64,000 bases of DNA from Candidatus Nitrosocosmicus franklandus. Lineage in GTDB: Archaea; Thermoproteota; Nitrososphaeria; Nitrososphaerales; Nitrososphaeraceae. Where the stretch lies: positions 1,841,854-1,905,853 of the forward strand of contig NZ_LR216287.1 in NCBI RefSeq assembly GCF_900696045.1, read 5' to 3'. Under the pieces are notes generated by a model. The model saw nothing but the letters and a program-made list of their open reading frames with translations, was not told the DNA's origin and ran no database searches. A program made the position numbers and the translations under genes. Shown piece after piece: positions 1-64,000 of the stretch. Each line of letters begins with the position of its first letter. Position 1 is the stretch's first letter.

Positions 1-2
1 AG

Positions 3-266
3 TTTATAGGCAGATTAGTCGAGTTCTCTGTTGAGGATAAGAAGAAGTACGGTGTTTCTATTCTGTCTGATATGGGCTGCTTCTTTTTCAAAATGCGTCA
101 CAGACAGTTGATGGATTATGAATTTTCACTACCTGTACAATTTGACATGCCTCTGAAAGGACTTTGTGTATATAACGAGCTTGATTTCGATAATAGACTT
201 TCTGATGAACAAAAACTAGATATGGTAAATCATCATGGATTATCAATAAGGCTTCAATCTGTCTAA
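3..266 (+). CDS. MEDS (DcmR-like sensory) domain protein, C-terminal part
   Basis: The frame is open from the first bases and closes at 266, so the gene starts upstream of the window. The visible 87 residues fit the C-terminal half of a MEDS domain: a hydrophobic strand with SDMG, then GLCVYNELDF, then LSDEQKLDMVNHHG. The same pattern (GICGYNQTDF...LSEKQRNDIIKH) recurs in the broken gene at 49638-50276. MEDS domains are sensory modules of DcmR-type regulators and resemble KaiC/RecA-fold proteins; the ligand is unknown. It converges on the receiver gene at 314-700. Family assignment rests on motif resemblance. Confidence 0.65.
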   Translation, partial: FIGRLVEFSVEDKKKYGVSILSDMGCFFFKMRHRQLMDYEFSLPVQFDMPLKGLCVYNELDFDNRLSDEQKLDMVNHHGLSIRLQSV

Positions 267-313
267 GTGTGCCACAGCAGATATGATATATTCGATATAG
301 ATTAAACAATTTA

Positions 314-700
314 TCATTTGTCAAATGTCTCTTCAATCATCTTTTTAAATGTGGATAATTTTATCGGCTTTTGTATGACTCTATCTATTTTTACTGATTG
401 ATATATATCATTACTTTCCAAGCCAATTGTATCAAATGCGGTCATTAAAAATATTTTTACTGAATTGTTCAATTCTCTTATTTTTCTAGCTAATTCCAAC
501 CCGCACATCCCAGGCATTCTTAAATCTGTAATGATCAACGAAAATTTCTGCTCATTCTCTCTAAAATAATCAAATGCTAATAAGGGGTTAGTGAATGATA
601 ATACATCCATCCCACTAGCTTGAAAATAATTCTTATAAAGAGTGGCTAGTTCAGGTTCATCATCTACAATAAGAATAGATAATGGATTTTGCATTATCAA
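314..700 (-). CDS. Stand-alone response regulator receiver (CheY-like)
   Basis: A 128-residue protein consisting only of a receiver domain. The acidic pair is Asp13/Asp14, the phospho-acceptor is Asp59 in TDLRMPG, the conserved hydroxyl residue is Thr87 (MTAFD) and the conserved lysine is Lys111 followed by Pro. No output domain follows, so it probably works by protein-protein contact with a histidine kinase or an output partner encoded elsewhere; no kinase is visible in the window. It converges with the MEDS gene, separated by about 47 bp. Length is normal for a single receiver. Confidence 0.9.
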   Translation of the reverse strand: MIMQNPLSILIVDDEPELATLYKNYFQASGMDVLSFTNPLLAFDYFRENEQKFSLIITDLRMPGMCGLELARKIRELNNSVKIFLMTAFDTIGLESNDIYQSVKIDRVIQKPIKLSTFKKMIEETFDK

Positions 701-1140
701 CCACTCAATTGAGAAAATTGTTCAACTATTTATTAAACTTGTTTTTATGTTAATAGATAATTCAACTATAATAACAACATCATTGACGCTCCTAGCTAAT
801 GCAGTATGAAACGGATATGTTTAATCTACAAATCGCTCATATTTGTCTATAACATCCAATAATTAACTACATTGAATTTATTAGTCGATTCTTATCTGAG
901 GATTTTTATGCCATTTACTTGTAGTTTATTATAACAAAAAATATTTGATTTGCTTTTTAGATAGGTAATGAAAAGTGTAAGATAGATATCGACTCTGATC
1001 AAATCAGTACATTTTTGAAAACCACCATATGATTCTTGTATATCAATATAATACATTTTTCTAATATGGTGTTCTTATGATATTGGGCACTTTTATAGTG
1101 GTCATCAAATTTGGCTCAAATACCAAAGGCTAAAAAATCA
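701..1140. other. Gene-free stretch
   Basis: A+T-rich upstream region of the receiver gene. I see no coding pattern, repeat or RNA-like structure in it. Confidence 0.4.
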
Positions 1141-1396
1141 ATGGACAGAAACAAACAACCCAACATTAACTATGATTCAATATATGCCGCTTTAACTTAT
1201 TTAATATCCAGTCCCATTAACTAAACACCGCATATCACCTAACAAAAATGTATTATCATCTTTGATATCTTACCGACTTATTAGTCCAGTAAACGACAAG
1301 AGTTTGTTGATAAATAATAAATACGAAAAAATAACTCATTATACAATATCTCAAAAAGGGATAGAGTACATCAAAAGGTATGGATATCTCAGATAA
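1141..1396 (+). pseudogene. Possible winged-helix regulator remnant
   Basis: Short frames in this interval end in a stretch reading HYTISQKGIEYIKRYGYLR. That resembles the last strand and helix of the small winged-helix proteins abundant in Nitrososphaeria, whose usual ending is a (Y)xITEKGxxFL pattern. Several stops precede it in all frames and no intact start is present. It is either a decayed regulator or chance. Confidence 0.3.
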
Positions 1397-1442
1397 CTGT
1401 TGTTTGATTAGATTATTTCTCTTTAGAACCTGATTTCAATAA

Positions 1443-1922
1443 TCATATTTGTTGTTTCACCATTTCCTTGATCAAATAACTATGACAACGATTTTCATCT
1501 TTGCAATGACAGAATAGAGTGACAGTACCATCTCTCGATAATGTTCCATATCTTTGATTCGAAAGTAGAAATTCATTTCGGGATTATTGGTTTTAGTCAG
1601 GATTATGGACTGCAAGCCTATCCTCAACAAGGGAGCCCAAGGCGTGTAGGGCTTTTAATACTAAAGGATTCTTCAATATTTTTGATCTATATCTACGAGA
1701 GTATTTTTCCCAATTTATTTTCTTGTCTTTTAAATACTATTTCCAAAGTGATCTACTTGGAGCCAATTCCTTCCGCCAGATATGCCAATTCCCACCTTCT
1801 TTACACAGATATCTTTGTCTGAATTTAGCAATTAGGATTATAAGACCATCTGATTTTTCTAAGGGTTCTTTGAGAGATTTAAGTTTTATGACATCATTGA
1901 CACTTGCCATATACTTGCACAT
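1443..1922 (-). pseudogene. DUF488 family gene with in-frame stop codons
   Basis: One minus-strand frame runs from the ATG at 1922 to a TGA at 1443-1445 and is interrupted only by stop codons, first a TAG after residue 61 (SLWK*YLKD). The order of motifs is that of DUF488: IKLKSLKEPLEKSDG near the N-terminus, then WRKELAPSRSLWK, then INWEKYSRRYR, and finally GTVTLFCHCKDENRCH. All are in the same frame, so decay occurred by nonsense mutation, with extra sequence between the third and fourth motifs. DUF488 proteins are small and poorly characterised. A functional product is unlikely unless stops are read through. Confidence 0.7.
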
Positions 1923-2273
1923 TAGACATGAACCCTCTGTTTAAGATTATTTAAATAATAATAATAATATACATCTTTCCGACCCAATAACTTCTGTTGT
2001 CACATCGACTTCTGATAACCCTTTCCTGAAATACGACAAGGTATAGAAGAGAATTATGGAACATCCAAATTCATTCATACGTTGTCTAACATATGAAGTG
2101 GGATATGTAGCCATAGTTATGAATTATTTGGAATTATTATTAAATTTTGATAAAAATTATCACAAATAGACATAGAAATGAATAATAATAGAGCTATTTA
2201 TAAAGAATTAATGAAACCAAGATTTTGACCTTATTAGTGATGATTTGTCATGTTAGAGAAGGCAGGTAAGAAT
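1923..2273. other. Gene-free stretch
   Basis: No coding pattern seen. It separates the DUF488 remnant from the structured RNA candidates and contains only A+T-rich sequence. Confidence 0.4.
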
Positions 2274-2440
2274 CAAAATGATCACTATTTTTATAGTTTG
2301 TTTCACAAATTTTCTATAACCCGAGTAGGCAAACGATCCGCAAACCAAAAACCCAGTCTATTGTGGGTTCCTGGGGATGAGGTTTCTGAGTTTCATGAAC
2401 GGGAGTAGCACCTAATCGATCTCGTCTCCAGGTTTCTTGT
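2274..2440 (+). ncRNA. Candidate structured RNA 1 with promoter block
   Basis: A block at about 2274-2301 (core AAAATGATCACTATTTTTAT) is repeated almost exactly at 2463-2490 and resembles a TATA-type promoter. Downstream, a locally G+C-rich segment forms two adjacent helices: AACCCA (2350-2355) with TGGGTT (2364-2369), and a 12-bp stem CCTGGGGATGAG (2370-2381) with CTCGTCTCCAGG (2421-2432) allowing two G-U pairs. The two stems abut, as in a stable RNA. No open frame covers it. I do not recognise it as RNase P, SRP, 5S or tRNA. Ends are inferred from promoter spacing and the last stem. Confidence 0.5.
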
Positions 2441-2462
2441 TACTAATAATTGAATTTTAGAC

Positions 2463-2602
2463 AAAAATGATCACTATTTTTATATTTTGTTGGATCAAAT
2501 CTTTACGGACCATAGGTCCAGTACTTTGTCACAATCTCTCCTAGGGATAAGTTTGGATTCTCTTACCGCTATACAGCAAACTTATCCTTAGGTGCTTTTT
2601 TT
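2463..2602 (+). ncRNA. Candidate structured RNA 2 with promoter block and T-tract
   Basis: This is the second unit after the duplicated promoter-like block. About 25 nt downstream lies a 5-bp hairpin GGACC-ATA-GGTCC (2507-2519). Then comes a 16-bp stem, 2540-2555 with 2577-2592, containing one G-U pair and a 21-nt loop. A run of eight T (2595-2602) follows, the expected archaeal termination signal. The layout (TATA-like box, 25 nt, structured G+C-rich segment, T-run) is that of an independently transcribed small RNA of roughly 95 nt. Its sequence is unrelated to unit 1 apart from the upstream block. Confidence 0.55.
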
Positions 2603-2885
2603 TAGTACTGTTATCGAGTTCTCTGACCTTTAGATTTTATTATCTCAAATTAACAAGGATATGGACTTGCTTTTGATAAATGAGATGCTATCTTTATGAT
2701 AGCAAGTCATATGATTGTTTCTAAGTGAATGGACAAAAATGTATCTTTATTTTTCTGCAGTTGTTATACTGATCTTCACAGACACGTTTAATTTACTCAT
2801 TCAAAGACTACGTGATTGCAATGTTTGTCCTTACGTAGTTTAAAATTATTATCGACCTAAAAATGACAGATATCTAGAATCACAT

Positions 2886-3311
2886 CTATTTTACTATCAA
2901 AACAGGACATTTTGCATCACGTATTACTGTACTTGAGACGCTACCTATAACCATCTTCTTTAATTGTCCCATTCCTCTATGACCAATTACAATTATATCA
3001 AATTTTTCTTTTAATGAGAATTTAACTATTTCTTGTCCCGGATCCCCAAAAATAACTTTGGTTTTTATGTCTATGCCTTCTTTTTGAGCAAGTTGTCGAT
3101 ATTCATTAAAGACTTTTTCCCTTGCTTTGGAATACTTTTCAAGTAATTCGTCTAATACTTTTTGAGATTGTACATAGACTGTTGGTGGAACATCTGCAAC
3201 ACTTAATAGAGTTATCTTTCCATTAATATTCTTTGACAAATACATTGCATAGTTAAATGCTCTTTTAGCGTTCTCAGATTCATCTATGGGAACTAGTATT
3301 TTTGAAAACAT
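2886..3311 (-). CDS. Universal stress protein, UspA family
   Basis: A 141-residue single-domain Usp, normal length for the family. It starts MFSKILVPIDES and retains the ATP-binding signature G-2x-G-9x-G-S (Gly110, Gly113, Gly123-Ser124), followed by the usual terminal strand CPVLIVK. It therefore belongs to the ATP-binding subgroup, cytosolic and usually dimeric, with a role in stress adaptation that cannot be specified from sequence. It is monocistronic. A second, divergent Usp without this signature lies at 40584-41225. Confidence 0.92.
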   Translation of the reverse strand: MFSKILVPIDESENAKRAFNYAMYLSKNINGKITLLSVADVPPTVYVQSQKVLDELLEKYSKAREKVFNEYRQLAQKEGIDIKTKVIFGDPGQEIVKFSLKEKFDIIVIGHRGMGQLKKMVIGSVSSTVIRDAKCPVLIVK

Positions 3312-3613
3312 TATTTATAAAATATGTATCAATATTATTATGCTTATTAGGAAATACAGGTCTACTCTTAAGCGGCCATTAATTTAATAATACATAGCAA
3401 TCATTAAAACATCGTTCTTTCTAACTCTGAAAAATGAGATATTTATTTAATGTATTTTTTGTCGTCTTACTAATTGTTGGTGATATGGAAAAGATGGAGG
3501 GAGATTTGCAAAAATCGACCTTGATATTTTTTATTTAGTTTACATATGTCATTTGTTGCATTTGTCGGTGACTTTGTAGTATCCTCCTCTTCTTGTTCAT
3601 TAGTATTATTGAA

Positions 3614-4135
<522 letters not shown>

Positions 4136-4243
4136 TCATAAAAGTATTTAAGAAACAGAGATTGATTTGTCTGAAAACAATAATACTTTGAACTTGCAAA
4201 AGTTTTAGAAGAGATAGGATACTTAATTCAAAGAATTACGTAA

Positions 4244-4534
4244 TTACTGTTTGAGTACCGCATTAAATCTCATTCCGGTTTCTATGTTTATCTTCTTGTT
4301 TTTGTCCAATGGCTTGTGAGTTGTCGTCTTCTTTTTTTTCTTTACTTTGGTCTGCTTTTCTCCTTCAATTGTTCTTTCCTCATCATTCTGTGCAAAATAA
4401 CAGTCGTAAACTAAAGATGAAAAACCCGCCAGTTCTAATAATTCTGAAGGGGTAATGGACTCTTTGTCCAAAATTATTGCTTTATCGTTAACATATACCT
4501 TATTTTCTCTTTCTACTTTTGTCAGTTCAATCAT
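4244..4534 (-). CDS. Ubiquitin-like beta-grasp protein (multiubiquitin-type domain)
   Basis: 96 residues. The pattern is that of prokaryotic multiubiquitin domains: a first hairpin (KVYVNDKAIILDKE), then the helix start ITPSELLELAGF, then a strand (VYDCYFAQ), and a final strand after a polar turn (INIETGMRFNAVLKQ). Between them is a lysine-rich insertion (VKKKKKTTTHK). It carries one domain only, lacks a terminal Gly-Gly, and no E1, E2 or JAB gene is adjacent, so conjugation is not supported locally. It could be a structural or regulatory beta-grasp protein. The family call is by eye. Confidence 0.55.
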   Translation of the reverse strand: MIELTKVERENKVYVNDKAIILDKESITPSELLELAGFSSLVYDCYFAQNDEERTIEGEKQTKVKKKKKTTTHKPLDKNKKINIETGMRFNAVLKQ

Positions 4535-4716
4535 ATAAGCTAGTGATTACCATATTTTATAAGAGGATACAAGTATAGTTTCATCATTATCTGATTTTGA
4601 TAGTAATATTCATTAGTGCACCTAGATATTTACTGCGAAGTTATCTTTCTTATCTACCATGTTCAAAGCTATCAGTATAGTTGAAAACAAGTTAGCATAC
4701 TTATCAAAATGGTTTT

Positions 4717-4905
4717 TTACTTGATTGTCTGGGTAACCTTTGAGTAATTTAGAAAAAAAGGAAGAAACGATTTTTTAGCTTGAGATAAGATGTATATCAC
4801 AATTGTCAGAGTAGACTTCTTTTGTTGTTGAATACGTTCTAGGATCTGATCATAGAAAAACAATCCCAAACCTGAAAACATCCTCTTGAGAGATTGCCAA
4901 AACAT
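4717..4905 (-). CDS. Uncertain small open frame (62 aa)
   Basis: A 62-residue frame with a hydrophobic middle and several lysines. No recognised motif and no helpful context; it may be chance. Listed only because it fills the gap between two genes on the same strand. Confidence 0.2.
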   Translation of the reverse strand: MFWQSLKRMFSGLGLFFYDQILERIQQQKKSTLTIVIYILSQAKKSFLPFFLNYSKVTQTIK

Positions 4906-5179
4906 GAGATGTTTGTATTAAAAATGGGGTCCTCATAACATGATAACTTTGTAGCCACCATGCATGGTTAAATTATTAATCGATACTGCAAATAACCATA
5001 ACGCTTACATACTTGCTTACTAAACTATGTTATGCTGTGCAAATACTCAACGGCAATTATTGGATCTAGCTGTTTGTGACTGGACTAGACCAAAGTAAAA
5101 CCATCATACATTGGCAAACAAGGCTTCTATGGTTATATTTGCTCAGACAAAAATATAATTAATATTTGAATTCTAAATC

Positions 5180-5434
5180 TCAGTATCGTATCAAATCCAA
5201 AGCTAATCTTAGTTTGGTAATTTCTTCCTTTAGTATGCTAATATCTTCCTCATCCTTTGTATATTTCAATAATCTTTCACAAGCTTCAATTTGGGCCAAC
5301 AATAATTCGCTTTTTCCCAGACAAAGGCTATGAGATGGCTCTAAGAAATGATACGAAATACTCTTTCCTCTTTCCTTGCATCCACTTGTTTTTGCCTCTA
5401 CTAAATATCGTATTTCGTTTTCAATAATGTTCAT
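5180..5434 (-). CDS. Small helical protein of unknown function
   Basis: 84 residues, predicted largely helical. Heptad-like spacing in LLLAQIEACERLLKYTK and ISILKEEITKLRLALDLI suggests a coiled coil or helical hairpin in the second half; two cysteines lie in the first half. Codon pattern and composition look coding. It is monocistronic and I do not recognise the family. No function is proposed. Confidence 0.55.
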   Translation of the reverse strand: MNIIENEIRYLVEAKTSGCKERGKSISYHFLEPSHSLCLGKSELLLAQIEACERLLKYTKDEEDISILKEEITKLRLALDLIRY

Positions 5435-5762
5435 GTCTATATAATACAGTACACATTAATAGTTATATCTTTAATGTAAATAGTATCAATACTGCTATAT
5501 GAAATTTTGAGATATCATTTGATTGTTATTGACTACTTGTAAACTCAAGCATGGCTGATCATCTCTGGTAATGAAAAAAATCTCTAGTATAAGATCAAGA
5601 TTGTTTGGTCCTGTAGTTTTATGTAAATAAAAAACTAATTAGGTTAACAATGTCAATGAAATAGACTATGATCTTTTTACATATGTAACAGATCTAAAAC
5701 ACTAGTTATAAATAATTTTTAGCTGCAAGTATTTAAAGAATGTTGATATATTGGATCATGAT

Positions 5763-6281
5763 ATGAAATTCAATATTCTTCGGATCTCAAAAAATCAGTC
5801 AACCCTAATTGTTTCTACAACAATATTTCTAACCTTGTTGCTAGCAACAACTGTTGTTTTGACAAATAACTTTGATACATCCTATGCTCAACAACAGAAC
5901 ACAACAAAAACGGGTACTTTTAATTATACTCAAACAGATGCTTCGGGTAATCCAGACTGGATAAATACTGGTAATTGGTCATTAGCTGGAATAGACTCCG
6001 AGTCGCCAACTTTTGAGGCTGTTATAAGTATGGTAAAGCCAAATGGATCTGCTGCTCATGAACATGAAGTTAGTGATTTAGCTGTTTCGGGACAACCATC
6101 CAATGAGAATGGTTCTATTATTATTGAAGGAACTACCACTATTACGATGAGAGAAGGCCCTGTAACGGAAGAACCTACTATAATTACATTAAATGAGACT
6201 ACAATTTCAGTCTACTTTGATCCAGAAAAGATTGATGACCACTTTGGAAATCAATCAATAACAGGTTCAGTGATACAATAG
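5763..6281 (+). CDS. Secreted protein of unknown function
   Basis: About 172 residues from the ATG at 5763; a TTG four codons earlier is in frame but less likely. An N-terminal hydrophobic segment (LIVSTTIFLTLLLATTVVL) ends in SYAQQQ, an AQ-type cleavage site common here. The mature part is Thr/Asn-rich with about ten N-x-S/T sequons and beta-strand character, with GTFNYTQTD and WINTGNWSLAG motifs. The protein at 42380-42985 has a comparable G-NWSF-type strand and may be a distant relative. Probably a cell-surface or pseudoperiplasmic beta-sandwich protein. Monocistronic. Confidence 0.75.
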   Translation: MKFNILRISKNQSTLIVSTTIFLTLLLATTVVLTNNFDTSYAQQQNTTKTGTFNYTQTDASGNPDWINTGNWSLAGIDSESPTFEAVISMVKPNGSAAHEHEVSDLAVSGQPSNENGSIIIEGTTTITMREGPVTEEPTIITLNETTISVYFDPEKIDDHFGNQSITGSVIQ

Positions 6282-6779
6282 ATGAGAATACACTCATCTT
6301 CATTTCTTAAATAATGTTTTTGATTGTTTGTATGTACATGTTTTTACAGTAAACATATTCGTCTTTTTAATTGATTTTGAAGATTTAGTTATTCTTCAAT
6401 CACCTTGAAACTTAGATGTTAATATTATACAAAATTTCCAAACAATTTTTTAACGCCTATTCATAGATACGATAATTTCCTTGTTTTAAAATGATTTGAA
6501 CAAGGGTATATTGAATATAATGATCCTTACTAGTAATCTTTCCTCCGTCGACTTTTATCTCGATATAAAAATACTGATTCATGTTTATTTTGTTTCACTA
6601 ATAAACAGCTTTGCTATTTTACCAAGCCAAGGCAAGGCTTGTGTGAGGATAATTAGGTTGATATAGAAATTATCTATCTAAAATCATTTCGTTAAATCCT
6701 TAAGAAAATAGAAGAATGTCAGAATACAAATTAACTGGACAAGAATGTAGGAGAGCTACCGGTATTGATAGCGTTCGAT
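6282..6779. other. Gene-free stretch between convergent genes
   Basis: Intergenic DNA between two convergent secreted-protein genes. A weak inverted motif (AAGCCAAGGCAAGGCTT, near 6623-6639) could form a small hairpin, but no T-run follows it directly. Nothing else is evident. Confidence 0.4.
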
Positions 6780-8339
6780 TTATTGCATACTTGTCATGTT
6801 GGCATTATCTCCTCCGATATACTTGAGTTCAAGCAATGAACCTGGATTCCATAGTTCTGTTGTTGCACCTCCACCTATTGCCTGCACAGGTCCGCTGGAG
6901 TCAGTAATTACGTATAGAGTACCGCCATCGGGACTTATTGCCAAGTCTCTATATCGGTTTTCTGATTGGAACATTTCAATTGGATCTTGTGAGAGACTTG
7001 TTTTATTATCGCTAAGGAAAAGTTGATAGATTTTACCACCCTTCAGAGTTGGCATAAGCAACGTACCATTCCATCCGGGAATTGTATCAGAGTCGTATAG
7101 GCGTAAACTAGATGGAGCTATGGTTGGATTACATATGTAAGCTAATTGACCACAATTATGATCGGTAAAATTATAATCATTTGAAACTGTGAAAAATGTG
7201 GTTATAGGAGGAACAAAGTTTGGCAAGTTAACTTCACTCTCGTTTGTAACTGAAACACCCGCTTCTATTCCTGCAGTTACATTTCTCGTATCTAGTTGTG
7301 GACACTGCTCTCCTGCTGATGACCAGTTAACGAATCTATATGCCTGATCATCTTGATAGCCCGCAATGTAGGGCCACCCATAGTTACCACCTGGTTGCAA
7401 ACGATTTACCTCGTCATCTGAATTGGGGCCATGTTCAGAGACATAAAGATTACCATCCGGTCCTACAGTCAAACCCTGAGGATTACGATGTCCAAGAGTG
7501 AAAATATGACTTTGTACGCCATCTATCACGGGATTGTCTTCAGGGATGGATCCATCTGTATTCATTCTCAATACTTTGCCTTGGTAAGCAGTCCAATTCT
7601 GATTGGCCACATCTCCTGCAGTTGGAAGTGTTTGGGCTTCGATATCCAAACAATACAAAGACAGTTGATTTTTCCCTTGGTCACCTATTGTATAGTATAA
7701 TTTACCGTCGAGTCCAAAAGCAAGACGTCCAGAGTTGTGATCTATACTTCCCTGAAGTCCGCTTATAACATCAATTGGTTCGCCAATTGTGTTAGTGTTG
7801 TTATCAAAAGTGAATCTGGTTATCTTTGTAAGGCGTTCAAGCTCATCTGTTGAATTATTGGCGTTGTAAGTATAAGCTACATAAAAATGACCATTATTTT
7901 TAAAGTTAGGATCAAGCACCATTCCCATTAGTCCATCCTGGCCCTGGGATTGATGAACACCTGGTACAGTTATATTATTTAATATGGTTCCATTTTGAGG
8001 ATCAACCATTGTAATTGACTTTCCAAGCCGCTCTGTAATCCAAAGAATGTCATCTGGACCATAGATGATGTTATGAGGTTCGCTAAAATTTGAAGCAAGC
8101 AGTCTTACCTCAAAGCCTTCCTGACTTGGTAATCGTACATTATCATTGCTTTGTTGTGAAGCAGTGTTTTGAGAACTAATTGAATCGTTTATATCAAATG
8201 GTGCCGCAGATGGATCTTCTTGCGCGTGGACAACATTTAGGTTTGAAGAAGACAAATAACTCAAAATAGTCGTAGGCATCATGGTAACTAGCAAAAGACC
8301 GAAAACAACTGCCAGCAAATATATTGATGATAATTTCAT
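6780..8339 (-). CDS. Secreted PQQ-dependent sugar dehydrogenase family protein (GSDH)
   Basis: 519 residues. A signal segment (LLAVVFGLLLVTMMP) ends at VVHAQE, followed by a six-bladed beta-propeller of the glucose/sorbosone dehydrogenase family. Family motifs seen in order: PHNIIYGPDDILWITER, DHNSGRLAFGLDGKLYYTIG (conserved His and GD), GHRNPQGLTVGPDGNLYVSE, and NYGWPYIAGY. These include the residues that in soluble glucose dehydrogenases bind PQQ and calcium. Predicted outside the membrane; substrate and true cofactor cannot be told, and PQQ synthesis is not evident here. Several N-x-S/T sequons fit surface glycosylation. Confidence 0.85.
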   Translation of the reverse strand: MKLSSIYLLAVVFGLLLVTMMPTTILSYLSSSNLNVVHAQEDPSAAPFDINDSISSQNTASQQSNDNVRLPSQEGFEVRLLASNFSEPHNIIYGPDDILWITERLGKSITMVDPQNGTILNNITVPGVHQSQGQDGLMGMVLDPNFKNNGHFYVAYTYNANNSTDELERLTKITRFTFDNNTNTIGEPIDVISGLQGSIDHNSGRLAFGLDGKLYYTIGDQGKNQLSLYCLDIEAQTLPTAGDVANQNWTAYQGKVLRMNTDGSIPEDNPVIDGVQSHIFTLGHRNPQGLTVGPDGNLYVSEHGPNSDDEVNRLQPGGNYGWPYIAGYQDDQAYRFVNWSSAGEQCPQLDTRNVTAGIEAGVSVTNESEVNLPNFVPPITTFFTVSNDYNFTDHNCGQLAYICNPTIAPSSLRLYDSDTIPGWNGTLLMPTLKGGKIYQLFLSDNKTSLSQDPIEMFQSENRYRDLAISPDGGTLYVITDSSGPVQAIGGGATTELWNPGSLLELKYIGGDNANMTSMQ

Positions 8340-8675
8340 GTTATATCGTGATGATCAAAGTATTAATAATACGACTAAATTAGTTCAATATTTTTGATTG
8401 AAGGGTAAAATCACGTAATATTTATGATGAATATTATAAATGATTATTATTTATGTTATATGTGCTGTATTATTCGTCATCCTACTATTTTCTTGATGAT
8501 TTCTTTTCTCTAAATAGTCTATGATTGATTACTGCTCTATTATCATCTTCTTTAATTGTGTTTACAGTAATTTGAATTGTAGGAAAAGGGTATTAGATCA
8601 TGAATGGAATCACTAAGAATTCACTTCAGGAAAACAAAATTGAGTTTTATAAATAAATGGTCAAAAAAAATTCGA
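8340..8675. other. Gene-free stretch
   Basis: A+T-rich spacer of about 335 bp between two secreted-protein genes on the minus strand. No coding or structured element recognised. Confidence 0.4.
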
Positions 8676-9092
8676 TTATGTTACTATTACCTTGCCAACT
8701 AAAGCTGGATGTAATGTACAATGATAATCAAATTCCCCTGCTGTGTCAAAAGTATGCTCAAATGTTGTACCGGGTCCAGTCAATGCAGTAGGGCCTTCTA
8801 TACCTGAATCAAATAATGCTCCTGCATCAGGATCTCCAGGAAGACCAGAAGTTACTGTATGAAAAGCAATATCATTATTTGTCCAAACAACTGTTTGACC
8901 CACTTTTACTTGTACCGGATCCGGATCATATCCATTTTCTGTAAGTGTAGCAGACCCATTTACAATGGATACTTCCACTTGATTTCCTTGTGCATATGCG
9001 TCATCAAAGTTTCCATTCAAACCAAGTATGAGAATACTCATCGCTGAAGCTACACATAGTGTCAGATATGTGAAATTCTTATTCATGTTCAC
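8676..9092 (-). CDS. Secreted cupredoxin with axial Leu instead of Met
   Basis: 138 residues: signal peptide to about residue 35 (DDAYAQG) and one plastocyanin/amicyanin-type domain. Copper ligands are His78 (AFHTVTSG), Cys125 and His128 in YHCTLHPALVGKVIV. In amicyanin-like proteins the position three residues after the second His is Met; here it is Leu131, so the copper would have three strong ligands and no thioether. Established knowledge on cupredoxins and laccases says such sites have raised redox potential. Thaumarchaeota use many cupredoxins as electron carriers outside the membrane. Monocistronic, downstream of the sugar dehydrogenase gene's promoter side. Confidence 0.88.
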   Translation of the reverse strand: MNMNKNFTYLTLCVASAMSILILGLNGNFDDAYAQGNQVEVSIVNGSATLTENGYDPDPVQVKVGQTVVWTNNDIAFHTVTSGLPGDPDAGALFDSGIEGPTALTGPGTTFEHTFDTAGEFDYHCTLHPALVGKVIVT

Positions 9093-9342
9093 TTGTATTC
9101 AAAATAGTATTTAAGTGTGAAATAAATACATTATATTACTATATTATACCCTACGTAACTGATAAACCAAATAAATTATACTGAATGTTATTCATGCTGT
9201 TTAAATCGCGCTCAAATAATAAAGTCAAAAAGGCTCCTTTTGATAGTTAGTAAGACAATCAAAATAATATCCGAAAATAAAGTTGTCGAAATAACCTAGA
9301 AATTTAAGATTCTTAGCAAGGTATGATTGTTTTCATGGCTAA

Positions 9343-10071
9343 CTAAATAAAGTTACTATGTTTATTATCACTGCGCTTGTAATCTGCTAATCCATATGTT
9401 TTTTTGAACGATAAACTTCCTTGAACTTCCTTAAGAACATTCTGTGGAGGACCTTCTGCAATAACATATTTGTTAAAACATACTACCCAAGGAGAATGAT
9501 TAGCTATGTGAGTTATGTCATGTGTGGACAAAATTACAGTCATACCATTGTTATTGAGGTTCTTTAGTATGTCAAATATCTTCTCCCTAGATACATAGTC
9601 AAGGCCCGTCGTGGGTTCATCTAAAATGAGAACATCAGGATTTCTAATCAAGGCTCTACCCAAAAATACTCTTTGTTGTTCACCACCAGAAAGTGCTCTA
9701 ATATGCCGTTTTTCATATCCACCCAAACCCAATATTCTTAACACATCTTTAATTTGGTTTTTTAATTTCTTGTCGATCCATGGAAGATAATAACTCTTGT
9801 AATTCCATGATCCCATGGCAATAACTTCATGAACAGAAACTGGAAAGTTCCAATCAATAGTTTCTATTTGAGGAACATAGCCAATAGATGGATAATAAAA
9901 GATCGAATCGCAATCATTATTACAGATATATTCTATGTCTCCGTTCCATGGTTCATAAATCCTGCACAATAGTTTTAGCAGAATGGTTTTTCCAGATCCA
10001 CTTTGACTCATCAACTATAAACACAAATATTTCCTTCTGGAATGAATAGTCAAGTCAACTCTTTCTATAAC
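9343..10071 (-). pseudogene. Metal (Mn/Zn-type) ABC transporter ATPase, damaged 5' end
   Basis: The open part (9343-10014) encodes Walker A (SQSGSGKT), a Q-loop with VPQIETIDWNFPVSVHEVI and MGSW, typical of ZnuC/MntB-type ATPases, the signature LSGGEQQRV, Walker B LILDEPTTG and the H-loop STHD. Only two residues precede SQSGSGKT, whereas the family has about 30. The missing part is visible upstream in other frames: VIERVDLTI, then IPEGNICVY, separated by single-base shifts and a stop. No permease or binding-protein gene is adjacent. The gene is probably inactive; a sequencing error would have to affect two places. Confidence 0.75.
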
Positions 10072-10273
10072 CTATTCCTGATATTAAAATCCTCAGTAGG
10101 AATATTTGTGACTTTTAGATATTAAAGGTGATCAAGCCAGATAATAGGTAAACAGATTAAGGAAAGTTTAAATCGTCCCAATATGAGGGATTTATCGTAG
10201 TGCAGTATTGTCTAATACAGTAATTATCGTCATTCTCCTCTGATCCCATGTCTTAAAAACGTTCTAAGATTAA

Positions 10274-11104
10274 ATGCTAAAATGTTATATAATCACTACA
10301 TTAAGGACATCGTATCATAAATCTAAGCAACATAATCATTGTATTAATTTAACAAAGTTGAAAGGGGGGAGGGATAACGTTATATCTAAAATATGCGATG
10401 ATATCTTTGTGCATATAGTGATAAATACTCTAAATTCCATTTCCAGTAGATATGCACCAAGTAGGGTCTTGTCATTTAGTCCTGCCCATGTCTTTAAAAC
10501 TTTGCAGTTAATAAATAGAGAAAGATATGTCAGCCGATTCTTGTTGGTAAGGGAATTGGAATTGGGAGAAGGTTCCATTAAGACGTTGATAAAACATCTG
10601 AAAATGGAAAAGATGATTATCACTACAAATAAAGGCACAACAATGTCAGAGAAGGGTGCAAAGATTTTTGAACAACTGTCCAAATACATTCCGTCTGAAT
10701 TAGAAATTCCGCAAAGTTCGATTTCTATTTCTAAATTTAATTATGCTATTTTGCTGATATATATGAGCAATGCAATTAGGCAAGGAATTGAGCAAAGAGA
10801 TGCAGCTATAAAGATGGGTGCAAAAGGGGCTACCACATTGATCTTTGAAAACGGAAAGTTTTCGATCCCCGGTTCAAAGTACAATGTTCTGAGAAATGAA
10901 AAATCTCTTGAACTGCTTTTAAAGGATGGATTAAGGCCTATCAATAATGACGTCATTATAATCGGAAGTGATGACTCTAGTCTTATCTTGGCCGAGCTAG
11001 CTGCAAAGGCTGCTGCCCTTTACACTCTAGAAAATCATGGAGACCACAAAGAACTGAAATTAATAGCAAATGAAAATAGAGTCGTCTATAAGAATAATGG
11101 ATAA
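10274..11104 (+). CDS. DUF4443-type winged-helix regulator
   Basis: 276 residues from the first ATG. The recognisable protein begins near residue 60 (RYAPSRVLSFSPAHVFKTL), so the true start is probably a later TTG or GTG; a strong purine block (about 10362-10373) precedes that zone. An N-terminal winged helix (VRELELGEGSIKTLIKHLKM...TMSEKG) is followed by a C-terminal domain with the hallmark RQGIEQRDAAIKMGAKGATT and a glycine-containing strand KFSIPG. This matches the archaeal DUF4443 family, putative ligand-binding regulators; effector unknown. Monocistronic. Confidence 0.7.
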   Translation: MLKCYIITTLRTSYHKSKQHNHCINLTKLKGGRDNVISKICDDIFVHIVINTLNSISSRYAPSRVLSFSPAHVFKTLQLINRERYVSRFLLVRELELGEGSIKTLIKHLKMEKMIITTNKGTTMSEKGAKIFEQLSKYIPSELEIPQSSISISKFNYAILLIYMSNAIRQGIEQRDAAIKMGAKGATTLIFENGKFSIPGSKYNVLRNEKSLELLLKDGLRPINNDVIIIGSDDSSLILAELAAKAAALYTLENHGDHKELKLIANENRVVYKNNG

Positions 11105-11429
11105 TTGAGTAATCCCATAATAGAATCGATCACAGTCTTTTCTAAACAACATCTTCTTATCTATTTCGTTTTATGATTGTATGGATTACTACAGGTAAAT
11201 ATTTAGATGAGATACTTTCAGCTCTGATTGAATTTTCATCCAAATCAGAAATAATCAGCTTGTGTTCTTTTGTATAATCTACTTACGTTAAACATGAACG
11301 ATAAATAGTTTGCAATAAAATATGTTACAGAACGATAGATTTTTTGGACGGTTTATCCTTTTGCATGGGATCTGACTGCTGTTATCAAAAGTCATTTATT
11401 ACATAACATTATTTACAAAAACTTGATTC

Positions 11430-12218
11430 ATGTCAAATCGACCAATAGAAAGCAGTGACTTTAAGAATGATCCCAGCATTCTAAATTTAAATAGGGTCGT
11501 CTTCATTGGGAGGACATTTTCTGAGTATATGAAGATGTTCAATTTGTCTCCTTTCCAGTTGAGGGACCTAAGGATATTAGATTGTCCATCCGGAGCTTCT
11601 TCTTTTGTTGCTGAAGCCTCGTCTACTCAATATCAGATTAAAGAAGCTGTCGGATGTGATTTGTTGTATAAAGAGGATGATGTAGGAGTACTAAGAAATC
11701 GAGGTAAAGAAGACTTGGAATACATGGTAAAACAGCTCTCCCAAGTTCCTGACTTGTATGATTGGAACATCTATTCTAACATTAGTGATCTCTATGAAGC
11801 AAGGAACACTGCTTTTGAAAAATTCATTTCAGATTATAAGGTGGATAGACTTGTGACAAGAAAAGATAAAGATGAAATTACCAAATATAAATACATACAT
11901 GCTATTCTTCCAAAACTACCTTTCGAAAATGAAAAATTTGATTTGGCATTAAGCTCTAATTTGCTTTTTTATTATCATAATATGTTGGACTATCAATTTC
12001 ATTTTAATTCTATATTGGAATTATTACGTGTTACTAGTAAGGAAGTAAGAATATTTCCATGTCAAAAACCCGATGCCACTTTTCCAGACTATTTTAACAA
12101 ATTGCTCGATAATGTTGGAACCCGAATGAATAATAAGATATCTTTTCAAATTGAAAAAGTAAGTTATGAATTTCGTAGAGGTATAAATAAGATGCTTAAA
12201 ATAAGGAAGAGCGAATAG
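11430..12218 (+). CDS. SAM-dependent methyltransferase (class I-like)
   Basis: 262 residues. The Rossmann start is ILDCPSGASSFVAEA (motif I, G-rich loop), followed by AVGCDLLY (acidic residue after strand 2) and LPKLPFENEKFDLALSS (motifs III-IV). A helical insertion of about 80 residues between strands 2 and 3 makes it longer than a minimal methyltransferase. Substrate unknown. The gene is single and followed by an intrinsic-type terminator at 12302-12351. Confidence 0.75.
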   Translation: MSNRPIESSDFKNDPSILNLNRVVFIGRTFSEYMKMFNLSPFQLRDLRILDCPSGASSFVAEASSTQYQIKEAVGCDLLYKEDDVGVLRNRGKEDLEYMVKQLSQVPDLYDWNIYSNISDLYEARNTAFEKFISDYKVDRLVTRKDKDEITKYKYIHAILPKLPFENEKFDLALSSNLLFYYHNMLDYQFHFNSILELLRVTSKEVRIFPCQKPDATFPDYFNKLLDNVGTRMNNKISFQIEKVSYEFRRGINKMLKIRKSE

Positions 12219-12301
12219 TTACTTTTGTATTAAACTTTTGAATCTGGATTTACCATCGATCTTAATCTATCTTGAGATAGATTTCATTTTCGTAGATTTA
12301 C

Positions 12302-12351
12302 TCGACTGTTTTTGGTTTTTCCAAAAGAGGGACTACAGTCGAATTTTTTTT
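12302..12351 (+). terminator. Hairpin plus T-run behind the methyltransferase gene
   Basis: Stem TCGACTGT (12302-12309) pairs perfectly with ACAGTCGA (12335-12342), followed by eight T (12344-12351). A smaller hairpin CTATCT-TG-AGATAG lies just upstream near 12268-12281. Confidence 0.65.
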
Positions 12352-12800
12352 ACTAATTATTTGATTCAAACAACTCGGTTGATTTCGATTCTGTGATCCA
12401 AATTCCGGAGATCTTAATATTATTAGATGTTATGGATATGAATTGATGGTTTACTCTATAAAAATATCGAAACTAATAATGATAACAATCTTGACAACAT
12501 GCTTAACGTGATATGATAGGTACATTAAAATGGCAAGGAGATTGCGACTGGTACATAATGTCTATGTATATGATTGATAGGATCAAAACATAACAAAGGA
12601 AAAATTTTTGAGTTCAGGAATGACTTTGACAAGCCATGATGATATTTCATAGGTAAATTGCGACTGATGATGACTGTCTGTTTCCTGTAGATTACAAAAA
12701 TATAGAATATTTTACTTATAAATACACATTTACTCTGAGATGAGATATTTAGATATTATTTGAAAGTGTTTTATATCGTCAATGTGAAATCATATTGCAT
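12352..12800. other. Gene-free stretch
   Basis: A+T-rich spacer with no coding pattern seen. Confidence 0.35.
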
Positions 12801-12806
12801 CATTTA

Positions 12807-12915
12807 GGCCGGTGCTTCGCCTAGGTTGTCCACAAACAGACGGCCTAGGAGGAATATCAATTTGTTATCGAGTAAATATTCTTTTTGAACTCCTAAGACT
12901 CGATAAAGATAAAAT
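12807..12915. ncRNA. Candidate structured RNA or regulatory element
   Basis: A G+C-rich island stands out in A+T-rich surroundings: GGCCGGTGCTTCGCCTAGG and, about 25 nt later, GGCCTAGGAGG. Inverted pairs include the palindromic CCTAGG twice and TTATCGAGT with ACTCGATAA (about 12867-12906). CCTAGGAG can also pair with CTCCTAAG lying inside the latter, giving a pseudoknot-like or alternative fold. No open frame fits. Strand and ends are not determined. Confidence 0.35.
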
Positions 12916-13139
12916 AAATTCTATTATCTGACTTGGTAATGATAATTAAAAACCCTTCATATCTAAAACACACAATGTAATAGTAGAGCAGATAGGGTGC
13001 TATGCCATGTAGTATAAAATATCATACTGGAAAATTACATCTAGAAAGAGAATAATACGGCAAGTACCTAAAATAATCTTAGCTTCAAAAAATTAATAAA
13101 AATGTCGTCTTTGAAATATGGTCAGAATTGTTGTCCCGA

Positions 13140-13520
13140 TTAGTTGCTATCGCTATCACTGCTACTACTGCTATCGCTATCACTGCTACTACTGCTATCG
13201 CTATCACTGCTACTACTGCTATCGCTATCACTGTCGTTATCGCTACTACTACCCTCTATGTAAATCGGGGCAAAACAATCTCTTATCTGATCTTCAGTAG
13301 CGAATCCTGAAGTTCCTGCTTCATTCTCGAGACAATTTTGGAATTCATCATAATTCTGTCTATCTGTATTGCTATTATCTGTACTAGTAGCAGTGGTCTG
13401 ATCTTCATTACTGGTAGCGTTTGTTTGTGCAAAAGAACTACTAATTGCATTACTTGATGAAAGTAACATTACAGCCATGACTAACGAGATGCTGAAAAAC
13501 ATCATCTTATTTGTACTCAT
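13140..13520 (-). CDS. Secreted protein with Ser/Asp repeat tail
   Basis: 126 residues: signal peptide (MAVMLLSSSNAISSSFAQ), a Thr/Asn/Ser-rich linker, a short globular piece with two cysteines (FQNCLENEAG...QIRDCFAPIY), and a C-terminal tail of alternating DSDS and SSSSS blocks. The tail is encoded by a 24-bp tandem repeat (13146-13233). The tail is disordered and strongly acidic; such tails in surface proteins may act as spacers, bind cations or be glycosylated. Tail length is expected to vary between strains. No family recognised. Confidence 0.7.
   Translation of the reverse strand: MSTNKMMFFSISLVMAVMLLSSSNAISSSFAQTNATSNEDQTTATSTDNSNTDRQNYDEFQNCLENEAGTSGFATEDQIRDCFAPIYIEGSSSDNDSDSDSSSSSDSDSSSSSDSDSSSSSDSDSN
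13146..13233. repeat. 24-bp tandem repeat inside the Ser/Asp-tail gene
   Basis: Three complete identical units (13146-13169, 13170-13193, 13194-13217) and a 16-bp partial unit. Each unit begins GCTATCGCTATCACTG. Identity between units suggests recent slippage or expansion. Confidence 0.9.
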
Positions 13521-13910
13521 CGAAAATGTTTCTTACAATAAACTATAAAATGGTGACAAAGCAACATTGACTGACTAATTACTCAACAATTCTACATTTA
13601 ATTAAAGACAAATTTGTTTTTAACATCTAGGAAAATTAATTATCAATTAATAAATAAAATCTAGTGCTGATGCTACTCTTATTTTTCCAATAATTCTCAT
13701 TATGTTTTTTATATCTACACACACTTCTAATTGTTTTTATTTCTTTCAAATAACAAGGGGTAATATTTCATAATTCAAAATGGATTAAAAAACTGCTTAA
13801 TTCCTTGAATTCAGAGCAAAGCACAAACATATTATATAAACCTAGTATAACAAATTTGTAGTATATTTCATGATAATAACTATATGAAATAAAATTAGAT
13901 AACAAAACGC
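13521..13910. other. Divergent intergenic region
   Basis: 390 bp between two divergent small secreted-protein genes; promoters of both must lie here. A+T-rich, no structured element recognised. Confidence 0.4.
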
Positions 13911-14123
13911 ATGAACAAAATATACTTATTTGCAATAGCTAGTATATTGGCAACAGCCTCTCTAGTAGCTGCAACGTTTACGGCCGCACAACCATCATTT
14001 GCTCAGACTCCACCACCACCACCAACTGACGATATGGGCACAACCATGGACATGGGATCTAATATGACTGGTGGCGATAATGCAACATCAGCCATGACTG
14101 ATAATTCTACTTCACCAATGTAG
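13911..14123 (+). CDS. Small secreted Met/Pro-rich protein
   Basis: 70 residues. The signal peptide ends at PSFAQT, followed by a run of six prolines and a tail with repeated Met-Asp/Met-Gly pairs (DDMGTTMDMGSNM), seven Met in about 35 residues. Methionine- and aspartate-rich short exported proteins can bind copper, but no motif proves it here. It is divergent from the Ser/Asp-tail protein. No family recognised. Confidence 0.6.
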   Translation: MNKIYLFAIASILATASLVAATFTAAQPSFAQTPPPPPTDDMGTTMDMGSNMTGGDNATSAMTDNSTSPM

Positions 14124-14916
14124 ATCCTAGAGAACTTGTAGAATAAGAAATTGATACAATATTCTTACTAACCTATTATTTTTTTGCATTTTTCTGCCTT
14201 GCATTTTATATCTAATTATTAGTAGTGTTTTTAACACATTTTCAAAAAGTAACAGGGTTTCAATGCGGGTTTATGGGACATGAGGTATGACAGTTGACAA
14301 CATCTAACTAATTGTACCCAAGTTTGCCTTTGCCTCCTACGTTAACATAAATTTGATGAATTTCACATTTAATTGTTATAGATATTATTGAAGGTAATAC
14401 TTAAACCATGATCGTGATATTGTTATGCATACTAATATACGATAATCTAATGAAGAATTATTACCTATTTTAGACAGTAGTTTTATTTTGCAAATATAAT
14501 ATTTAGCTCGATCAATACGAGACATGAGATTCAACTAATAAGTCAGTGTATTTGATATAAAAACTCTATTTGAATATATCAAGTCAGGTATTCTTCATAT
14601 AGTTACTATATAATAGCAACTAGTGAATTCTGTAGCCGCTTGTTTAATTCATTGACCCAACTTAAATGGGTAAACTACAATGCATTAGATATATTGTCAT
14701 CATACTGTGATAGCATTATTCATTGAGTTGAGAAATGGAATTGAGATTTCGTTTGTAAAAAAGAAGAGGAATAAGAAATAATGCACCTTTTTCTTGAAAT
14801 AAAAACATAAAGCCTATTCAAGCCTTTGTACAAGAAAGATAATGTGTAAAAAGTTTTGTGATCAGAAAATGCTATACTATAACTAACAGGTAAGAAAGGA
14901 TGTTTTTCGTCAGAAC
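14124..14916. other. Gene-free stretch, 790 bp
   Basis: Between a small secreted-protein gene and a convergent hydrolase gene. I found no frame with coding character, no repeat and no G+C-rich structured island. Confidence 0.4.
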
Positions 14917-16269
14917 TTAATTGTTCGTTAACAGATCCATTACCATGTTAGAGAGCATGTCTTTATCGTTAAAAACAATGTTTGAAATATTATTACTAGT
15001 TATGTCATCACTAGTGAGTATGACAACGGCCCGTTCTGTTGTCGGATTGAAACCCATAAAAGCGTTGTAACCACTTGCAGTAGCGCCATTATGCCATATG
15101 ATCTCATGACCAAAGTTTGTAGTCACAATCCATCCTAGTCCCACATAATAACCCAATTCAGCCGCTTCTGATGTTTGCAAGTTGTTGGGTAATAGTTGAC
15201 CAGTATCATGTCTTATCAAGTGCGAATCTTGCATTGGTTTGTCTAATACCGTTTTAATTAATCCAATATTTGCAGATAGGAACTTTGCCATGTCGCTTGT
15301 CGTAGAAAATATCGCCCCGCCTCCCTCAATAGGAGCTGAAAGGTTCCAAGATGGAATCTCTTGACCTTTGTAATGTCCTATGGCTAAACGTTTCTTGTCT
15401 TGTTCAGAGAGATTGATCCCAGTACTGTTCATTCCCAATACGTCCAGAATTCTTTTTTGTAATAGTTCTTCATATGATGACATATTTGACTTTAGTACCA
15501 ATATGTGACCAAGCAATCCCGACCCAAATGTAGAGTAGTGAAACTGAGAACCCGGTTCTCCAAGTAAGGATGTGTTAGATAATGCCTGATAGAATTGTTC
15601 TAAGGTGTAATCCTTAGTACAGTCAATAAGGCCTAATCGGAATTGGATGGAGTCTTGAACAGATGCTCTCGATGGGTCATATTGAGGACAATAGTTGTAA
15701 GGCCACTCAGGTAGACCAGAGGTATGAGTTGCCAAATTCTCAAGTGTAATCTTGTGTCCTTTATATTGCGGAACAGTAACATTCGACGGAAGATAATTCT
15801 CAATGGGGTCGTCCAAATTGACAAGACCCTTGTAGACCATATCTGCAAGGAGGAGTGCAGTAAATACCTTAGTATTGGAACCAATTGCAAATATAGTATT
15901 TTGGTCTATTTTGGTATTGCTGCTTTTATTTGATAATTGACCATAACCGTAGAATTGAGTTCCATTTTTATCTACAAGACCTATGGCAATTGCTGCGTTG
16001 GTTTTATTGTTGTCTATGCGCTCTCTCAGAAGCTCTTTTATCTGATTGGTTATTTTAAATCCATCATCTTCTAATACAAAATTATCTGACGAAACTTGTT
16101 GCTGCTGAGGTTGTTGTGAGGTGGATAATATAGAAGATAAATTAGAACTCGAATTGAAGCCATTTACATAGGACTCAATAGGGTTAACTCCAATTGTTAC
16201 CATCAATACAAGTGACAACAATAATGAGGATATTTTTCTTACTCGATAAATTGATAACATCTGAAACAA
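14917..16269 (-). CDS. Secreted serine hydrolase, beta-lactamase class C family
   Basis: 450 residues. An N-terminal membrane/signal segment (residues 13-28) and a Gln/Ser linker precede the hydrolase domain (about 75-450). Active-site elements are present: Ser131-x-x-Lys134 in IGSNTKVFTALL, Tyr245-Ser in FHYSTFGSG, and His394-Asn-Gly in IIWHNGATAS, the equivalents of SxxK, YxN and KTG. THTSGLP is also typical. These enzymes include esterases, D-aminopeptidases and penicillin-binding-protein-like proteins; without murein, an ester or peptide substrate outside the cell is more likely. Many sequons. Monocistronic. Confidence 0.88.
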   Translation of the reverse strand: MFQMLSIYRVRKISSLLLSLVLMVTIGVNPIESYVNGFNSSSNLSSILSTSQQPQQQQVSSDNFVLEDDGFKITNQIKELLRERIDNNKTNAAIAIGLVDKNGTQFYGYGQLSNKSSNTKIDQNTIFAIGSNTKVFTALLLADMVYKGLVNLDDPIENYLPSNVTVPQYKGHKITLENLATHTSGLPEWPYNYCPQYDPSRASVQDSIQFRLGLIDCTKDYTLEQFYQALSNTSLLGEPGSQFHYSTFGSGLLGHILVLKSNMSSYEELLQKRILDVLGMNSTGINLSEQDKKRLAIGHYKGQEIPSWNLSAPIEGGGAIFSTTSDMAKFLSANIGLIKTVLDKPMQDSHLIRHDTGQLLPNNLQTSEAAELGYYVGLGWIVTTNFGHEIIWHNGATASGYNAFMGFNPTTERAVVILTSDDITSNNISNIVFNDKDMLSNMVMDLLTNN

Positions 16270-17147
16270 TGACCATAACTTTTGGACATAAATATTTGTT
16301 TTGTTCTCTATTGTTTTATCATTATTTTATATGATGAATCATAATTGGACAAGTTATTGACTTGGATCTAAAAAGATGTCTAATTCGTGTGAATCAAGCG
16401 CTTATAGATTATTAAAGTTCTGCAGCATGCTCAATATATGATAATAATAATGAATGATCCTGAGGGCAAAAATAATAATGAACGTTCTAGGAATAGGTAT
16501 ACCATTAGAAGAAAGGTGTCTAAGAAAAATACAATACTTTTGATCGAGTTCTTTAATACTTTTTCTCCAAAGTTGTTTCTATCAGAAAAGCTATCCCTTA
16601 GATAACAATAAGGGGTATATTAGGCAAAATAACCGTAATTATGTTTTTTGGGCAGTCGTAAATTCAACCATAAGATGCATCCGTCAGCATGGAAAAACAT
16701 GGGATCATATCTTTACATATACGAGAGTCGACCTGCGAGATGAAAGACCCTAAAATACATCCTGGACATGTGAATAAAGGATTAGAATCTAGTAAAGTAC
16801 AAATATTGTTTAGCATACAGAGATATTTCGATGGATTGAGAAGCATTTCTTTAATTAATGAATGTAAAACCCGAGCAAAGATTATCTTGTTTACCAATTC
16901 TTTTTGTAGAAAATTTTGAGTTAGATAAAATTTCATATAAATACAACTTCTCTGTAATAGACTGTGGGTACCTGAGAGAAAGCAACATATAACTACTGCA
17001 TTTGGGATACTAATTTGTATTTGATAGATTTTGATTTCAACCTCTCACAAAATGCTCAGAAAGTTTCGCTATCATTTTTTAATGAAACCAATAATGATTA
17101 TATTAAACCTGATGTCGATCAGGATCATTAATTAATATCATTTTCTA
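16270..17147. other. Gene-poor stretch, 880 bp
   Basis: Two overlapping opposite frames (16664-16936 minus, 16689-16919 plus) occupy the middle but neither has recognisable motifs, so neither is called. Near 16595-16616 CCCTTAGATAACAATAAGGGG can form a small hairpin. Confidence 0.35.
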
Positions 17148-18212
17148 ATGGTGTACATCTTGTCTATGTCTGATGAGCTAAAAAAGAACACACAATTTAT
17201 ATTGTCTCATTTTAGTGGTCAAGAGTTTGTGTTTCCAAGGTCAATTATGACTGCAAAAACCAATGGTCAGGTGTTTGTAGACTCAGAGGAGGAGATGCTA
17301 GAGTATTTTGTTAAAGCTGATTTTGTTGATTGTAGAATTAATGGCTATCCTTTCCATCATCATAATGAGAGTAGAAATCTATACCCTAGTTTCATTTTCA
17401 TAGATTTGGATCTATCCTTATGTTCTACTTGCAAGTATCCTATAAGAAAACTAGATTATATCCTAAAACAGACGCTAAATAAAATAAAAGATGAAATCAA
17501 TGGTATCCCTACCGTTCTCTGGACTGGTGGTGGCTATCACATTTATCAACCCATAAAGATGGTCGCCAAGAACGACGAAAGACTTCCTTTGGAGGATTTT
17601 AAAGAGTTTGAGGATTTTAAATATATTACAAGATCTGACTTGACCACAGATTTTATAAGATTTGCAGGAAAATATCTTACTAGCCAAAAAGGCGATCCAA
17701 AACATAATCCTTCAATTTATTCTTGCTTAATTAGAATACCAGGGACTATTAACTCAAAATATGGAAACAAAGTGGATATAATTCAGAAATGGAATGGGAC
17801 CGAAGTTATAGCAAGTCCGATTTTATTACCTTTCTTAGATCATTTAATTCAAATAAAGATAGAATCAGAGGAATCAAAGAAGCGAAACAGTATCACAAAT
17901 TCTAAATCTAATGATAATAACAATATCGCTTGGATCGAAAGATTATTGAAAACTCCAATCGCAGACCATAGGTACTTTTGTCTTTGGCATATCTTGATAC
18001 CGTATCTGCTAAATATCAAAAAATTACCAGAAGATCAAGTAATATTGATAATTACTAGATGGTTAGATGAATGTAATAAGCTAAACAAAATTCGGTGGAA
18101 GTACCCTCAAAGAATTAAAGAACAGTTGAGGTACGACAAAGGGTATCCTCCTATTAGTATTGAAAATCTGAAGAAAGAGAATTTTGAACTCTATACATTA
18201 CTGCAAAAATAG
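17148..18212 (+). CDS. Primase-polymerase-like protein (archaeo-eukaryotic primase superfamily)
   Basis: 354 residues. The acidic pair Asp86-x-Asp88 sits in FIFIDLDLS after hydrophobic residues, His131 lies in TGGGYHIYQP, and RIPGTINSK follows near residue 196. This order matches the catalytic motifs of plasmid- and virus-type primase-polymerases. The C-terminal part (about 270-354, FCLWHILIPYLLN...WLDECNKL...PISIENLKKEN) looks like a helical accessory domain. Such genes in Nitrososphaeria usually sit in integrated elements; here no helicase or intact integrase is adjacent, but an integrase remnant lies at 31 kb. Probably a relic of a mobile replicon or a repair enzyme. Confidence 0.65.
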   Translation: MVYILSMSDELKKNTQFILSHFSGQEFVFPRSIMTAKTNGQVFVDSEEEMLEYFVKADFVDCRINGYPFHHHNESRNLYPSFIFIDLDLSLCSTCKYPIRKLDYILKQTLNKIKDEINGIPTVLWTGGGYHIYQPIKMVAKNDERLPLEDFKEFEDFKYITRSDLTTDFIRFAGKYLTSQKGDPKHNPSIYSCLIRIPGTINSKYGNKVDIIQKWNGTEVIASPILLPFLDHLIQIKIESEESKKRNSITNSKSNDNNNIAWIERLLKTPIADHRYFCLWHILIPYLLNIKKLPEDQVILIITRWLDECNKLNKIRWKYPQRIKEQLRYDKGYPPISIENLKKENFELYTLLQK

Positions 18213-18577
18213 ATGACTATATCTTCTAGAAATTTCAGAGCCTTTGCTTTCTAATGCTATGGTTTGATAATTAAACAAACTAATAATATATACATTCTTG
18301 CTAATCATACCATGATATTACCTTAATATGGCAAATCCAATTTGACATTTCTTTATAGATGTTATGAATAATAAAGGACACCAAAAAGTACATGCAGATC
18401 TTTATCGATAGTGTGCTTCGGACATTTGGAGAGTAGAAAAGTAGGTAACTTTTAATGATGAAATTCGTTGGTTGTTACGTAGATCATTGTATCAAAATGA
18501 AGTAACCTATAATATCACATTTTTGAGGCATAATTATCTTTACATTCTATCGTCACCTAAGAGTAATACTAAAATGA
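18213..18577. other. Gene-free stretch
   Basis: No coding pattern, repeat or structure recognised downstream of the primase-like gene. Confidence 0.35.
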
Positions 18578-18751
18578 TTTTTTCAAAAGTTAGATACAAT
18601 CGGCATAACCTATAGAATAAGTTTAAGGAATTTTGCTAAATGGGTAAGTACGAGGGGTATAAACCGTTATGCTTACAACCTAGGTCGTCTTCCATCTGTC
18701 GTAGAACAAGAAGTGAATTTATTAAAGTCATTGCATAAATCTAGTATATAG
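18578..18751 (+). pseudogene. Short coding remnant without start codon
   Basis: A 57-codon frame with clear coding character (RNFAKWVSTRGINRYAYNLG, then LPSVVEQEVNLLKSLHK) but preceded directly by a stop and lacking ATG, GTG or TTG at a sensible place. Family not recognised. It is most likely the end of a decayed gene. Confidence 0.35.
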
Positions 18752-19020
18752 CATCATGAGATGTCATGTTTATAATACCTTAGAATAATATGGTCTGCAT
18801 TAAAACATACGAAGTAATGGTATTAATTCATAATCATTAAAGTCGATTTTCGTGATAAACAATTTTGAATGATGAGATCGAGTCTACTGTAGTAGATCTA
18901 TCGGTGATAAGGAAGAGAGTGATAAAGCTAGTTATAAACATATTTATGATCTTAATAAGTGAATATTCCTCAAATATAAACGTAACATACAATTGGTAAC
19001 TCATATTTCTTAAAAGAATC

Positions 19021-19165
19021 GGGTCCTGCAAGAGGGGTGACTTGGGAGGGTGGGGGAAGTGCCAGAGATGCAAGACCCGAAGTCAACTTTTAGGGAGCTA
19101 AAGTTAACCTTACTTTTCGTTATGAATTTATAAACTAGACGTATCCATTGATATATTTCACCATG
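19021..19165 (+). repeat. Dispersed repeat, copy 1
   Basis: Imperfect inverted arms GGTCCTGCA (19022-19030) and ATGCAAGACCC (19068-19078), then a right part with a TTTATAAACTAGACGTATCC block. Copies 2 (25622-25860) and 3 (48712-48965) share the arms and the right part. Confidence 0.5.
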
Positions 19166-19383
19166 GCTACTCCTTAGTTCCAAACAACTATTATGCGAAT
19201 TAATTTTGTGTATTTGATAAAGGAATACTTTCAAGTTTAATTTGGCTTTTTGATAAATATTCTAATGGAGTAAAGTTTTCATTGACGCATAAATGGTAAA
19301 TCTAAATAGAACTTGTCACTAATTACAATACCTCACCATTATAGTAAAGTATTTGACTAACTTTACTTTACTTTATCGATACA

Positions 19384-20302
19384 TTGAGATCAACAAAGAA
19401 TAAGAACAAAATAATTGTTATAGGCATTGCAATTATTGTAGCTATTGTTTTTATTGTAAGTCTTTTGCCGTAGGTGTTCTACTTGAGGATCGAGCATAAA
19501 ACTTGTTTAATTATTTAGTTAACAAAATCCATACTAGGGACCTAAATCTGAACTTCTCCTTCTGTGCCCGATCTATATTTGTGATAGTTCTTATTAGATA
19601 AAAAGAATAAGTCAACAGAATAGTAAAAGAAATGGGTTCTGTAATGACTTCTATAGCATTGTAGCAGTAATCCCTAATTCAAAGATCAAAAAAACATGTT
19701 CCATTAATAAATCATTGACTAAATATTGATATTTTAATGAGGGTCAGTTCAAAATAAGACAAGTGTGTGATAAAGGATTATTCAAGAGTTTGAGATTTTA
19801 TTGTATTGCTTGCAATATCTGTTGTTCAGTAACTTAATGTAACTGGTTAGTATGATGTAGGAAAAGGCGTATTATCCATACTCGAAAATTCCTATCCTGA
19901 TCAAGCGAACCCTGTGATTTCACTAATACCTATTAGCCCTGTTAATACTCCAGATCCATCGTCCCAATCATATTAAGGGATTTTGGGCTCAAATAACAAC
20001 ATTCACATCTAGGGTCAGGAAAATTTAGAAGATATTGGATGTAGTAGTCTCTGCTATTTATGGTCAAATGTATTCAAATTCTCCAAATTCTCCGCGAACA
20101 GTTTACTCATCAGGATAGCAGCGTGATATCAGGATCTAAACTATTTTCATTCACTTTAAGTCTTCTTTAGTATTATATCGATGGAGGGGGTTGCTGATAT
20201 AGGTTTTCAAGATGGATTCAAACTATTCCCACAGGAGTAATCCATGAATTCGATTTAGAGGTTCAGTAAGTCGGATTTGCAGCAAGAATATCTTAATGAT
20301 AG
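19384..20302 (+). pseudogene. Heavily decayed secreted-protein gene
   Basis: Pieces of coding sequence in changing frames. A TTG-started signal anchor (KNKIIVIGIAIIVAIVFIV) is followed by GKGVLSILENSYPDQANPVI, VVVSAIYGQMYSN and a final WIQTIPTGVIHEFDLEVQ. Stops and shifts separate them. I cannot name the family, but the order signal anchor, globular pieces and strand-rich end suggests one decayed exported protein. Confidence 0.4.
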
Positions 20303-20862
20303 TTGGTGAGGCTTGACCTAATGCAATTGAAAAATTGATGTAATCCTTCTTTGCATAACTATCTTGTAATTTATTGATTAATCTATATTCATATTTGGCA
20401 GATATGACCAGACAAGAGACAATTGGTGAAATTAATTAAAGTCGAACAGTGTATTTATTGGAAATTTATATTATCCTCGAGTTAATTCTAACTGCATAAA
20501 CAAACAAATATCAAGTCTCTTAATACGTTAAATTATACATTATGTGTAGGAAAAAACATGAATCTATGAGTCCGAAATATTCATTAGTTTCAAAAATCCC
20601 TTCTGAAAGGGGAAAGAAAGAGCATACTTTCATCCCAAGAAGAACAAGTTAGAAAATCATGCTTTTTGAGCAAGTAGACTTGTCATAGATATTATGAGGA
20701 TTACCGATTGGAATACGTAGTACTAACTACCCGTTTGGGGATGCAAACTCTAGCATAGACCATTATTACAATCATAAAACCCAGAGGAAAATCAAACGGA
20801 TATACTGTGGTACGGTAAGAATTGGGTATTTGAAATTTTGATCATTTATAAATGTTTCGTGG

Positions 20863-21545
20863 TATAGATCGGCTCTGTTCATTTAGCGTCAAGTCTATAG
20901 CTTGAAGATGTCCTATCTCTTTTATGAATACTAGAAACAGAACACCTTCAAAATATGTGTATTATGGCTTACATTTGTACTTTTCAGGTCTTTCTCTTAG
21001 GAAAACATCTGAAAGATTATCATACTGTATCAAACGAAATCATGTCACTATCTGGAACTGGATTCAAAAGTACCAACCTAAGATTATCAAGACAAAACAA
21101 AGAAGGATATGTGAATTCATTGTAGATGAAACATTGCTTAAGGTTGGTTCAGAATACACGTGGTTATGGGTTGCAATAGATGCGAAAAGTAAGGAAATTC
21201 TCTCACTATCCATTTCTAAGGAGAGAAACATGTTTGTTGCGGAACGGTTTCTGTCAAACATAGTCAGAGACTATGGAAAGCATCCAGTTTCAACAGATGG
21301 TGGTACTTGGTATCCCATGGCTTGTCAATTCCTTAAATTAGAACACCATCTCCATTCCTCCTATGAAAAAAACTTGATTGAAAGAACAATGCAGTATATC
21401 AAGGACAGAACTGAAAGTTTCGATGATTACTTTCCCTGCAGGCTAAAGAACTGCAAACTAAAACACGTAAAAAACTGGTTGAACCTGTTTGTCGACTATC
21501 ACAACAAGGAATTAAAACCTGTTAACTGAACAGAGCCTATAGATC
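20863..21545 (+). mobile_element. IS6-type insertion sequence, copy 1, with 8-bp target duplication
   Basis: Element 20871-21537 (667 bp). The left end GGCTCTGTTCA (20871) and the right end GTTAACTGAACAGAGCC (21521-21537) are inverted repeats. The flanks are a perfect 8-bp direct repeat TATAGATC (20863-20870 and 21538-21545), the duplication size of the IS6 family. It holds one transposase gene whose stop codon lies within the right terminal repeat. Confidence 0.9.
20924..21529 (+). CDS. IS6-family DDE transposase, copy 1
   Basis: 201 residues, short for IS6 transposases but similar to archaeal members. It has an N-terminal helix-turn-helix region (LSLRKTSERLSYCIKRNHVTIWNW), then catalytic acids: Asp in EFIVDETLLKVG, Asp in VSTDGGTWYP, and Glu in LIERTMQYIKDRTE. 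The sequence is nearly the same as copy 2 at 52922-53530, differing mainly at scattered positions and by one Asp codon (TDGG versus TDDGG). With perfect target duplication this copy appears the more recent and possibly active insertion. Confidence 0.92.
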   Translation: MNTRNRTPSKYVYYGLHLYFSGLSLRKTSERLSYCIKRNHVTIWNWIQKYQPKIIKTKQRRICEFIVDETLLKVGSEYTWLWVAIDAKSKEILSLSISKERNMFVAERFLSNIVRDYGKHPVSTDGGTWYPMACQFLKLEHHLHSSYEKNLIERTMQYIKDRTESFDDYFPCRLKNCKLKHVKNWLNLFVDYHNKELKPVN

Positions 21546-22367
21546 TATTAAGGATAATTAATTAAACATTTGTGTCGCATGCGACACATTTATTTCGTGC
21601 TTGAAAAGTATATAAAGAAATCATCAATTTTCCAGTGAGAGAAAAGCTTTACAATCTTTTGATTGCTGAAGCATATATTATTTAATATATTAATAAGAAT
21701 ATAAATAAAACAAATATTTTGGTCCTGTCGAGCTGATTTGAACAATACATGCGTCAATTCTTCTGTCATCAACTAGGAATAGTAGTTAATATGCCTGAAT
21801 TTCACCATATCATGGTGAAATTCTATCAATATGCTTATAGTATCAACTAAAGTTATATGAAATGGGAGATTTTTAGTGATCTACGGGTAGTTTGACCTAT
21901 GGTTCTATTTAACACTCTCACCTGGCAAAACCTGATAGGGAACTTATTCATATTTGTGATATCTTTAAAAATCACACTTTGTTTAGAGACATAATATATT
22001 TTAGAAAACCGGTATTCTTTTTATACTCTGGTATTACTACATACCAGCCATAACTTGATACATTCATTCTAAATAGGATTTAATCTTTTTGGTTTTGATT
22101 TGTGTCAGGAGCTACTCTGCACATTATCAACCATTATTATATCAAAAACATAAGGTATGGCACCGATCTGTTACTTTCGTTTTTACTTTTAGAATTATGA
22201 TACCCAACTGGTATGTCATGATGAAGTTTCAACTCAAATTTATTTTAGATAACTTGTCCATGTGTAGATTTTTGATTTACTTTATTTAATGGGTAAGATG
22301 ATTCTAAATCACTTTATCTCTCTAGCTCTCTGGGCACACTTTTAAAGCATTTTAAAATAAATAGATT
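21546..22367. other. Gene-poor stretch, 820 bp
   Basis: Contains a hairpin-like motif TTTCACCATATCATGGTGAAA (near 21799-21819), an almost perfect palindrome, and otherwise A+T-rich DNA. No coding pattern is convincing. Confidence 0.4.
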
Positions 22368-23546
22368 GTGAGATTAATAATTTATACTGGAAAGGGTGGA
22401 ACGGGAAAGACAGTTAATTCATGTTCTACTGCCATAAAACTTGCAGATCTTAATTACAAGACTTTGGTAATCTCAGCTGATCCTGCACATACTTTAAAAG
22501 ATGCATTTATGGTACCCGTTGTAGGAAATAAGCCTATAAAGATTTTGGATAATCTTTATGCATTACAAGTAGACCCGGTCCTTGAGTTAGCAGAAAATTA
22601 TGGTTCTGTTTTATCATATGTTGCGTCGATATTTTCTAAAAGAGGATTGGATGAAACATTGTCCTACGAGATCGCAATGCTTCCTGGAATGACTCAATTA
22701 TTTTCATTGTTAAAAATTGAGGAATTTATGCGCCATGAAAGCTTTGATTGTATAGTTATGGATATGCCAGCTTCGGGAGAAGCTTTGAGATATTTGTATT
22801 TTCCCAAACTTGTTGGAAATATTGGAGAAAAGTTCTCTGGGTTTACAGGAGTCTTTAGTGGATTTGTAAAAATGTTTCAACCTTTTTCTTCTTTTGCACC
22901 GATTCCTACCGATGTGATTCAAATTGAGATGAATTTACTCAAGAGACTTGAGATCCTATCAAAAATCCTGACTGATACTAAAATTACAAGCTTGAGACTG
23001 CTAATCAATCCCGATTCATTCAGTATCGAGAATGCAAAAAGAGCACTTATGTCTACAAACCTTTATGGCATGAATGTTGATGCTGTAATAATTAACAAAA
23101 TATTTCCACGTCAAGTTCCAGATAGCTATTTTACAAAGTGGACAGAGTATCAAAGTACAAAAATTGAAGAGGCAAAAACCAGTTTTTATCCATTATATAT
23201 TATAGAAGAAAGGTTTTATGAAAAAGAACTGAAAGGAATCGAAATGTTAAGGGAAAATGCAGAGACAATTTTTGCTAATAAAGATCCGTCAAGAGTTTTT
23301 TACTCGGATAAGGTCTTTGAATTCGTAAAAGATGGTCCGACATTAATTTTGAAGATAAAGGCTCCATTTACAAACAAAGACAATTTTGATGTAAACCGAT
23401 ATGGTGACTATCTTGTCATTAAAATCTTAGACACCACAGGTAATAATATTGTGAATGTTATTCCATTACCTATAGCTACTATAACCATGAAACTTTATGA
23501 GGTGAAGATACGTGAAGGAATAATTGAAGTAACATTTAGAGAATAA
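22368..23546 (+). CDS. ArsA/GET3-family ATPase with C-terminal HSP20-like domain
   Basis: 392 residues from a GTG start. The deviant P-loop GKGGTGKT is residues 8-15, the switch I motif DPAHT 38-42, and the conserved DMPASGEALR motif 132-141, all typical of ArsA/GET3 ATPases. The last 85 residues (from about 308: DGPTLILKIKAPF...DVNRYGDYLVIK...GIIEVTF) form the HSP20-like domain found in many archaeal and actinobacterial ArsA proteins. No arsenite permease or ArsR is nearby, so a tail-anchored-protein or chaperone-like ATPase role is as likely as arsenite export. Single gene. Confidence 0.85.
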   Translation: MRLIIYTGKGGTGKTVNSCSTAIKLADLNYKTLVISADPAHTLKDAFMVPVVGNKPIKILDNLYALQVDPVLELAENYGSVLSYVASIFSKRGLDETLSYEIAMLPGMTQLFSLLKIEEFMRHESFDCIVMDMPASGEALRYLYFPKLVGNIGEKFSGFTGVFSGFVKMFQPFSSFAPIPTDVIQIEMNLLKRLEILSKILTDTKITSLRLLINPDSFSIENAKRALMSTNLYGMNVDAVIINKIFPRQVPDSYFTKWTEYQSTKIEEAKTSFYPLYIIEERFYEKELKGIEMLRENAETIFANKDPSRVFYSDKVFEFVKDGPTLILKIKAPFTNKDNFDVNRYGDYLVIKILDTTGNNIVNVIPLPIATITMKLYEVKIREGIIEVTFRE

Positions 23547-23865
23547 ATTCTAATTATGATCTTACTTCAATCTACAAGTAGAGTAACTATATGCGGAAAC
23601 TATTATTGACATAATTGCCTAAGACGAAATTACTTGTAGTGTATAAGTATTTCATATAGAATTTTCTAGAAGCTTGTTGAGGTTTTTCGATAAATTGTTT
23701 TTGATATTTACAAATCATATCTATAGATCTTATATATACTTGTTCTTAAAATGGATCCAGTCCTGATCTCTTTTGAGTCTATAATACAATTTTCTTGATG
23801 ATCATGCATTATTGGTTCAATAACTGAATAATGGTATCACGGATTGTGACAATATGGATTGGTAA

Positions 23866-24131
23866 TTAGATACCGTCTGAAATCTTTTCTAATGATGTCA
23901 TGATTTCTTGAAGACGATGTTCTGTTATTTCTTCTCCTTCTTCTCCTTCTCCTTCTTTGTCTAAGAACTCTACAATAAAATGTACTACTGGATTCGCTTC
24001 GTTTCTAAAGCGTTCTACTATCTCAAGAAATTTCTTGACAACTAATTGATCGGGTGCGAAATCGAAGACTCTACATCTGTTTCACTTGTTGTGTTATTTT
24101 TATTTGCACTTATTTTTCTTTCACGACGATA
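23866..24131 (-). pseudogene. Small acidic protein gene with a frameshift
   Basis: The reading starts in one frame (KISANKNNTTSETDVES) and continues one base shifted (FDFAPDQLVVKKFLEIVERF, PVVHFIVEFLD, a GEGEGEE run, then HRLQEIMTSLEKISDGI). The join is at about 24064-24068. No start codon is obvious. The second part alone has strong coding character. Family not recognised. Confidence 0.45.
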
Positions 24132-24408
24132 GAGAAGGGTATGTTAAAAATAGGTCTTGAACAAAGATCGCGATGTGATTGAGGATGGTCAAAGTTGCCA
24201 TGACATTGTGAAATTAATATGAAGGAAAGAGCTATAATATTTGTGTTGGATTCAAGGTGTGCCTGGATAATAGATGTATTTACTATAATTAACGTTCGCA
24301 TTTGAACAACACTATGGAATAATTATCACTGTTTCACTAGAGAGCGTTGTAGTGTCGACAAAAACTACCCTTGACTTATAGTCGAAGTTTCCACTTCTGA
24401 AGAAATCA

Positions 24409-25568
24409 TCATCTTTTATTTTTGTCTGTTAAATTCAAAAATGTTTTTACAATACTGGTAAAGGTTTCTGGATACTGGTACATCAATCCGTGTCCTGCAT
24501 CTTTAATTTGTACAAGCCACGATACAGGGATTTTGTCTATTAAAACTAATGAATTGTCAGCAGGAACAGCTTTGTCCTCCGTGCCTGTTATTATTAAAGT
24601 AGGTTCAGTCAATTTTTGAAGTTGATCACATACGCCTGTCCAGTTCTTTGAAAGCCAGCTTTCATTTATTTCAAACTGTTTCTTTAACGTAGTAGAAAGC
24701 ACCATTTCAGAAGACTTTGGTATTGCATCTAAAAAATTTTGGTTTCCTTAATCCATTTGATTGGAAATGTTACCTCTAGAAATGAATTTTCATCTTTGGT
24801 CTGATTGTTGACAAAATCCGAAAGTGCTTCCACAACTTGAGGACTTTGAGGAATGCCTTCTGGTCCACCACATGAAGCACCATATAATATGAGGCGATTT
24901 ACTTTTTCTGGATATGTTGTGACCAGTGTTTGCGCAACAAAAGAACCCATAGAGAAGCCTAGTACATCGATTTCTTGTAAATTCAAGGCACTCAAATGCT
25001 GCAGTGTTGTCAACGAATTGTCCAATGGAAAAAGGTTTTAATCCTGAAGTGGTGTTTCCTATTCCTCTGTTATCAAAGATGATCACTTTGTGACCGTTTG
25101 ATAATTCTTGTAGAAAGTGGGTAGACCATACATCCATTACATTGCCACTACCACTAATTAGTAATATAGGTGCTCCTTCGCCAATCTGTTTATATGCTAT
25201 ATTAATATCACCAACTCGTATCTTTTGCAATGGAATGTTATCTAGTATTGATAAGTTATGTTGAAAAGTTGACAATAAAGCAGTGCTTTGAGTTTGACTA
25301 TCGTCATTATCAGGTTTATCTGAAATAGAACTGTCTTTATTTATGCTGCTAATAGTGTCTGTAATAGTTTGGTAAACTTGATGCTTGTTGATTGAATGTT
25401 GCGATTCATTCTGATCTATTTGTTGTAATAGTTGACCAAAAGATGATGTTGAATAATCCAGATTGGTTTTTGGAATTGAAATTAATAAAATGCAGATTAG
25501 ACTTGTAATAACAACTAATGTAAAACCTAATTCATATGAGAATTTAGAGTGATTCGCACTTTGTTGGT
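24409..25568 (-). pseudogene. Broken copy of the secreted alpha/beta hydrolase
   Basis: Three frames joined give a protein parallel to the intact gene at 26394-27503: an N-terminal membrane segment (about 25480-25560), IRVGDINIAYKQIGEG, VIIFDNRGIGNTTSG, then (shifted near 25020) VLGFSMGSFVAQ, then (shifted near 24735) NQNFLDAIPKSSEMVL, and finally TGTEDKAVPADNS and DAGHGLMYQYPE. The nucleophile Ser, acid and His are all still encoded, but at least two frameshifts separate them and no start codon is evident. It looks like a recent duplicate now decaying. Confidence 0.85.
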
Positions 25569-25621
25569 CTCAAACCGGCTATAAATTTGGAATTGCATTT
25601 AAATAACCTGATTGACTATGC

Positions 25622-25860
25622 AAATCAAATTAGACGTTATAACAGACAAGAATCGCGATAACTACAAAGTAGTTTTCAATTTGATAGACGGACAATGGAT
25701 GTACATCTAATATCGAAGAAATATTGAATTGTTAGAAAGGTCAGGTCTTGCATCTCTAATTCCATGGCACCATTGATGCAAGACCCCTATGAAATTATCG
25801 GAGATTTGATTACCACTTTAATTTCAGGTTTATAAATAAGACGTATCTTCAGTTATACTT
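25622..25860 (+). repeat. Dispersed repeat, copy 2
   Basis: Perfect inverted arms GGTCTTGCAT (25744-25753) and ATGCAAGACC (25776-25785), followed by ATTTCAGGTTTATAAATAAG. The left part resembles copy 3 at 48712 (GCAAATCAAAT, AACAGACAA). Read as protein, both contain ANQI, then a DLxD-like stretch, GLA and MQDxYEI, so the repeat may be a decayed gene. Confidence 0.55.
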
Positions 25861-25974
25861 CACTGTGGATACGGTTTATCTTCAAACAAATCCTAAGAAT
25901 GAATTTTGTTAAAGAGAATAAGGAAATTTACTATAATTTAATTTCTTGATATGCTTCCTTATTTGAGACCATGC

Positions 25975-26289
25975 TTATGCAGTTGTATAAGCCACAGGTC
26001 TTATTTCTGATTCCCTTGGTTTCCCATAATTTTTAAATATTTGGGAAAATGCTTTTTGTAAACTGTTTAGAACTTGATTTCTATCCATCCATGTGAGCAC
26101 AGCTTCAGTAATATTCATTCCAAAATCATCGGTTATCTCATCTGTTGGTATTTTTATTATTCCTAAATGAGTATCAACAGGAAACAGATAAAATTCAAAT
26201 CTGTCAATTGGGTCTGGTCGAATAAAAATCTGGATATACATGTATAATTTCAAAATAATATTGAGATAATATTTACTAGCTTTGTTCAA
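25975..26289 (-). CDS. Hypothetical protein, 104 aa
   Basis: An N-terminal amphipathic/hydrophobic stretch (YYLNIILKLYMYIQIFI) is followed by a soluble part with GIIKIPTDEITDDFGMNI and LNSLQKAFSQIFKNYG. Coding character is reasonable, without known motifs. It lies between the broken and intact hydrolase copies on the same strand. Function unknown. Confidence 0.45.
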   Translation of the reverse strand: MNKASKYYLNIILKLYMYIQIFIRPDPIDRFEFYLFPVDTHLGIIKIPTDEITDDFGMNITEAVLTWMDRNQVLNSLQKAFSQIFKNYGKPRESEIRPVAYTTA

Positions 26290-26393
26290 ATCCTACAGTA
26301 AGTATTTCAATTCCATAGTTAAAAAAGGATTTGAACTTGATTCTCCATTTTAGGTACAAAATCAATTAATATGGATTCCTTTTTCATACCTAC

Positions 26394-27503
26394 TTATATT
26401 TTCATAGTCGACAAAAATGTGTTTATTACGTTACCCACTTCATCGGGATACTGATCTGGAACCGCATGGCCAGCATCTTTAATCTGTACAAGCCATGCAC
26501 CCGGAACTTTGCTTGCAATAACTAAAGAATTATCATGTGGCACATATAGGTTATCGTCTGTTCCCGTTATAACCAACAGGGGTTTGGCTACTTCTGCAAG
26601 ACCGTCACAGGCACCAGTCCAATCAGAAGTCATCCAAGTCTGTCCAGCGTTCATCTGATTGTTCATTGTTTCAGGAGAAAGACTGGGCTTCATTTGTTGA
26701 AATGTCATATTTGATGGAAGATCTAAAGATCCGGGATGTAGTTTTAGCCATCCTGGTCCTACTGATGCATTCACAAGTGCTTTCATTTCCTCCTGAGAGA
26801 TCGGTATGTTATTTAGAGATTTGTTTACAACACCTGCTTGCAAGTCGTCAAACCATGCTGGACGTGGTACAGTATCTTTACCGCCACAGGACCCAGCAAT
26901 AAGTATAAAGCTACTAACCTTTTCGGGATACGAAATTGCAAATTGTTGGACTACGAACGTACTCAAAGAAAATCCAAGAATGCTTGCCTGTTGTATTTCA
27001 AGAGCATCCATTAAACCTGCAGTATCGTTAGCAAGTAACTGTATGGAATATGGTTCGGTACCTCCTGTAGTATTTCCTATACCGCGGCCATCAAACACAA
27101 TTACTGTGTTATTTGAAGCTAGTTTGGTTAAAAGGGATGGATCCCATGCGTCCATACCATCCGAAGCACCATTGTGAAGTATTAGAGGCTCTCCATTACC
27201 AAACACCTTGTATGCAATTTCAATATCTCCTACTTGAACTTTTTCTAACGGGATATCCTCTAAGTTTACCAAATTCGTAACAGTAGCATTTGTCGAATTG
27301 ACTAGGTCGGAACCTATCTGTCCATACCCAATATTAGTGACACTATTGTGACCAAAGTTGTAAATTGTCGAGGTCAAGAAGATTAAGACCGATACAAATC
27401 CTATAATGAAAAGATGATCTTTTCTCATCTGTATAATGTTATACATCATCACACTTACTCGACGGGATATATAAACGACCTGCATGTAGCTTATTATATT
27501 CAA
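26394..27503 (-). CDS. Secreted or membrane-anchored alpha/beta hydrolase
   Basis: Up to 369 residues; the start is probably Met26 (27428), just before the membrane segment HLFIIGFVSVLIFLTS. The alpha/beta-hydrolase elements are all present: VFDGRGIGNTTGG (oxyanion region), nucleophile Ser179 in ILGFSLSTF, acid Asp316/317 in TGTDDNLYVP, and His346 in DAGHAVPDQYP. Sequence between 205 and 290 forms a cap with several sequons. Substrate unknown; the family includes esterases and haloperoxidase-like enzymes. A decayed duplicate lies directly downstream. Probably extracytoplasmic. Confidence 0.85.
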   Translation of the reverse strand: MNIISYMQVVYISRRVSVMMYNIIQMRKDHLFIIGFVSVLIFLTSTIYNFGHNSVTNIGYGQIGSDLVNSTNATVTNLVNLEDIPLEKVQVGDIEIAYKVFGNGEPLILHNGASDGMDAWDPSLLTKLASNNTVIVFDGRGIGNTTGGTEPYSIQLLANDTAGLMDALEIQQASILGFSLSTFVVQQFAISYPEKVSSFILIAGSCGGKDTVPRPAWFDDLQAGVVNKSLNNIPISQEEMKALVNASVGPGWLKLHPGSLDLPSNMTFQQMKPSLSPETMNNQMNAGQTWMTSDWTGACDGLAEVAKPLLVITGTDDNLYVPHDNSLVIASKVPGAWLVQIKDAGHAVPDQYPDEVGNVINTFLSTMKI

Positions 27504-27533
27504 ATGATGTACGTTGTATAACCTAAATTTGAT

Positions 27534-27562
27534 AGGATCTCCGGTTCAAACCCCACATCGGC
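27534..27562 (+). other. Possible tRNA 3'-end fragment
   Basis: The order TCCGG-TTCAAAC-CCCCA followed by CATCGGC resembles a T-arm plus the 3' acceptor strand of a tRNA. Two of five T-stem pairs mismatch and no matching 5' half exists nearby. It could be an attachment-site relic or chance. Confidence 0.25.
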
Positions 27563-27716
27563 TTTTTTAAGTTTAGATATTATCCGATTGTTTTCCAAAG
27601 GCTAGATACTACCAAGAGATCAAACAGTAGTTTTCCAATCGCAAAACATTGACAAGATGCCAGTTTTATCATAAAAAGATTAATTCAAGCTCTATCATAT
27701 TAGGTATTAAAGAATC

Positions 27717-27881
27717 ATGGAAAAAAGTAGGCTTTATTGTATCACTTGTGATATTTGTTATTCAACTAATTTTCAAAACAGTCTACTATTAGAGGAACGT
27801 CAAGATCACTATTGTTTACAAAAGAAAACAGGATTGGCGGGTCAAGTAATAAATATTTTCCGAGTCCGACCTAATAGATAA
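27717..27881 (+). CDS. Small cysteine-rich (zinc-ribbon-like) protein, 54 aa
   Basis: ATG at 27717, stop TAA at 27879. The N-terminal part reads RLYCITCDICYS (C-x2-C-x2-C), the middle has DHYCLQKKTG, so several Cys/His could bind zinc. Relatives of the first half occur as decayed pieces at about 19801 (FYCIACNICCS) and 49160 (GLYCITCDIYYS). Relatives of the second half (TGQVGF) occur at four other places. Because other copies are broken, this one may also be a remnant that happens to stay open. Confidence 0.45.
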   Translation: MEKSRLYCITCDICYSTNFQNSLLLEERQDHYCLQKKTGLAGQVINIFRVRPNR

Positions 27882-28019
27882 CTAAACAAAGAAATTCAAT
27901 GGTGTACAACATTCATATTTTTCTATTACTAATTAAATGAACTTGATGTTGTAGCTACCTCCTATATGTTATACAAAGGTTGATTCTTTACACATATGTC
28001 TTCATTCAACAATATATTC

Positions 28020-28679
28020 TTAACTTAAGATTAATTTATGAATATTTTCTTTGGTCAAATGCAATTTGTATATCTGGTCATTAGTTAAAACAAAAACTTG
28101 ATCGTGTACATTAAACATTTCTAGCATATCAATTATGGGCATTTTAGTGAGATTTCCCATTTCATAAGCACAAAATACTAAACCTTGTAGTCTATTTTTA
28201 TCATACTCTTTTTCAAGATAACTTGCTTCTCTAACTGAGTAGTTTGCTATATCATTGATGAGAAAATCAACTAGACATAATTGTTTGTTGTTCGCATTTT
28301 GAGATACATTCTGTAGTATTTTGAAGATGTATTTTTTTACATCTTTTTGTTTAGTATCATATAGTTGAGTTGTGCCATCAAACCATTCCATTTTTCTCAA
28401 TAATTCTGTAATGGAAGGATCGGAAGAAGGGACAAAACATCTAAACCAATTTTGTTCTTTTGTTAGATAATCTAAGGATTTAATCAAATGCCTTATGGTA
28501 TCTGCATTATCGTATAGAAGAAGGTGATGACGTTTAGGTATCTCTTTTTGCTGTTTTAACCACTGGTCTACTGCATCCTTTATAATCGAGTTAATTGAAA
28601 CCCCTTTTTGCTTAGATAAATCTCTTAATTCAGAGTGCGTATTGTCATCAAAGCCGCGGATGACTAAATTATGAGGCAT
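28020..28679 (-). CDS. Ribbon-helix-helix regulator fused to a MEDS-like domain
   Basis: About 219 residues from ATG 28679; a TTG one codon upstream is also in frame. The N-terminus (PHNLVIRGFDDNTHSELRDL, then GVSINSIIKDAVDQWL) is a ribbon-helix-helix DNA-binding domain of the Arc/FitA type. The rest (HHLLLYDNADTIRHLIKSLD, NWFRCFVP, ..., GLVFCAYEMGNL, DMLEMFNVHDQVFVL) resembles MEDS/DcmR sensory domains. It is transcribed divergently from the methyltransferase at 28731. A 30-bp palindrome between them is the obvious operator, so autoregulation and control of the neighbour are likely. Such a fusion would couple a sensed ligand to DNA binding. Confidence 0.75.
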   Translation of the reverse strand: MPHNLVIRGFDDNTHSELRDLSKQKGVSINSIIKDAVDQWLKQQKEIPKRHHLLLYDNADTIRHLIKSLDYLTKEQNWFRCFVPSSDPSITELLRKMEWFDGTTQLYDTKQKDVKKYIFKILQNVSQNANNKQLCLVDFLINDIANYSVREASYLEKEYDKNRLQGLVFCAYEMGNLTKMPIIDMLEMFNVHDQVFVLTNDQIYKLHLTKENIHKLILS

Positions 28680-28702
28680 CAATCTAATGAGTAGGGAGCA
28701 TT

Positions 28703-28732
28703 ATATAAATGATATCGTGATATCATTTATAT
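28703..28732. promoter_or_regulatory. 30-bp palindromic operator with TATA box
   Basis: Perfect inverted repeat, arms of 14 bp (ATATAAATGATATC and GATATCATTTATAT) around a central GT. The segment TTATATAAAT (28701-28710) is a TATA box about 25 nt from both start codons, 28679 on the minus and 28731 on the plus strand, so both transcripts should be leaderless. Binding by a dimer-of-dimers repressor would block both. Confidence 0.75.
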
Positions 28733-29573
28733 GGAAATACAAAACCAGTCAAGCAAAACAATGGATATAAAATCCAGTAATACACAGGAAAAAACAAGAA
28801 TTGCAAATGTGTGGACACCAGGAGATTACCAGAGTGTGTCTACAATGCTTCTACAAATTTCTTCACATCTAGTCAAACTACTAAATATTCAACCTGGAGA
28901 ATCTGTTTTGGATGTGGCATGCGGGAATGGTAATACTGCCATTACCGCTCAAAGATGCGGTGCTAACGTAACTGGTATTGATATCACTTTCGAACTTTTG
29001 AATCTTGCAAGGGAAGAAGAAAGAATTGCTCAAATTAGTGGGATAGATTGGAGAGAAGGGGATACACAAGCCTTACCATTTGAAGATGAATCATTTGACG
29101 TTGTTTTGTCCACATTTGGACATATGTTTGCAATCGACCCCGACCTTACTACTAAAGAATTAATAAGAGTCACAAAGAAAGGCGGTAGGATAGGATTTGC
29201 AACTTGGCCGCCAGAGCTTGCTATAGGGTCGATATTCAAAGTAATCAGAAAACACATGCCAGTAAACTCGAATGCCCCTCCCTCTCCTATGCTTTGGGGA
29301 GATCCAGATGTAGTAACAGATCGTCTATCAGGGGTTAGAGAACTATCATTCGAAAGAGGTACAACAATCTTTCCTATACTTAGTTCAAATCACTATTGGA
29401 AGTTTATGAGTACAAAATACGGACCCTTGATAAAAGCAATTGAAGTCCTGAATAGTATATCTGATGTTCGTGAACCAGAGTCACTTAGAACTGACTTTAT
29501 AAAAACTATAGATCCATATATCATAGATAATGGTTTGCGATTGGGATATTTACTAACAGTAGCTATTAAATAA
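28731..29573 (+). CDS. SAM-dependent methyltransferase (class I)
   Basis: 280 residues. Motif I VLDVACGNGNTAI (residues 59-71), acidic residue in VTGIDITFELL, motif around GDTQALPFEDESFDVVLSTFG, then RVTKKGGRIGFATWPP. It is of the UbiE/small-molecule type (Methyltransf_11-like), with a C-terminal region involved in substrate choice. Its ATG abuts the palindrome, so the mRNA is probably leaderless and repressed by the divergent regulator. The secreted-protein gene at 29595 follows after 21 bp and may be cotranscribed. Substrate unknown. Confidence 0.85.
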   Translation: MEIQNQSSKTMDIKSSNTQEKTRIANVWTPGDYQSVSTMLLQISSHLVKLLNIQPGESVLDVACGNGNTAITAQRCGANVTGIDITFELLNLAREEERIAQISGIDWREGDTQALPFEDESFDVVLSTFGHMFAIDPDLTTKELIRVTKKGGRIGFATWPPELAIGSIFKVIRKHMPVNSNAPPSPMLWGDPDVVTDRLSGVRELSFERGTTIFPILSSNHYWKFMSTKYGPLIKAIEVLNSISDVREPESLRTDFIKTIDPYIIDNGLRLGYLLTVAIK

Positions 29574-29594
29574 AGTAGTTGGGAGAAGAAGAAT

Positions 29595-30050
29595 TTGAAA
29601 ATTCAACATAATAAATCAAAATCAATTCTCTTATTAACTACGTTATTATTTGGTTTTACTCTAGTATTAATGATACCTATATCTGATACTGTGTTAGCGA
29701 AACCCAATTTTGGCGGAAGCACATTAGGGAAAGGATGTTCATCTCTTTGGGATGATGTTATGAAACTGAGAGCTAAAAAAGCAGCCCAAGGGGATAATTT
29801 AAACCAAAAAGATGCAAGTGATTTAGGAAATGCAGAAGCCAATTATAAGAGTTTATGTGCTGGGATATTTGGTCCATTACCTCGTGAAGTACCTGTTGCT
29901 CCAAAAGTTCCAACAAGAGAAGAAAATGCTCTTGAAGATAAACCATATGAACAAAGTAACGTTCCAGGGCATGTTATAACTGATGGACCTCAAGAACAAA
30001 ACGAGCAGATCCAAAAATCAGGATGCAATATAGGATGGGGAATATGTTAA
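29595..30050 (+). CDS. Secreted protein, paralogue of the one at 44.9 kb
   Basis: 151 residues from a TTG start (TTGAAAATT), preceded by a purine-rich GGGAGAAGAAG. The signal peptide ends near VLAKPNF. The conserved core reads GGSTLGKGCSSLWDDVMKLRA...ASDLGNAEANYKSLCAGIFGPLP, with two cysteines likely disulfide-bonded, and two more at the end (SGCNIGWGIC). The protein at 44901-45485 has the same core with a different tail. Family unknown, seemingly lineage-specific. It is 21 bp behind the methyltransferase gene. Confidence 0.75.
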   Translation: MKIQHNKSKSILLLTTLLFGFTLVLMIPISDTVLAKPNFGGSTLGKGCSSLWDDVMKLRAKKAAQGDNLNQKDASDLGNAEANYKSLCAGIFGPLPREVPVAPKVPTREENALEDKPYEQSNVPGHVITDGPQEQNEQIQKSGCNIGWGIC

Positions 30051-30277
30051 AACGTTTGGATAAGCGGATAGTCTATCTCAAAATTATCTTTCTGAAGATA
30101 ATTAAGTAGCAGGATAACTATACCTTGGTAAATTTTACAATACTCTTTTTATTTTAATGTAATGTATACAAGGAGTTATAAAATAACCTATATTTTGTAA
30201 GTATTGTTTTATGTTGACTGGTGTTTCTCTATTTGAAGTAATTTGATATCGGAAGTAGAAATCATGCTTATTATTCA

Positions 30278-30304
30278 AATCAAACTGGCCAGGTGGGCTT
30301 CTAA
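30278..30304 (+). repeat. Dispersed TGQVGF-coding motif, copy
   Basis: CAAACTGGCCAGGTGGGCTT and flanks. Similar DNA recurs at 33761, 40219 and 49253, and more loosely at 27827. No intact gene covers it here. Confidence 0.4.
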
Positions 30305-30578
30305 TCTTTGATGTATATGGGATCAATTGCCTTTCTTTATACTTTTAGATATAATCGAACACCACATTGATCTGTATAGCTAATGGAGATGTTCTAACCG
30401 GCCAAATAAATTACATGTAAGAGATGTAATTTGTTCACACTTTAGGTGATCATCGTTTCATACCATTTGAATCGTTTTGTATCATATGATTTGTGTTAAC
30501 AGATAAATCAACATTTGAAAGAATTGAGAATTTATTTTTTTATAATAGCCTTAAATAGTTCTTGCTATTAACCATTGT

Positions 30579-30806
30579 ATGAATAATTTAGTAGACATCG
30601 AGCCACGTTCCTCTGGCTCAGCAATATTAAATGATAAAACAGAAAATAATGTGGCTATAAGAGAAATACAACAGAAGCTGAATGAACTAGTACCTTCGTT
30701 AACTAATTCTGTAAATCTGACTACTATAAAAGACCTTGAATCACGTGTGTCCAATTTAGAGGAGAAAGTGGAGAACATTCTTAAAATTCTAGAATCAAAA
30801 AAATGA
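30579..30806 (+). CDS. Small coiled-coil protein, 75 aa
   Basis: The second half (VNLTTIKDLESRVSNLEEKVENILKILE) has clear heptads and should form a parallel coiled coil; the first half contains a shorter helical stretch (IREIQQKLNELV). ATG at 30579 is preceded by an A+T-rich promoter-like region. Such short proteins often oligomerise or act as adaptors. No family recognised. Confidence 0.6.
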   Translation: MNNLVDIEPRSSGSAILNDKTENNVAIREIQQKLNELVPSLTNSVNLTTIKDLESRVSNLEEKVENILKILESKK

Positions 30807-31077
30807 GTGAAAAGCAGATAAGGTTACAAACTGAATATATGTAAAGTTGATATCCAGGTCTTGCTATGTTTTTGTGTTACTTTAATAAGCTTCAAGATTG
30901 AAGAGTTTCTCGGGTTAAATTTAGTACATCTAATGCTTATGCCCACCTCAATATCAATTTGTAATATCATCAGTATTTGACAGGTGTATTTATATTGATT
31001 GTCCTTTATGTCGAAATTGGCATAGGTAAAGTTACCTATTCAATTATTCCACTATATCTTGATGTCTTAGGGAACCA

Positions 31078-31438
31078 TCATATATTTAGCAAGAGCATAG
31101 CAAGAATAATGACCAATTCATTTTTTATCAGGATTGACTTTTCTGTATTTCTTTTAGAATCTGCGTAATCTAATAGTTGTCGCTTGCTGTGGATTTGATA
31201 GAATGTTGTCCTTTTTCGTAAACGTACTTCATATCTTATCAACACTTTTGATAATCCGTTTTGATGGTTTTCAGGAGTATCAATAGTTTTTAGGTATCCA
31301 TCAAATTCCTTTACTATTTGTCTATTGATCTAATTGGTTACTTTGATGTCAATGTTTTTGATTGTTGTGATTAGCTTGTCAGGCGTCTATAATTTCCTTT
31401 CTCCTGTTGTTGTATATGATTCAGAAATATTTGAACAA
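31078..31438 (-). pseudogene. Tyrosine recombinase (integrase) N-terminal remnant
   Basis: One frame with two internal stops: SESYTTTGERKL*, TPDKLITTIKNIDIKVTN*, INRQIVKEFDGYLKTID, NHQNGLSKVLIRYEVRL, RKRTTFYQIHSKRQLLDYAD. This fits the N-terminal core-binding region of archaeal tyrosine recombinases (an early fixed helix followed by RY-xxL and a linker). The catalytic domain with the R-H-R-Y set is missing. With the primase-like gene at 17 kb it suggests a decayed integrated element. Confidence 0.5.
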
Positions 31439-31895
31439 GTGAATAACGGGACCAGTGATTTGGAACTCTAACAAATTTGTAGACTACAATGAGATAATGA
31501 ACTGTCCCTTCAGTGGATGAATAATCCAAGTTTCATGATTAAATGTATTCTTACAACTCTGACGATAAGGGTAAAATTTCCTGCATGTGGATACATATAG
31601 TTATTAGAAATTTGGGATTATATATCCAATTCAGCCTTATTTGATTGGATATTGGGTATTTGGATTAATGTCTCTTAGTTTTCCTGAATACAATTCTCAA
31701 TTCCTGTATTAGACCCAATACATCTCAAATTTTCAAACAATAACGAATTGAAACTTCTGATATCCTAAAATTTAGTATAAATTTATTTATAGTAGTTGAA
31801 TTAGGAACATTATTAACCAAGTATAACTTGATTGAACATAATGTTAAAGACAAAACTGCAAACCTTGTGCTTCAATTTTAACGAGTTCTATTAAA

Positions 31896-33254
31896 TTAAG
31901 GACTTGCGTATGGATATGGAGAGTTTTTAATTCTGTTGTTTTTGCCTAACACATTGCTATAGAGTTCAAAATGTTGTAACGCAACATTATCCCATGTTAA
32001 TTCAGTATTGAATCTTTCAATTCTTTGAGTGTATTGTAAGTATTCTGATTCTACTTTCTTTATTGCTTTGGTAAATTCTTTAGGTCTTCTTTTTGCCACT
32101 ATTCCTAATCCTTGATCTGCAAATTCCTTAAAGAAACCTAAATCAGTTGCAATGAAGGGTAATCCGTGTGCAAGGGCATCAAACATTACACCTGAACCTG
32201 AAGTTACGGTATAAGGGAGAACGATTATATCAGATGCATAGAATAGAAATGAAAGTTCATTATCTGTTAGAAATCCTCGATTTAAATTGATAATTTTGCT
32301 CATCTTTCCGTTTCTAATTTCCGTGTTACAGAGTGTTTTTGGTTGATCTTGGCCATTGATTGGTAATGGCTTTGCTAAATTAAATAAATTCTTGGATTGA
32401 TTAACTACTATAATCCAATCATTCGGTATGTCTAAATGATTTAAAATGTCCCAACCTTTGGTATGCGTCATGAATCCAAAAAAGAGGGCTATTTTGCGAT
32501 TCAGTGGTAAGGAAAATACTTCTCTTGCTTCCCTTTTCCTTACCTGTTTGTTCACACTTGGTTCTGCTCCATGGTATATCACGGAAAACTTACGCAATAA
32601 TTTTTGATCACTGATCGTATTCTCATTTTCTGAAATTAATTTGGCTAAATAGTGAGAAAAAGCTATGTTGGCATGGCTCAATTGCATTTTTTTTCTATTT
32701 GCTAAATTAAACGAATGGTAGTTAATTAATCGTTCCCAGTAGCCGGATATCTGTTTAGTCAGATTAATCGAAAAAGTAATCATGTTTTTATTCTGAAGAT
32801 TTGGATATCTTGATAACTCCATCCATTGACGGAGGGGATATGCAGAATGAAATGTCGTTATTATAGGTATCTTGCATTCTTCGTAGAACTTATCAATATT
32901 AGTCCTTAATTTCTTTGGATTAATTGAGTTCATTTTTAATCCATAAAGACCATGTTCTAATTGAATATGTGCAAGATCGGGATCGTATTTATCAATCACA
33001 TCTAATATTACCTTCGAATTATTCTCATTTTCTGGATCAATACCTGTGTAATCCCCTTCCCCTTTCTCGTTACATAGAACAGAAACTTTAATTCCTAGTC
33101 TTTTTAATCCATTTGCGAGATTCTTGGTATATCTTCCAACTCCACCTGGAATGGGTGGAAACTCGGTTGAAACCATCAGAATTTTTAGTGTAAATTTATC
33201 AACATTATATAATTCGTGAGACATTACAGCAACAATTAGTATAGGATGTATCAC
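31896..33254 (-). CDS. Glycosyltransferase, GT-B fold, GT4-like
   Basis: Up to 452 residues; the start is more likely Met11 (33224) or the Met just before VSTEFPPIPGGVGRYTKNL. The N-terminal Rossmann domain contains that glycine loop and the C-terminal domain the sugar-nucleotide region VLPYTVTSGSGVMFDALAHG followed by GLPFIATDLGFFKE, where the family usually has an E-x7-E motif. It transfers a sugar from a nucleotide donor, probably to a surface polymer or protein glycan. No other glycan genes are adjacent. It ends close to a lower-confidence region with an integrase remnant. Confidence 0.85.
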   Translation of the reverse strand: MIHPILIVAVMSHELYNVDKFTLKILMVSTEFPPIPGGVGRYTKNLANGLKRLGIKVSVLCNEKGEGDYTGIDPENENNSKVILDVIDKYDPDLAHIQLEHGLYGLKMNSINPKKLRTNIDKFYEECKIPIITTFHSAYPLRQWMELSRYPNLQNKNMITFSINLTKQISGYWERLINYHSFNLANRKKMQLSHANIAFSHYLAKLISENENTISDQKLLRKFSVIYHGAEPSVNKQVRKREAREVFSLPLNRKIALFFGFMTHTKGWDILNHLDIPNDWIIVVNQSKNLFNLAKPLPINGQDQPKTLCNTEIRNGKMSKIINLNRGFLTDNELSFLFYASDIIVLPYTVTSGSGVMFDALAHGLPFIATDLGFFKEFADQGLGIVAKRRPKEFTKAIKKVESEYLQYTQRIERFNTELTWDNVALQHFELYSNVLGKNNRIKNSPYPYASP

Positions 33255-34915
33255 ACATATAAGTAAATGTGAATTGTTACTACCTTTCCTAAATTCTAAG
33301 CTGATTGCCGGTATTTATTATTTTTTGGATATCTTGCCAAAACAATTGAACAAGGCGCAACTTCAGGAATCCATCTTGGCATACTTTCAGTATCTTTTGC
33401 ATAGCGCGTTTTCTTTGATGAACCATTGCTATTCATTCATTCATTCATTGTTGCACTTTCCTCCTTAGATAAGATGATGATCTCATCTGCTATATGAATA
33501 TCTTTTATTGTTAATCTCTAGATATTCATCGGTATTTAATATCTACATTTAATCTCGTCATCTATATCAAAATTTGAAATATCGATAAAATGATAACACT
33601 TAAAACGGTATGTAAAGTCAATGAGATTTCCGTTTTTATCCATTCTTCTCCCAACCTCTTTGTTATCTTCAAGGCTATTGTTAAAACCATCGTGACATTA
33701 ATTATTGTCTTTTTTTTGTTGCAAGTTATAAGTGCCTTGAAGTCCAACAGACAGCTTGGGATATCAAACGGGCCTGGTTGGCTTCGAATTCAGTGGTATA
33801 TGGGAAATTTTAATCAATCAAGTTATCTCATAAATCCAACAGCTTTCATGTTTTCTTATTAATATCTCTATATAGAAATGAACTATCGATATATTTTCAT
33901 TTCAAAGGCAATTTTAAGTTATGATAGTAATATACTGATTTCTCACATATCGAGGACGATAGTTACGAGATTGCCCATAAAAAACTAAAGTACGATGAAC
34001 TGATGTACTATGATGTGGTTCTTCGAATAAAATACAAACTATGCAATTTTGATCATATATCAAACATGTATCAACCAGGTGGACGTAATTTCTCAAAATT
34101 TTTAAAATCTTAAAATTTGTCCTAGTTGCGGACGTGTATCAAAATATGTAGAAACAGATTATAATTTGTGATTAGTCATAGTATAACTGTTTTTTCGAAG
34201 TCAAGATGTTATCCTAAAGTTATGTTCTAGACATTGGTAATAACTATATATTATATTACCATTAAATCATATCCTCAATTTTTCGCAAATTTATAATTGT
34301 AGAGTTACCTCTGCATAAATATGTATTCATCAATAATAAGAGACTATTTGGATCAAAAGAAGAAGTTAATGGCATAAACTAGGAGAATATGACACTTTCC
34401 ATGATTTCAAGTTCACAAAAAAAGACTTGTACCATGAATATCCTCACAACATTCCATCTTATGTTTTCGAATTTATTTAATAGGACACATTATCATCAAT
34501 ATCATCAAATAATTACCTAAAAAATAGGTATGTAAGATCTGTGCATGATATTCGGTATACAAATATGATAGAAAGGAAAATTTAAACCCCTATATGACTA
34601 CATGATGTAATATCAATGGTTCTGAAAAACCTTCATCAATTTATGATAAGTGATTTTGCTAACTATGTGTCGCAAACAAATATTTTTTCACCTCCATTCG
34701 ACTTGGAATATTTCTAAACCTTTAAAGTAAAAAAGTCAGATAATTTGATTTAATACAACAATCAGCAACCTGCAACAAAAGAAAAATAGTCTTCATCCTA
34801 ACCATCTCTCTGCTTGACTCATTTCGGATTCATCGTTTGCCGATATGATTCTTAAAGAGCCATCTAGACTAGTAATTATTTTATTTATTCCATTTCGGTG
34901 TTACTAGATGCAAAT
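33255..34915. other. Gene-poor stretch, 1.7 kb
   Basis: Holds an (ATTC)-type microrepeat near 33432-33449, the TGLVGFE motif copy at 33761-33790, a 35-codon coding-like remnant ending at about 34481 (EYDTFHDFKFTKKDLYHEYP), and a CPSCG zinc-ribbon fragment near 34110 (KICPSCGRVSKYVETDYNL). All lack starts or are cut by stops; together they look like graveyard DNA. Confidence 0.4.
33761..33790 (+). repeat. Dispersed TGLVGF-coding motif, copy
   Basis: ATATCAAACGGGCCTGGTTG then GCTTCGAATT, corresponding to QTGLVGFEF in one frame. Related to copies at 30278, 40219 and 49253. Confidence 0.4.
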
Positions 34916-35050
34916 ATGAGCAAAAAAAGGCGATATAACCACACACAAGATCATTTAAGCAATATGTTCTCCATACAGAGAAACTTTGGAAGTCTGAAGA
35001 GTGTTAACCTCATATGTGGTATCTATGATGAAAAAGGAAAAATCCGGTAG
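34916..35050 (+). CDS. Possible small basic protein, 44 aa
   Basis: ATG 34916, TAG 35048. Reads MSKKRRYNHTQDHLSNMFS and ends LICGIYDEKGKIR. Basic N-terminus; no recognised motif. Confidence 0.3.
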   Translation: MSKKRRYNHTQDHLSNMFSIQRNFGSLKSVNLICGIYDEKGKIR

Positions 35051-35294
35051 TAGTAAATCAGTTACACAGAAATGGAAGAAGGAGAAAAGTTAAAAGATTA
35101 TTCAAGCAAACAAAAAACTATGGGATTTGTACTAATACATTACAGGTCTTGATTCTTTTTGAACTTTGTCTAAGGACAATCTATCCACATCGATAACGAA
35201 AAGGAATCTTGATATTTCCTTTGTTTTGGGTTTGTTGTTAAATTAAGAAGACATTTATTTCCATTACAAGTTTATTCCATAGTTTTAGATTATT

Positions 35295-35516
35295 ATGAGT
35301 TGCAATGGAATATGTGTAAGGTATAAAGCGAAGAGAAATCAAAATATTCCATCGCGATACAAGGATGGTCAAAAAAGATGTAGTACATGTGAGATATTCA
35401 TTAATTGGGATCATGATGCCTATTGTCCATGTTGCAAATACAAACTAAGAAGTAGGTCATTTCGGAGCATAGAAATGAGAAGAAAGCATCGAGAAGAAGT
35501 AATAAAACGTTATTAA
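35295..35516 (+). CDS. Small zinc-ribbon protein (MSCNGIC family)
   Basis: 73 residues. It starts MSCNGICVRYKAKR and has two CxxC knuckles, KRCSTCEIF and YCPCCKYKL, which should bind one zinc, followed by a basic tail. This layout (conserved MSCNGxC, RY-x-xGQKRC, W, CPCCxxxLR) is common and multicopy in soil Thaumarchaeota from my knowledge of these genomes. A decayed copy sits at 39860-40075. Function unknown; nucleic-acid or protein binding is plausible. Confidence 0.8.
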   Translation: MSCNGICVRYKAKRNQNIPSRYKDGQKRCSTCEIFINWDHDAYCPCCKYKLRSRSFRSIEMRRKHREEVIKRY

Positions 35517-36712
35517 TCGTTGAACAGTAATGTAATCCTTTAAAACTATGGTAAATAAAGATAGTATTAGTATCTAATAAAGATTAAGGTAAGTGTAAAT
35601 CATAGAGAACACTAGAACCTAAAAAACCCAATTCGCAATAGTCTTAAACTGTATTCATCGACACCAATATTTGTAATTCTAAAAACTCCAATACATAAGT
35701 CAAATAAACGATTCCGTTCAAATTCACATTAGCTATTTGATATGGTCAATTTCTTATTGTTTGCCTAGTTTCTATTACCCGCTTATCGACTTATCTGGCT
35801 CTCCTTCTCTGGAGGATGAGATTGTGTTATTTTTCTTTATTTTATTGCATATATTATTTACCCATTTTCCTATATTCATTTTGTTATTATCATTAGTAAT
35901 ATGGACACCTATTTAAAGTAGATGAAGGTTTTTAGAACTCATCTATCCCAACAAAAATAGAACGAAACGGTCCTTCTAATTTCTGCCTAATACCTTTGCA
36001 TATCATGATCATATCGTAAAGTTATGGCGTATGATTACAGTTTGTACAATTACGTCCTATATCAACTTGATAAATTTATTCATATATACCTTGTTTCACA
36101 ATTTTACTAAATTAATGAAATCATTTTAGATATTTTGCTTTAGAATAAAGATTTATTACAGAGATGGGCACTGCCCATCTACAAGATCGATTCTTATATA
36201 ATAAAGAAACTTGAAACCAGTTCTTATTACTCTTTTGATTAAGTCTGGAAGACAACCATGAGAATTCTTCCAATAAATTTCGAATTTCTTTCCACCATAT
36301 CCTTGTGCAAAATCTTGCTTAAAATATCACATCTTTACAGTCCAGTCCATAAATGAAGAAACCAAATTATCTAAACTATGGTCATAGATTGTAAATATTC
36401 TTCACATAATATTTGAAATCTCTCTTCAACTCTCAATCACCCTGTTGTCAGTTAAAGTGTATCGTAATGATCTATTGGAACTGAATTATTGGCCCAATGC
36501 ACAACACTCATTCACAGCTAGTATAATGAATTGTAAGAGATGTGTTATGATAACAAATAAAGAATAGATCTTACAATATGAAATCACATACATTGGAAAC
36601 CAAAATCTTAATGGAATTGCTAATCAAATAATTATTCTATATGGAAGATCAAATGAGAGAAGAGAATCTTGATGAATAGATTGTCGTTCGGTTAGAAAAT
36701 TTTCATTGATAT
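35517..36712. other. Gene-poor stretch, 1.2 kb
   Basis: Only a minus-strand 34-codon frame (35775-35879; MNIGKWVNNICNKIKKNN...) shows weak coding character. No repeat or structured island seen. Confidence 0.35.
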
Positions 36713-37681
36713 CTACTTATTGTTCAATCCCTGTGCAACCAGTATAGAATAACATCCAATACCACACTTTTCGCAAATGGGTTTTATTGCGTTAGGATCA
36801 GAACTGCCTATACAACATGGATGTTTAGTTTGGCCTTTATGATCCAGAGACAGAATAGCCCAAGAAGGGCAATCAATTGGCGTATTGCTAACACCACCCC
36901 ACGATCCTTTCATGAGCTCAAGTTGCCTTTGTGTATTCATTATGAAATCAGGATACTTCTTCTGTAATTGTATCAAAGTGTCTACAACCTGATTCCTGAT
37001 TTCACCATACGGTAGCCACAAGGGATCATTATCTCCAAAAGGTGTGTGGAATTGAAAACCAATCTTATTTATCACTCCTTTCCATTCTGATACTAAATCC
37101 TCAATCGTCTTGTAGTTAAATGAATTAATAGTCATAGTAATCCAAATATCCTTCCAGGCGGGTTTACCATTTCTATCTGGTCCTTTTACATAATTTAATA
37201 TGTTCTTCTTTGTTTTTTCATATGATCCCTTTCCTCTAATGCTATCGTGTATTTGTTGAGTTCCGTCCAGAGAAACCCAATAAAAGTAAAGATTCTTGAG
37301 TCGCGGTAATGGGTATGTTCCATTTGTAACCACACATACACGCCTAGGCATCTCATCGCAGAAAGTTCTGATAACATCTTCTCTTAACAACGGTTCTCCG
37401 CCGACAAGAGTAACAACGTATACATGATGCTTCTTAAACGTATTTTTGATTATTGTTCTCCAATCTTCTACACTTAGTTCGTCTTTTTCGTTTCTCCTAG
37501 TTTTCCACCAATAACAATGAGAACAATGAAGATTGCATACATTGATAATGTCAGCAGAACCATAGATGAACGGTTTGGATTTAAAAAGCTTGATGGATAC
37601 ATATTTGGTTAACATACGAAAATGAGCAGGAAAATCCCTAAGAATGTCGGTTATACCCAATCCATATACAAGATCTACCAA
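36713..37681 (-). CDS. Radical SAM enzyme with C-terminal cysteine cluster
   Basis: 322 residues. The radical SAM motif is Cys49-x3-Cys53-x2-Cys56 (NVCNLHCSHCYWW), followed by LVGGEPLLR (94-97, GGEP) for SAM binding. The C-terminus has CPSW, a CC pair and CEKCGIGC, suggesting an auxiliary iron-sulfur cluster in the manner of SPASM/twitch proteins. The N-terminal 40 residues resemble radical SAM proteins that act on lipids or cofactors. Substrate unknown and no obvious peptide or lipid partner is adjacent; a small CxxC protein gene lies 200 bp upstream on the same strand. Confidence 0.82.
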   Translation of the reverse strand: MVDLVYGLGITDILRDFPAHFRMLTKYVSIKLFKSKPFIYGSADIINVCNLHCSHCYWWKTRRNEKDELSVEDWRTIIKNTFKKHHVYVVTLVGGEPLLREDVIRTFCDEMPRRVCVVTNGTYPLPRLKNLYFYWVSLDGTQQIHDSIRGKGSYEKTKKNILNYVKGPDRNGKPAWKDIWITMTINSFNYKTIEDLVSEWKGVINKIGFQFHTPFGDNDPLWLPYGEIRNQVVDTLIQLQKKYPDFIMNTQRQLELMKGSWGGVSNTPIDCPSWAILSLDHKGQTKHPCCIGSSDPNAIKPICEKCGIGCYSILVAQGLNNK

Positions 37682-37885
37682 TGATAATCATACACTTATA
37701 CATTTAATATTATATTAATAATATCGTCTTGTTGTTTGATAAATTAAGATTCAGATTAACTATGATATCTCATTGAAACCATCTTTATTCCAATGAAATG
37801 GGCGATAATTAATTGAATAGTCAAATAGAGTCATCATTTTGAATTATGTTAGATCCCGATCACAAGTTAAGCACCTAATTAATTT

Positions 37886-38107
37886 TTAGGACAAATCTAT
37901 AAAATCATCCATCAAATATTGGTTTGAGTGACTTCTGGAGCAATTAAAGATCAAATTTGATTCATTTTCGGGTTTAGACCTAAATTCATCCATATCAGAT
38001 ATGTATTTTGCATCAAAAATTATACCGCAAGTTTTGCATTTTAACATCAACATAGGCATATTATTTCTTAAAGCGCTAAACTCCTTATTAACTTCTATAT
38101 TCTCCAA
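37886..38107 (-). CDS. Small CxxC zinc-ribbon protein, 73 aa
   Basis: The core MLKCKTCGIIFDAKYISD has the first zinc knuckle; NCSRSHSNQY supplies Cys and His for the second side. The tail is acidic. The protein may start at Met17 (MPMLMLKCKTC), the more typical length for these small proteins. Upstream of the radical SAM gene on the same strand; joint function is possible but unsupported. Confidence 0.6.
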   Translation of the reverse strand: MENIEVNKEFSALRNNMPMLMLKCKTCGIIFDAKYISDMDEFRSKPENESNLIFNCSRSHSNQYLMDDFIDLS

Positions 38108-39125
38108 ATGGTGTGATACTCAGTTAGTTTTTGATTGTTAATCTTGGTTTTACTTTTTACTTTGTAATGGTGAGTATATAGTAAATTAAGGGTAGATATA
38201 GTGGATTTTGTTGATTTTAGTGTTAATTCGATACACCGCTTATGATTCGCTAAATGTGACATCACCTCCTTTGATATTTTAAATGTAGATATCATATTTG
38301 CAAAACAAAAAATATACCAATGGTCTACTGATGACTATCCTTTCGCTTTCTAATGTTGTTGCAGTCAGTAAGATAGATGACCAAGCTATGAAATGCTTTG
38401 TAGTCATATAACCTCTCATATTGTACGATAAATTAGTGTAAATGAAGTTAGAAATACAATCAAAAGACGCTGAAAAGGATCAATTGGCAAGAAATAATAT
38501 ACATTTGCTATCAAAAAATCTAGTTTTTGGGTAACTTGGGTGGTGGGGAACAAAACTACCAACGAGGCCGATTCGGATACATTTCCTAACTCTTTTTAAC
38601 AAGCAAATTAGTTTGTCTGATAATAATTTAGAGGTATTCAAGATGGAAATACGGATACGGCAGGAGTAGTTTTGGAGATTATAAACAAAATTTTGATATT
38701 TCAAAATCAATAGTAATGCAAGTTAATGATAACAATAAAATAAGCGATCTGGATTGGAGTGAGTTTGTTTAATTTTAAGTAAAAAGCATCTTAACTGCTA
38801 GATCAGATTATGTCATACCGTATAGCAACGAGACTAGGTGAATATATATTTACTATTTTATGGTAAATAAAATAATGATATGGTCTGATGACGCACCTAA
38901 TATTTATTACAAAAAGAAGCTAATCTTCGCCCAGATCTCTATTATGAATTATGATTTTTTTGATGACAACAAAACGATCTCAATGACCATAGATTGCTTA
39001 AAATTGTGCAATTCAAAACTGTGTAGTCGCAGGTTAGTATTGGAGACTTGACGATAAAGGTAAAGAAACATCAAGTAGCATAAAAAGCACCAAAATAAAG
39101 TGACAATTTCTTGAATCCGTAAATG
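38108..39125. other. Gene-poor stretch, 1 kb
   Basis: A 30-codon plus frame at 38442-38534 (MKLEIQSKDAEKDQLARNN) may be a remnant. A segment near 38527-38575 (AACTTGGGTGGTGGGGAAC) resembles the G-rich part of the repeat at 19021. Nothing else is convincing. Confidence 0.35.
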
Positions 39126-39302
39126 TTATTCATAAATATGAGCTTCAAAATCAATCTTTTTATTTGTCTTAAATATTTCCTTAACACTACCATCTGGATA
39201 AAAGGGTATAGTGGTAGTAATTCCAGTAACAATATCTTCAACTGATCTGGAGATTACGTGATTTACTTGTCTTGACTCAACATTGTCATTTGAACTCAAC
39301 AA
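39126..39302 (-). CDS. Small hypothetical protein, 58 aa, TTG start
   Basis: Reads VNHVISRSVEDIVTGITTTI then PFYPDGSVKEIFKTNKKIDF. Two consecutive TTG codons directly after an in-frame stop are the only start options. Coding character is good, family unknown. Confidence 0.45.
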   Translation of the reverse strand: MLSSNDNVESRQVNHVISRSVEDIVTGITTTIPFYPDGSVKEIFKTNKKIDFEAHIYE

Positions 39303-39543
39303 TCAAAGTGATTGTTTGTAATTATTTAAGTTAGCTAGATACAAAAATACCTTCAAAATCGTAAAAGTCGCAATTCCAATCTAACTCTTCTTAAAGATGA
39401 TGCTAGTTGTTTTTACAGACTTCAAATTTATGATAATTCGTTTGTTTTGATGAAATAATCGCAAGTAATTATACCAAAAAATAGTAATCTTATATTATTG
39501 AAAGGACCTCAATGTTCTTATACTAAGAAATATACTTGATTAT

Positions 39544-39690
39544 ATGAGAAAATTAATAGAAGTAATCAGCAAGAGAAACCAAACTCAAAACCCTAAGAAT
39601 GGCACTACCCGGATTAAAAGCAATGCCGAAGGGGTACGATATATAGAGGCCTTTCAAAATGGTAGTTGGAGATTTTTGCGTAATTATTAG
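39544..39690 (+). CDS. Small hypothetical protein, 48 aa
   Basis: ATG 39544, TAG 39688. Basic N-terminus (MRKLIEVISKRNQTQN), then RIKSNAEGVRYIEAFQNGSW. The periodic pattern suggests a small beta-type domain. No family recognised. Confidence 0.45.
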   Translation: MRKLIEVISKRNQTQNPKNGTTRIKSNAEGVRYIEAFQNGSWRFLRNY

Positions 39691-39859
39691 CTAGTTAATT
39701 CCATTGAAAGGAAATAATACGCTATTCTTTCTCAATAGATGATTAAAAATCGATTTATATTTCTATAGTCGGACTTAATTGGATTCTAATACCAAAGAAA
39801 CAGGTTTTTGAATGGTTTTGATATTCTGAATATGGAGACTTAATTACTAACATTTCGAC

Positions 39860-40075
39860 CTATTCTTTATCATTTTTACCTTGATGAAATTTTCGTTTTA
39901 ATTTACCATTTCTGGGATTATATCGTAATCTCGTGCCACAGCAGGGACAAAATACTGATACATACCTAGCAATGTAAATTTCACAACGTTAACACCGTTT
40001 TTGTCCTTTTACGTATCTACCTCAATACGCCCTTTCACATGACTTTAAATCTAGTACATAACCCTTTACAAACCA
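39860..40075 (-). pseudogene. Decayed MSCNGIC-type zinc-ribbon gene
   Basis: One minus frame encodes RYVKGQKRC*RCEIYIARYVS and then FCPCCGTRLRYNPRNGK. It aligns with residues 21-60 of the intact protein at 35295-35516 (RYKDGQKRCSTCEIF...CPCCKYKLR). A TAA replaces the residue after the first Cys, and the N-terminal third is scrambled by stops. A clear paralogous pseudogene. Confidence 0.65.
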
Positions 40076-40218
40076 TTCCGATAATAACCAGAATACATAG
40101 TGATTTTTAAACCATGAATTTGTTTATCTCTGCATGTTCATCCACTAATGCCTTTTTTCCGATATATGAACGTCTAATGATCTTTATCGCTACTTGTGTC
40201 TTAGAAAACAAAAAGACG

Positions 40219-40240
40219 TCAAATTGGCTCGGTGGGCTTC
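40219..40240 (+). repeat. Dispersed TG-VGF-coding motif, copy
   Basis: TCAAATTGGCTCGGTGGGCT and the next bases, corresponding to QIGSVGF. Related to 30278, 33761 and 49253. It sits inside a longer plus frame (40114-40383) that I do not accept as a gene. Confidence 0.35.
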
Positions 40241-40583
40241 AGGACGATATTGGTCCTTTTTCATGGATTCTGATCTTAGTTATGATTTTGGCATATTATT
40301 TTGTTTCAATCAATACAATGTCTGTAAAATTATTGTTAAAGCTGGTTAAGCAAGTATTCGGAAAGAATCGGGTACCTTGTTAATAATGGACAGCCCTTTT
40401 TGTTTAATAATAAAGTTATGGTGTAGATTGGAAACACAAAAGTTTTTTAATTCTGTTAATTTTGCTCATGATAATATTAAACTTTGAAGAGTAGTTCTAC
40501 AATAGCAATTTGAAGGCCCGCTTATTTTTACAATTTCGACTACTCAATAAATGAAAATATATGTTTGATACCTTACAAAAGAA

Positions 40584-41225
40584 CTAATGCAATAACAGGA
40601 CAGGTAATTCAACCTTACTAATTATCTTCCTTGTTTCACTAAATATAGATTTTATCCAAGAATCCATATGAGATGAAGAAATTATGAGTAAGTCGTAATT
40701 TGATTCGTGTGTTTCCTTTACAATTTCATCTACTATGAATCCAGTTCTAATTTTATAAGATAATTTATTTTTAAAACCAGAGTTTTCAATTTCTCTAATT
40801 TTATTTTCCATCGACTCTATAATACTACCTTCTACGTTTACTGAATAGTTCGAATTACCTGTGATGAAATCGTTAGCCAGTTTAGAATTTGTTGTTTTTT
40901 CTACTTCGGATTCGCTTTCCTTCTCTATTTTATTTGATATATCTATAGATGAATTTTCTAATTTGTCGATATTTTCTAATACCTGCAAAATAACAATTTC
41001 TGCTTTGGTAATACTGGATAAATAGATAGAATAGTTAATTGCCTTATCAGATTTCTCAGTTCCATCATAAGTAACTAATAACTTTTTAAAAGAAGGAACA
41101 GTTGATTCGTTTGTTAAATTAGAATGACTCTTAACTGTAATTAATTCATGTTGTTTATTGTTATTGCCTTGAGAAGGAATAATTTCTGAATCAGGTACAG
41201 AAGTAATTTCATTATTTAAACCCAT
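40584..41225 (-). CDS. Divergent universal stress protein with N-terminal extension
   Basis: 213 residues: about 45 polar residues, then a Usp fold starting KKLLVTYDGTEKSDKAINYS and ending VELPVLLLH. An insertion of about 40 acidic residues follows the second strand. Where the ATP-binding family has G-2x-G-9x-G-S, this protein reads SSSHMDSWIKSIFSETRKI, so the signature is lost and ATP binding is unlikely. It contrasts with the canonical Usp at 2886-3311. Role unknown, perhaps regulatory or protein-binding. Confidence 0.78.
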   Translation of the reverse strand: MGLNNEITSVPDSEIIPSQGNNNKQHELITVKSHSNLTNESTVPSFKKLLVTYDGTEKSDKAINYSIYLSSITKAEIVILQVLENIDKLENSSIDISNKIEKESESEVEKTTNSKLANDFITGNSNYSVNVEGSIIESMENKIREIENSGFKNKLSYKIRTGFIVDEIVKETHESNYDLLIISSSHMDSWIKSIFSETRKIISKVELPVLLLH

Positions 41226-42379
41226 ATTATTTATAGATTAACATGCTATATATAGGAAAATAAATTACGAATAATTGCAACCTCATATTGATTGTCATAT
41301 ATATTAAACAGACGGATTAGGGTCAGGTGGTTGTAATATTTAAATTATCATGTAGTTTACTAGAGGATAGGATAGGGTTCCAGAATCCGAGTTTTCTTTT
41401 TCTCATATTTTACTAAATCTATTATTGTCATAAGATATTAAATCGTCATCACAAAATATTACTTCCTAACTCAACCTGGTTCTTTTTTTTCGACGGTGAT
41501 ATTTTGATAAATCAAAATCCACATCTTATTGAAATGACTGATATAAAATTAGATGGTCTAGATTCAATTAATTCTAATAACTTAGAAACATATTGTAATA
41601 CGAATGCTCAGAAAACTTCTCTTCTATAGATGATTTCAAAAACTTGGTATTTTGTTGTGTAATATGTTTATTGGTAAATCAAAAATATCTAAAATTAAAG
41701 TCGATTTATACAAGAATTTTAAAAAATATCCTGGTAGCCCAAAGGTTGATTGAGAATACCTCGATGTTATTCAGTTTGATTAATTACTGTATGATGGTTC
41801 GTCCTAATCTTTGTAGCTACTTGGCTCATTTTGGTCATCATTACTTGAATTTTGATCTTCTAAACCCATCTTCTTAGATCTTTTCTGTATGGGATGGGGT
41901 CTTTTGATGGATCGGTTGACATTTTATATATTAATTTAACAAACTATTTAACACACGTTGGTTGATGTAATCTAACTCAAGGCAGTAGAGGTCAAGTCCT
42001 TATTAAACACCACATATTCATTTTTAGTTTAAACCAGACGCGATCACTCAATTTATCTTGAAGCGATTTTCCTACTTTCTTATTTCAAGAAAATAGTAAT
42101 ATATTGTTAATAACCATGCTATCTAGGTAAGATGTAGAATTAATTTTAATTACTTTGTCAGTTTTAATCAATGAAATATTTTCAAATAGATGTCTATTTA
42201 ATAAATTTCCAAGATAAACTTAACATCTACTGAATTTCTGCACAATAGCAAAAAAACCATACATGACGGTTTACAAAATACCTACTGGGGAGATATTTGA
42301 TTATTATCATTAATAGAAAGTAAAATAAAATAGGATTTTGAATACTGGCTTTTTGTATTCTTGTTATCTTTTGGCCCTC
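41226..42379. other. Gene-poor stretch, 1.15 kb
   Basis: Contains a 31-codon N-terminal-like piece (41534-41629, MTDIKLDGLDSINSNNLETY) cut by a stop, and on the minus strand two overlapping short frames near 41825-41925 (MSTDPSKDPIPYRKDLR and MGLEDQNSSNDDQNEPSS) that read as one small protein if a one-base shift is allowed. No intact gene. Confidence 0.4.
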
Positions 42380-42985
42380 TTATTGAGTTAATGAAGTTAC
42401 AATGCCATATAAGGGAACAGTGAATATGCCTTCTGTTTCTTCGTGACTTAATGTTAAACTTGCAATATTCCCATTAAATATGTATAGTGTAACTGGAACA
42501 TCGGAAAATGCTGTTTCACCATTAATTTCTATATCTGCAGTTCCTGTGAAGGATGTATTATTACCATCTAACTGTATTACATCACTACCAGAAGTATCCA
42601 AAGGAGCAGCATCATCAATTCCATTGATAGCAAAAGTACCATCTACATTTCCACCCAGTGTATAGGATGTTGCATGCCATGTAAAGTTCTGTAACTGTCC
42701 ATCTGCAACAGTAAAGCTCCAATTACCTCCAATTACCGAACCTACTGAGGGTCCAAGAGATGATTCATTTTGTGATGTTTGGACTTGTGTTATACTTGGT
42801 GGTAATGTAAGTATTTGGCCTGTATAGCCGGTTGCAGAGAAACTATCAGCGGCTTCGGATCCTTGAGCTACAGCATACTGAAAAATATTGCTGTTGCTTC
42901 CAATTGTTAAGGTGCTTGTCAACAGTATAGGAACCAAAAAAGCTGTTGCTATAGTAGTATTGCTAACTACTCTAAATTTATTCAT
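42380..42985 (-). CDS. Secreted beta-rich protein of unknown function
   Basis: 201 residues. The signal peptide covers residues 14-40, with cleavage near YAVAQG. The mature part is Ser/Thr/Gly-rich with alternating strands (GGNWSFTVADGQLQNFTWHA, GNNTSFTGTADIEIN, VPVTLYIFNGNIASLTL) and several sequons, typical of an exported beta-sandwich or lipocalin-like fold. A weak resemblance to 5763-6281 lies in the NWS-type strand. Monocistronic. Function unknown. Confidence 0.72.
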   Translation of the reverse strand: MNKFRVVSNTTIATAFLVPILLTSTLTIGSNSNIFQYAVAQGSEAADSFSATGYTGQILTLPPSITQVQTSQNESSLGPSVGSVIGGNWSFTVADGQLQNFTWHATSYTLGGNVDGTFAINGIDDAAPLDTSGSDVIQLDGNNTSFTGTADIEINGETAFSDVPVTLYIFNGNIASLTLSHEETEGIFTVPLYGIVTSLTQ

Positions 42986-43329
42986 AGTATATAAGATATG
43001 ATCATAAAAGTTTATCTAGATAATCGTATCGCATATCAAAATTAGAGTAAACTAAGGAGTTTTAGAAGTCAGTTAGTATTCAGCTAAAGATAGTATGAAT
43101 TTTAAATGGATTATGATAAAAGAACAATGGCTTTTTTTCCACCATTTATAAAAGACGTATATTTCAATTATGCAAAAAATACTATTACGATTGGATACTA
43201 TTAATTTATTATCTTAATGTTATGCTCAAAAATGAAGCTGGTATTTAATCAATAGACAGTTCTAAACTAAAAAAAAGAGTATTATCATTTGTTGATTTTA
43301 TCTGCGTGTTTTTTTTCTTTAGTTGCGTA

Positions 43330-43563
43330 TTAACATCCACAGAGTGGACAGCATGCGCTAAGTACAATCTCTCTAAATTCTTGAATCTTGTCTTTAATCT
43401 GTTCTTTCTTTTCAAAAACCTTTTCTTTAATGTTTGGACTGATCGAATTGTCATTCAGTAACGCGTTACTTCCAGGAATAGGTATTGACAATAGCCCTGT
43501 GATCATAACTAATGTAGTTGTATATACAAACATTTTTCTTGTTGTTTTGTTATTAAGTTTCAT
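43330..43563 (-). CDS. Small exported protein ending in CCPLCGC
   Basis: 77 residues. A signal peptide (VYTTTLVMITGLLSIPIPG) is followed by an amphipathic, charged helix (IKEKVFEKKEQIKDKIQEFR) and ends exactly in SACCPLCGC: four Cys in the last six residues. The tail could bind a metal or form disulfides outside the cell, or serve as an attachment or processing point. The stop directly follows, so the tail is C-terminal. No homologous family comes to mind. Monocistronic. Confidence 0.6.
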   Translation of the reverse strand: MKLNNKTTRKMFVYTTTLVMITGLLSIPIPGSNALLNDNSISPNIKEKVFEKKEQIKDKIQEFREIVLSACCPLCGC

Positions 43564-43856
43564 ATGATGTTATAATTTAGAAAAATTCATATTTTTATGA
43601 TGGGTAAATTTAAACTATGCCATAATAAAATAACAATATGATAATATAATGTTCTATTAATTTATCTTGTGTCATAATTATCATATATATCCGATTTGTA
43701 TTTTTGTTAGATGGGTGTAGCACCAAATAATCTAAATGTGCTATAATAAATTAACCCCTTTATTGTTCTATAATGTGAGTGATGACATAAGTTAAAATCA
43801 AATCAAATTATACTTGCCTATAAACTATGTTAACAATAAGAAATAAGTAGGTCATT

Positions 43857-44123
43857 TTGGATAGTTTATTAAAATCAGTATTAAAGCGTCAGATGCCTTA
43901 TCTTATAGGAGGCACAATAACTGGAACAATTATGGCTTTTTATTATGGATTCTTGTTTGCTATTGTCGTCAATAGTGTTATTTGGTTTGTTATTTCCACT
44001 CTTGTCAACAAGTATTATTGGAACTATACCGGATTCAAAGAAGAATTTCAACTTGTTTCAAAATATATTGGACGTATAAAAAAGAATAAGAAATCGAATA
44101 ATGGTTTTTTTGTTAAAGACTAA
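43857..44123 (+). CDS. Small membrane protein, 88 aa
   Basis: TTG start (TTGGATAGT) gives MDSLLKSVLKRQMPYLIGGT. Two hydrophobic helices (about 14-32 and 33-50) form a hairpin, followed by a basic cytosolic tail (IGRIKKNKKSNN). The family looks widespread in Thaumarchaeota but has no known function that I recall. Monocistronic. Confidence 0.6.
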   Translation: MDSLLKSVLKRQMPYLIGGTITGTIMAFYYGFLFAIVVNSVIWFVISTLVNKYYWNYTGFKEEFQLVSKYIGRIKKNKKSNNGFFVKD

Positions 44124-44562
44124 TAACACACCGAAGGGGTGGATGCAAAAATACATTTCTCCTCTAATGATGAGGGTACTAAGAAACTGGTAATTCAGAA
44201 AATTCATTAAAAATCCGAAATGCGGTAACATATTAAAATAAAACGAATACAAGTATTCCTTACCCAAAGTTTAGATCTTGAATTGTAAGGCAGTGTAGAT
44301 CTAGATAGCTACAGGGGAGTTTTGAAATATCAAAAAATTCTGGTAAATCAAACAATCAAGATATAAGTAGATGTTCCTTTATTTTATATGATTGCATAAA
44401 GATCAATAGGCGCTTTCAATGACTTTTTCTTGTTGGTTATTATATTAAAAATAGAAAATGTGAGTATTTCGTCGGAGAAGATTAGATTGGGTATTTCTAG
44501 AAATAATTGTATGGCCTTGCAATAAAAACATATCAGGGGCATCATAGCAATGGATTAGAGAA
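44124..44562. other. Gene-free stretch
   Basis: No coding pattern or structured element recognised. Confidence 0.35.
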
Positions 44563-44733
44563 TTATAAAGGACATTCTTCAGTAGTCTCAGAAAATCTGT
44601 AAGTAAATTCATTCGGGAACAAATTTACCAGATCATCATGTAAAAGGGATACCATACATATTTCGATACCTTCTTCGTTAACCCTTTTAAAAGGGTCCGA
44701 GGTTTCTCTTAATCCCTTACTTCGATATATAAG
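44563..44733 (-). pseudogene. Coding remnant without start codon
   Basis: A 56-codon frame preceded by a stop, with strong coding character: GLRETSDPFKRVNEEGIEIC and LLHDDLVNLFPNEFTYRFSE. No start codon except an internal Met. Family not recognised. Confidence 0.4.
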
Positions 44734-44900
44734 TCACATTTCGAAAATAGAGATCAAAGGTCATAATCCATATCAAGTTCTGGGGTAGAGTGTTCCTAAA
44801 TAAATAGTTTAAGATCTAACTCTAATATTGCAAGATTTTAAGATTATAAGAGTATGAGATTTGGTGAGCAAATACTATATAATTTTAGTAGAATGTAAAA

Positions 44901-45485
44901 TTGATGTATAAATCAAATAAGAATCTAAATAGTAAAGAAATAAAAATTTTGGCAGGATTACTCCTGGGTTTCTCGATGGTCACAATGATACCGTTATCTG
45001 AAATGGTAATGGCGAAGCCTGTATTTGACGGTACCACATTGGGACAAGGTTGTTCAAATACATACGATAAGATAATGAATTTAAGAGCTAAAAAAGCTAA
45101 TGGTTCACTAACTCAGTCTGAAGCATCTGAGTTGGGAAATGCCGAAAGTAGTTACAACCAGATCTGTGCAGGTATATATGGACCATTACCACCAAGGACA
45201 GCAAATACCAACGGATGGGAGAACACAAATAACGGAGGAATATACGTCGAAGATAAGTCACAATCAAATCCCAACGTATGGCAACCCACAAATAACGGAG
45301 GAATATACGTCGAAGATAAGTCACAATCAACTAATAGTCCTGAAACAGAAGGCGAACCTCGAACCGATGAGAGCGGAAGTCAGACTCCCGATGATCCGCA
45401 ATCAGAAGACACAGAATCCGAACAGGATAATTGTGTTGAGCTAAAGGGCTTATTTACGAAACACTTTGAAAAAGTATGTGACTAA
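44901..45485 (+). CDS. Secreted protein with internal duplication, paralogue of 29595-30050
   Basis: 194 residues. A signal peptide (AGLLLGFSMVTMIPLS) ends near VMAKPVF. The core DGTTLGQGCSNTYDKIMNLRA...GNAESSYNQICAGIYGPLPP is shared with 29595-30050. Then come two tandem copies of a 20-residue unit (NNGGIYVEDKSQS in each), encoded by nearly identical DNA (about 45223-45333), and an acidic Ser/Asp/Glu tail ending in two Cys (DNCVELKG, KVCD). Likely a surface protein whose tail diversified by duplication. Start ATG is the second codon after TTG. Confidence 0.75.
   Translation: MMYKSNKNLNSKEIKILAGLLLGFSMVTMIPLSEMVMAKPVFDGTTLGQGCSNTYDKIMNLRAKKANGSLTQSEASELGNAESSYNQICAGIYGPLPPRTANTNGWENTNNGGIYVEDKSQSNPNVWQPTNNGGIYVEDKSQSTNSPETEGEPRTDESGSQTPDDPQSEDTESEQDNCVELKGLFTKHFEKVCD
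45223..45333. repeat. Two tandem ~57-bp repeats inside the secreted-protein gene
   Basis: ACAAATAACGGAGGAATATA and the next 24 bp occur at 45226 and 45289 without change, giving the duplicated peptide NNGGIYVEDKSQS. Confidence 0.85.
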
Positions 45486-45751
45486 TCTTTAAGAGAGTAG
45501 AGATAATTATCTACTCGATAGTATATGATTAGTTATCTTAGACGTCAATTACCATCCTTTTTTTGAAACAATAATAATGTAAAACAAATTTGATAACCAA
45601 GATACTAGAACCAAACATTTCGGTAAAATTTAAAACCTTGTTCTGTGTGCTACCAATACCATAGTTGGATTCAAATAGAATTTAAAAAACATTATTAACA
45701 GAATGATTTGTTCCATATTAGCCAATCTGTATTAACAGGTTAGCTTAACAG

Positions 45752-45850
45752 AGTTCGATTCTGATCGAATATACTTTTGAGAATGTTGAAACATATGAGT
45801 ATCACTGTAAGCTACACCATGAAATGGTAGGAAAGATGGTTGTAACTTGA
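45752..45850 (+). pseudogene. 3' remnant of a cupredoxin gene
   Basis: The frame ends FENVETYEYHCKLHHEMVGK then MVVT and stops. This is the copper-loop end of a plastocyanin-type protein, with Cys, His and axial Met (C-x2-H-x2-M). The upstream part with the first His ligand is absent. Unlike the intact cupredoxin at 8676-9092, this remnant keeps the axial Met. Confidence 0.65.
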
Positions 45851-46078
45851 TGATGATCTCTTAATTGCTCTGTTATGAATTTCTAATAAAGAAAAAATCG
45901 ATATAGTTTGAATTAATAATGATCTTGCTCTTTATATTTGATGTGAAAAACTTGTTCATTATATCCTTAATAAACAAACATACAATGGATATACTTTATC
46001 ATTGATCTCTAGAGTTACCTACGTTAGGAATTGATATTTCGTTTTCATTTAAAGCCTAAAGACCTTCGTGTTGGCCTC

Positions 46079-46423
46079 CTAACGCATATATATATTATCT
46101 CTGTAGGCTGCAGCAGCCAAACCAGATCTCACTACCTGCATAGCGGGTTGAGCTGTCCATTGAATTCCGACAGCTACCCAGATTGAGCAGATTGAATAGC
46201 TAGGAACCTTGGCTCAAAGAGAGAAGATGTAGCATTTTCCTCCTCCTCCTCCTCCTCTTTTGTCACTTCTACATGCTGTTGTTGATGAACATGTACTATT
46301 ACACTTATTGTAGTAGAAAACATGAACATAAACAAGGCAGCACCAGAATACCTAGTGAAAGAATGTAGAGACGATTCCTTGGAGTAAAGTTTTGGATAGC
46401 GATGGATTAGAGGACAGAATCAA
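46079..46423 (-). pseudogene. Exported protein gene with one frameshift
   Basis: The first frame (TTG at 46423 or ATG at 46329) encodes a hydrophobic segment (GAALFMFMFSTTISVIVHV), HQQQH, a run of Glu, then FEPRFLAIQSAQSG and a stop at 46174. The second frame continues without a break: WVAVGIQWTAQPAMQVVRSG, LAAAAYRDNIYMR, stop 46079. A one-base shift near 46175-46180 restores a single protein. No family recognised. Confidence 0.5.
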
Positions 46424-46458
46424 CTCAGTTATAAATAATATGTTTTAAATAATTAGGT

Positions 46459-47343
46459 ATGACCGAAACGATTCTCGTAATCGGTGCTACTGGAACATTA
46501 GGAAGCGAAGTTGTAAAACAATTATCCAATAATTCAACTAACTATTTAATTAGAGCAGCAGTTCATTCAATTGATAAAGCAAAAGAGATAGACATTCCAC
46601 GTGTGAATCTAGTTCAAATTGACTATAACAAGCCCGATACTTTGAATAATGCTTTTCGTGGAGTTGATAGACTTTTTCTTCTAACCCATCCTTCTCCTAA
46701 TACTGTTGAACAAGAGTTCAATATTATCAATGAAGCAAAGAAAGTGGGAGTCAAACATATAGTGAAACAATCAGTTATGGGGGCTGACGATGATGATCCA
46801 AAAGTGGAATTGATTCGACTTCACCGTGAAGCAGAAAAACTTGTAGAGGAATCAGGGATTGAGTATACATTCCTACGACCAAATGAATTTATGCAGAATT
46901 TTGTAACTTTTCACGGTCCTACAATTAAGAATACTAATTCTTTCTACTTGCCGATGAAAAACGCAGAGGTAAGTGTAGTTGATGTTCGTGATATTGCAGC
47001 TGTTGCAGTAAAAGCACTAACTGAAAAAGATCTAGCGAATGTCAGTAACAAGGCATTTACAATAACTGGACCAAAAGCTTTGTCATATAATAAGATGGCA
47101 GAACTACTGTCTAATGCTACTAATAGAAAGATTGAATATGTCAACATATCAGAGGAAGATGCTCGGTCCGGAATGAAAGAAGCTGACATGAATGATTGGC
47201 TTATAAACGCATTATTAGAGCTAAATGGATACTTTAGGGAAGGACATGCCTCACATGTCACTTCAATCGTTGAAAACATAACTGGGAAGAGTGCAAGGAC
47301 TTTTGAGGAATTTGCAAAAGATTATGTAGATTTCTTTAGGTAA
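46459..47343 (+). CDS. NmrA-like NAD(P)-binding protein (atypical SDR)
   Basis: 294 residues. The N-terminal glycine motif is Gly9-x2-Gly12-x2-Gly15 (LVIGATGTLGSEVV), followed by a typical NmrA/QOR2-like pattern: DRLFLLTHPSPNTVEQEFN, HIVKQSVMGAD, TFLRPNEFMQNF and VDVRDIAAVAVKAL. The Tyr-x3-Lys catalytic pair of classical SDRs is absent, as in NmrA-type proteins. It may reduce a quinone or act as a redox sensor. ATG 46459 is preceded by a TATA-like stretch (ATAAATAATATG) about 25 nt away, compatible with a leaderless mRNA. Monocistronic. Confidence 0.85.
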   Translation: MTETILVIGATGTLGSEVVKQLSNNSTNYLIRAAVHSIDKAKEIDIPRVNLVQIDYNKPDTLNNAFRGVDRLFLLTHPSPNTVEQEFNIINEAKKVGVKHIVKQSVMGADDDDPKVELIRLHREAEKLVEESGIEYTFLRPNEFMQNFVTFHGPTIKNTNSFYLPMKNAEVSVVDVRDIAAVAVKALTEKDLANVSNKAFTITGPKALSYNKMAELLSNATNRKIEYVNISEEDARSGMKEADMNDWLINALLELNGYFREGHASHVTSIVENITGKSARTFEEFAKDYVDFFR

Positions 47344-47742
47344 CATGCTATAATTTTCTTTATACCGGAACACATAGAAATTTTGGTGAAAAAATAAAGC
47401 ATTAAAGAGTGTTAGCCTTCCATCTTCTAATAGCGGACTTTATGGAATGAATTAATTTATTGAATCACCTTCAACAAATTTATAGAGTAATAACATTAAT
47501 AGCCTCTATTTTCTCCTTATAACATAGTATTGTTCAGTAATCGAATCTTCTATTAAAATAAAACAAGTCGCTAGCAATCAAACTGCCTTTTTCTGCTAGA
47601 GTGACAATAGGCTCAACAAAAAGCTTATCTAATTATCTTTTTTTGTCTATTTATACACGAGGTCCTATTTAGACATGATTATGTCAAAAGATTGTGATCA
47701 AAAGGTGAAAATCTTATTAACAATTCTTTTTACAACAAAAAT
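47344..47742. other. Gene-free stretch
   Basis: Spacer between two genes on the plus strand, with a T-run near 47637 but no hairpin before it. No coding pattern. Confidence 0.35.
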
Positions 47743-48372
47743 ATGCATATACGCATAGTAATGAATCTGCTTTTGACGGCTTTTGTTTTTCTATTGTCTA
47801 CTTTAGTTTTTGTATCCGTACCTTCTTTTTCTACATTACGTGGACAAGTAAATACTCTAGAAGAAAATATGACACTATCGGAAGCTAGTTTTCAGTTTAT
47901 TCAATCCTCTCAATCTGGTTCGCTTACCCAAATTAATGATACTACGTATTCACTTGAACTAAATCAAGTGGCAGACAAGACCATATCGTATTCGGATCGA
48001 CCATGTAGGATTATAGAGACGATAGATACTTCAAAGTTTGTTGGTAATTGGCCCAATGGAGAAAATAGTTTTGCAATAGACCCACCTAATGCAGTCTTGA
48101 TTGTTTTAGATAATAATCATTTAGCAGAAAGCCAACAGGATATAGCATTAGTCGAATTATTTAGTCCGGTCTACGATGAAGGTGGTAATGCTTTAATATA
48201 TTATGTTAGACCCATTAACGGAACTTCGATTGATTTACCTATCGAATTTGGACAGTCTACAATGATAATAGATCGTGCACGGCTTCTTCATTGGACCCTC
48301 GGTGCTGATAGAGTAGCAACTGAGTCTGAATTAAGTCTGAATCATACAGTGTATCATCCAAATTGCAAATAG
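47743..48372 (+). CDS. Secreted protein of unknown function, 209 aa
   Basis: N-terminal hydrophobic segment (LLLTAFVFLLSTLVFVSVP) followed by a soluble domain with strands and two cysteines (SDRPCRIIETID and the terminal HPNCK) that could pair. Motifs such as NSFAIDPPNAVLIVLD and EFGQSTMIIDRARLLHWTLG are striking but not recognised. Sequons occur. Probably exported. Monocistronic. Confidence 0.65.
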   Translation: MHIRIVMNLLLTAFVFLLSTLVFVSVPSFSTLRGQVNTLEENMTLSEASFQFIQSSQSGSLTQINDTTYSLELNQVADKTISYSDRPCRIIETIDTSKFVGNWPNGENSFAIDPPNAVLIVLDNNHLAESQQDIALVELFSPVYDEGGNALIYYVRPINGTSIDLPIEFGQSTMIIDRARLLHWTLGADRVATESELSLNHTVYHPNCK

Positions 48373-48711
48373 GATTTCCAATCATATTTCTATAGAACTA
48401 TCTTTACTAATGACCATTTTTTCGATCCACTATATAATACCTATCTTCTCTCTATATGACTAGTTCATGTACGAAATTCAGACCTTCAAAACCTTACACA
48501 TGACTCGTTTTCTAATATGTATTAATTGCTCGATCCTTCATTTGGTCCCTTTTTGAATACTGATGAAATATGTTGGAGAAATAAGAATCAAGTAAGTCTA
48601 ATCCTTTTAAATCGAGAATTCAGGAGAGAATAAACAGCTATAAGAATTAGTGCAGACTCTTTTCAAAGTATCATTTCTATAAATAACCAAATCAATTGAT
48701 TCTGCAAATCA

Positions 48712-48965
48712 AATCATTGACATCCTAACAGACAATAACCATGACAATGACAAGATAGTTTGTGATTTGAAAGATTCAGAGACTAAACAAGTATCCACCT
48801 TAAGACAAATTCTTAATTGTTAGACGGAAAGGAAGGAGATGATGGGTCTTGCATTATAGGCAGTGGAATTAGCGATGCAAGACCTATATGAAATTACACG
48901 AGGTGTGATGGAAATTATAATTTCAGGTTTAAAAACAAGATATATCTCGAATCATGTTTAAATAT
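48712..48965 (+). repeat. Dispersed repeat, copy 3
   Basis: Inverted arms GGTCTTGCAT (48845-48854) and ATGCAAGACC (48875-48884), then TATATGAAATTA and ATTTCAGGTTTAAAAACAAG. One frame stays open across the whole copy except for two TAG codons and encodes ANQIIDILTDNNHDNDKIVC, RKEMMGLAL and MQDLYEITRGVMEIIISGLK, so it may be a decayed gene related to copy 2. Confidence 0.55.
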
Positions 48966-49020
48966 GGGCTAAAAATCTTACAACGCCAAAGTTATTTTTA
49001 TAATCATATAATGAATTCAG

Positions 49021-49310
49021 AAAATCTGTTACAAGAATTAGAGAACTATACAAGATCAAATAATGGTGGCCCCTATCCACTGAATTATTGACCAGATGTC
49101 AAATTTGTCAAAGGGTCTTAACTCAATCTATATAAGGATCGATGCTAAAAAATCTTTCAAAAAGGTGGGTCTTTACTGTATCACTTGCGATATTTATTAT
49201 TCACCTGACTTTCAAAAACAATATGCTTTCAGACCAGTCATAATCTTTATTGTATCCAAAATCATACGGGTCAGGTAGGTTTCGAAGCCCTGAGGCTATG
49301 AGAACTGTTA
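49021..49310 (+). pseudogene. Decayed cysteine-rich gene with TGQVGF end
   Basis: Pieces in different frames: RCQICQRVLTQS, KKVGLYCITCDIYYSPDFQK, and NLYCIQNHTGQVGFEALRL, the last followed by a stop near 49300. The order parallels the 54-residue protein at 27717-27881 but with a longer N-terminus. Frameshifts separate the pieces. Confidence 0.5.
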
Positions 49311-49637
49311 ATATAATAAATATCTGTTGAATAAGGTGAGCATAGCAATAGACGATAAAGAATGCTTTGCTAAGATTCTTATTGATTAAAATGTAGATAT
49401 ATTTTAGGTTCATTCTCTAGCAAATCCTTCTACTTTGGTTCATGAAATATTGGTATCCATAAGGTCAGGAGGTGGCACAATACTCACAACTTTCAGCAAA
49501 ATCAAATTATACTTCTAAACATCTTTGGTATTTTTCATTTTGGAGAATTTGATCTGGCGCCATGTTAAAGGTTAAATGTACTATAAAAAACCATTTATCT
49601 GAATGATACTCATTGGAAGATCATGTAACTACAATAA

Positions 49638-50276
49638 TTAGTTTTGAAGTAGTTCTAACTTTATAGCCATACTACGATGTTTTATTATATCATTTCTCTG
49701 TTTTTCAGATAAGAGATTAAAATCTGTTTGATTATAACCACAAATGCCATTGTATGCCAGGTCAGTAAAATGAGTGGGTGATGAGGTTTCTAATTCTACC
49801 AATTTTTCTTTTTGTGATTTATAATAAAAAGCACCTACATCAGCTATGACCGTGAGACCATACTTGCCTATTTTAACAACTTTTTCTATTATTTTTCTTC
49901 TAGAATCTATCACAGGCTCTCTCCCAAAATACTCTTTTAGGGGATCACTAACTATCAGTGTTTGGAGATTTTCTTCATTTTCCTTAAAGTCGGTTTCGGT
50001 ATACCTTTTACAAAGATGTTCTTTAACTGAACTTTAAGTCTCATAAAAAGGATTGATAATAATTATGCTTTTTGCGTTTTCTTCTTCCGCTAGTTGTCTT
50101 TTTATATGACAAGAGTAAAATTTTCTAAAAGTAGCCAAATTATCATATATAACCAGGCAATGCAGACCATAATCTGAATTTTTTGGCACTAGTCTGATCA
50201 CTGCCTCTTCCACTTTAATCTGTAGCATAGGTTTATTATTTGCTATAGTAATTTCAGACGTCTCTAAATTTTTCAT
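49638..50276 (-). pseudogene. MEDS-domain protein gene interrupted by one stop codon
   Basis: A single minus frame from ATG 50276 to 49638 encodes about 212 codons, broken only by a TAA at 50034-50036 (codon 81). The halves fit one MEDS protein: YGLHCLVIYDNLATFRKFYS and AKSIIIINPFYE before the stop; KEHLCKRYTETDF, GLTVIADVGAFYY, GICGYNQTDFNLLSEKQRND after it. No frameshift and no other lesion is visible, so the mutation looks recent, or the stop is bypassed. Similar to the truncated gene at position 3-266. Confidence 0.82.
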
Positions 50277-50941
50277 CTAACCGCATTTCTCATCTTTTGA
50301 TGTTTTCACTCGCGGGTTTCAATAAATATTTTTTTAATTTGCATAAGGAAAATGAGATATTAGGTTTATCGAATTTCTGAATAATTTGTTTGATTATAAT
50401 GTATTTATTTCAAAAATAACATTGTTAGAAAAGTATGTATTAACTTGATGCACCTGTTACCAATTTCGAATATGCATACATGTTTATTTCGAACTAAGAA
50501 ATTATAATAAGATGTTATTTTGAAGGCAATAGATACCACCTAGCCCTTGACAATATGTAATTTCACAAAAGAGCAATATGAAGTAATAAACGAGTTAATT
50601 GGTGTATATTACGTATGGCAAAGTTTGCTCAATAAGTTGTTTTTTTGACACAGCTCTGATTTAAACTCAAACAACGTTACCTTAAAAAAGTGCAGTAGAA
50701 AAGATCGATTTATAGCACAACAGATACAAAAACCATTTGCACTATATATAAGAAGATTGAGAAATATCTTGAAGCGATATAATTATCATATTGTAATATT
50801 ATCAAGATAATAATTTTGAGATAGGCTTTAAACCAACTCTAATGATTCTCTTCTAGTTTATTACTTTGTATCTTTTGTTACTACGACCAAATTTCGGTTA
50901 TAAAAACCGAGGGTTATATAGCTTCATGCCTAAAATTTAAT
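50277..50941. other. Gene-free stretch
   Basis: A+T-rich. The segment ATATTATCAAGATAATAATTTTGAG near 50796 resembles the one at 53609 upstream of the ATP-cone gene and may be a shared promoter-type motif. No coding pattern. Confidence 0.35.
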
Positions 50942-51085
50942 ATGTTTGGAATAACAATGCTTTTAGTACGTTTGACTGATTATCTTCGTGGTCGCAAAGA
51001 TAAAATGATCTGCACACAGTGCAGGTATGTTGCAAAGGATGAATATGAACTCGACTTCCACATAAGACAAAGTCATAATAAATAA
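50942..51085 (+). CDS. Small C2H2 zinc-finger protein, 47 aa
   Basis: Reads MFGITMLLVRLTDYLRGRKD, then MICTQCRYVAKDEYELDFHI and RQSHNK. Cys24-x2-Cys27 and the His40-x4-His45 pair form a C2H2-type finger. Start may be the second Met (MLLVRL). Short single-finger proteins of this type are common in archaea and probably bind nucleic acid or protein. Confidence 0.65.
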   Translation: MFGITMLLVRLTDYLRGRKDKMICTQCRYVAKDEYELDFHIRQSHNK

Positions 51086-51453
51086 AGTATTTTTACTTGT
51101 ACTTTTGAACGTTAATTTATTGAAAATTTATCGTTATTTTTGTCAGATGCATATTTATACTTCAAATTCAAGTATTTCAGGATTATCGGAGTTTAAAAAG
51201 AAGATATCTTTTAATTATTTCAATGTTATCTTTAGTAGATCCTGAAAGGATTTATCGAATCTCATGTCTTTAACTATATACGCGGATGATGCACCTAAAT
51301 TCATCTTTCCATTTTGTCATGATGTGTTGCAACTTGAATCAGTCAGTCGTTAAAGATTTGATGTTTCTGAATACTCATCCTCTGAAATTACTCTAATACT
51401 ATAAATTTCAATTTTAAAAAATGGACTTTAATCATACACTTTTATTTTCAATT
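51086..51453. other. Gene-free stretch
   Basis: No gene or structure recognised between the C2H2 gene and the tandem hairpin units. Confidence 0.35.
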
Positions 51454-51607
51454 AATGTGAAATGGATTTAAATTTAATTACGGAATGTGAGTTGAGAATA
51501 ACAAAGTCCAATCCACTTCACATTGATTCTTGAATTTGTGTACACAGTTTGGTATACTCTAAAGAGTATGATTGTATCTTAGTTATAGTTTGTGGTACAG
51601 ATATCTA
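51454..51607 (+). ncRNA. Tandem structured unit 1 (RNA candidate or decayed gene)
   Basis: A long imperfect inverted repeat, AATGTGAAATGGATT (51454-51468) with AATCCACTTCACATT (51510-51524), is followed by a perfect 7-bp hairpin ATACTCT-AA-AGAGTAT (51554-51569) and by TTTGTGGTACAGATATC. Unit 2 repeats this architecture about 310 bp downstream with a different hairpin sequence. Confidence 0.4.
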
Positions 51608-51770
51608 TAAAATACAATAAATCAACTATGAACAAAAATAATAATAATAACCAGTCAGAACCACAACTTATTAATTGGGATATTTAGATTGAATCTTTTA
51701 CTACTGTGATAAGGGTCAAAGTTAAGAATGGATATCTCTATCAGGTTTGTTATTTGCATTACAAATATCA

Positions 51771-51918
51771 ATATGCAAAGTGGACCTATCGATAGTAAAA
51801 TATGGGAAGTGCTATCGAGATCCACTTCACATTGTATTGGATCAAACTTTTCGTGCACTCATAAGTGCACAGCCTGTATTCACAAATCAATTAGTTATTA
51901 TTTGTGGTACAGATGTCA
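51771..51918 (+). ncRNA. Tandem structured unit 2
   Basis: The arm GATCCACTTCACATTG (51819-51834) pairs partly with CAAAGTGGACC...CGATAG upstream (51776-51795). The hairpin GTGCACT-CATA-AGTGCAC (51853-51870) sits at the place of the unit 1 hairpin but has an unrelated, fully paired sequence. The end TTTGTGGTACAGATGTC matches unit 1. One frame (51728-51931) is open here and contains CTHKCTACIHKS and WYRC, so a small zinc-ribbon gene is the alternative explanation. Confidence 0.4.
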
Positions 51919-52540
51919 AAATTTAGAGTGAATTATTTGTCAATTTCAGACAATATCTTTTGCTGTTTCATCCCTCTCAGGAATTGGATTAAATTCTATA
52001 TTTGTAGACATCTTCCAGAATTATCAGTATTTGGTCAATATGCACAAAACCTTTTAGATCAAGTTATTTAATGCAAAAAATAATTATCTTTTTCTTGTTA
52101 TATTCTGATCATAATACTTGGTTTGCTCAGAGAATCGCAACTTAGTTTATAATTTTCATTTTAGAGATCTATAGTGTCTCTATGTTGAGGGTATTAAGTA
52201 TCTTTTCTCTTTCTTCTAAGAAGGCAAAAATAAAAATTTACGCATCTGTATTGAAGTAAACTAATTTTGCGTAGGTAATAACAACAACAGGTGATATTTT
52301 TGTCATTTGAAATCCTGATTGCTTGGATCTTCATATTTGCTTAATTAGTCATGCTCTATAGTACGTTTCTTATGATTGATAAATATTAAACAACAGAATG
52401 TAAATTGTTGATAAAAATGATTCTAGTACCATTTAATAGTTAAAGTATTCGCAAAGGTTTCTAACATATGCTGTAAATTCAGCAAATCTAGTTTTTCTAA
52501 GTAATAAGTATAGACCTATGTTAAAATTCTTTTATTACAT
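51919..52540. other. Gene-free stretch, 620 bp
   Basis: No coding or structured element recognised. Confidence 0.35.
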
Positions 52541-52732
52541 GTGATTCAGGAACTACCTATCACTAGATCTTTGTTTGATGAATCACTTAGAAACAAAAAA
52601 AGTAGTTCAATAGCCACACTAAGCGAACATGCTTTAGCGATATACAAACAAATGGAAGATAACAATAAGAATACAATGCAAGAAAAAATAGATGGAATCG
52701 GATCCATAGATGAGTTAATTTTGAGTGTGTAA
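52541..52732 (+). CDS. Small hypothetical protein, 63 aa, GTG start
   Basis: Reads as a helical, charged protein: SLFDESLRNKKSSSIATLSE then HALAIYKQMEDNNKNTMQEK. GTG at 52541 is the only plausible start. Composition is coding-like; no motif recognised. It ends about 180 bp before the second IS6 copy. Confidence 0.45.
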   Translation: MIQELPITRSLFDESLRNKKSSSIATLSEHALAIYKQMEDNNKNTMQEKIDGIGSIDELILSV

Positions 52733-52913
52733 TAATCTGTTATAGCCCACCCAATTAAATAGCCAATTATGCGAAAAATAATTAGGTGAGGTGGACTTGT
52801 TAATTATGGGAAACTACGGGTTAGAAGGACTAGCCAAAATCAAGGGATTGGTAAGTGTATCTCGGAAAGTGTCAGAAAGGTATCTGTCCTATTAAGTTAA
52901 TACGTTAAAATCT

Positions 52914-53583
52914 GGCTCTGTTCAGTTAACATGTTTTATTTCTCTGTTATGATAGTCAATAAATAACCGCAACCAATTGTGTACATGCTTCAACTTACAA
53001 TTCTTTACTCTGCAAGGAAAATAGTCATCGAAACTTTCGGTTCTATCCTTGATATATTGCATCGTTCTTTCGATTACACTTTTCTCGTAAGAGGAATGAA
53101 TATGGTGATCGAGTTTGAGAAACTGACAAGCCATGGGATACCAAGTCCCACCATCATCAGTCGAAACTGGGTGCTTTCCATGAACTTTGATCAAATTAGA
53201 AAGATATCTTTCTGCAACAAACATGTTTCTTTCCTTAGAGATAGATAGTGCGAGAATTTGTCTGTTTTTAGGCTCTATTGCTACCCATAGCCAGATGTAT
53301 TCTGATCTCACCTTTAACATCGTTTCATCTACAATATACTCCAGAACCTTTCTTCTGCGTGACTGCATCTTTTGGGGTTTGTACTTTTGAATCCAGTTCC
53401 AGATGGAAACATGATTTCTTTTGAAAAGTTGAGATAGTCTTTCGGAGGCTCTCCTGAGAGAAAGACCTGAAAAGTATAGATGTAGTGCATAATATACATA
53501 CTTTGAAGGCGTTCTGTTTCTAGTAAGCATAAAAGAAATGGAATGCTTTCAAGCTATAGGATTATCGTTAACTGAACAGAGCC
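52914..53583 (-). mobile_element. IS6-type insertion sequence, copy 2, no target duplication
   Basis: 670 bp with perfect 17-bp terminal inverted repeats GGCTCTGTTCAGTTAAC (52914-52930) and its complement (53567-53583). The flanking octamers TAAAATCT and GATTGTAA differ, so no target duplication is present, in contrast to copy 1. Orientation is opposite to copy 1, 31.4 kb away. Confidence 0.9.
52922..53530 (-). CDS. IS6-family DDE transposase, copy 2
   Basis: 202 residues, nearly identical in layout to copy 1: an N-terminal helix-turn-helix (LSLRRASERLSQLFKRNHVSIWNW), catalytic Asp in EYIVDETMLKVR, Asp in VSTDDGGTWYP and Glu in VIERTMQYIKDRTE. One extra Asp codon distinguishes it from copy 1 in the second motif, and roughly a fifth of residues differ, so the two copies are not a recent duplicate pair. 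The stop codon lies in the terminal repeat. Probably intact. Confidence 0.9.
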   Translation of the reverse strand: MLTRNRTPSKYVYYALHLYFSGLSLRRASERLSQLFKRNHVSIWNWIQKYKPQKMQSRRRKVLEYIVDETMLKVRSEYIWLWVAIEPKNRQILALSISKERNMFVAERYLSNLIKVHGKHPVSTDDGGTWYPMACQFLKLDHHIHSSYEKSVIERTMQYIKDRTESFDDYFPCRVKNCKLKHVHNWLRLFIDYHNREIKHVN

Positions 53584-53628
53584 GATTGTAAATAGCTCAT
53601 TGTTAAATATTATCAAGACAATAGTATT

Positions 53629-54081
53629 TTGATGACCGCAGATGCCAATACAGAACAAAAACGGTCAACATTTTACCCCTTATCGGAATTGACCGTTTTA
53701 AAAAGAAGTGGGAATTCTGAGAAATTTAACCAAGAAAAACTAGCCAGGGGAATTACAAGAGCTGGTACTCCATACATGCTTGCTAATGATATCTCAAAAT
53801 CAATTACAAGCAAATTGGCCTCAAATCCTCATATCGATAACGTCATTCTTTCAAGTAAACTTCGAGAATACGTTTCAACAGAGTTGAGACAGAGAAATCA
53901 AAATACGATCGCCGAATCGTACTTGGGATATAGCAAGAATAGCGTTACATCTATTAGCGAAGAGCAACTAAAAAATAATAAATACAACTCCAAGGTATCC
54001 CAAACTACAAACACTCGTCAGAAGCAATTTGCAAAAGATAAAGATAATACCTCTGGAAGAAATACAAAAAGAGGAATCTAG
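53629..54081 (+). CDS. Stand-alone ATP-cone domain protein
   Basis: 150 residues. Residues about 22-105 form an ATP-cone domain: VLKRSGNSEKFNQEKLARGI, ITRAGTPYMLANDISKSI and LREYVSTELRQRNQNTIAES. The cone is normally the nucleotide-sensing N-terminus of class I/III ribonucleotide reductases or NrdR; here no reductase and no zinc ribbon follow, only a basic, Thr/Lys/Asn-rich tail. It could be a free nucleotide-sensing regulator. The IS6 copy 2 ends only 45 bp upstream, so its native promoter may have been displaced. ATG 53629. Confidence 0.8.
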   Translation: MMTADANTEQKRSTFYPLSELTVLKRSGNSEKFNQEKLARGITRAGTPYMLANDISKSITSKLASNPHIDNVILSSKLREYVSTELRQRNQNTIAESYLGYSKNSVTSISEEQLKNNKYNSKVSQTTNTRQKQFAKDKDNTSGRNTKRGI

Positions 54082-54191
54082 AAAATAATCTAGAATTTAA
54101 TGGATGTGTTAATTTATCTTTTATTGAGGGAATAGCAAAACTCTTGATTGATATCTAATATGAGCTATGTCGATGAAACTCATGTGGATAC

Positions 54192-54375
54192 TCAGACATT
54201 CTTGCTATTGCTGGTTGTTGTCAATTCTCTTTGATGTGATTTTTTCGGCCAGATTGGTATAATTGTGGTGGTAACAGCTACCACAATGACTATAGACGTA
54301 TAAATATCTGTGGATAAGGTTCCAGTTGATATGTCTACTCCAGCAACAATAAGTCTACATCCCCTCGGGACACCA
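54192..54375 (-). pseudogene. C-terminal remnant of a CPA2-type cation/proton antiporter
   Basis: The frame reads RGCRLIVAGVDISTGTLSTD, then IYTSIVIVVAVTTTIIPIW and PKKSHQREL. This matches the last helix pair of Kef/CPA2 antiporters, whose pattern is PRGEVALIIA...TTxxxPxxL. A separate 34-codon membrane-like peptide (54391-54495, MLFIAGIIIATSVSTILLGF) in another frame may be a further piece. Confidence 0.45.
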
Positions 54376-54630
54376 TATTTATTTCAACTCTCATTGATCT
54401 TGTCTAGTCTTTAAGAAATAATATGGTGATAATCCAAATCCCAATAATATTGTTGATACTGATGTCGCTATAATTATTCCTGCAATGAATAACATATCTA
54501 AATTGATACCTCAATCTTTTGAAAAAGGAATAGAAAAGGTAGAAAATGTTTTCCTATTTTGTATAATTATAAGATCAATCTTCTACTTCTAGTATTGTAC
54601 AATAAGGCTTAAAAGAATATTCAATCTCTA

Positions 54631-56079
54631 TTGTTATTGTTGAAAAACAAAATAATTTGGCTACTGATTATGTCTCTAATTGTGTCTGTTATGATTTTAG
54701 GAAACCATTCGTTATTTGAATACTCTGAATCTCGATTAGCTTCTCCTCAGGTAGTTACTACTTATAACTTTACTCAAGGACATAACCCGTCTGTTGCCGT
54801 AAATCCCAACACTGGAGAATTGTTTGCTGTATATACTTTAACGGAGAATAATTCTACAAATATTTATATTACAAAGTCTCAAGATAGTGGTAACTCATTT
54901 AGCATACCAGTACGTATTAATGACAAACCCGGAGATGCTGCCGATACATGGAACACTATTCCGATATGCTTTGGTTCGAATAATGAAGTGTATGTTGCAT
55001 GGATGGTTTCTAAGGAAGATCCAGACTTTCCATACGGGATTACTGAATTACGTGTATCCAGGTCTTTGGATGGAGGGAATACCTTTTCACCGGCTGTCAA
55101 TCCCGTAACTGGTTACAAAAGTGAAAAGGCATTCTTTGATCTGAGTGTGACTGGGAATCAGACACTTTATTTGTCATTTCTTGATAGTCTCACAAATGAA
55201 TCTGGTACAAGAATAATTGATTACCCTTCAAGCTTTAAATTGGTGAAATCGGTTGATGGAGGAAAATCTTTTGCCTTGCCTTCTACCATTGATAATCAAA
55301 ACTGTGTTTGCTGTCAAACAGTTTCTGCAGTGGGTCTTGATGGAGAAATATATTTCTCATGGCGAGATTCCCAGTATGAACAAGATATTATTCCCGTAGA
55401 TCCAAATAATCCATACAATTATGGGTTTAGTAATGGATCTCTATTCGATGATTTTGACTATGAAGACTATGAGACTATTCGAGATATAGTAGTAAGACAT
55501 ACAGTGGATAACGGAACTGGCGAGGAGTTTAGTCCTATTACAAAAGTTAGTCAGGATAAATGGTATATTACTGGTTGCCCTGATGCTGGACCTGGTATGG
55601 CTTTTGACAGCGTGGGACGCTTACATGTGGCCTGGTTTACCGGAAGTAAAACTGCTCCAAATGGCACAGGTTATTACTATGCCTATTCAGACGATAAAGG
55701 TTTAACCTTTAGCGAGTCTATCCCGTTGTTAACTGATGAAGAATTTATTCCTCCTACACAAGTTAGTGTAGGAGTTGACAATAGAGATAATGTGTGGATT
55801 ACTTTTTCTGATCAGAGGAGTTCAGATGTAGTTAGATACTCTGAAATTAGGGATGATCATCAGGGTAAAGTTCATTTGAGCATCGTAGACAATGATCATC
55901 AAGTGATATTTAACAGCTCAATAATAGATGGACAGATACATGAATTGGTGGATCTGGCAGTAAGTGGTAACGATGATGTTGCTTTCATTGCTTACCGAGA
56001 TGGAAATAACGCCAAAATTTCTGTGGTGACGGCCAATATTGCTACCAATACTACTCTAACAAATGATAATTTTGCCTAG
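54631..56079 (+). CDS. Secreted BNR-repeat / sialidase-like protein
   Basis: 482 residues, with start at one of several TTG codons before KNKIIWLLIMSLIVSVMIL, a signal anchor. Bacterial-neuraminidase-type Asp boxes recur: SQDSGNSF, SLDGGNTF, SVDGGKSF, and DDKGLTF in the fourth place. A six-bladed propeller is expected. Two features are shared with the paralogue at 61693: a CVCCQT motif and WYITGCPDAGPGMAFDSVGR; both Cys groups may form a metal site or disulfides. Asp boxes are structural, and the arginine triad of true sialidases is not evident, so sialidase activity is not claimed. Heavily sequon-rich; surface location likely. Confidence 0.8.
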   Translation: MLLLKNKIIWLLIMSLIVSVMILGNHSLFEYSESRLASPQVVTTYNFTQGHNPSVAVNPNTGELFAVYTLTENNSTNIYITKSQDSGNSFSIPVRINDKPGDAADTWNTIPICFGSNNEVYVAWMVSKEDPDFPYGITELRVSRSLDGGNTFSPAVNPVTGYKSEKAFFDLSVTGNQTLYLSFLDSLTNESGTRIIDYPSSFKLVKSVDGGKSFALPSTIDNQNCVCCQTVSAVGLDGEIYFSWRDSQYEQDIIPVDPNNPYNYGFSNGSLFDDFDYEDYETIRDIVVRHTVDNGTGEEFSPITKVSQDKWYITGCPDAGPGMAFDSVGRLHVAWFTGSKTAPNGTGYYYAYSDDKGLTFSESIPLLTDEEFIPPTQVSVGVDNRDNVWITFSDQRSSDVVRYSEIRDDHQGKVHLSIVDNDHQVIFNSSIIDGQIHELVDLAVSGNDDVAFIAYRDGNNAKISVVTANIATNTTLTNDNFA

Positions 56080-56232
56080 TCTAACACCTGCAAAAGGTAA
56101 CAGTTAAGGTAAAACCCGTTATCTTTTTTCGTCTTACTGAGAAATTGTGATAGGTTATTAAAATTTTCTTTATGTTTAGAACCTATCCCAAAATTCGATA
56201 GAAATATAGCTCCTTATCTGTCTTGGTAAACC

Positions 56233-57122
56233 GTGATCTGTGTCCAGACTAAGGAAGACAAAGCAAAACACACTCTTCCTACTATCAGAAGGATTCCCGA
56301 TGAATTATGGGACGAGTTTAAGAAGATACTGCCTAAAGAAAAGCCTCCAAAAACTGTGGGTAGACCGATTATTCCATATAAACAAGTACTGGATGGGATC
56401 CTTTACGTTCTTAGAACGGGGTGCCAATGGAAGATGCTTCCAAAAGAATATGGTTCAGGTTCTACCTGTCACAGGAGATTTCAGGAGTGGAATAAACTGG
56501 ATGTATTTAAAAATGCATGGATCAAACTATTGAAAGATTATGATGATAAAATTGGTCTCAACTGGACGTGGCAATCCATAGACAGTATATCCATAAAGTC
56601 ATCTTTAGGGGGGCCAAGACTGGAAATAATCCCACAGACAGGAGCAAACTAGGCACAAAAAGACACATTTTGACAGAGAAGAAAGGTATTCCTCTATCGG
56701 TTGTAATTTCACCTGCTAGCACTCACGACATCAATCTGGTAACAGATGTAGTCGATAATACAGTAATAAAAAGACCAAAATCATTATCCAGATCGAGACG
56801 ACGACGACGACGATTACAACATCTGTGTCTTGATAAGGGATACAAATCTGCAGAGGAAGAACAGGAATTAATCAAACGAGGATATGTTCTGCACATTCCA
56901 ATCAAGAAGAAAAAAGGGAAGAAAGGTGAAATTGGCAAAGAAATATCAATGCCAAACCGTAAGAAATATTCTTCCAAGAGATGGGTTGTAGAGAGAACGA
57001 ATTCATGGCATAACAGGTTTAGGAAACTCTTCACACGATATGAAAAGAAGGATGAAAACTATCTTGGTCTAGCACAGTTCTCTTGTAGTATAATCATCTA
57101 TAGAAAGTTAATTTTGGGATAG
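56233..57122 (+). CDS. IS5-family transposase (two frames joined by -1 shift)
   Basis: The first frame (56233-56652, GTG start) carries an N-terminal insertion-element domain (RRIPDELWDEFKKILPKEKP, GRPIIPYKQVLDGILYVLRTG CQW) and the first catalytic Asp (WQSIDSISIKS). The second frame (ending 57122) carries GAKTGNNPTDRSKLGTKRH, HDINLVTDVVDN, CLDKGYKSAEE and WVVERTNSWHNRFRKLFTR, with the remaining Asp and Glu. They overlap at a run of six G (56608-56613); reading AGG-GGG-GCC-AAG after a -1 slip joins SLGG to AKTGN as in the single-frame relatives. This could be programmed frameshifting or decay. Confidence 0.85.
56608..56613 (+). promoter_or_regulatory. Slippery G6 site for -1 frameshifting
   Basis: A-GGG-GGG in the zero frame; a -1 shift leads into the frame holding the rest of the DDE domain. 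The position exactly between two conserved transposase segments argues that it is used. Confidence 0.6.
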
Positions 57123-57341
57123 GCTCTTAATTATCTAAATACTTCATAAGACACTTCACCTTTAATATATTCATAGATTTGTCACAAACTAAAAACTTAC
57201 ATCTTGATTTATGGTATAGAATTACAGAACACTTGATTTCTTGCTAAACGTCGTACGATGAATCATTTTGTAAGCTCAGATTATAACCTGATGATCAGTA
57301 AAACCTCTTTATTTCAAAGAATGATTATGATTCTGTTCTTG

Positions 57342-58298
57342 TCACTTGTGATATTGTCCAGCCATCAAGAATAGTTTCTCCTTGTTTATAGTTATCTTAT
57401 TTTTTATCGATTTGGCTGGAACACCTGCAACTATATCCTCATCATCAATATTGTTTATAACCGAACTACCAGAACCAACAATAACCTTGTTTCCTATTTT
57501 TAATTTATTTTTCACAGTGCTGTTTAATCCAAACCAACAGTTATTGCCTATTGTGGTACTTCCTCCTATTATTGTACCTGCAGTTAATTCAGTATTTTTA
57601 CCAATGCTTACATTGTGAGCAACATGACATAGTGCGTCTATCTTTGTACCCTGTCCTATTACTGTATCAGATAGAGAGCCGCGTGCAATTGAACAGTTAG
57701 CATATATTTCAACATCGTTTTCTATAATTACCTTGCCGTAATGAGGAAACTTTTCAAGTTCCAGTGTATCAGGGCATCTTTCAAAAGCAAAACCATCATA
57801 GCCTATTGTGGTGTTTGGTTGAATTATGCAGCCATCACCTACTATACAATTTTGTAGATTTACTTTGGATTCAATCATTGTGTTGTCTCCTATTATGCAA
57901 TCTTTGCCAATGACAACATGGTCTCCAATATAACAATCTCTACCTATTTTTGCTGAATCAGCTATTGTGGCTGTGGGAGATATTACACCTCCCACTATTA
58001 CTTTGTTGGATTCTAAGTTAGTACTACGGGTAATCCTTTTTGCAATTCTGGTAAATTCAAATCGTGGATTATCTACAAATACAAGGACCTGATTCTTTTT
58101 CTTGTTGGGATGAATACGTCCTATCATGCTTTTTTTACAAAGAATAACACCAGCATTTGACCTAGCAATGGCTAAAATACCTTCATATCCATCGTATGAA
58201 CAAAATACCAGATCATAAGTTACTCCTTTAGATATTGATGAAACGTATTTTACTATTTTTAGGCTTTGACCTTCAATAATATAACCTGACTCAATATG
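57342..58298 (-). CDS. LpxD-like hexapeptide-repeat acyltransferase, start codon missing
   Basis: Open frame of 318 codons, but the first ATG (58127) lies inside the conserved region. Upstream of it the frame continues for 57 codons with LpxD-type sequence (YDLVFCSYDGYEGILAIARS, NAGVILC) and then meets a stop with no ATG, GTG or TTG. The rest is a left-handed beta-helix of hexapeptide repeats (IGRDCYIGDHVVIGKDCIIG; CHVAHNVSIGKNTELTAG with the likely catalytic His pair; IAGVPAK-type end). The family N-acylates UDP-sugars; archaea have no lipid A, so a surface-glycan sugar is the plausible substrate. It is either 5'-truncated or starts at a rare codon. Confidence 0.75.
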   Translation of the reverse strand, partial: HIESGYIIEGQSLKIVKYVSSISKGVTYDLVFCSYDGYEGILAIARSNAGVILCKKSMIGRIHPNKKKNQVLVFVDNPRFEFTRIAKRITRSTNLESNKVIVGGVISPTATIADSAKIGRDCYIGDHVVIGKDCIIGDNTMIESKVNLQNCIVGDGCIIQPNTTIGYDGFAFERCPDTLELEKFPHYGKVIIENDVEIYANCSIARGSLSDTVIGQGTKIDALCHVAHNVSIGKNTELTAGTIIGGSTTIGNNCWFGLNSTVKNKLKIGNKVIVGSGSSVINNIDDEDIVAGVPAKSIKNKITINKEKLFLMAGQYHK

Positions 58299-59200
58299 TT
58301 ATACCAGCGACTCTATCGTTCATTTAGTCATGTTGTGTATTATCTCAACGATTGATATTTCTTATATCGTTATTAGTTCATTCTACTAATATACTAATAC
58401 ATATTTCTAAATTTACTACTTTTTAGTTAAATAAAATAAGACTTTGTGTATGTCAAGATATTCTTGCACTATTACCGCATTCTAATATCGCGATCTCATA
58501 TCATTTGTAACAATACAGTAGTAAGTAACGACTAAAAGACACACTATCATTCTAGTCATTACTCATTACTGAAATGAAGAGGCATTAGCATTTAACTCTG
58601 TACATGGTTTAGGTCTTTGTTCATCGTAATTGCATTGCTATTGTTTATATAATTTCTTGTACATTCGTTGAATGTATGTATGTCTTTTATACCGTTAAAC
58701 TAAATTATACAAATTACTAGTCGGGGTTAAACAGGCAATCGCTTTAATGGTAAATATATTGAGCTTTCAGTTCTTCTATTGTTGTACCAGTTGCCTTTTA
58801 ACTATCTGGTTATATGTAACTTCATTACTTAAAAAGAAAGTATATTTAGTTGCACTGCATATTTTATTGTTCTCAATAATAAGGCAAATCTGTTTCTTGC
58901 ACCTTCTCATTCAATTAGCACTGTAATTCATTATTCTTTTCTATCTCCTTATATGATACAAACGTCGATATCTTTATTCATGTGCTTGCTCTAAATATAC
59001 CTGATTTTGCTTGCCTTTAGCTAAAGATCTAATGATGGACAAAAATGATGGATTTACTCCTCAAAGAAAAAAACTACCTTATTTAATGGAGTCTGCCAGT
59101 GGATCTGATGATAAAACCGACAAAAGGTTTTTTTCTTAAAAATAATTTTTCTAATACCATGTATTAGATATGGGGACTTGTCGCGAATAACCAATTCTGC
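58299..59200. other. Gene-poor stretch, 900 bp
   Basis: Only a 34-codon frame (59033-59137, MMDKNDGFTPQRKKLPYLME) stands out; it may be the N-terminal part of the remnant that follows. No repeats or strong hairpins. Confidence 0.35.
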
Positions 59201-59614
59201 AATGAAACATTTCTACAATTTATCTGTATTGGAAAGCATTATCTAATAAAAGTAATCTACTTCGAAAATAGCGATGTTACAAGATATTTTCCACATTCAA
59301 CTCCAATGGAAGAAATCGTTAGGTTAGGATATCTAAAAATGAAAACCTCGATGGAAATATTGATATTCCTTTATACAAAGAAAAAAAATACTCATTTGGT
59401 GATATTATATCATATGTAGGTATTGTATCATCACCATCTCTTGGAATTCGAAGAGACTTGATGGGTCAAATATCGTAGCAAGGAGAATAAAGATGAAGGA
59501 TCAGAATTTTCAGTGAGGATTCCAAAACTTATTAAAAAATTGCTACAGGAGACCAACAACAGTTTACTAGATAAGGATATGGCTAGTTATCTTTCATTGA
59601 TAAGTGAATTCTAG
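59201..59614 (+). pseudogene. Decayed gene of unknown family
   Basis: Successive frames encode FICIGKHYLIKVIYFENSDV, TRYFPHSTPMEEIVRLGYLK, NLDGNIDIPLYKEKKYSFGD, IVSSPSLGIRRDLMGQIS and finally PKLIKKLLQETNNSLLDKDM, ending at TAG 59612. Frameshifts near 59340 and 59475 separate them. Coding character is strong throughout. Not recognised. Confidence 0.5.
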
Positions 59615-60307
59615 TATTTTATTAGAATATATTTAATTTAATTTTTTTTAAACGAATCCATACTTTGCTGATACCAAACTGATTGAATTTTATTGATGTG
59701 TTATTCTTGTAATTTTGTTGGCTAATATCTTTACATGGACAATGGCATCTACTTCTGCATACCACCTTTTCAGCTGAGTGATTTAATTCAACTCGCGTGA
59801 CCAGTTGCTGTAGAAAATAGAGTGACTAGTTCATTCTACGAATGAATCATGATCTTTATATCGACATTTGGAGAAGTACTATATGCGGCTCCGTTTATCT
59901 AGTTCTCATTAAGAGTATGGATGAACAAACCTGTTAATCCATACTCTTGCTTTATTATTGCTGCAAAATTTAATTTGGTGTTTTTCTTTTCTGGTAGGAC
60001 AAAACAGCAAAATTACACACTACAATTATTCTTACATTATCCTCGTATCTACATAATGCTTTATCGATCTAATAATTTGTAACTTTGTCATGAAATTGTA
60101 AGATGATAGATTGCCAAATTTTTGTCATAATACCACAAAATGTATGTTGTAGATTATAATACGATACATGCAGTTTTATCCATTGGTATGATATAATCAA
60201 TCTTAAACAATAACTGGCATAAATTATAATGTGTTATTTATAATACTTGCTTGCGATTGATTTGATTGTTATATATTTTAGTATCTTTGGATAAACCATC
60301 CAACAAT
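59615..60307. other. Gene-free stretch
   Basis: Upstream region of the cobalt uptake pair. I looked for a cobalamin-riboswitch-like core and see none. A direct repeat around ATAGAGTGACTAGTTCATTC is too short to interpret. Confidence 0.35.
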
Positions 60308-60317
60308 TTATATATAT
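60308..60317 (+). promoter_or_regulatory. TATA box of the cbtBA pair
   Basis: TTTATATATA centred 25 nt upstream of the ATG at 60337. It overlaps the more upstream ATG at 60316, which argues that 60337 is the true, leaderless start. Confidence 0.6.
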
Positions 60318-60336
60318 GGATTTATTCTTTCAGAAT

Positions 60337-60555
60337 ATGGGTTCTCGTGATGAACTTAGAATTATACAAAAGGATCAGACGCCTAAATTAGCAATTGCAG
60401 TCTTAGCAATGATTGCGATAACTAGTATTTACATTGTTGGTTACGATCAAGGACAAATATTTAGCTTGGTTCAGGGAAGTGAAGCATATGATGAAATGTG
60501 GATTCATGAATTTACTCATGACATAAGACATGCAGCAGGATTTCCATGTCATTGA
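60337..60555 (+). CDS. cbtB: Cobalt transporter subunit CbtB
   Basis: 72 residues from ATG 60337 (the alternative ATG at 60316 lies within the TATA box). A single membrane helix (LAIAVLAMIAITSIYIVGYD) is followed by a periplasm-side tail ending in the family hallmark HEFTHDIRHAAGFPCH, whose clustered His residues are the presumed cobalt ligands. CbtB works with CbtA, encoded 36 bp downstream, to bring cobalt into the cell for cobalamin synthesis, which ammonia-oxidising archaea carry out themselves. Length and layout are standard. Confidence 0.9.
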   Translation: MGSRDELRIIQKDQTPKLAIAVLAMIAITSIYIVGYDQGQIFSLVQGSEAYDEMWIHEFTHDIRHAAGFPCH

Positions 60556-60591
60556 TGATTGTAAATTAATTTGATATCTTAAAGTAGGTTA

Positions 60592-61317
60592 ATGCATATG
60601 AATTCGTACTCTTTTATTTTTATTTCACTTTTTGCAGGAGTTCTAGCTGGGCTAGTATTGGCAAGTATTAATTATTTTGTTGCAGAGCCTTTTATTGATC
60701 AAGCCATTGGAATAGAGGTTGAAAATAGCATAGCTGAGGGAAAAGTTATTGATTTTAATGAATTAAATACTTACAGAATATGGCAAAAAGAAGGTACTTT
60801 TGCTACAGGTGCACTACTTGGTTTGACATATGGGGCAGTTTTAGGTATCATATATGTCATCTCACGCAAGTACCTCCCCTCATCAGATGATCGAAAGAAA
60901 TCTCTTGTTTTGGCAGGACTGATGTGTTTGGCCTTATATGTTGTTCCATTCCTGAAATATCCAGCTAATCCTCCTGCTGTGGGAGATCCAGAAACGATTG
61001 GATTCAGGGATAGCCTATATACAGCCTTTCAATTGACATCTGGATTAATAGTTGTGGGACTCTGTACCGTGGTGATTAAATTTAGAACGTTCAGTTATCT
61101 CAAGTACCTGATCCCCATTTTTTATGTAGGGCTAGTCAGTGTTATATTTTCCATTTTTCCTTCCAATCCCGATGCAATAACAGCACCTATGGACTTGGTC
61201 AATTCATTTAGAATGGTCACCTTCGCTACCATGGTAATGTTTTATTTGGTCTTGGGAATAATCTTTGGAATGATGTGGAACAAATATAAACCACATGTAG
61301 CAACTCAGATAAATTAG
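60592..61317 (+). CDS. cbtA: Cobalt transporter subunit CbtA
   Basis: 241 residues with five to six membrane helices, first at residues 7-28 (FISLFAGVLAGLVLASINYF). Family motifs: WQKEGTFATGALLGLTYGA and VPFLKYPANPPAVGDPETI, the latter the most conserved part of CbtA. Forms the membrane channel component of the CbtAB cobalt uptake system and follows cbtB by 36 bp, presumably in one transcript. No riboswitch-like element is seen upstream. Start ATG 60592 or the second ATG at 60598. Confidence 0.92.
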   Translation: MHMNSYSFIFISLFAGVLAGLVLASINYFVAEPFIDQAIGIEVENSIAEGKVIDFNELNTYRIWQKEGTFATGALLGLTYGAVLGIIYVISRKYLPSSDDRKKSLVLAGLMCLALYVVPFLKYPANPPAVGDPETIGFRDSLYTAFQLTSGLIVVGLCTVVIKFRTFSYLKYLIPIFYVGLVSVIFSIFPSNPDAITAPMDLVNSFRMVTFATMVMFYLVLGIIFGMMWNKYKPHVATQIN

Positions 61318-61692
61318 CCCTAATTACCTCATTTTTTATGGGTTGTTCCTCAAGTTTCTTGATACATCTACTACCTCTTCAACTCATTTTATGCTAGGTA
61401 ATTCAGATATATTCATCTTAGTTAACCATTTTTAATAATTCCTCTAGATTCTATTATTTCTTTTAAATAGGAACAGAAATTTATGTGATTTTATCGAATT
61501 GTTTTAAAGTTATATTGATTGATATTATATTTTTGAAAAACAAAAAGCATCAACAACAATATTTCAAATTATGCTAGGTTCGATATGATTCCTCATCTCG
61601 TATGTAAATTCCAAAGTTATTATTGAAATAAGAATTAAATGTGCTGTATTCTACGAATGTACCAATATCTTTAAAGTTGTTCAATATATGAC
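61318..61692. other. Gene-free stretch
   Basis: Spacer after cbtA, A+T-rich; no coding pattern or hairpin with T-run recognised. Confidence 0.35.
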
Positions 61693-63119
61693 TTGAAAGT
61701 TATGGTATTTGCTCATGGACTATTGCGATTGATATACTTTTTGATTCATCTTGTTCTGGTAATAGGTATCAATGTAATTTTGATTGTTACCTATGAACGA
61801 AGAATATATACACAAGATTTTTCTAATGGGTCATCTTCGACATTTAATAGAGAATCCATCATTCAAATGATGGAAAACAACCTCACAAGTATCGTATCAG
61901 GAATAGATTTTAAAGTGCTTAATAATGTAACAGATCCGTCAATAACAATTTCTCCGGTTGATGATACAATATATTTATCATATGCGATAACTGAGAATAA
62001 TGAAACCAACATCTATCTAGAGATATCGAAAGATAATGGTACTACTTTTAGTAATCCAGTAAGAGTGAATGATAAGATTGGTGACGCAACAATGAATGCC
62101 TGGACCAGTACAAAAATTGGACTAAGACCCAATAATGAAGTAAATGTATTGTGGCACGCTATAGACGATTCTAATAAAGATTTTGCTTATGGTACCAGTT
62201 CTCTGAGATTTGCAAAATCAACAGATGGTGGGCAAACTTTTTCATTTGTAACTTCTCCCGGAAATAATACCGTTACCGAAAAGGCATTCTTTGATCTTGC
62301 AGTGTCCAAAAACAATTCTGTTTATATTTCATACTTAGACAGTTTGTCGAATGTCACAGATTTTAGTATTAGCTATCCATCTGAAGTAAAACTATTACGA
62401 TCTTCCGATGGAGGAAATTCCTTTGAAAATCCCGTAACTATTGATAAAACTGCATGTGATTGTTGCAAGACAGCTGCTTGACAGACAAAAATGGGGAAGT
62501 TTACTTAATATGGAGACATGCTTCCCATATAAACAATCAAACGTATACAAATGGATCCAATCTATACAATTATGAAGGCAAGCTAGAAAAAGGTGTCATT
62601 TATGAAGTTATACGTGACATTTATGTAACCCGTTCAAACGACTCTGGAAAGGCTCAAAATTTCTTGCCTGCAGTACGAGTTAACGCTGATAACTGGTACA
62701 TGAATGGATGTCCTAGTGCAGGTCCTGATCTTGGATTTGATAGTAAGGGGGTACTGCATGTAGGCTGGGTTACAGGAGGTTGGGAAATGCCCGGTACCTA
62801 CTATGCAAATCCTACTACTACAGATAGCAGCCTGAATTTCAGTGAACCCCTGCCTATTTTGGTAGATAACTGGATGCCTACGAGCGAAATCAATCTTGGC
62901 GTCGATGGAAGAGATAATGTCTGGATGGCTACGACTGATGCTCGAGATGACAATTATTCCTATGCATTCCTCGCAGTTAAATCTGCTAACGGAGAATTGT
63001 TCAAAAATGGACAATTTGGGATCGGCCAAGATCCTGTCATATCGTCGGTAAAAACAATAACAGGAGTCGTCTGGAAGGATAATGACAATGTCAATCTAGC
63101 TATCTTGAAGCTACGGTAA
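61693..63119 (+). pseudogene. BNR/sialidase-like secreted protein with one frameshift
   Basis: The first frame (TTG 61693) encodes a signal anchor (LIYFLIHLVLVIGINVILIV) and Asp boxes (SKDNGTTF, STDGGQTF, SSDGGNSF) up to ACDCCKTAA and stops at 62481. The second frame resumes with LTDKNGEVYLIWRHASHINN and runs to 63119, including WYMNGCPSAGPDLGFDSKGV. The join near 62470-62480 needs a +1 insertion or 2-base deletion. Aligned to the intact paralogue at 54631-56079 all segments are present, so a single lesion disrupts it; a sequencing error cannot be excluded. Confidence 0.8.
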
Positions 63120-63488
63120 ATTTTGATTAGTAAATCATCTCTATCCATATTTGAAATGTCAAAAATACAATAGCCTTTATCCTTTCTCTCTTACAATTGT
63201 GAAATCCAGCAATAGTTGATCTTTTTACCACTTATCACAAAAGTCGTCAACAGCTACTTTTGTATTGTTGATGTTATTACTGTTTATAAAAACCAAATCC
63301 ACAAATTTGAATATCTTGCTACAGAACAGTTATTAATGACCATAAAATAGTTGATTCTCTATATTAATACTAGCTCTTGTAGTTATGAAACTACAAAAGA
63401 AATAGTCTGTATTCATTTTGATTCATAAAGTTATGACATTCGAAGAATGTACAAGAATTCATATATATTTTCTTTGGACACTATCGAA
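63120..63488. other. Gene-free stretch
   Basis: Spacer and promoter region of the next BNR-type gene; TATA-like ATATATTTTC near 63461-63470 is about 25 nt from the ATG at 63489. Confidence 0.4.
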
Positions 63489-64000
63489 ATGAAATTTTCT
63501 ATGGCTAAAGCTGCCTTACTGTCTACGTGCTTTATTCTGATACTGCTTTTAGGAGGAAGTCAAACGTCTCAAACATTTGCACAACAACAACAACCGCAAA
63601 CTAATGATACTACAAACGACTACGTGTCATTAATTGTTGATGGTGACGGTTCACATGGAGCCGATTTGTTTGTAGATCCAAATACCAATCAAATCTATGT
63701 TACGTATATAAAAACTGAGAATGATAGCTCAGATTTATACTTTACAAAAACCATTGATGAAAACTTTACACTTTCTGAACCTGTTAGGGTAAATGATAAA
63801 CCTGGAGATGTTATGTGGGATGGCAGAGTACCACCACAAATTGAAGTTACTGATAATGGTACTATCTATACACTATGGGTATCCTCAAAAGAGGCACCTG
63901 CATTTGCTCCACATGGGTTTAGAACGCTAAAGATGGCTTATTCGTTAGATGGTGGGGAGACATTTACACCTGCGGTCAATGTAACAAACAAAGACGATGC
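63489..64000 (+). CDS. Third BNR/sialidase-like secreted protein, N-terminal part
   Basis: ATG at 63489; the frame is open to the window end (170 codons). A signal peptide (LLSTCFILILLLGGSQTSQT) ends at TFAQQQ, then the start of a propeller: GADLFVDPNTNQIYVTYIKT, SEPVRVNDKPGDVMWDGRVP, TLWVSSKEAPAFAPHGFR and the Asp box SLDGGETF. The VNDKPGD motif is shared with the protein at 54631, so this is a third member of the same family and the second next to each other on the plus strand. Confidence 0.8.
   Translation, partial: MKFSMAKAALLSTCFILILLLGGSQTSQTFAQQQQPQTNDTTNDYVSLIVDGDGSHGADLFVDPNTNQIYVTYIKTENDSSDLYFTKTIDENFTLSEPVRVNDKPGDVMWDGRVPPQIEVTDNGTIYTLWVSSKEAPAFAPHGFRTLKMAYSLDGGETFTPAVNVTNKDD

Follow-up and report, generated by a model that had tools for sequence, protein, structure and literature searches.

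Organization of the locus

The 64-kb stretch of DNA analysed here (the window), from a soil ammonia-oxidising archaeon, contains a predicted transcriptional regulator gene and a methyltransferase gene that diverge from a 51-bp spacer (28680-28730) (Table 1). The regulator start was assigned to the ATG at 28679 because homologues align from that codon, one codon after the TTG at 28682 given by the ORF tool.

The spacer is dominated by a perfect inverted repeat whose 14-nt arms are 100% complementary around a 2-nt centre, and which extends into the AT of the methyltransferase ATG. The first-pass annotation had described this 30-bp palindrome, which was confirmed. No other perfect inverted repeat (gap ≤10) in the window is as long, and this one occurs there once. 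The longest arm never exceeded 12 nt in 12 first-order Markov simulations of 64 kb, and 100 shuffles gave 0 matches to the palindrome at ≤3 mismatches. The 16-bp operator core at its center is the sole perfect copy in its own 2.84-Mb single-contig genome.

The symmetric element TTATATAA is centred at distances of 25.5 nt (regulator) and 26.5 nt (methyltransferase) from the two ATG codons. Such TATA-to-start spacing is that expected of leaderless archaeal transcripts, and judged by sequence, the position of TTATATAA is compatible with leaderless promoters in both directions. Sharing of one TATA box by both start codons at about 25 nt, as first proposed, is possible for an element placed midway between them, but the usual layout in relatives has two TATA elements.

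Two further features of the window were noted. A small exported protein is encoded at 29595-30050 (+), starting ~20 bp past the methyltransferase; the two may be co-transcribed, since a similar gene also follows the methyltransferase at locus L007. On the other side, an alpha/beta hydrolase gene at 24729-25275 (-) is split into two overlapping frames, as if frameshifted, and a full-length relative lies at 26394-27503 (-).

Table 1. Coordinates of genes and predicted regulatory features, numbered as in the window
Feature	Position	Strand	Basis or remark
Regulator, 219 aa	28020..28679	-	ORF and homologues; residues 1-45 ribbon-helix-helix, 46-219 KaiC/MEDS-like without P-loop
Ribbon-helix-helix domain	28545..28679	-	Pfam ParG/FitA-like RHH, modelled helices, PDB sequence match
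MEDS-like / inactive-KaiC-like putative sensor domain	28020..28544	-	Profile comparison, fold, conserved residues
Predicted operator core TGATATCGTGATATCA, two adjoining 8-bp boxes	28710..28725	.	16-bp motif recurs upstream of nearly all homologues
Perfect palindrome, 30 bp (operator core plus symmetric TATA-like flanks)	28703..28732	.	Flanks vary in relatives
Symmetric TATA element TTATATAA, proposed common to both genes	28701..28708	.	Sequence; aligns with the methyltransferase-side TATA of relatives
Methyltransferase, 280 aa, class I SAM-dependent (UbiE-like), proposed controlled gene	28731..29573	+	Pfam Methyltransf_11, E=3e-21

Domain architecture of the regulator

The N-terminal head of the regulator family resembles ribbon-helix-helix (RHH) proteins. 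Pfam profiles gave weak matches to ParG in 23 of 27 members and to FitA-like RHH in 21 of 27, with E-values down to 2.7e-6; the matches of the window regulator itself fall under the curated cut-offs. A PDB sequence match pairs the head with ParG (1p94, E=0.0037). Helices are predicted at residues 12-25 and 29-45, and the preceding strand, low-confidence in the monomer model, comprises residues 2-7 (PHNLVI), the expected DNA-reading residues. The family thus displays a strand and two helices with RHH profile similarity, a feature of the ribbon-helix-helix (MetJ/Arc) superfamily. Additional Pfam matches, to ribosomal L22 and an iron-traffic family, were sub-threshold and were discarded as noise.

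The C-terminal domain was left without identification by Pfam, NCBIfam, and PDB sequence searches. Its model (residues 44-216, mean pLDDT 81) shows a KaiC/RecA-like fold, with Z-scores of 11-13 to KaiC and RecA-like chains. The P-loop is absent, as the regulator sequence contains no GxxxxGK[ST]. MEDS has been described as an inactivated KaiC-type domain (PMC5847659). Pfam MEDS (PF14417) matched 0 of 27 members at E 0.1, though the same genomes encode many true MEDS proteins. With hhalign and a MEDS profile built from 28 domains of the same archaea, we obtained E=4.8e-6 and a probability of 86% over columns 50-192, while all controls (20 column shuffles, the reversed profile, and five other families) gave E 0.0075 or worse. 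Furthermore, H51, E156, and C170, which are conserved among regulator homologues, match H1, E124, and C139 of MEDS.

At the level of profile comparison, "MEDS-like" is therefore right as a remote relation and not as formal membership. The RHH/MEDS-like fusion of the first-pass annotation stands in this qualified form, with an RHH head and a remote MEDS relation, and with no Pfam MEDS match among the 27 homologues. The domain is likely a sensor for a small molecule. MEDS/DcmR domains are predicted to sense simple hydrocarbon derivatives, with epoxyethane suggested (PMC11507031, citing Anantharaman and Aravind 2005).

Distribution of the regulator and conservation of the operator

Of 101 relatives, 37 encode a homologue of the regulator; across the order, such homologues occur in 70 of 400 genomes, representing 21 of 66 genera. 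No full-length homologue was found elsewhere in a phylum-wide sample; within the genomes searched, only ammonia-oxidising archaea and their close relatives have the family. At G006:C1:2962143-2962367, the remains of a regulator gene, interrupted by stop codons, adjoin the methyltransferase orthologue of that species.

We surveyed the upstream DNA of 69 distinct regulator homologues for operators. The common motif is a 16-bp site of two 8-bp boxes (TGATATC-type), usually present twice, 36-39 bp apart. The first-pass annotation had held that homologues without a conserved palindrome upstream would speak against its proposal; the survey did not refute it, as 63 of the 69 upstream regions beat the 99.9th percentile of dinucleotide-shuffled DNA for a double operator, in varied sequence versions and with the 36-39 bp spacing in nearly all. 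The scoring function, applied identically to real and shuffled DNA, was written with the motif already known, and we therefore complemented it with an exact pattern. In the 400 genomes, GATATC-NN-GATATCA followed, after a gap, by TGATATC-NN-GATATC occurs at 11 places, one per genome, and each place lies 32-38 bp away from a regulator match. The reversed control pattern gave 0.

Six of the 69 regulators miss the double-site threshold, including that of the window. Of the others, L012 likewise retains a single good site; no recognisable site is present at L044, L106, or L118. One Nitrosopumilaceae locus (L105, genome G068) carries three operator-like sites in series upstream instead of two.

The operator is rare outside these loci. 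Genomes of the genus (2-3.6 Mb) contain 0-4 perfect single sites each, mostly at the regulator locus, and a search of these genomes for a wider regulon found none. Near-matches in the window's own genome (59585, 249361, 1722309, and 2199714) were rejected as targets, being single sites with no clear core-promoter position.

That the palindrome is the regulator's operator is a strongly supported prediction. The regulatory site first read from it is conserved upstream of homologues, but the conserved unit is the 16-bp operator of two 8-bp boxes; compared with relatives, the outer ends of the 30-mer are TATA-like flanks, not conserved operator.

Operator variants and candidate DNA-reading residues

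Operators occur in clade-specific versions (TGATATC, TGCTATC/TGCTAGC, TGGTACC, TGCAAGC, and AGATATC), and the two sites of one locus usually vary in step between clades. In one clade, comprising L112, L113, and L114, the site nearer the regulator repeats the box in direct orientation, TGCAAGCA-TGCAAGCA, instead of inverted, which indicates that the operator unit is the 8-bp box and not the 16- or 30-bp dyad. Two adjoining 8-bp boxes per operator, found at 63 of 69 loci, provide the repeated short palindromic subsites that are a further feature of the RHH superfamily.

Alternate residues of a ribbon-helix-helix strand are expected to face the DNA. In the regulator family, when 218 columns are ranked by their association with operator class, strand position 4 comes 11th and position 6 comes 2nd; positions 2, 3, 5, 7, and 8 rank low. 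Columns elsewhere in the regulator rank as high, and ancestry confounds the association, so the covariation is only suggestive of residues 4 and 6 reading the DNA boxes.

Promoter geometry

In relatives, the operator on the partner side separates the partner TATA from the partner start codon, and that on the regulator side lies directly upstream of the regulator TATA. Bound at either position, the regulator would be expected to impede the basal machinery. The single operator of the window takes up both relations at once. It is located between the TATA element and the methyltransferase start, over the start-site region, and toward the regulator gene it directly adjoins that TATA on its upstream (BRE) flank.

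An alignment of seven Nitrosocosmicus spacers showed that the window retains the methyltransferase-side operator and TATA and is without the ~40 bp, about one operator period, that hold the second operator and second TATA. In the tree, the window regulator is nested in a clade whose other members carry two operators, and the single-operator form is therefore taken to be derived. We infer that the one-operator, one-TATA layout is a collapsed form, which would have arisen by loss of ~40 bp (one operator period), possibly through recombination between the repeated operators.

Partner genes and an apparent second copy of the proposed switch

Seven further regulator loci in Nitrosocosmicus (L002, L003, L039-L042, and L065) also have a UbiE-like methyltransferase as divergent partner, and a homologue of the window methyltransferase at L007 has the identical 280-aa length and start. 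Across the family, the divergent partners are OsmC-like proteins (22-23), winged-helix proteins (10), methylated-DNA cysteine methyltransferases (OGT/MGMT) with the catalytic PCHR motif (8-9), UbiE-like methyltransferases (8, all Nitrosocosmicus, window included), alpha/beta hydrolases closest to haloalkane dehalogenases (4), and a second methyltransferase type (4). The remaining partners are single or of no recognised family. The regulator-methyltransferase module proposed at the outset thus holds at the window locus, but relatives often carry a partner of another kind.

On the tree, loci with the same partner type group together (16 changes, where shuffling predicts 39), indicating that partners were exchanged several times. 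Methyltransferase homologues are present also in genomes that lack the regulator, so the enzyme does not depend on it; its solved relatives are generic class I enzymes. No toxin family was found among the partners scanned, and no methionine gene among those examined. The partners resemble chemical-damage defences, and one might guess at a common "reactive chemical" theme; we word it as a guess because the partner classes are diverse, with ten winged-helix proteins and some of no recognised family.

The genome encodes a regulator paralogue at a second locus (L038, 2262-4247; 2.23 Mb in the window's own genome), with an OsmC gene divergent and a 158-aa gene downstream. Operators of the TGCTA[T/G]C type precede the OsmC gene, the paralogue itself, and the 158-aa gene, the last having its own double operator with sites 37 bp apart. 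From their operators, the window locus and L038 are apparently two insulated copies of one switch.

Proposed mechanism and alternatives

We propose that the regulator acts at the conserved operator as a one-component autorepressor that also controls the divergent gene, and assign this reading a probability of roughly 80%. Repression of the regulator and methyltransferase genes is strongly inferred. Judging from the protein family and operator conservation, ribbon-helix-helix dimers would occupy the two 8-bp boxes of the 16-bp operator. The geometry suggests that regulator bound there would keep TFB/TBP or RNA polymerase from both promoters, as the operator covers the methyltransferase start-site region and abuts the BRE side of the TATA. 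A small molecule that binds to or reacts with the MEDS-like domain would then weaken the grip on DNA, inducing both genes. The most plausible ligand, at a guess from the partner genes of relatives and the MEDS literature, would be a reactive or alkylating organic compound. This ligand part is much less certain than the autorepressor-plus-operator part.

A wider hypothesis, which we offer only tentatively, is an order-wide chemical-stress switch. Here, sensing of reactive organics (alkylating, halogenated, or epoxide-like compounds, such as a by-product of co-oxidation by ammonia monooxygenase) would induce a local defence gene encoding OsmC, a DNA alkyl-repair protein, a dehalogenase-like hydrolase, or a methyltransferase, and residues 4 and 6 would form a recognition code for the 8-bp boxes.

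The same repressor and operator could instead serve MetJ-like end-product control, in which the ligand of the C-terminal domain would not be a toxic compound but a metabolite of the partner enzyme, such as SAM, SAH, or the methyl acceptor. We consider this unlikely. The window partner is a SAM-dependent methyltransferase, two methyltransferase types occur among Nitrosocosmicus partners, and two adjoining 8-bp boxes resemble the MetJ layout, but most partners in the family (OsmC, MGMT, hydrolase, and winged-helix proteins) are not SAM enzymes, and the sensor domain is MEDS/KaiC-like, unlike MetJ.

It is less probable still that the regulator activates the methyltransferase gene or acts oppositely in the two directions. 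Archaeal activators that recruit TFB/TBP also use positions upstream of TATA, which is where the regulator-side operator lies; however, the partner-side operator, both in the window and in relatives, separates TATA from the start codon and covers the start-site region, as expected of a repressor.

We give very little weight to the operator belonging to a separate global regulator, with the ribbon-helix-helix gene merely one of its targets. A plain target would likewise carry the operator at its own promoter, yet every double operator detected in 400 genomes neighbours this regulator gene, and members of the genus without the regulator have 0 double sites and 0-1 single sites. Operator type also tracks the regulator clade, and two paralogues of one genome differ in their operators.

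Finally, although the palindrome is an AT-rich perfect inverted repeat, its reading as an RNA or DNA hairpin (attenuator, terminator) or as a chance repeat can be set aside in view of its position and clade-specific sequence, which are conserved and covary across the order, the direct-repeat sites of the 8-bp box, which a hairpin does not explain, an arm length above the simulated maximum, and its location upstream of the inferred leaderless start sites.

The regulator family and its predicted operator are legible in the sequences of dozens of species, and both vary naturally, so that binding rules are immediately testable in vitro. Should the sensor prove responsive to reactive organics, it would reveal how globally important nitrifiers handle chemical damage and could supply an inducible promoter for genetic tools.

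Comparison with known systems

RHH repressors and MEDS sensors are both known from other systems, as is divergent autoregulation. For their combination, we found no description of an RHH/MEDS-like fusion, its operators, or its distribution in the open-access literature.

MetJ-type repressors bind as RHH dimers to tandem, roughly palindromic 8-bp boxes and repress nearby genes as one-component systems. The regulator, as deduced from its sequence, shares the adjoining 8-bp boxes and the one-component repressor design. It differs in having no detectable MetJ homology past the RHH fold, in the boxes themselves, in carrying a MEDS/KaiC-like C-terminal domain in place of the MetJ body, and in that its examined partners include no methionine-biosynthesis gene.

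ParG and FitA-like autoregulators have a similar head domain and an autoregulatory operator, which is predicted here. In contrast to these systems, no ParF-type ATPase or toxin partner was found beside the regulator, and its C-terminal domain is large and sensor-like.

With DcmR and other MEDS regulators (PF14417; PMC11507031, PMC5847659), the regulator shares a DNA-binding head joined to a MEDS-type sensor domain beside an enzyme gene whose control is predicted here, as well as the conserved H, E, and C positions and the inactive-KaiC fold. However, its domain is too diverged to score with Pfam MEDS, it is found only in ammonia-oxidising archaea and close relatives among the genomes searched, and its head is ribbon-helix-helix, whereas theirs is helix-turn-helix.
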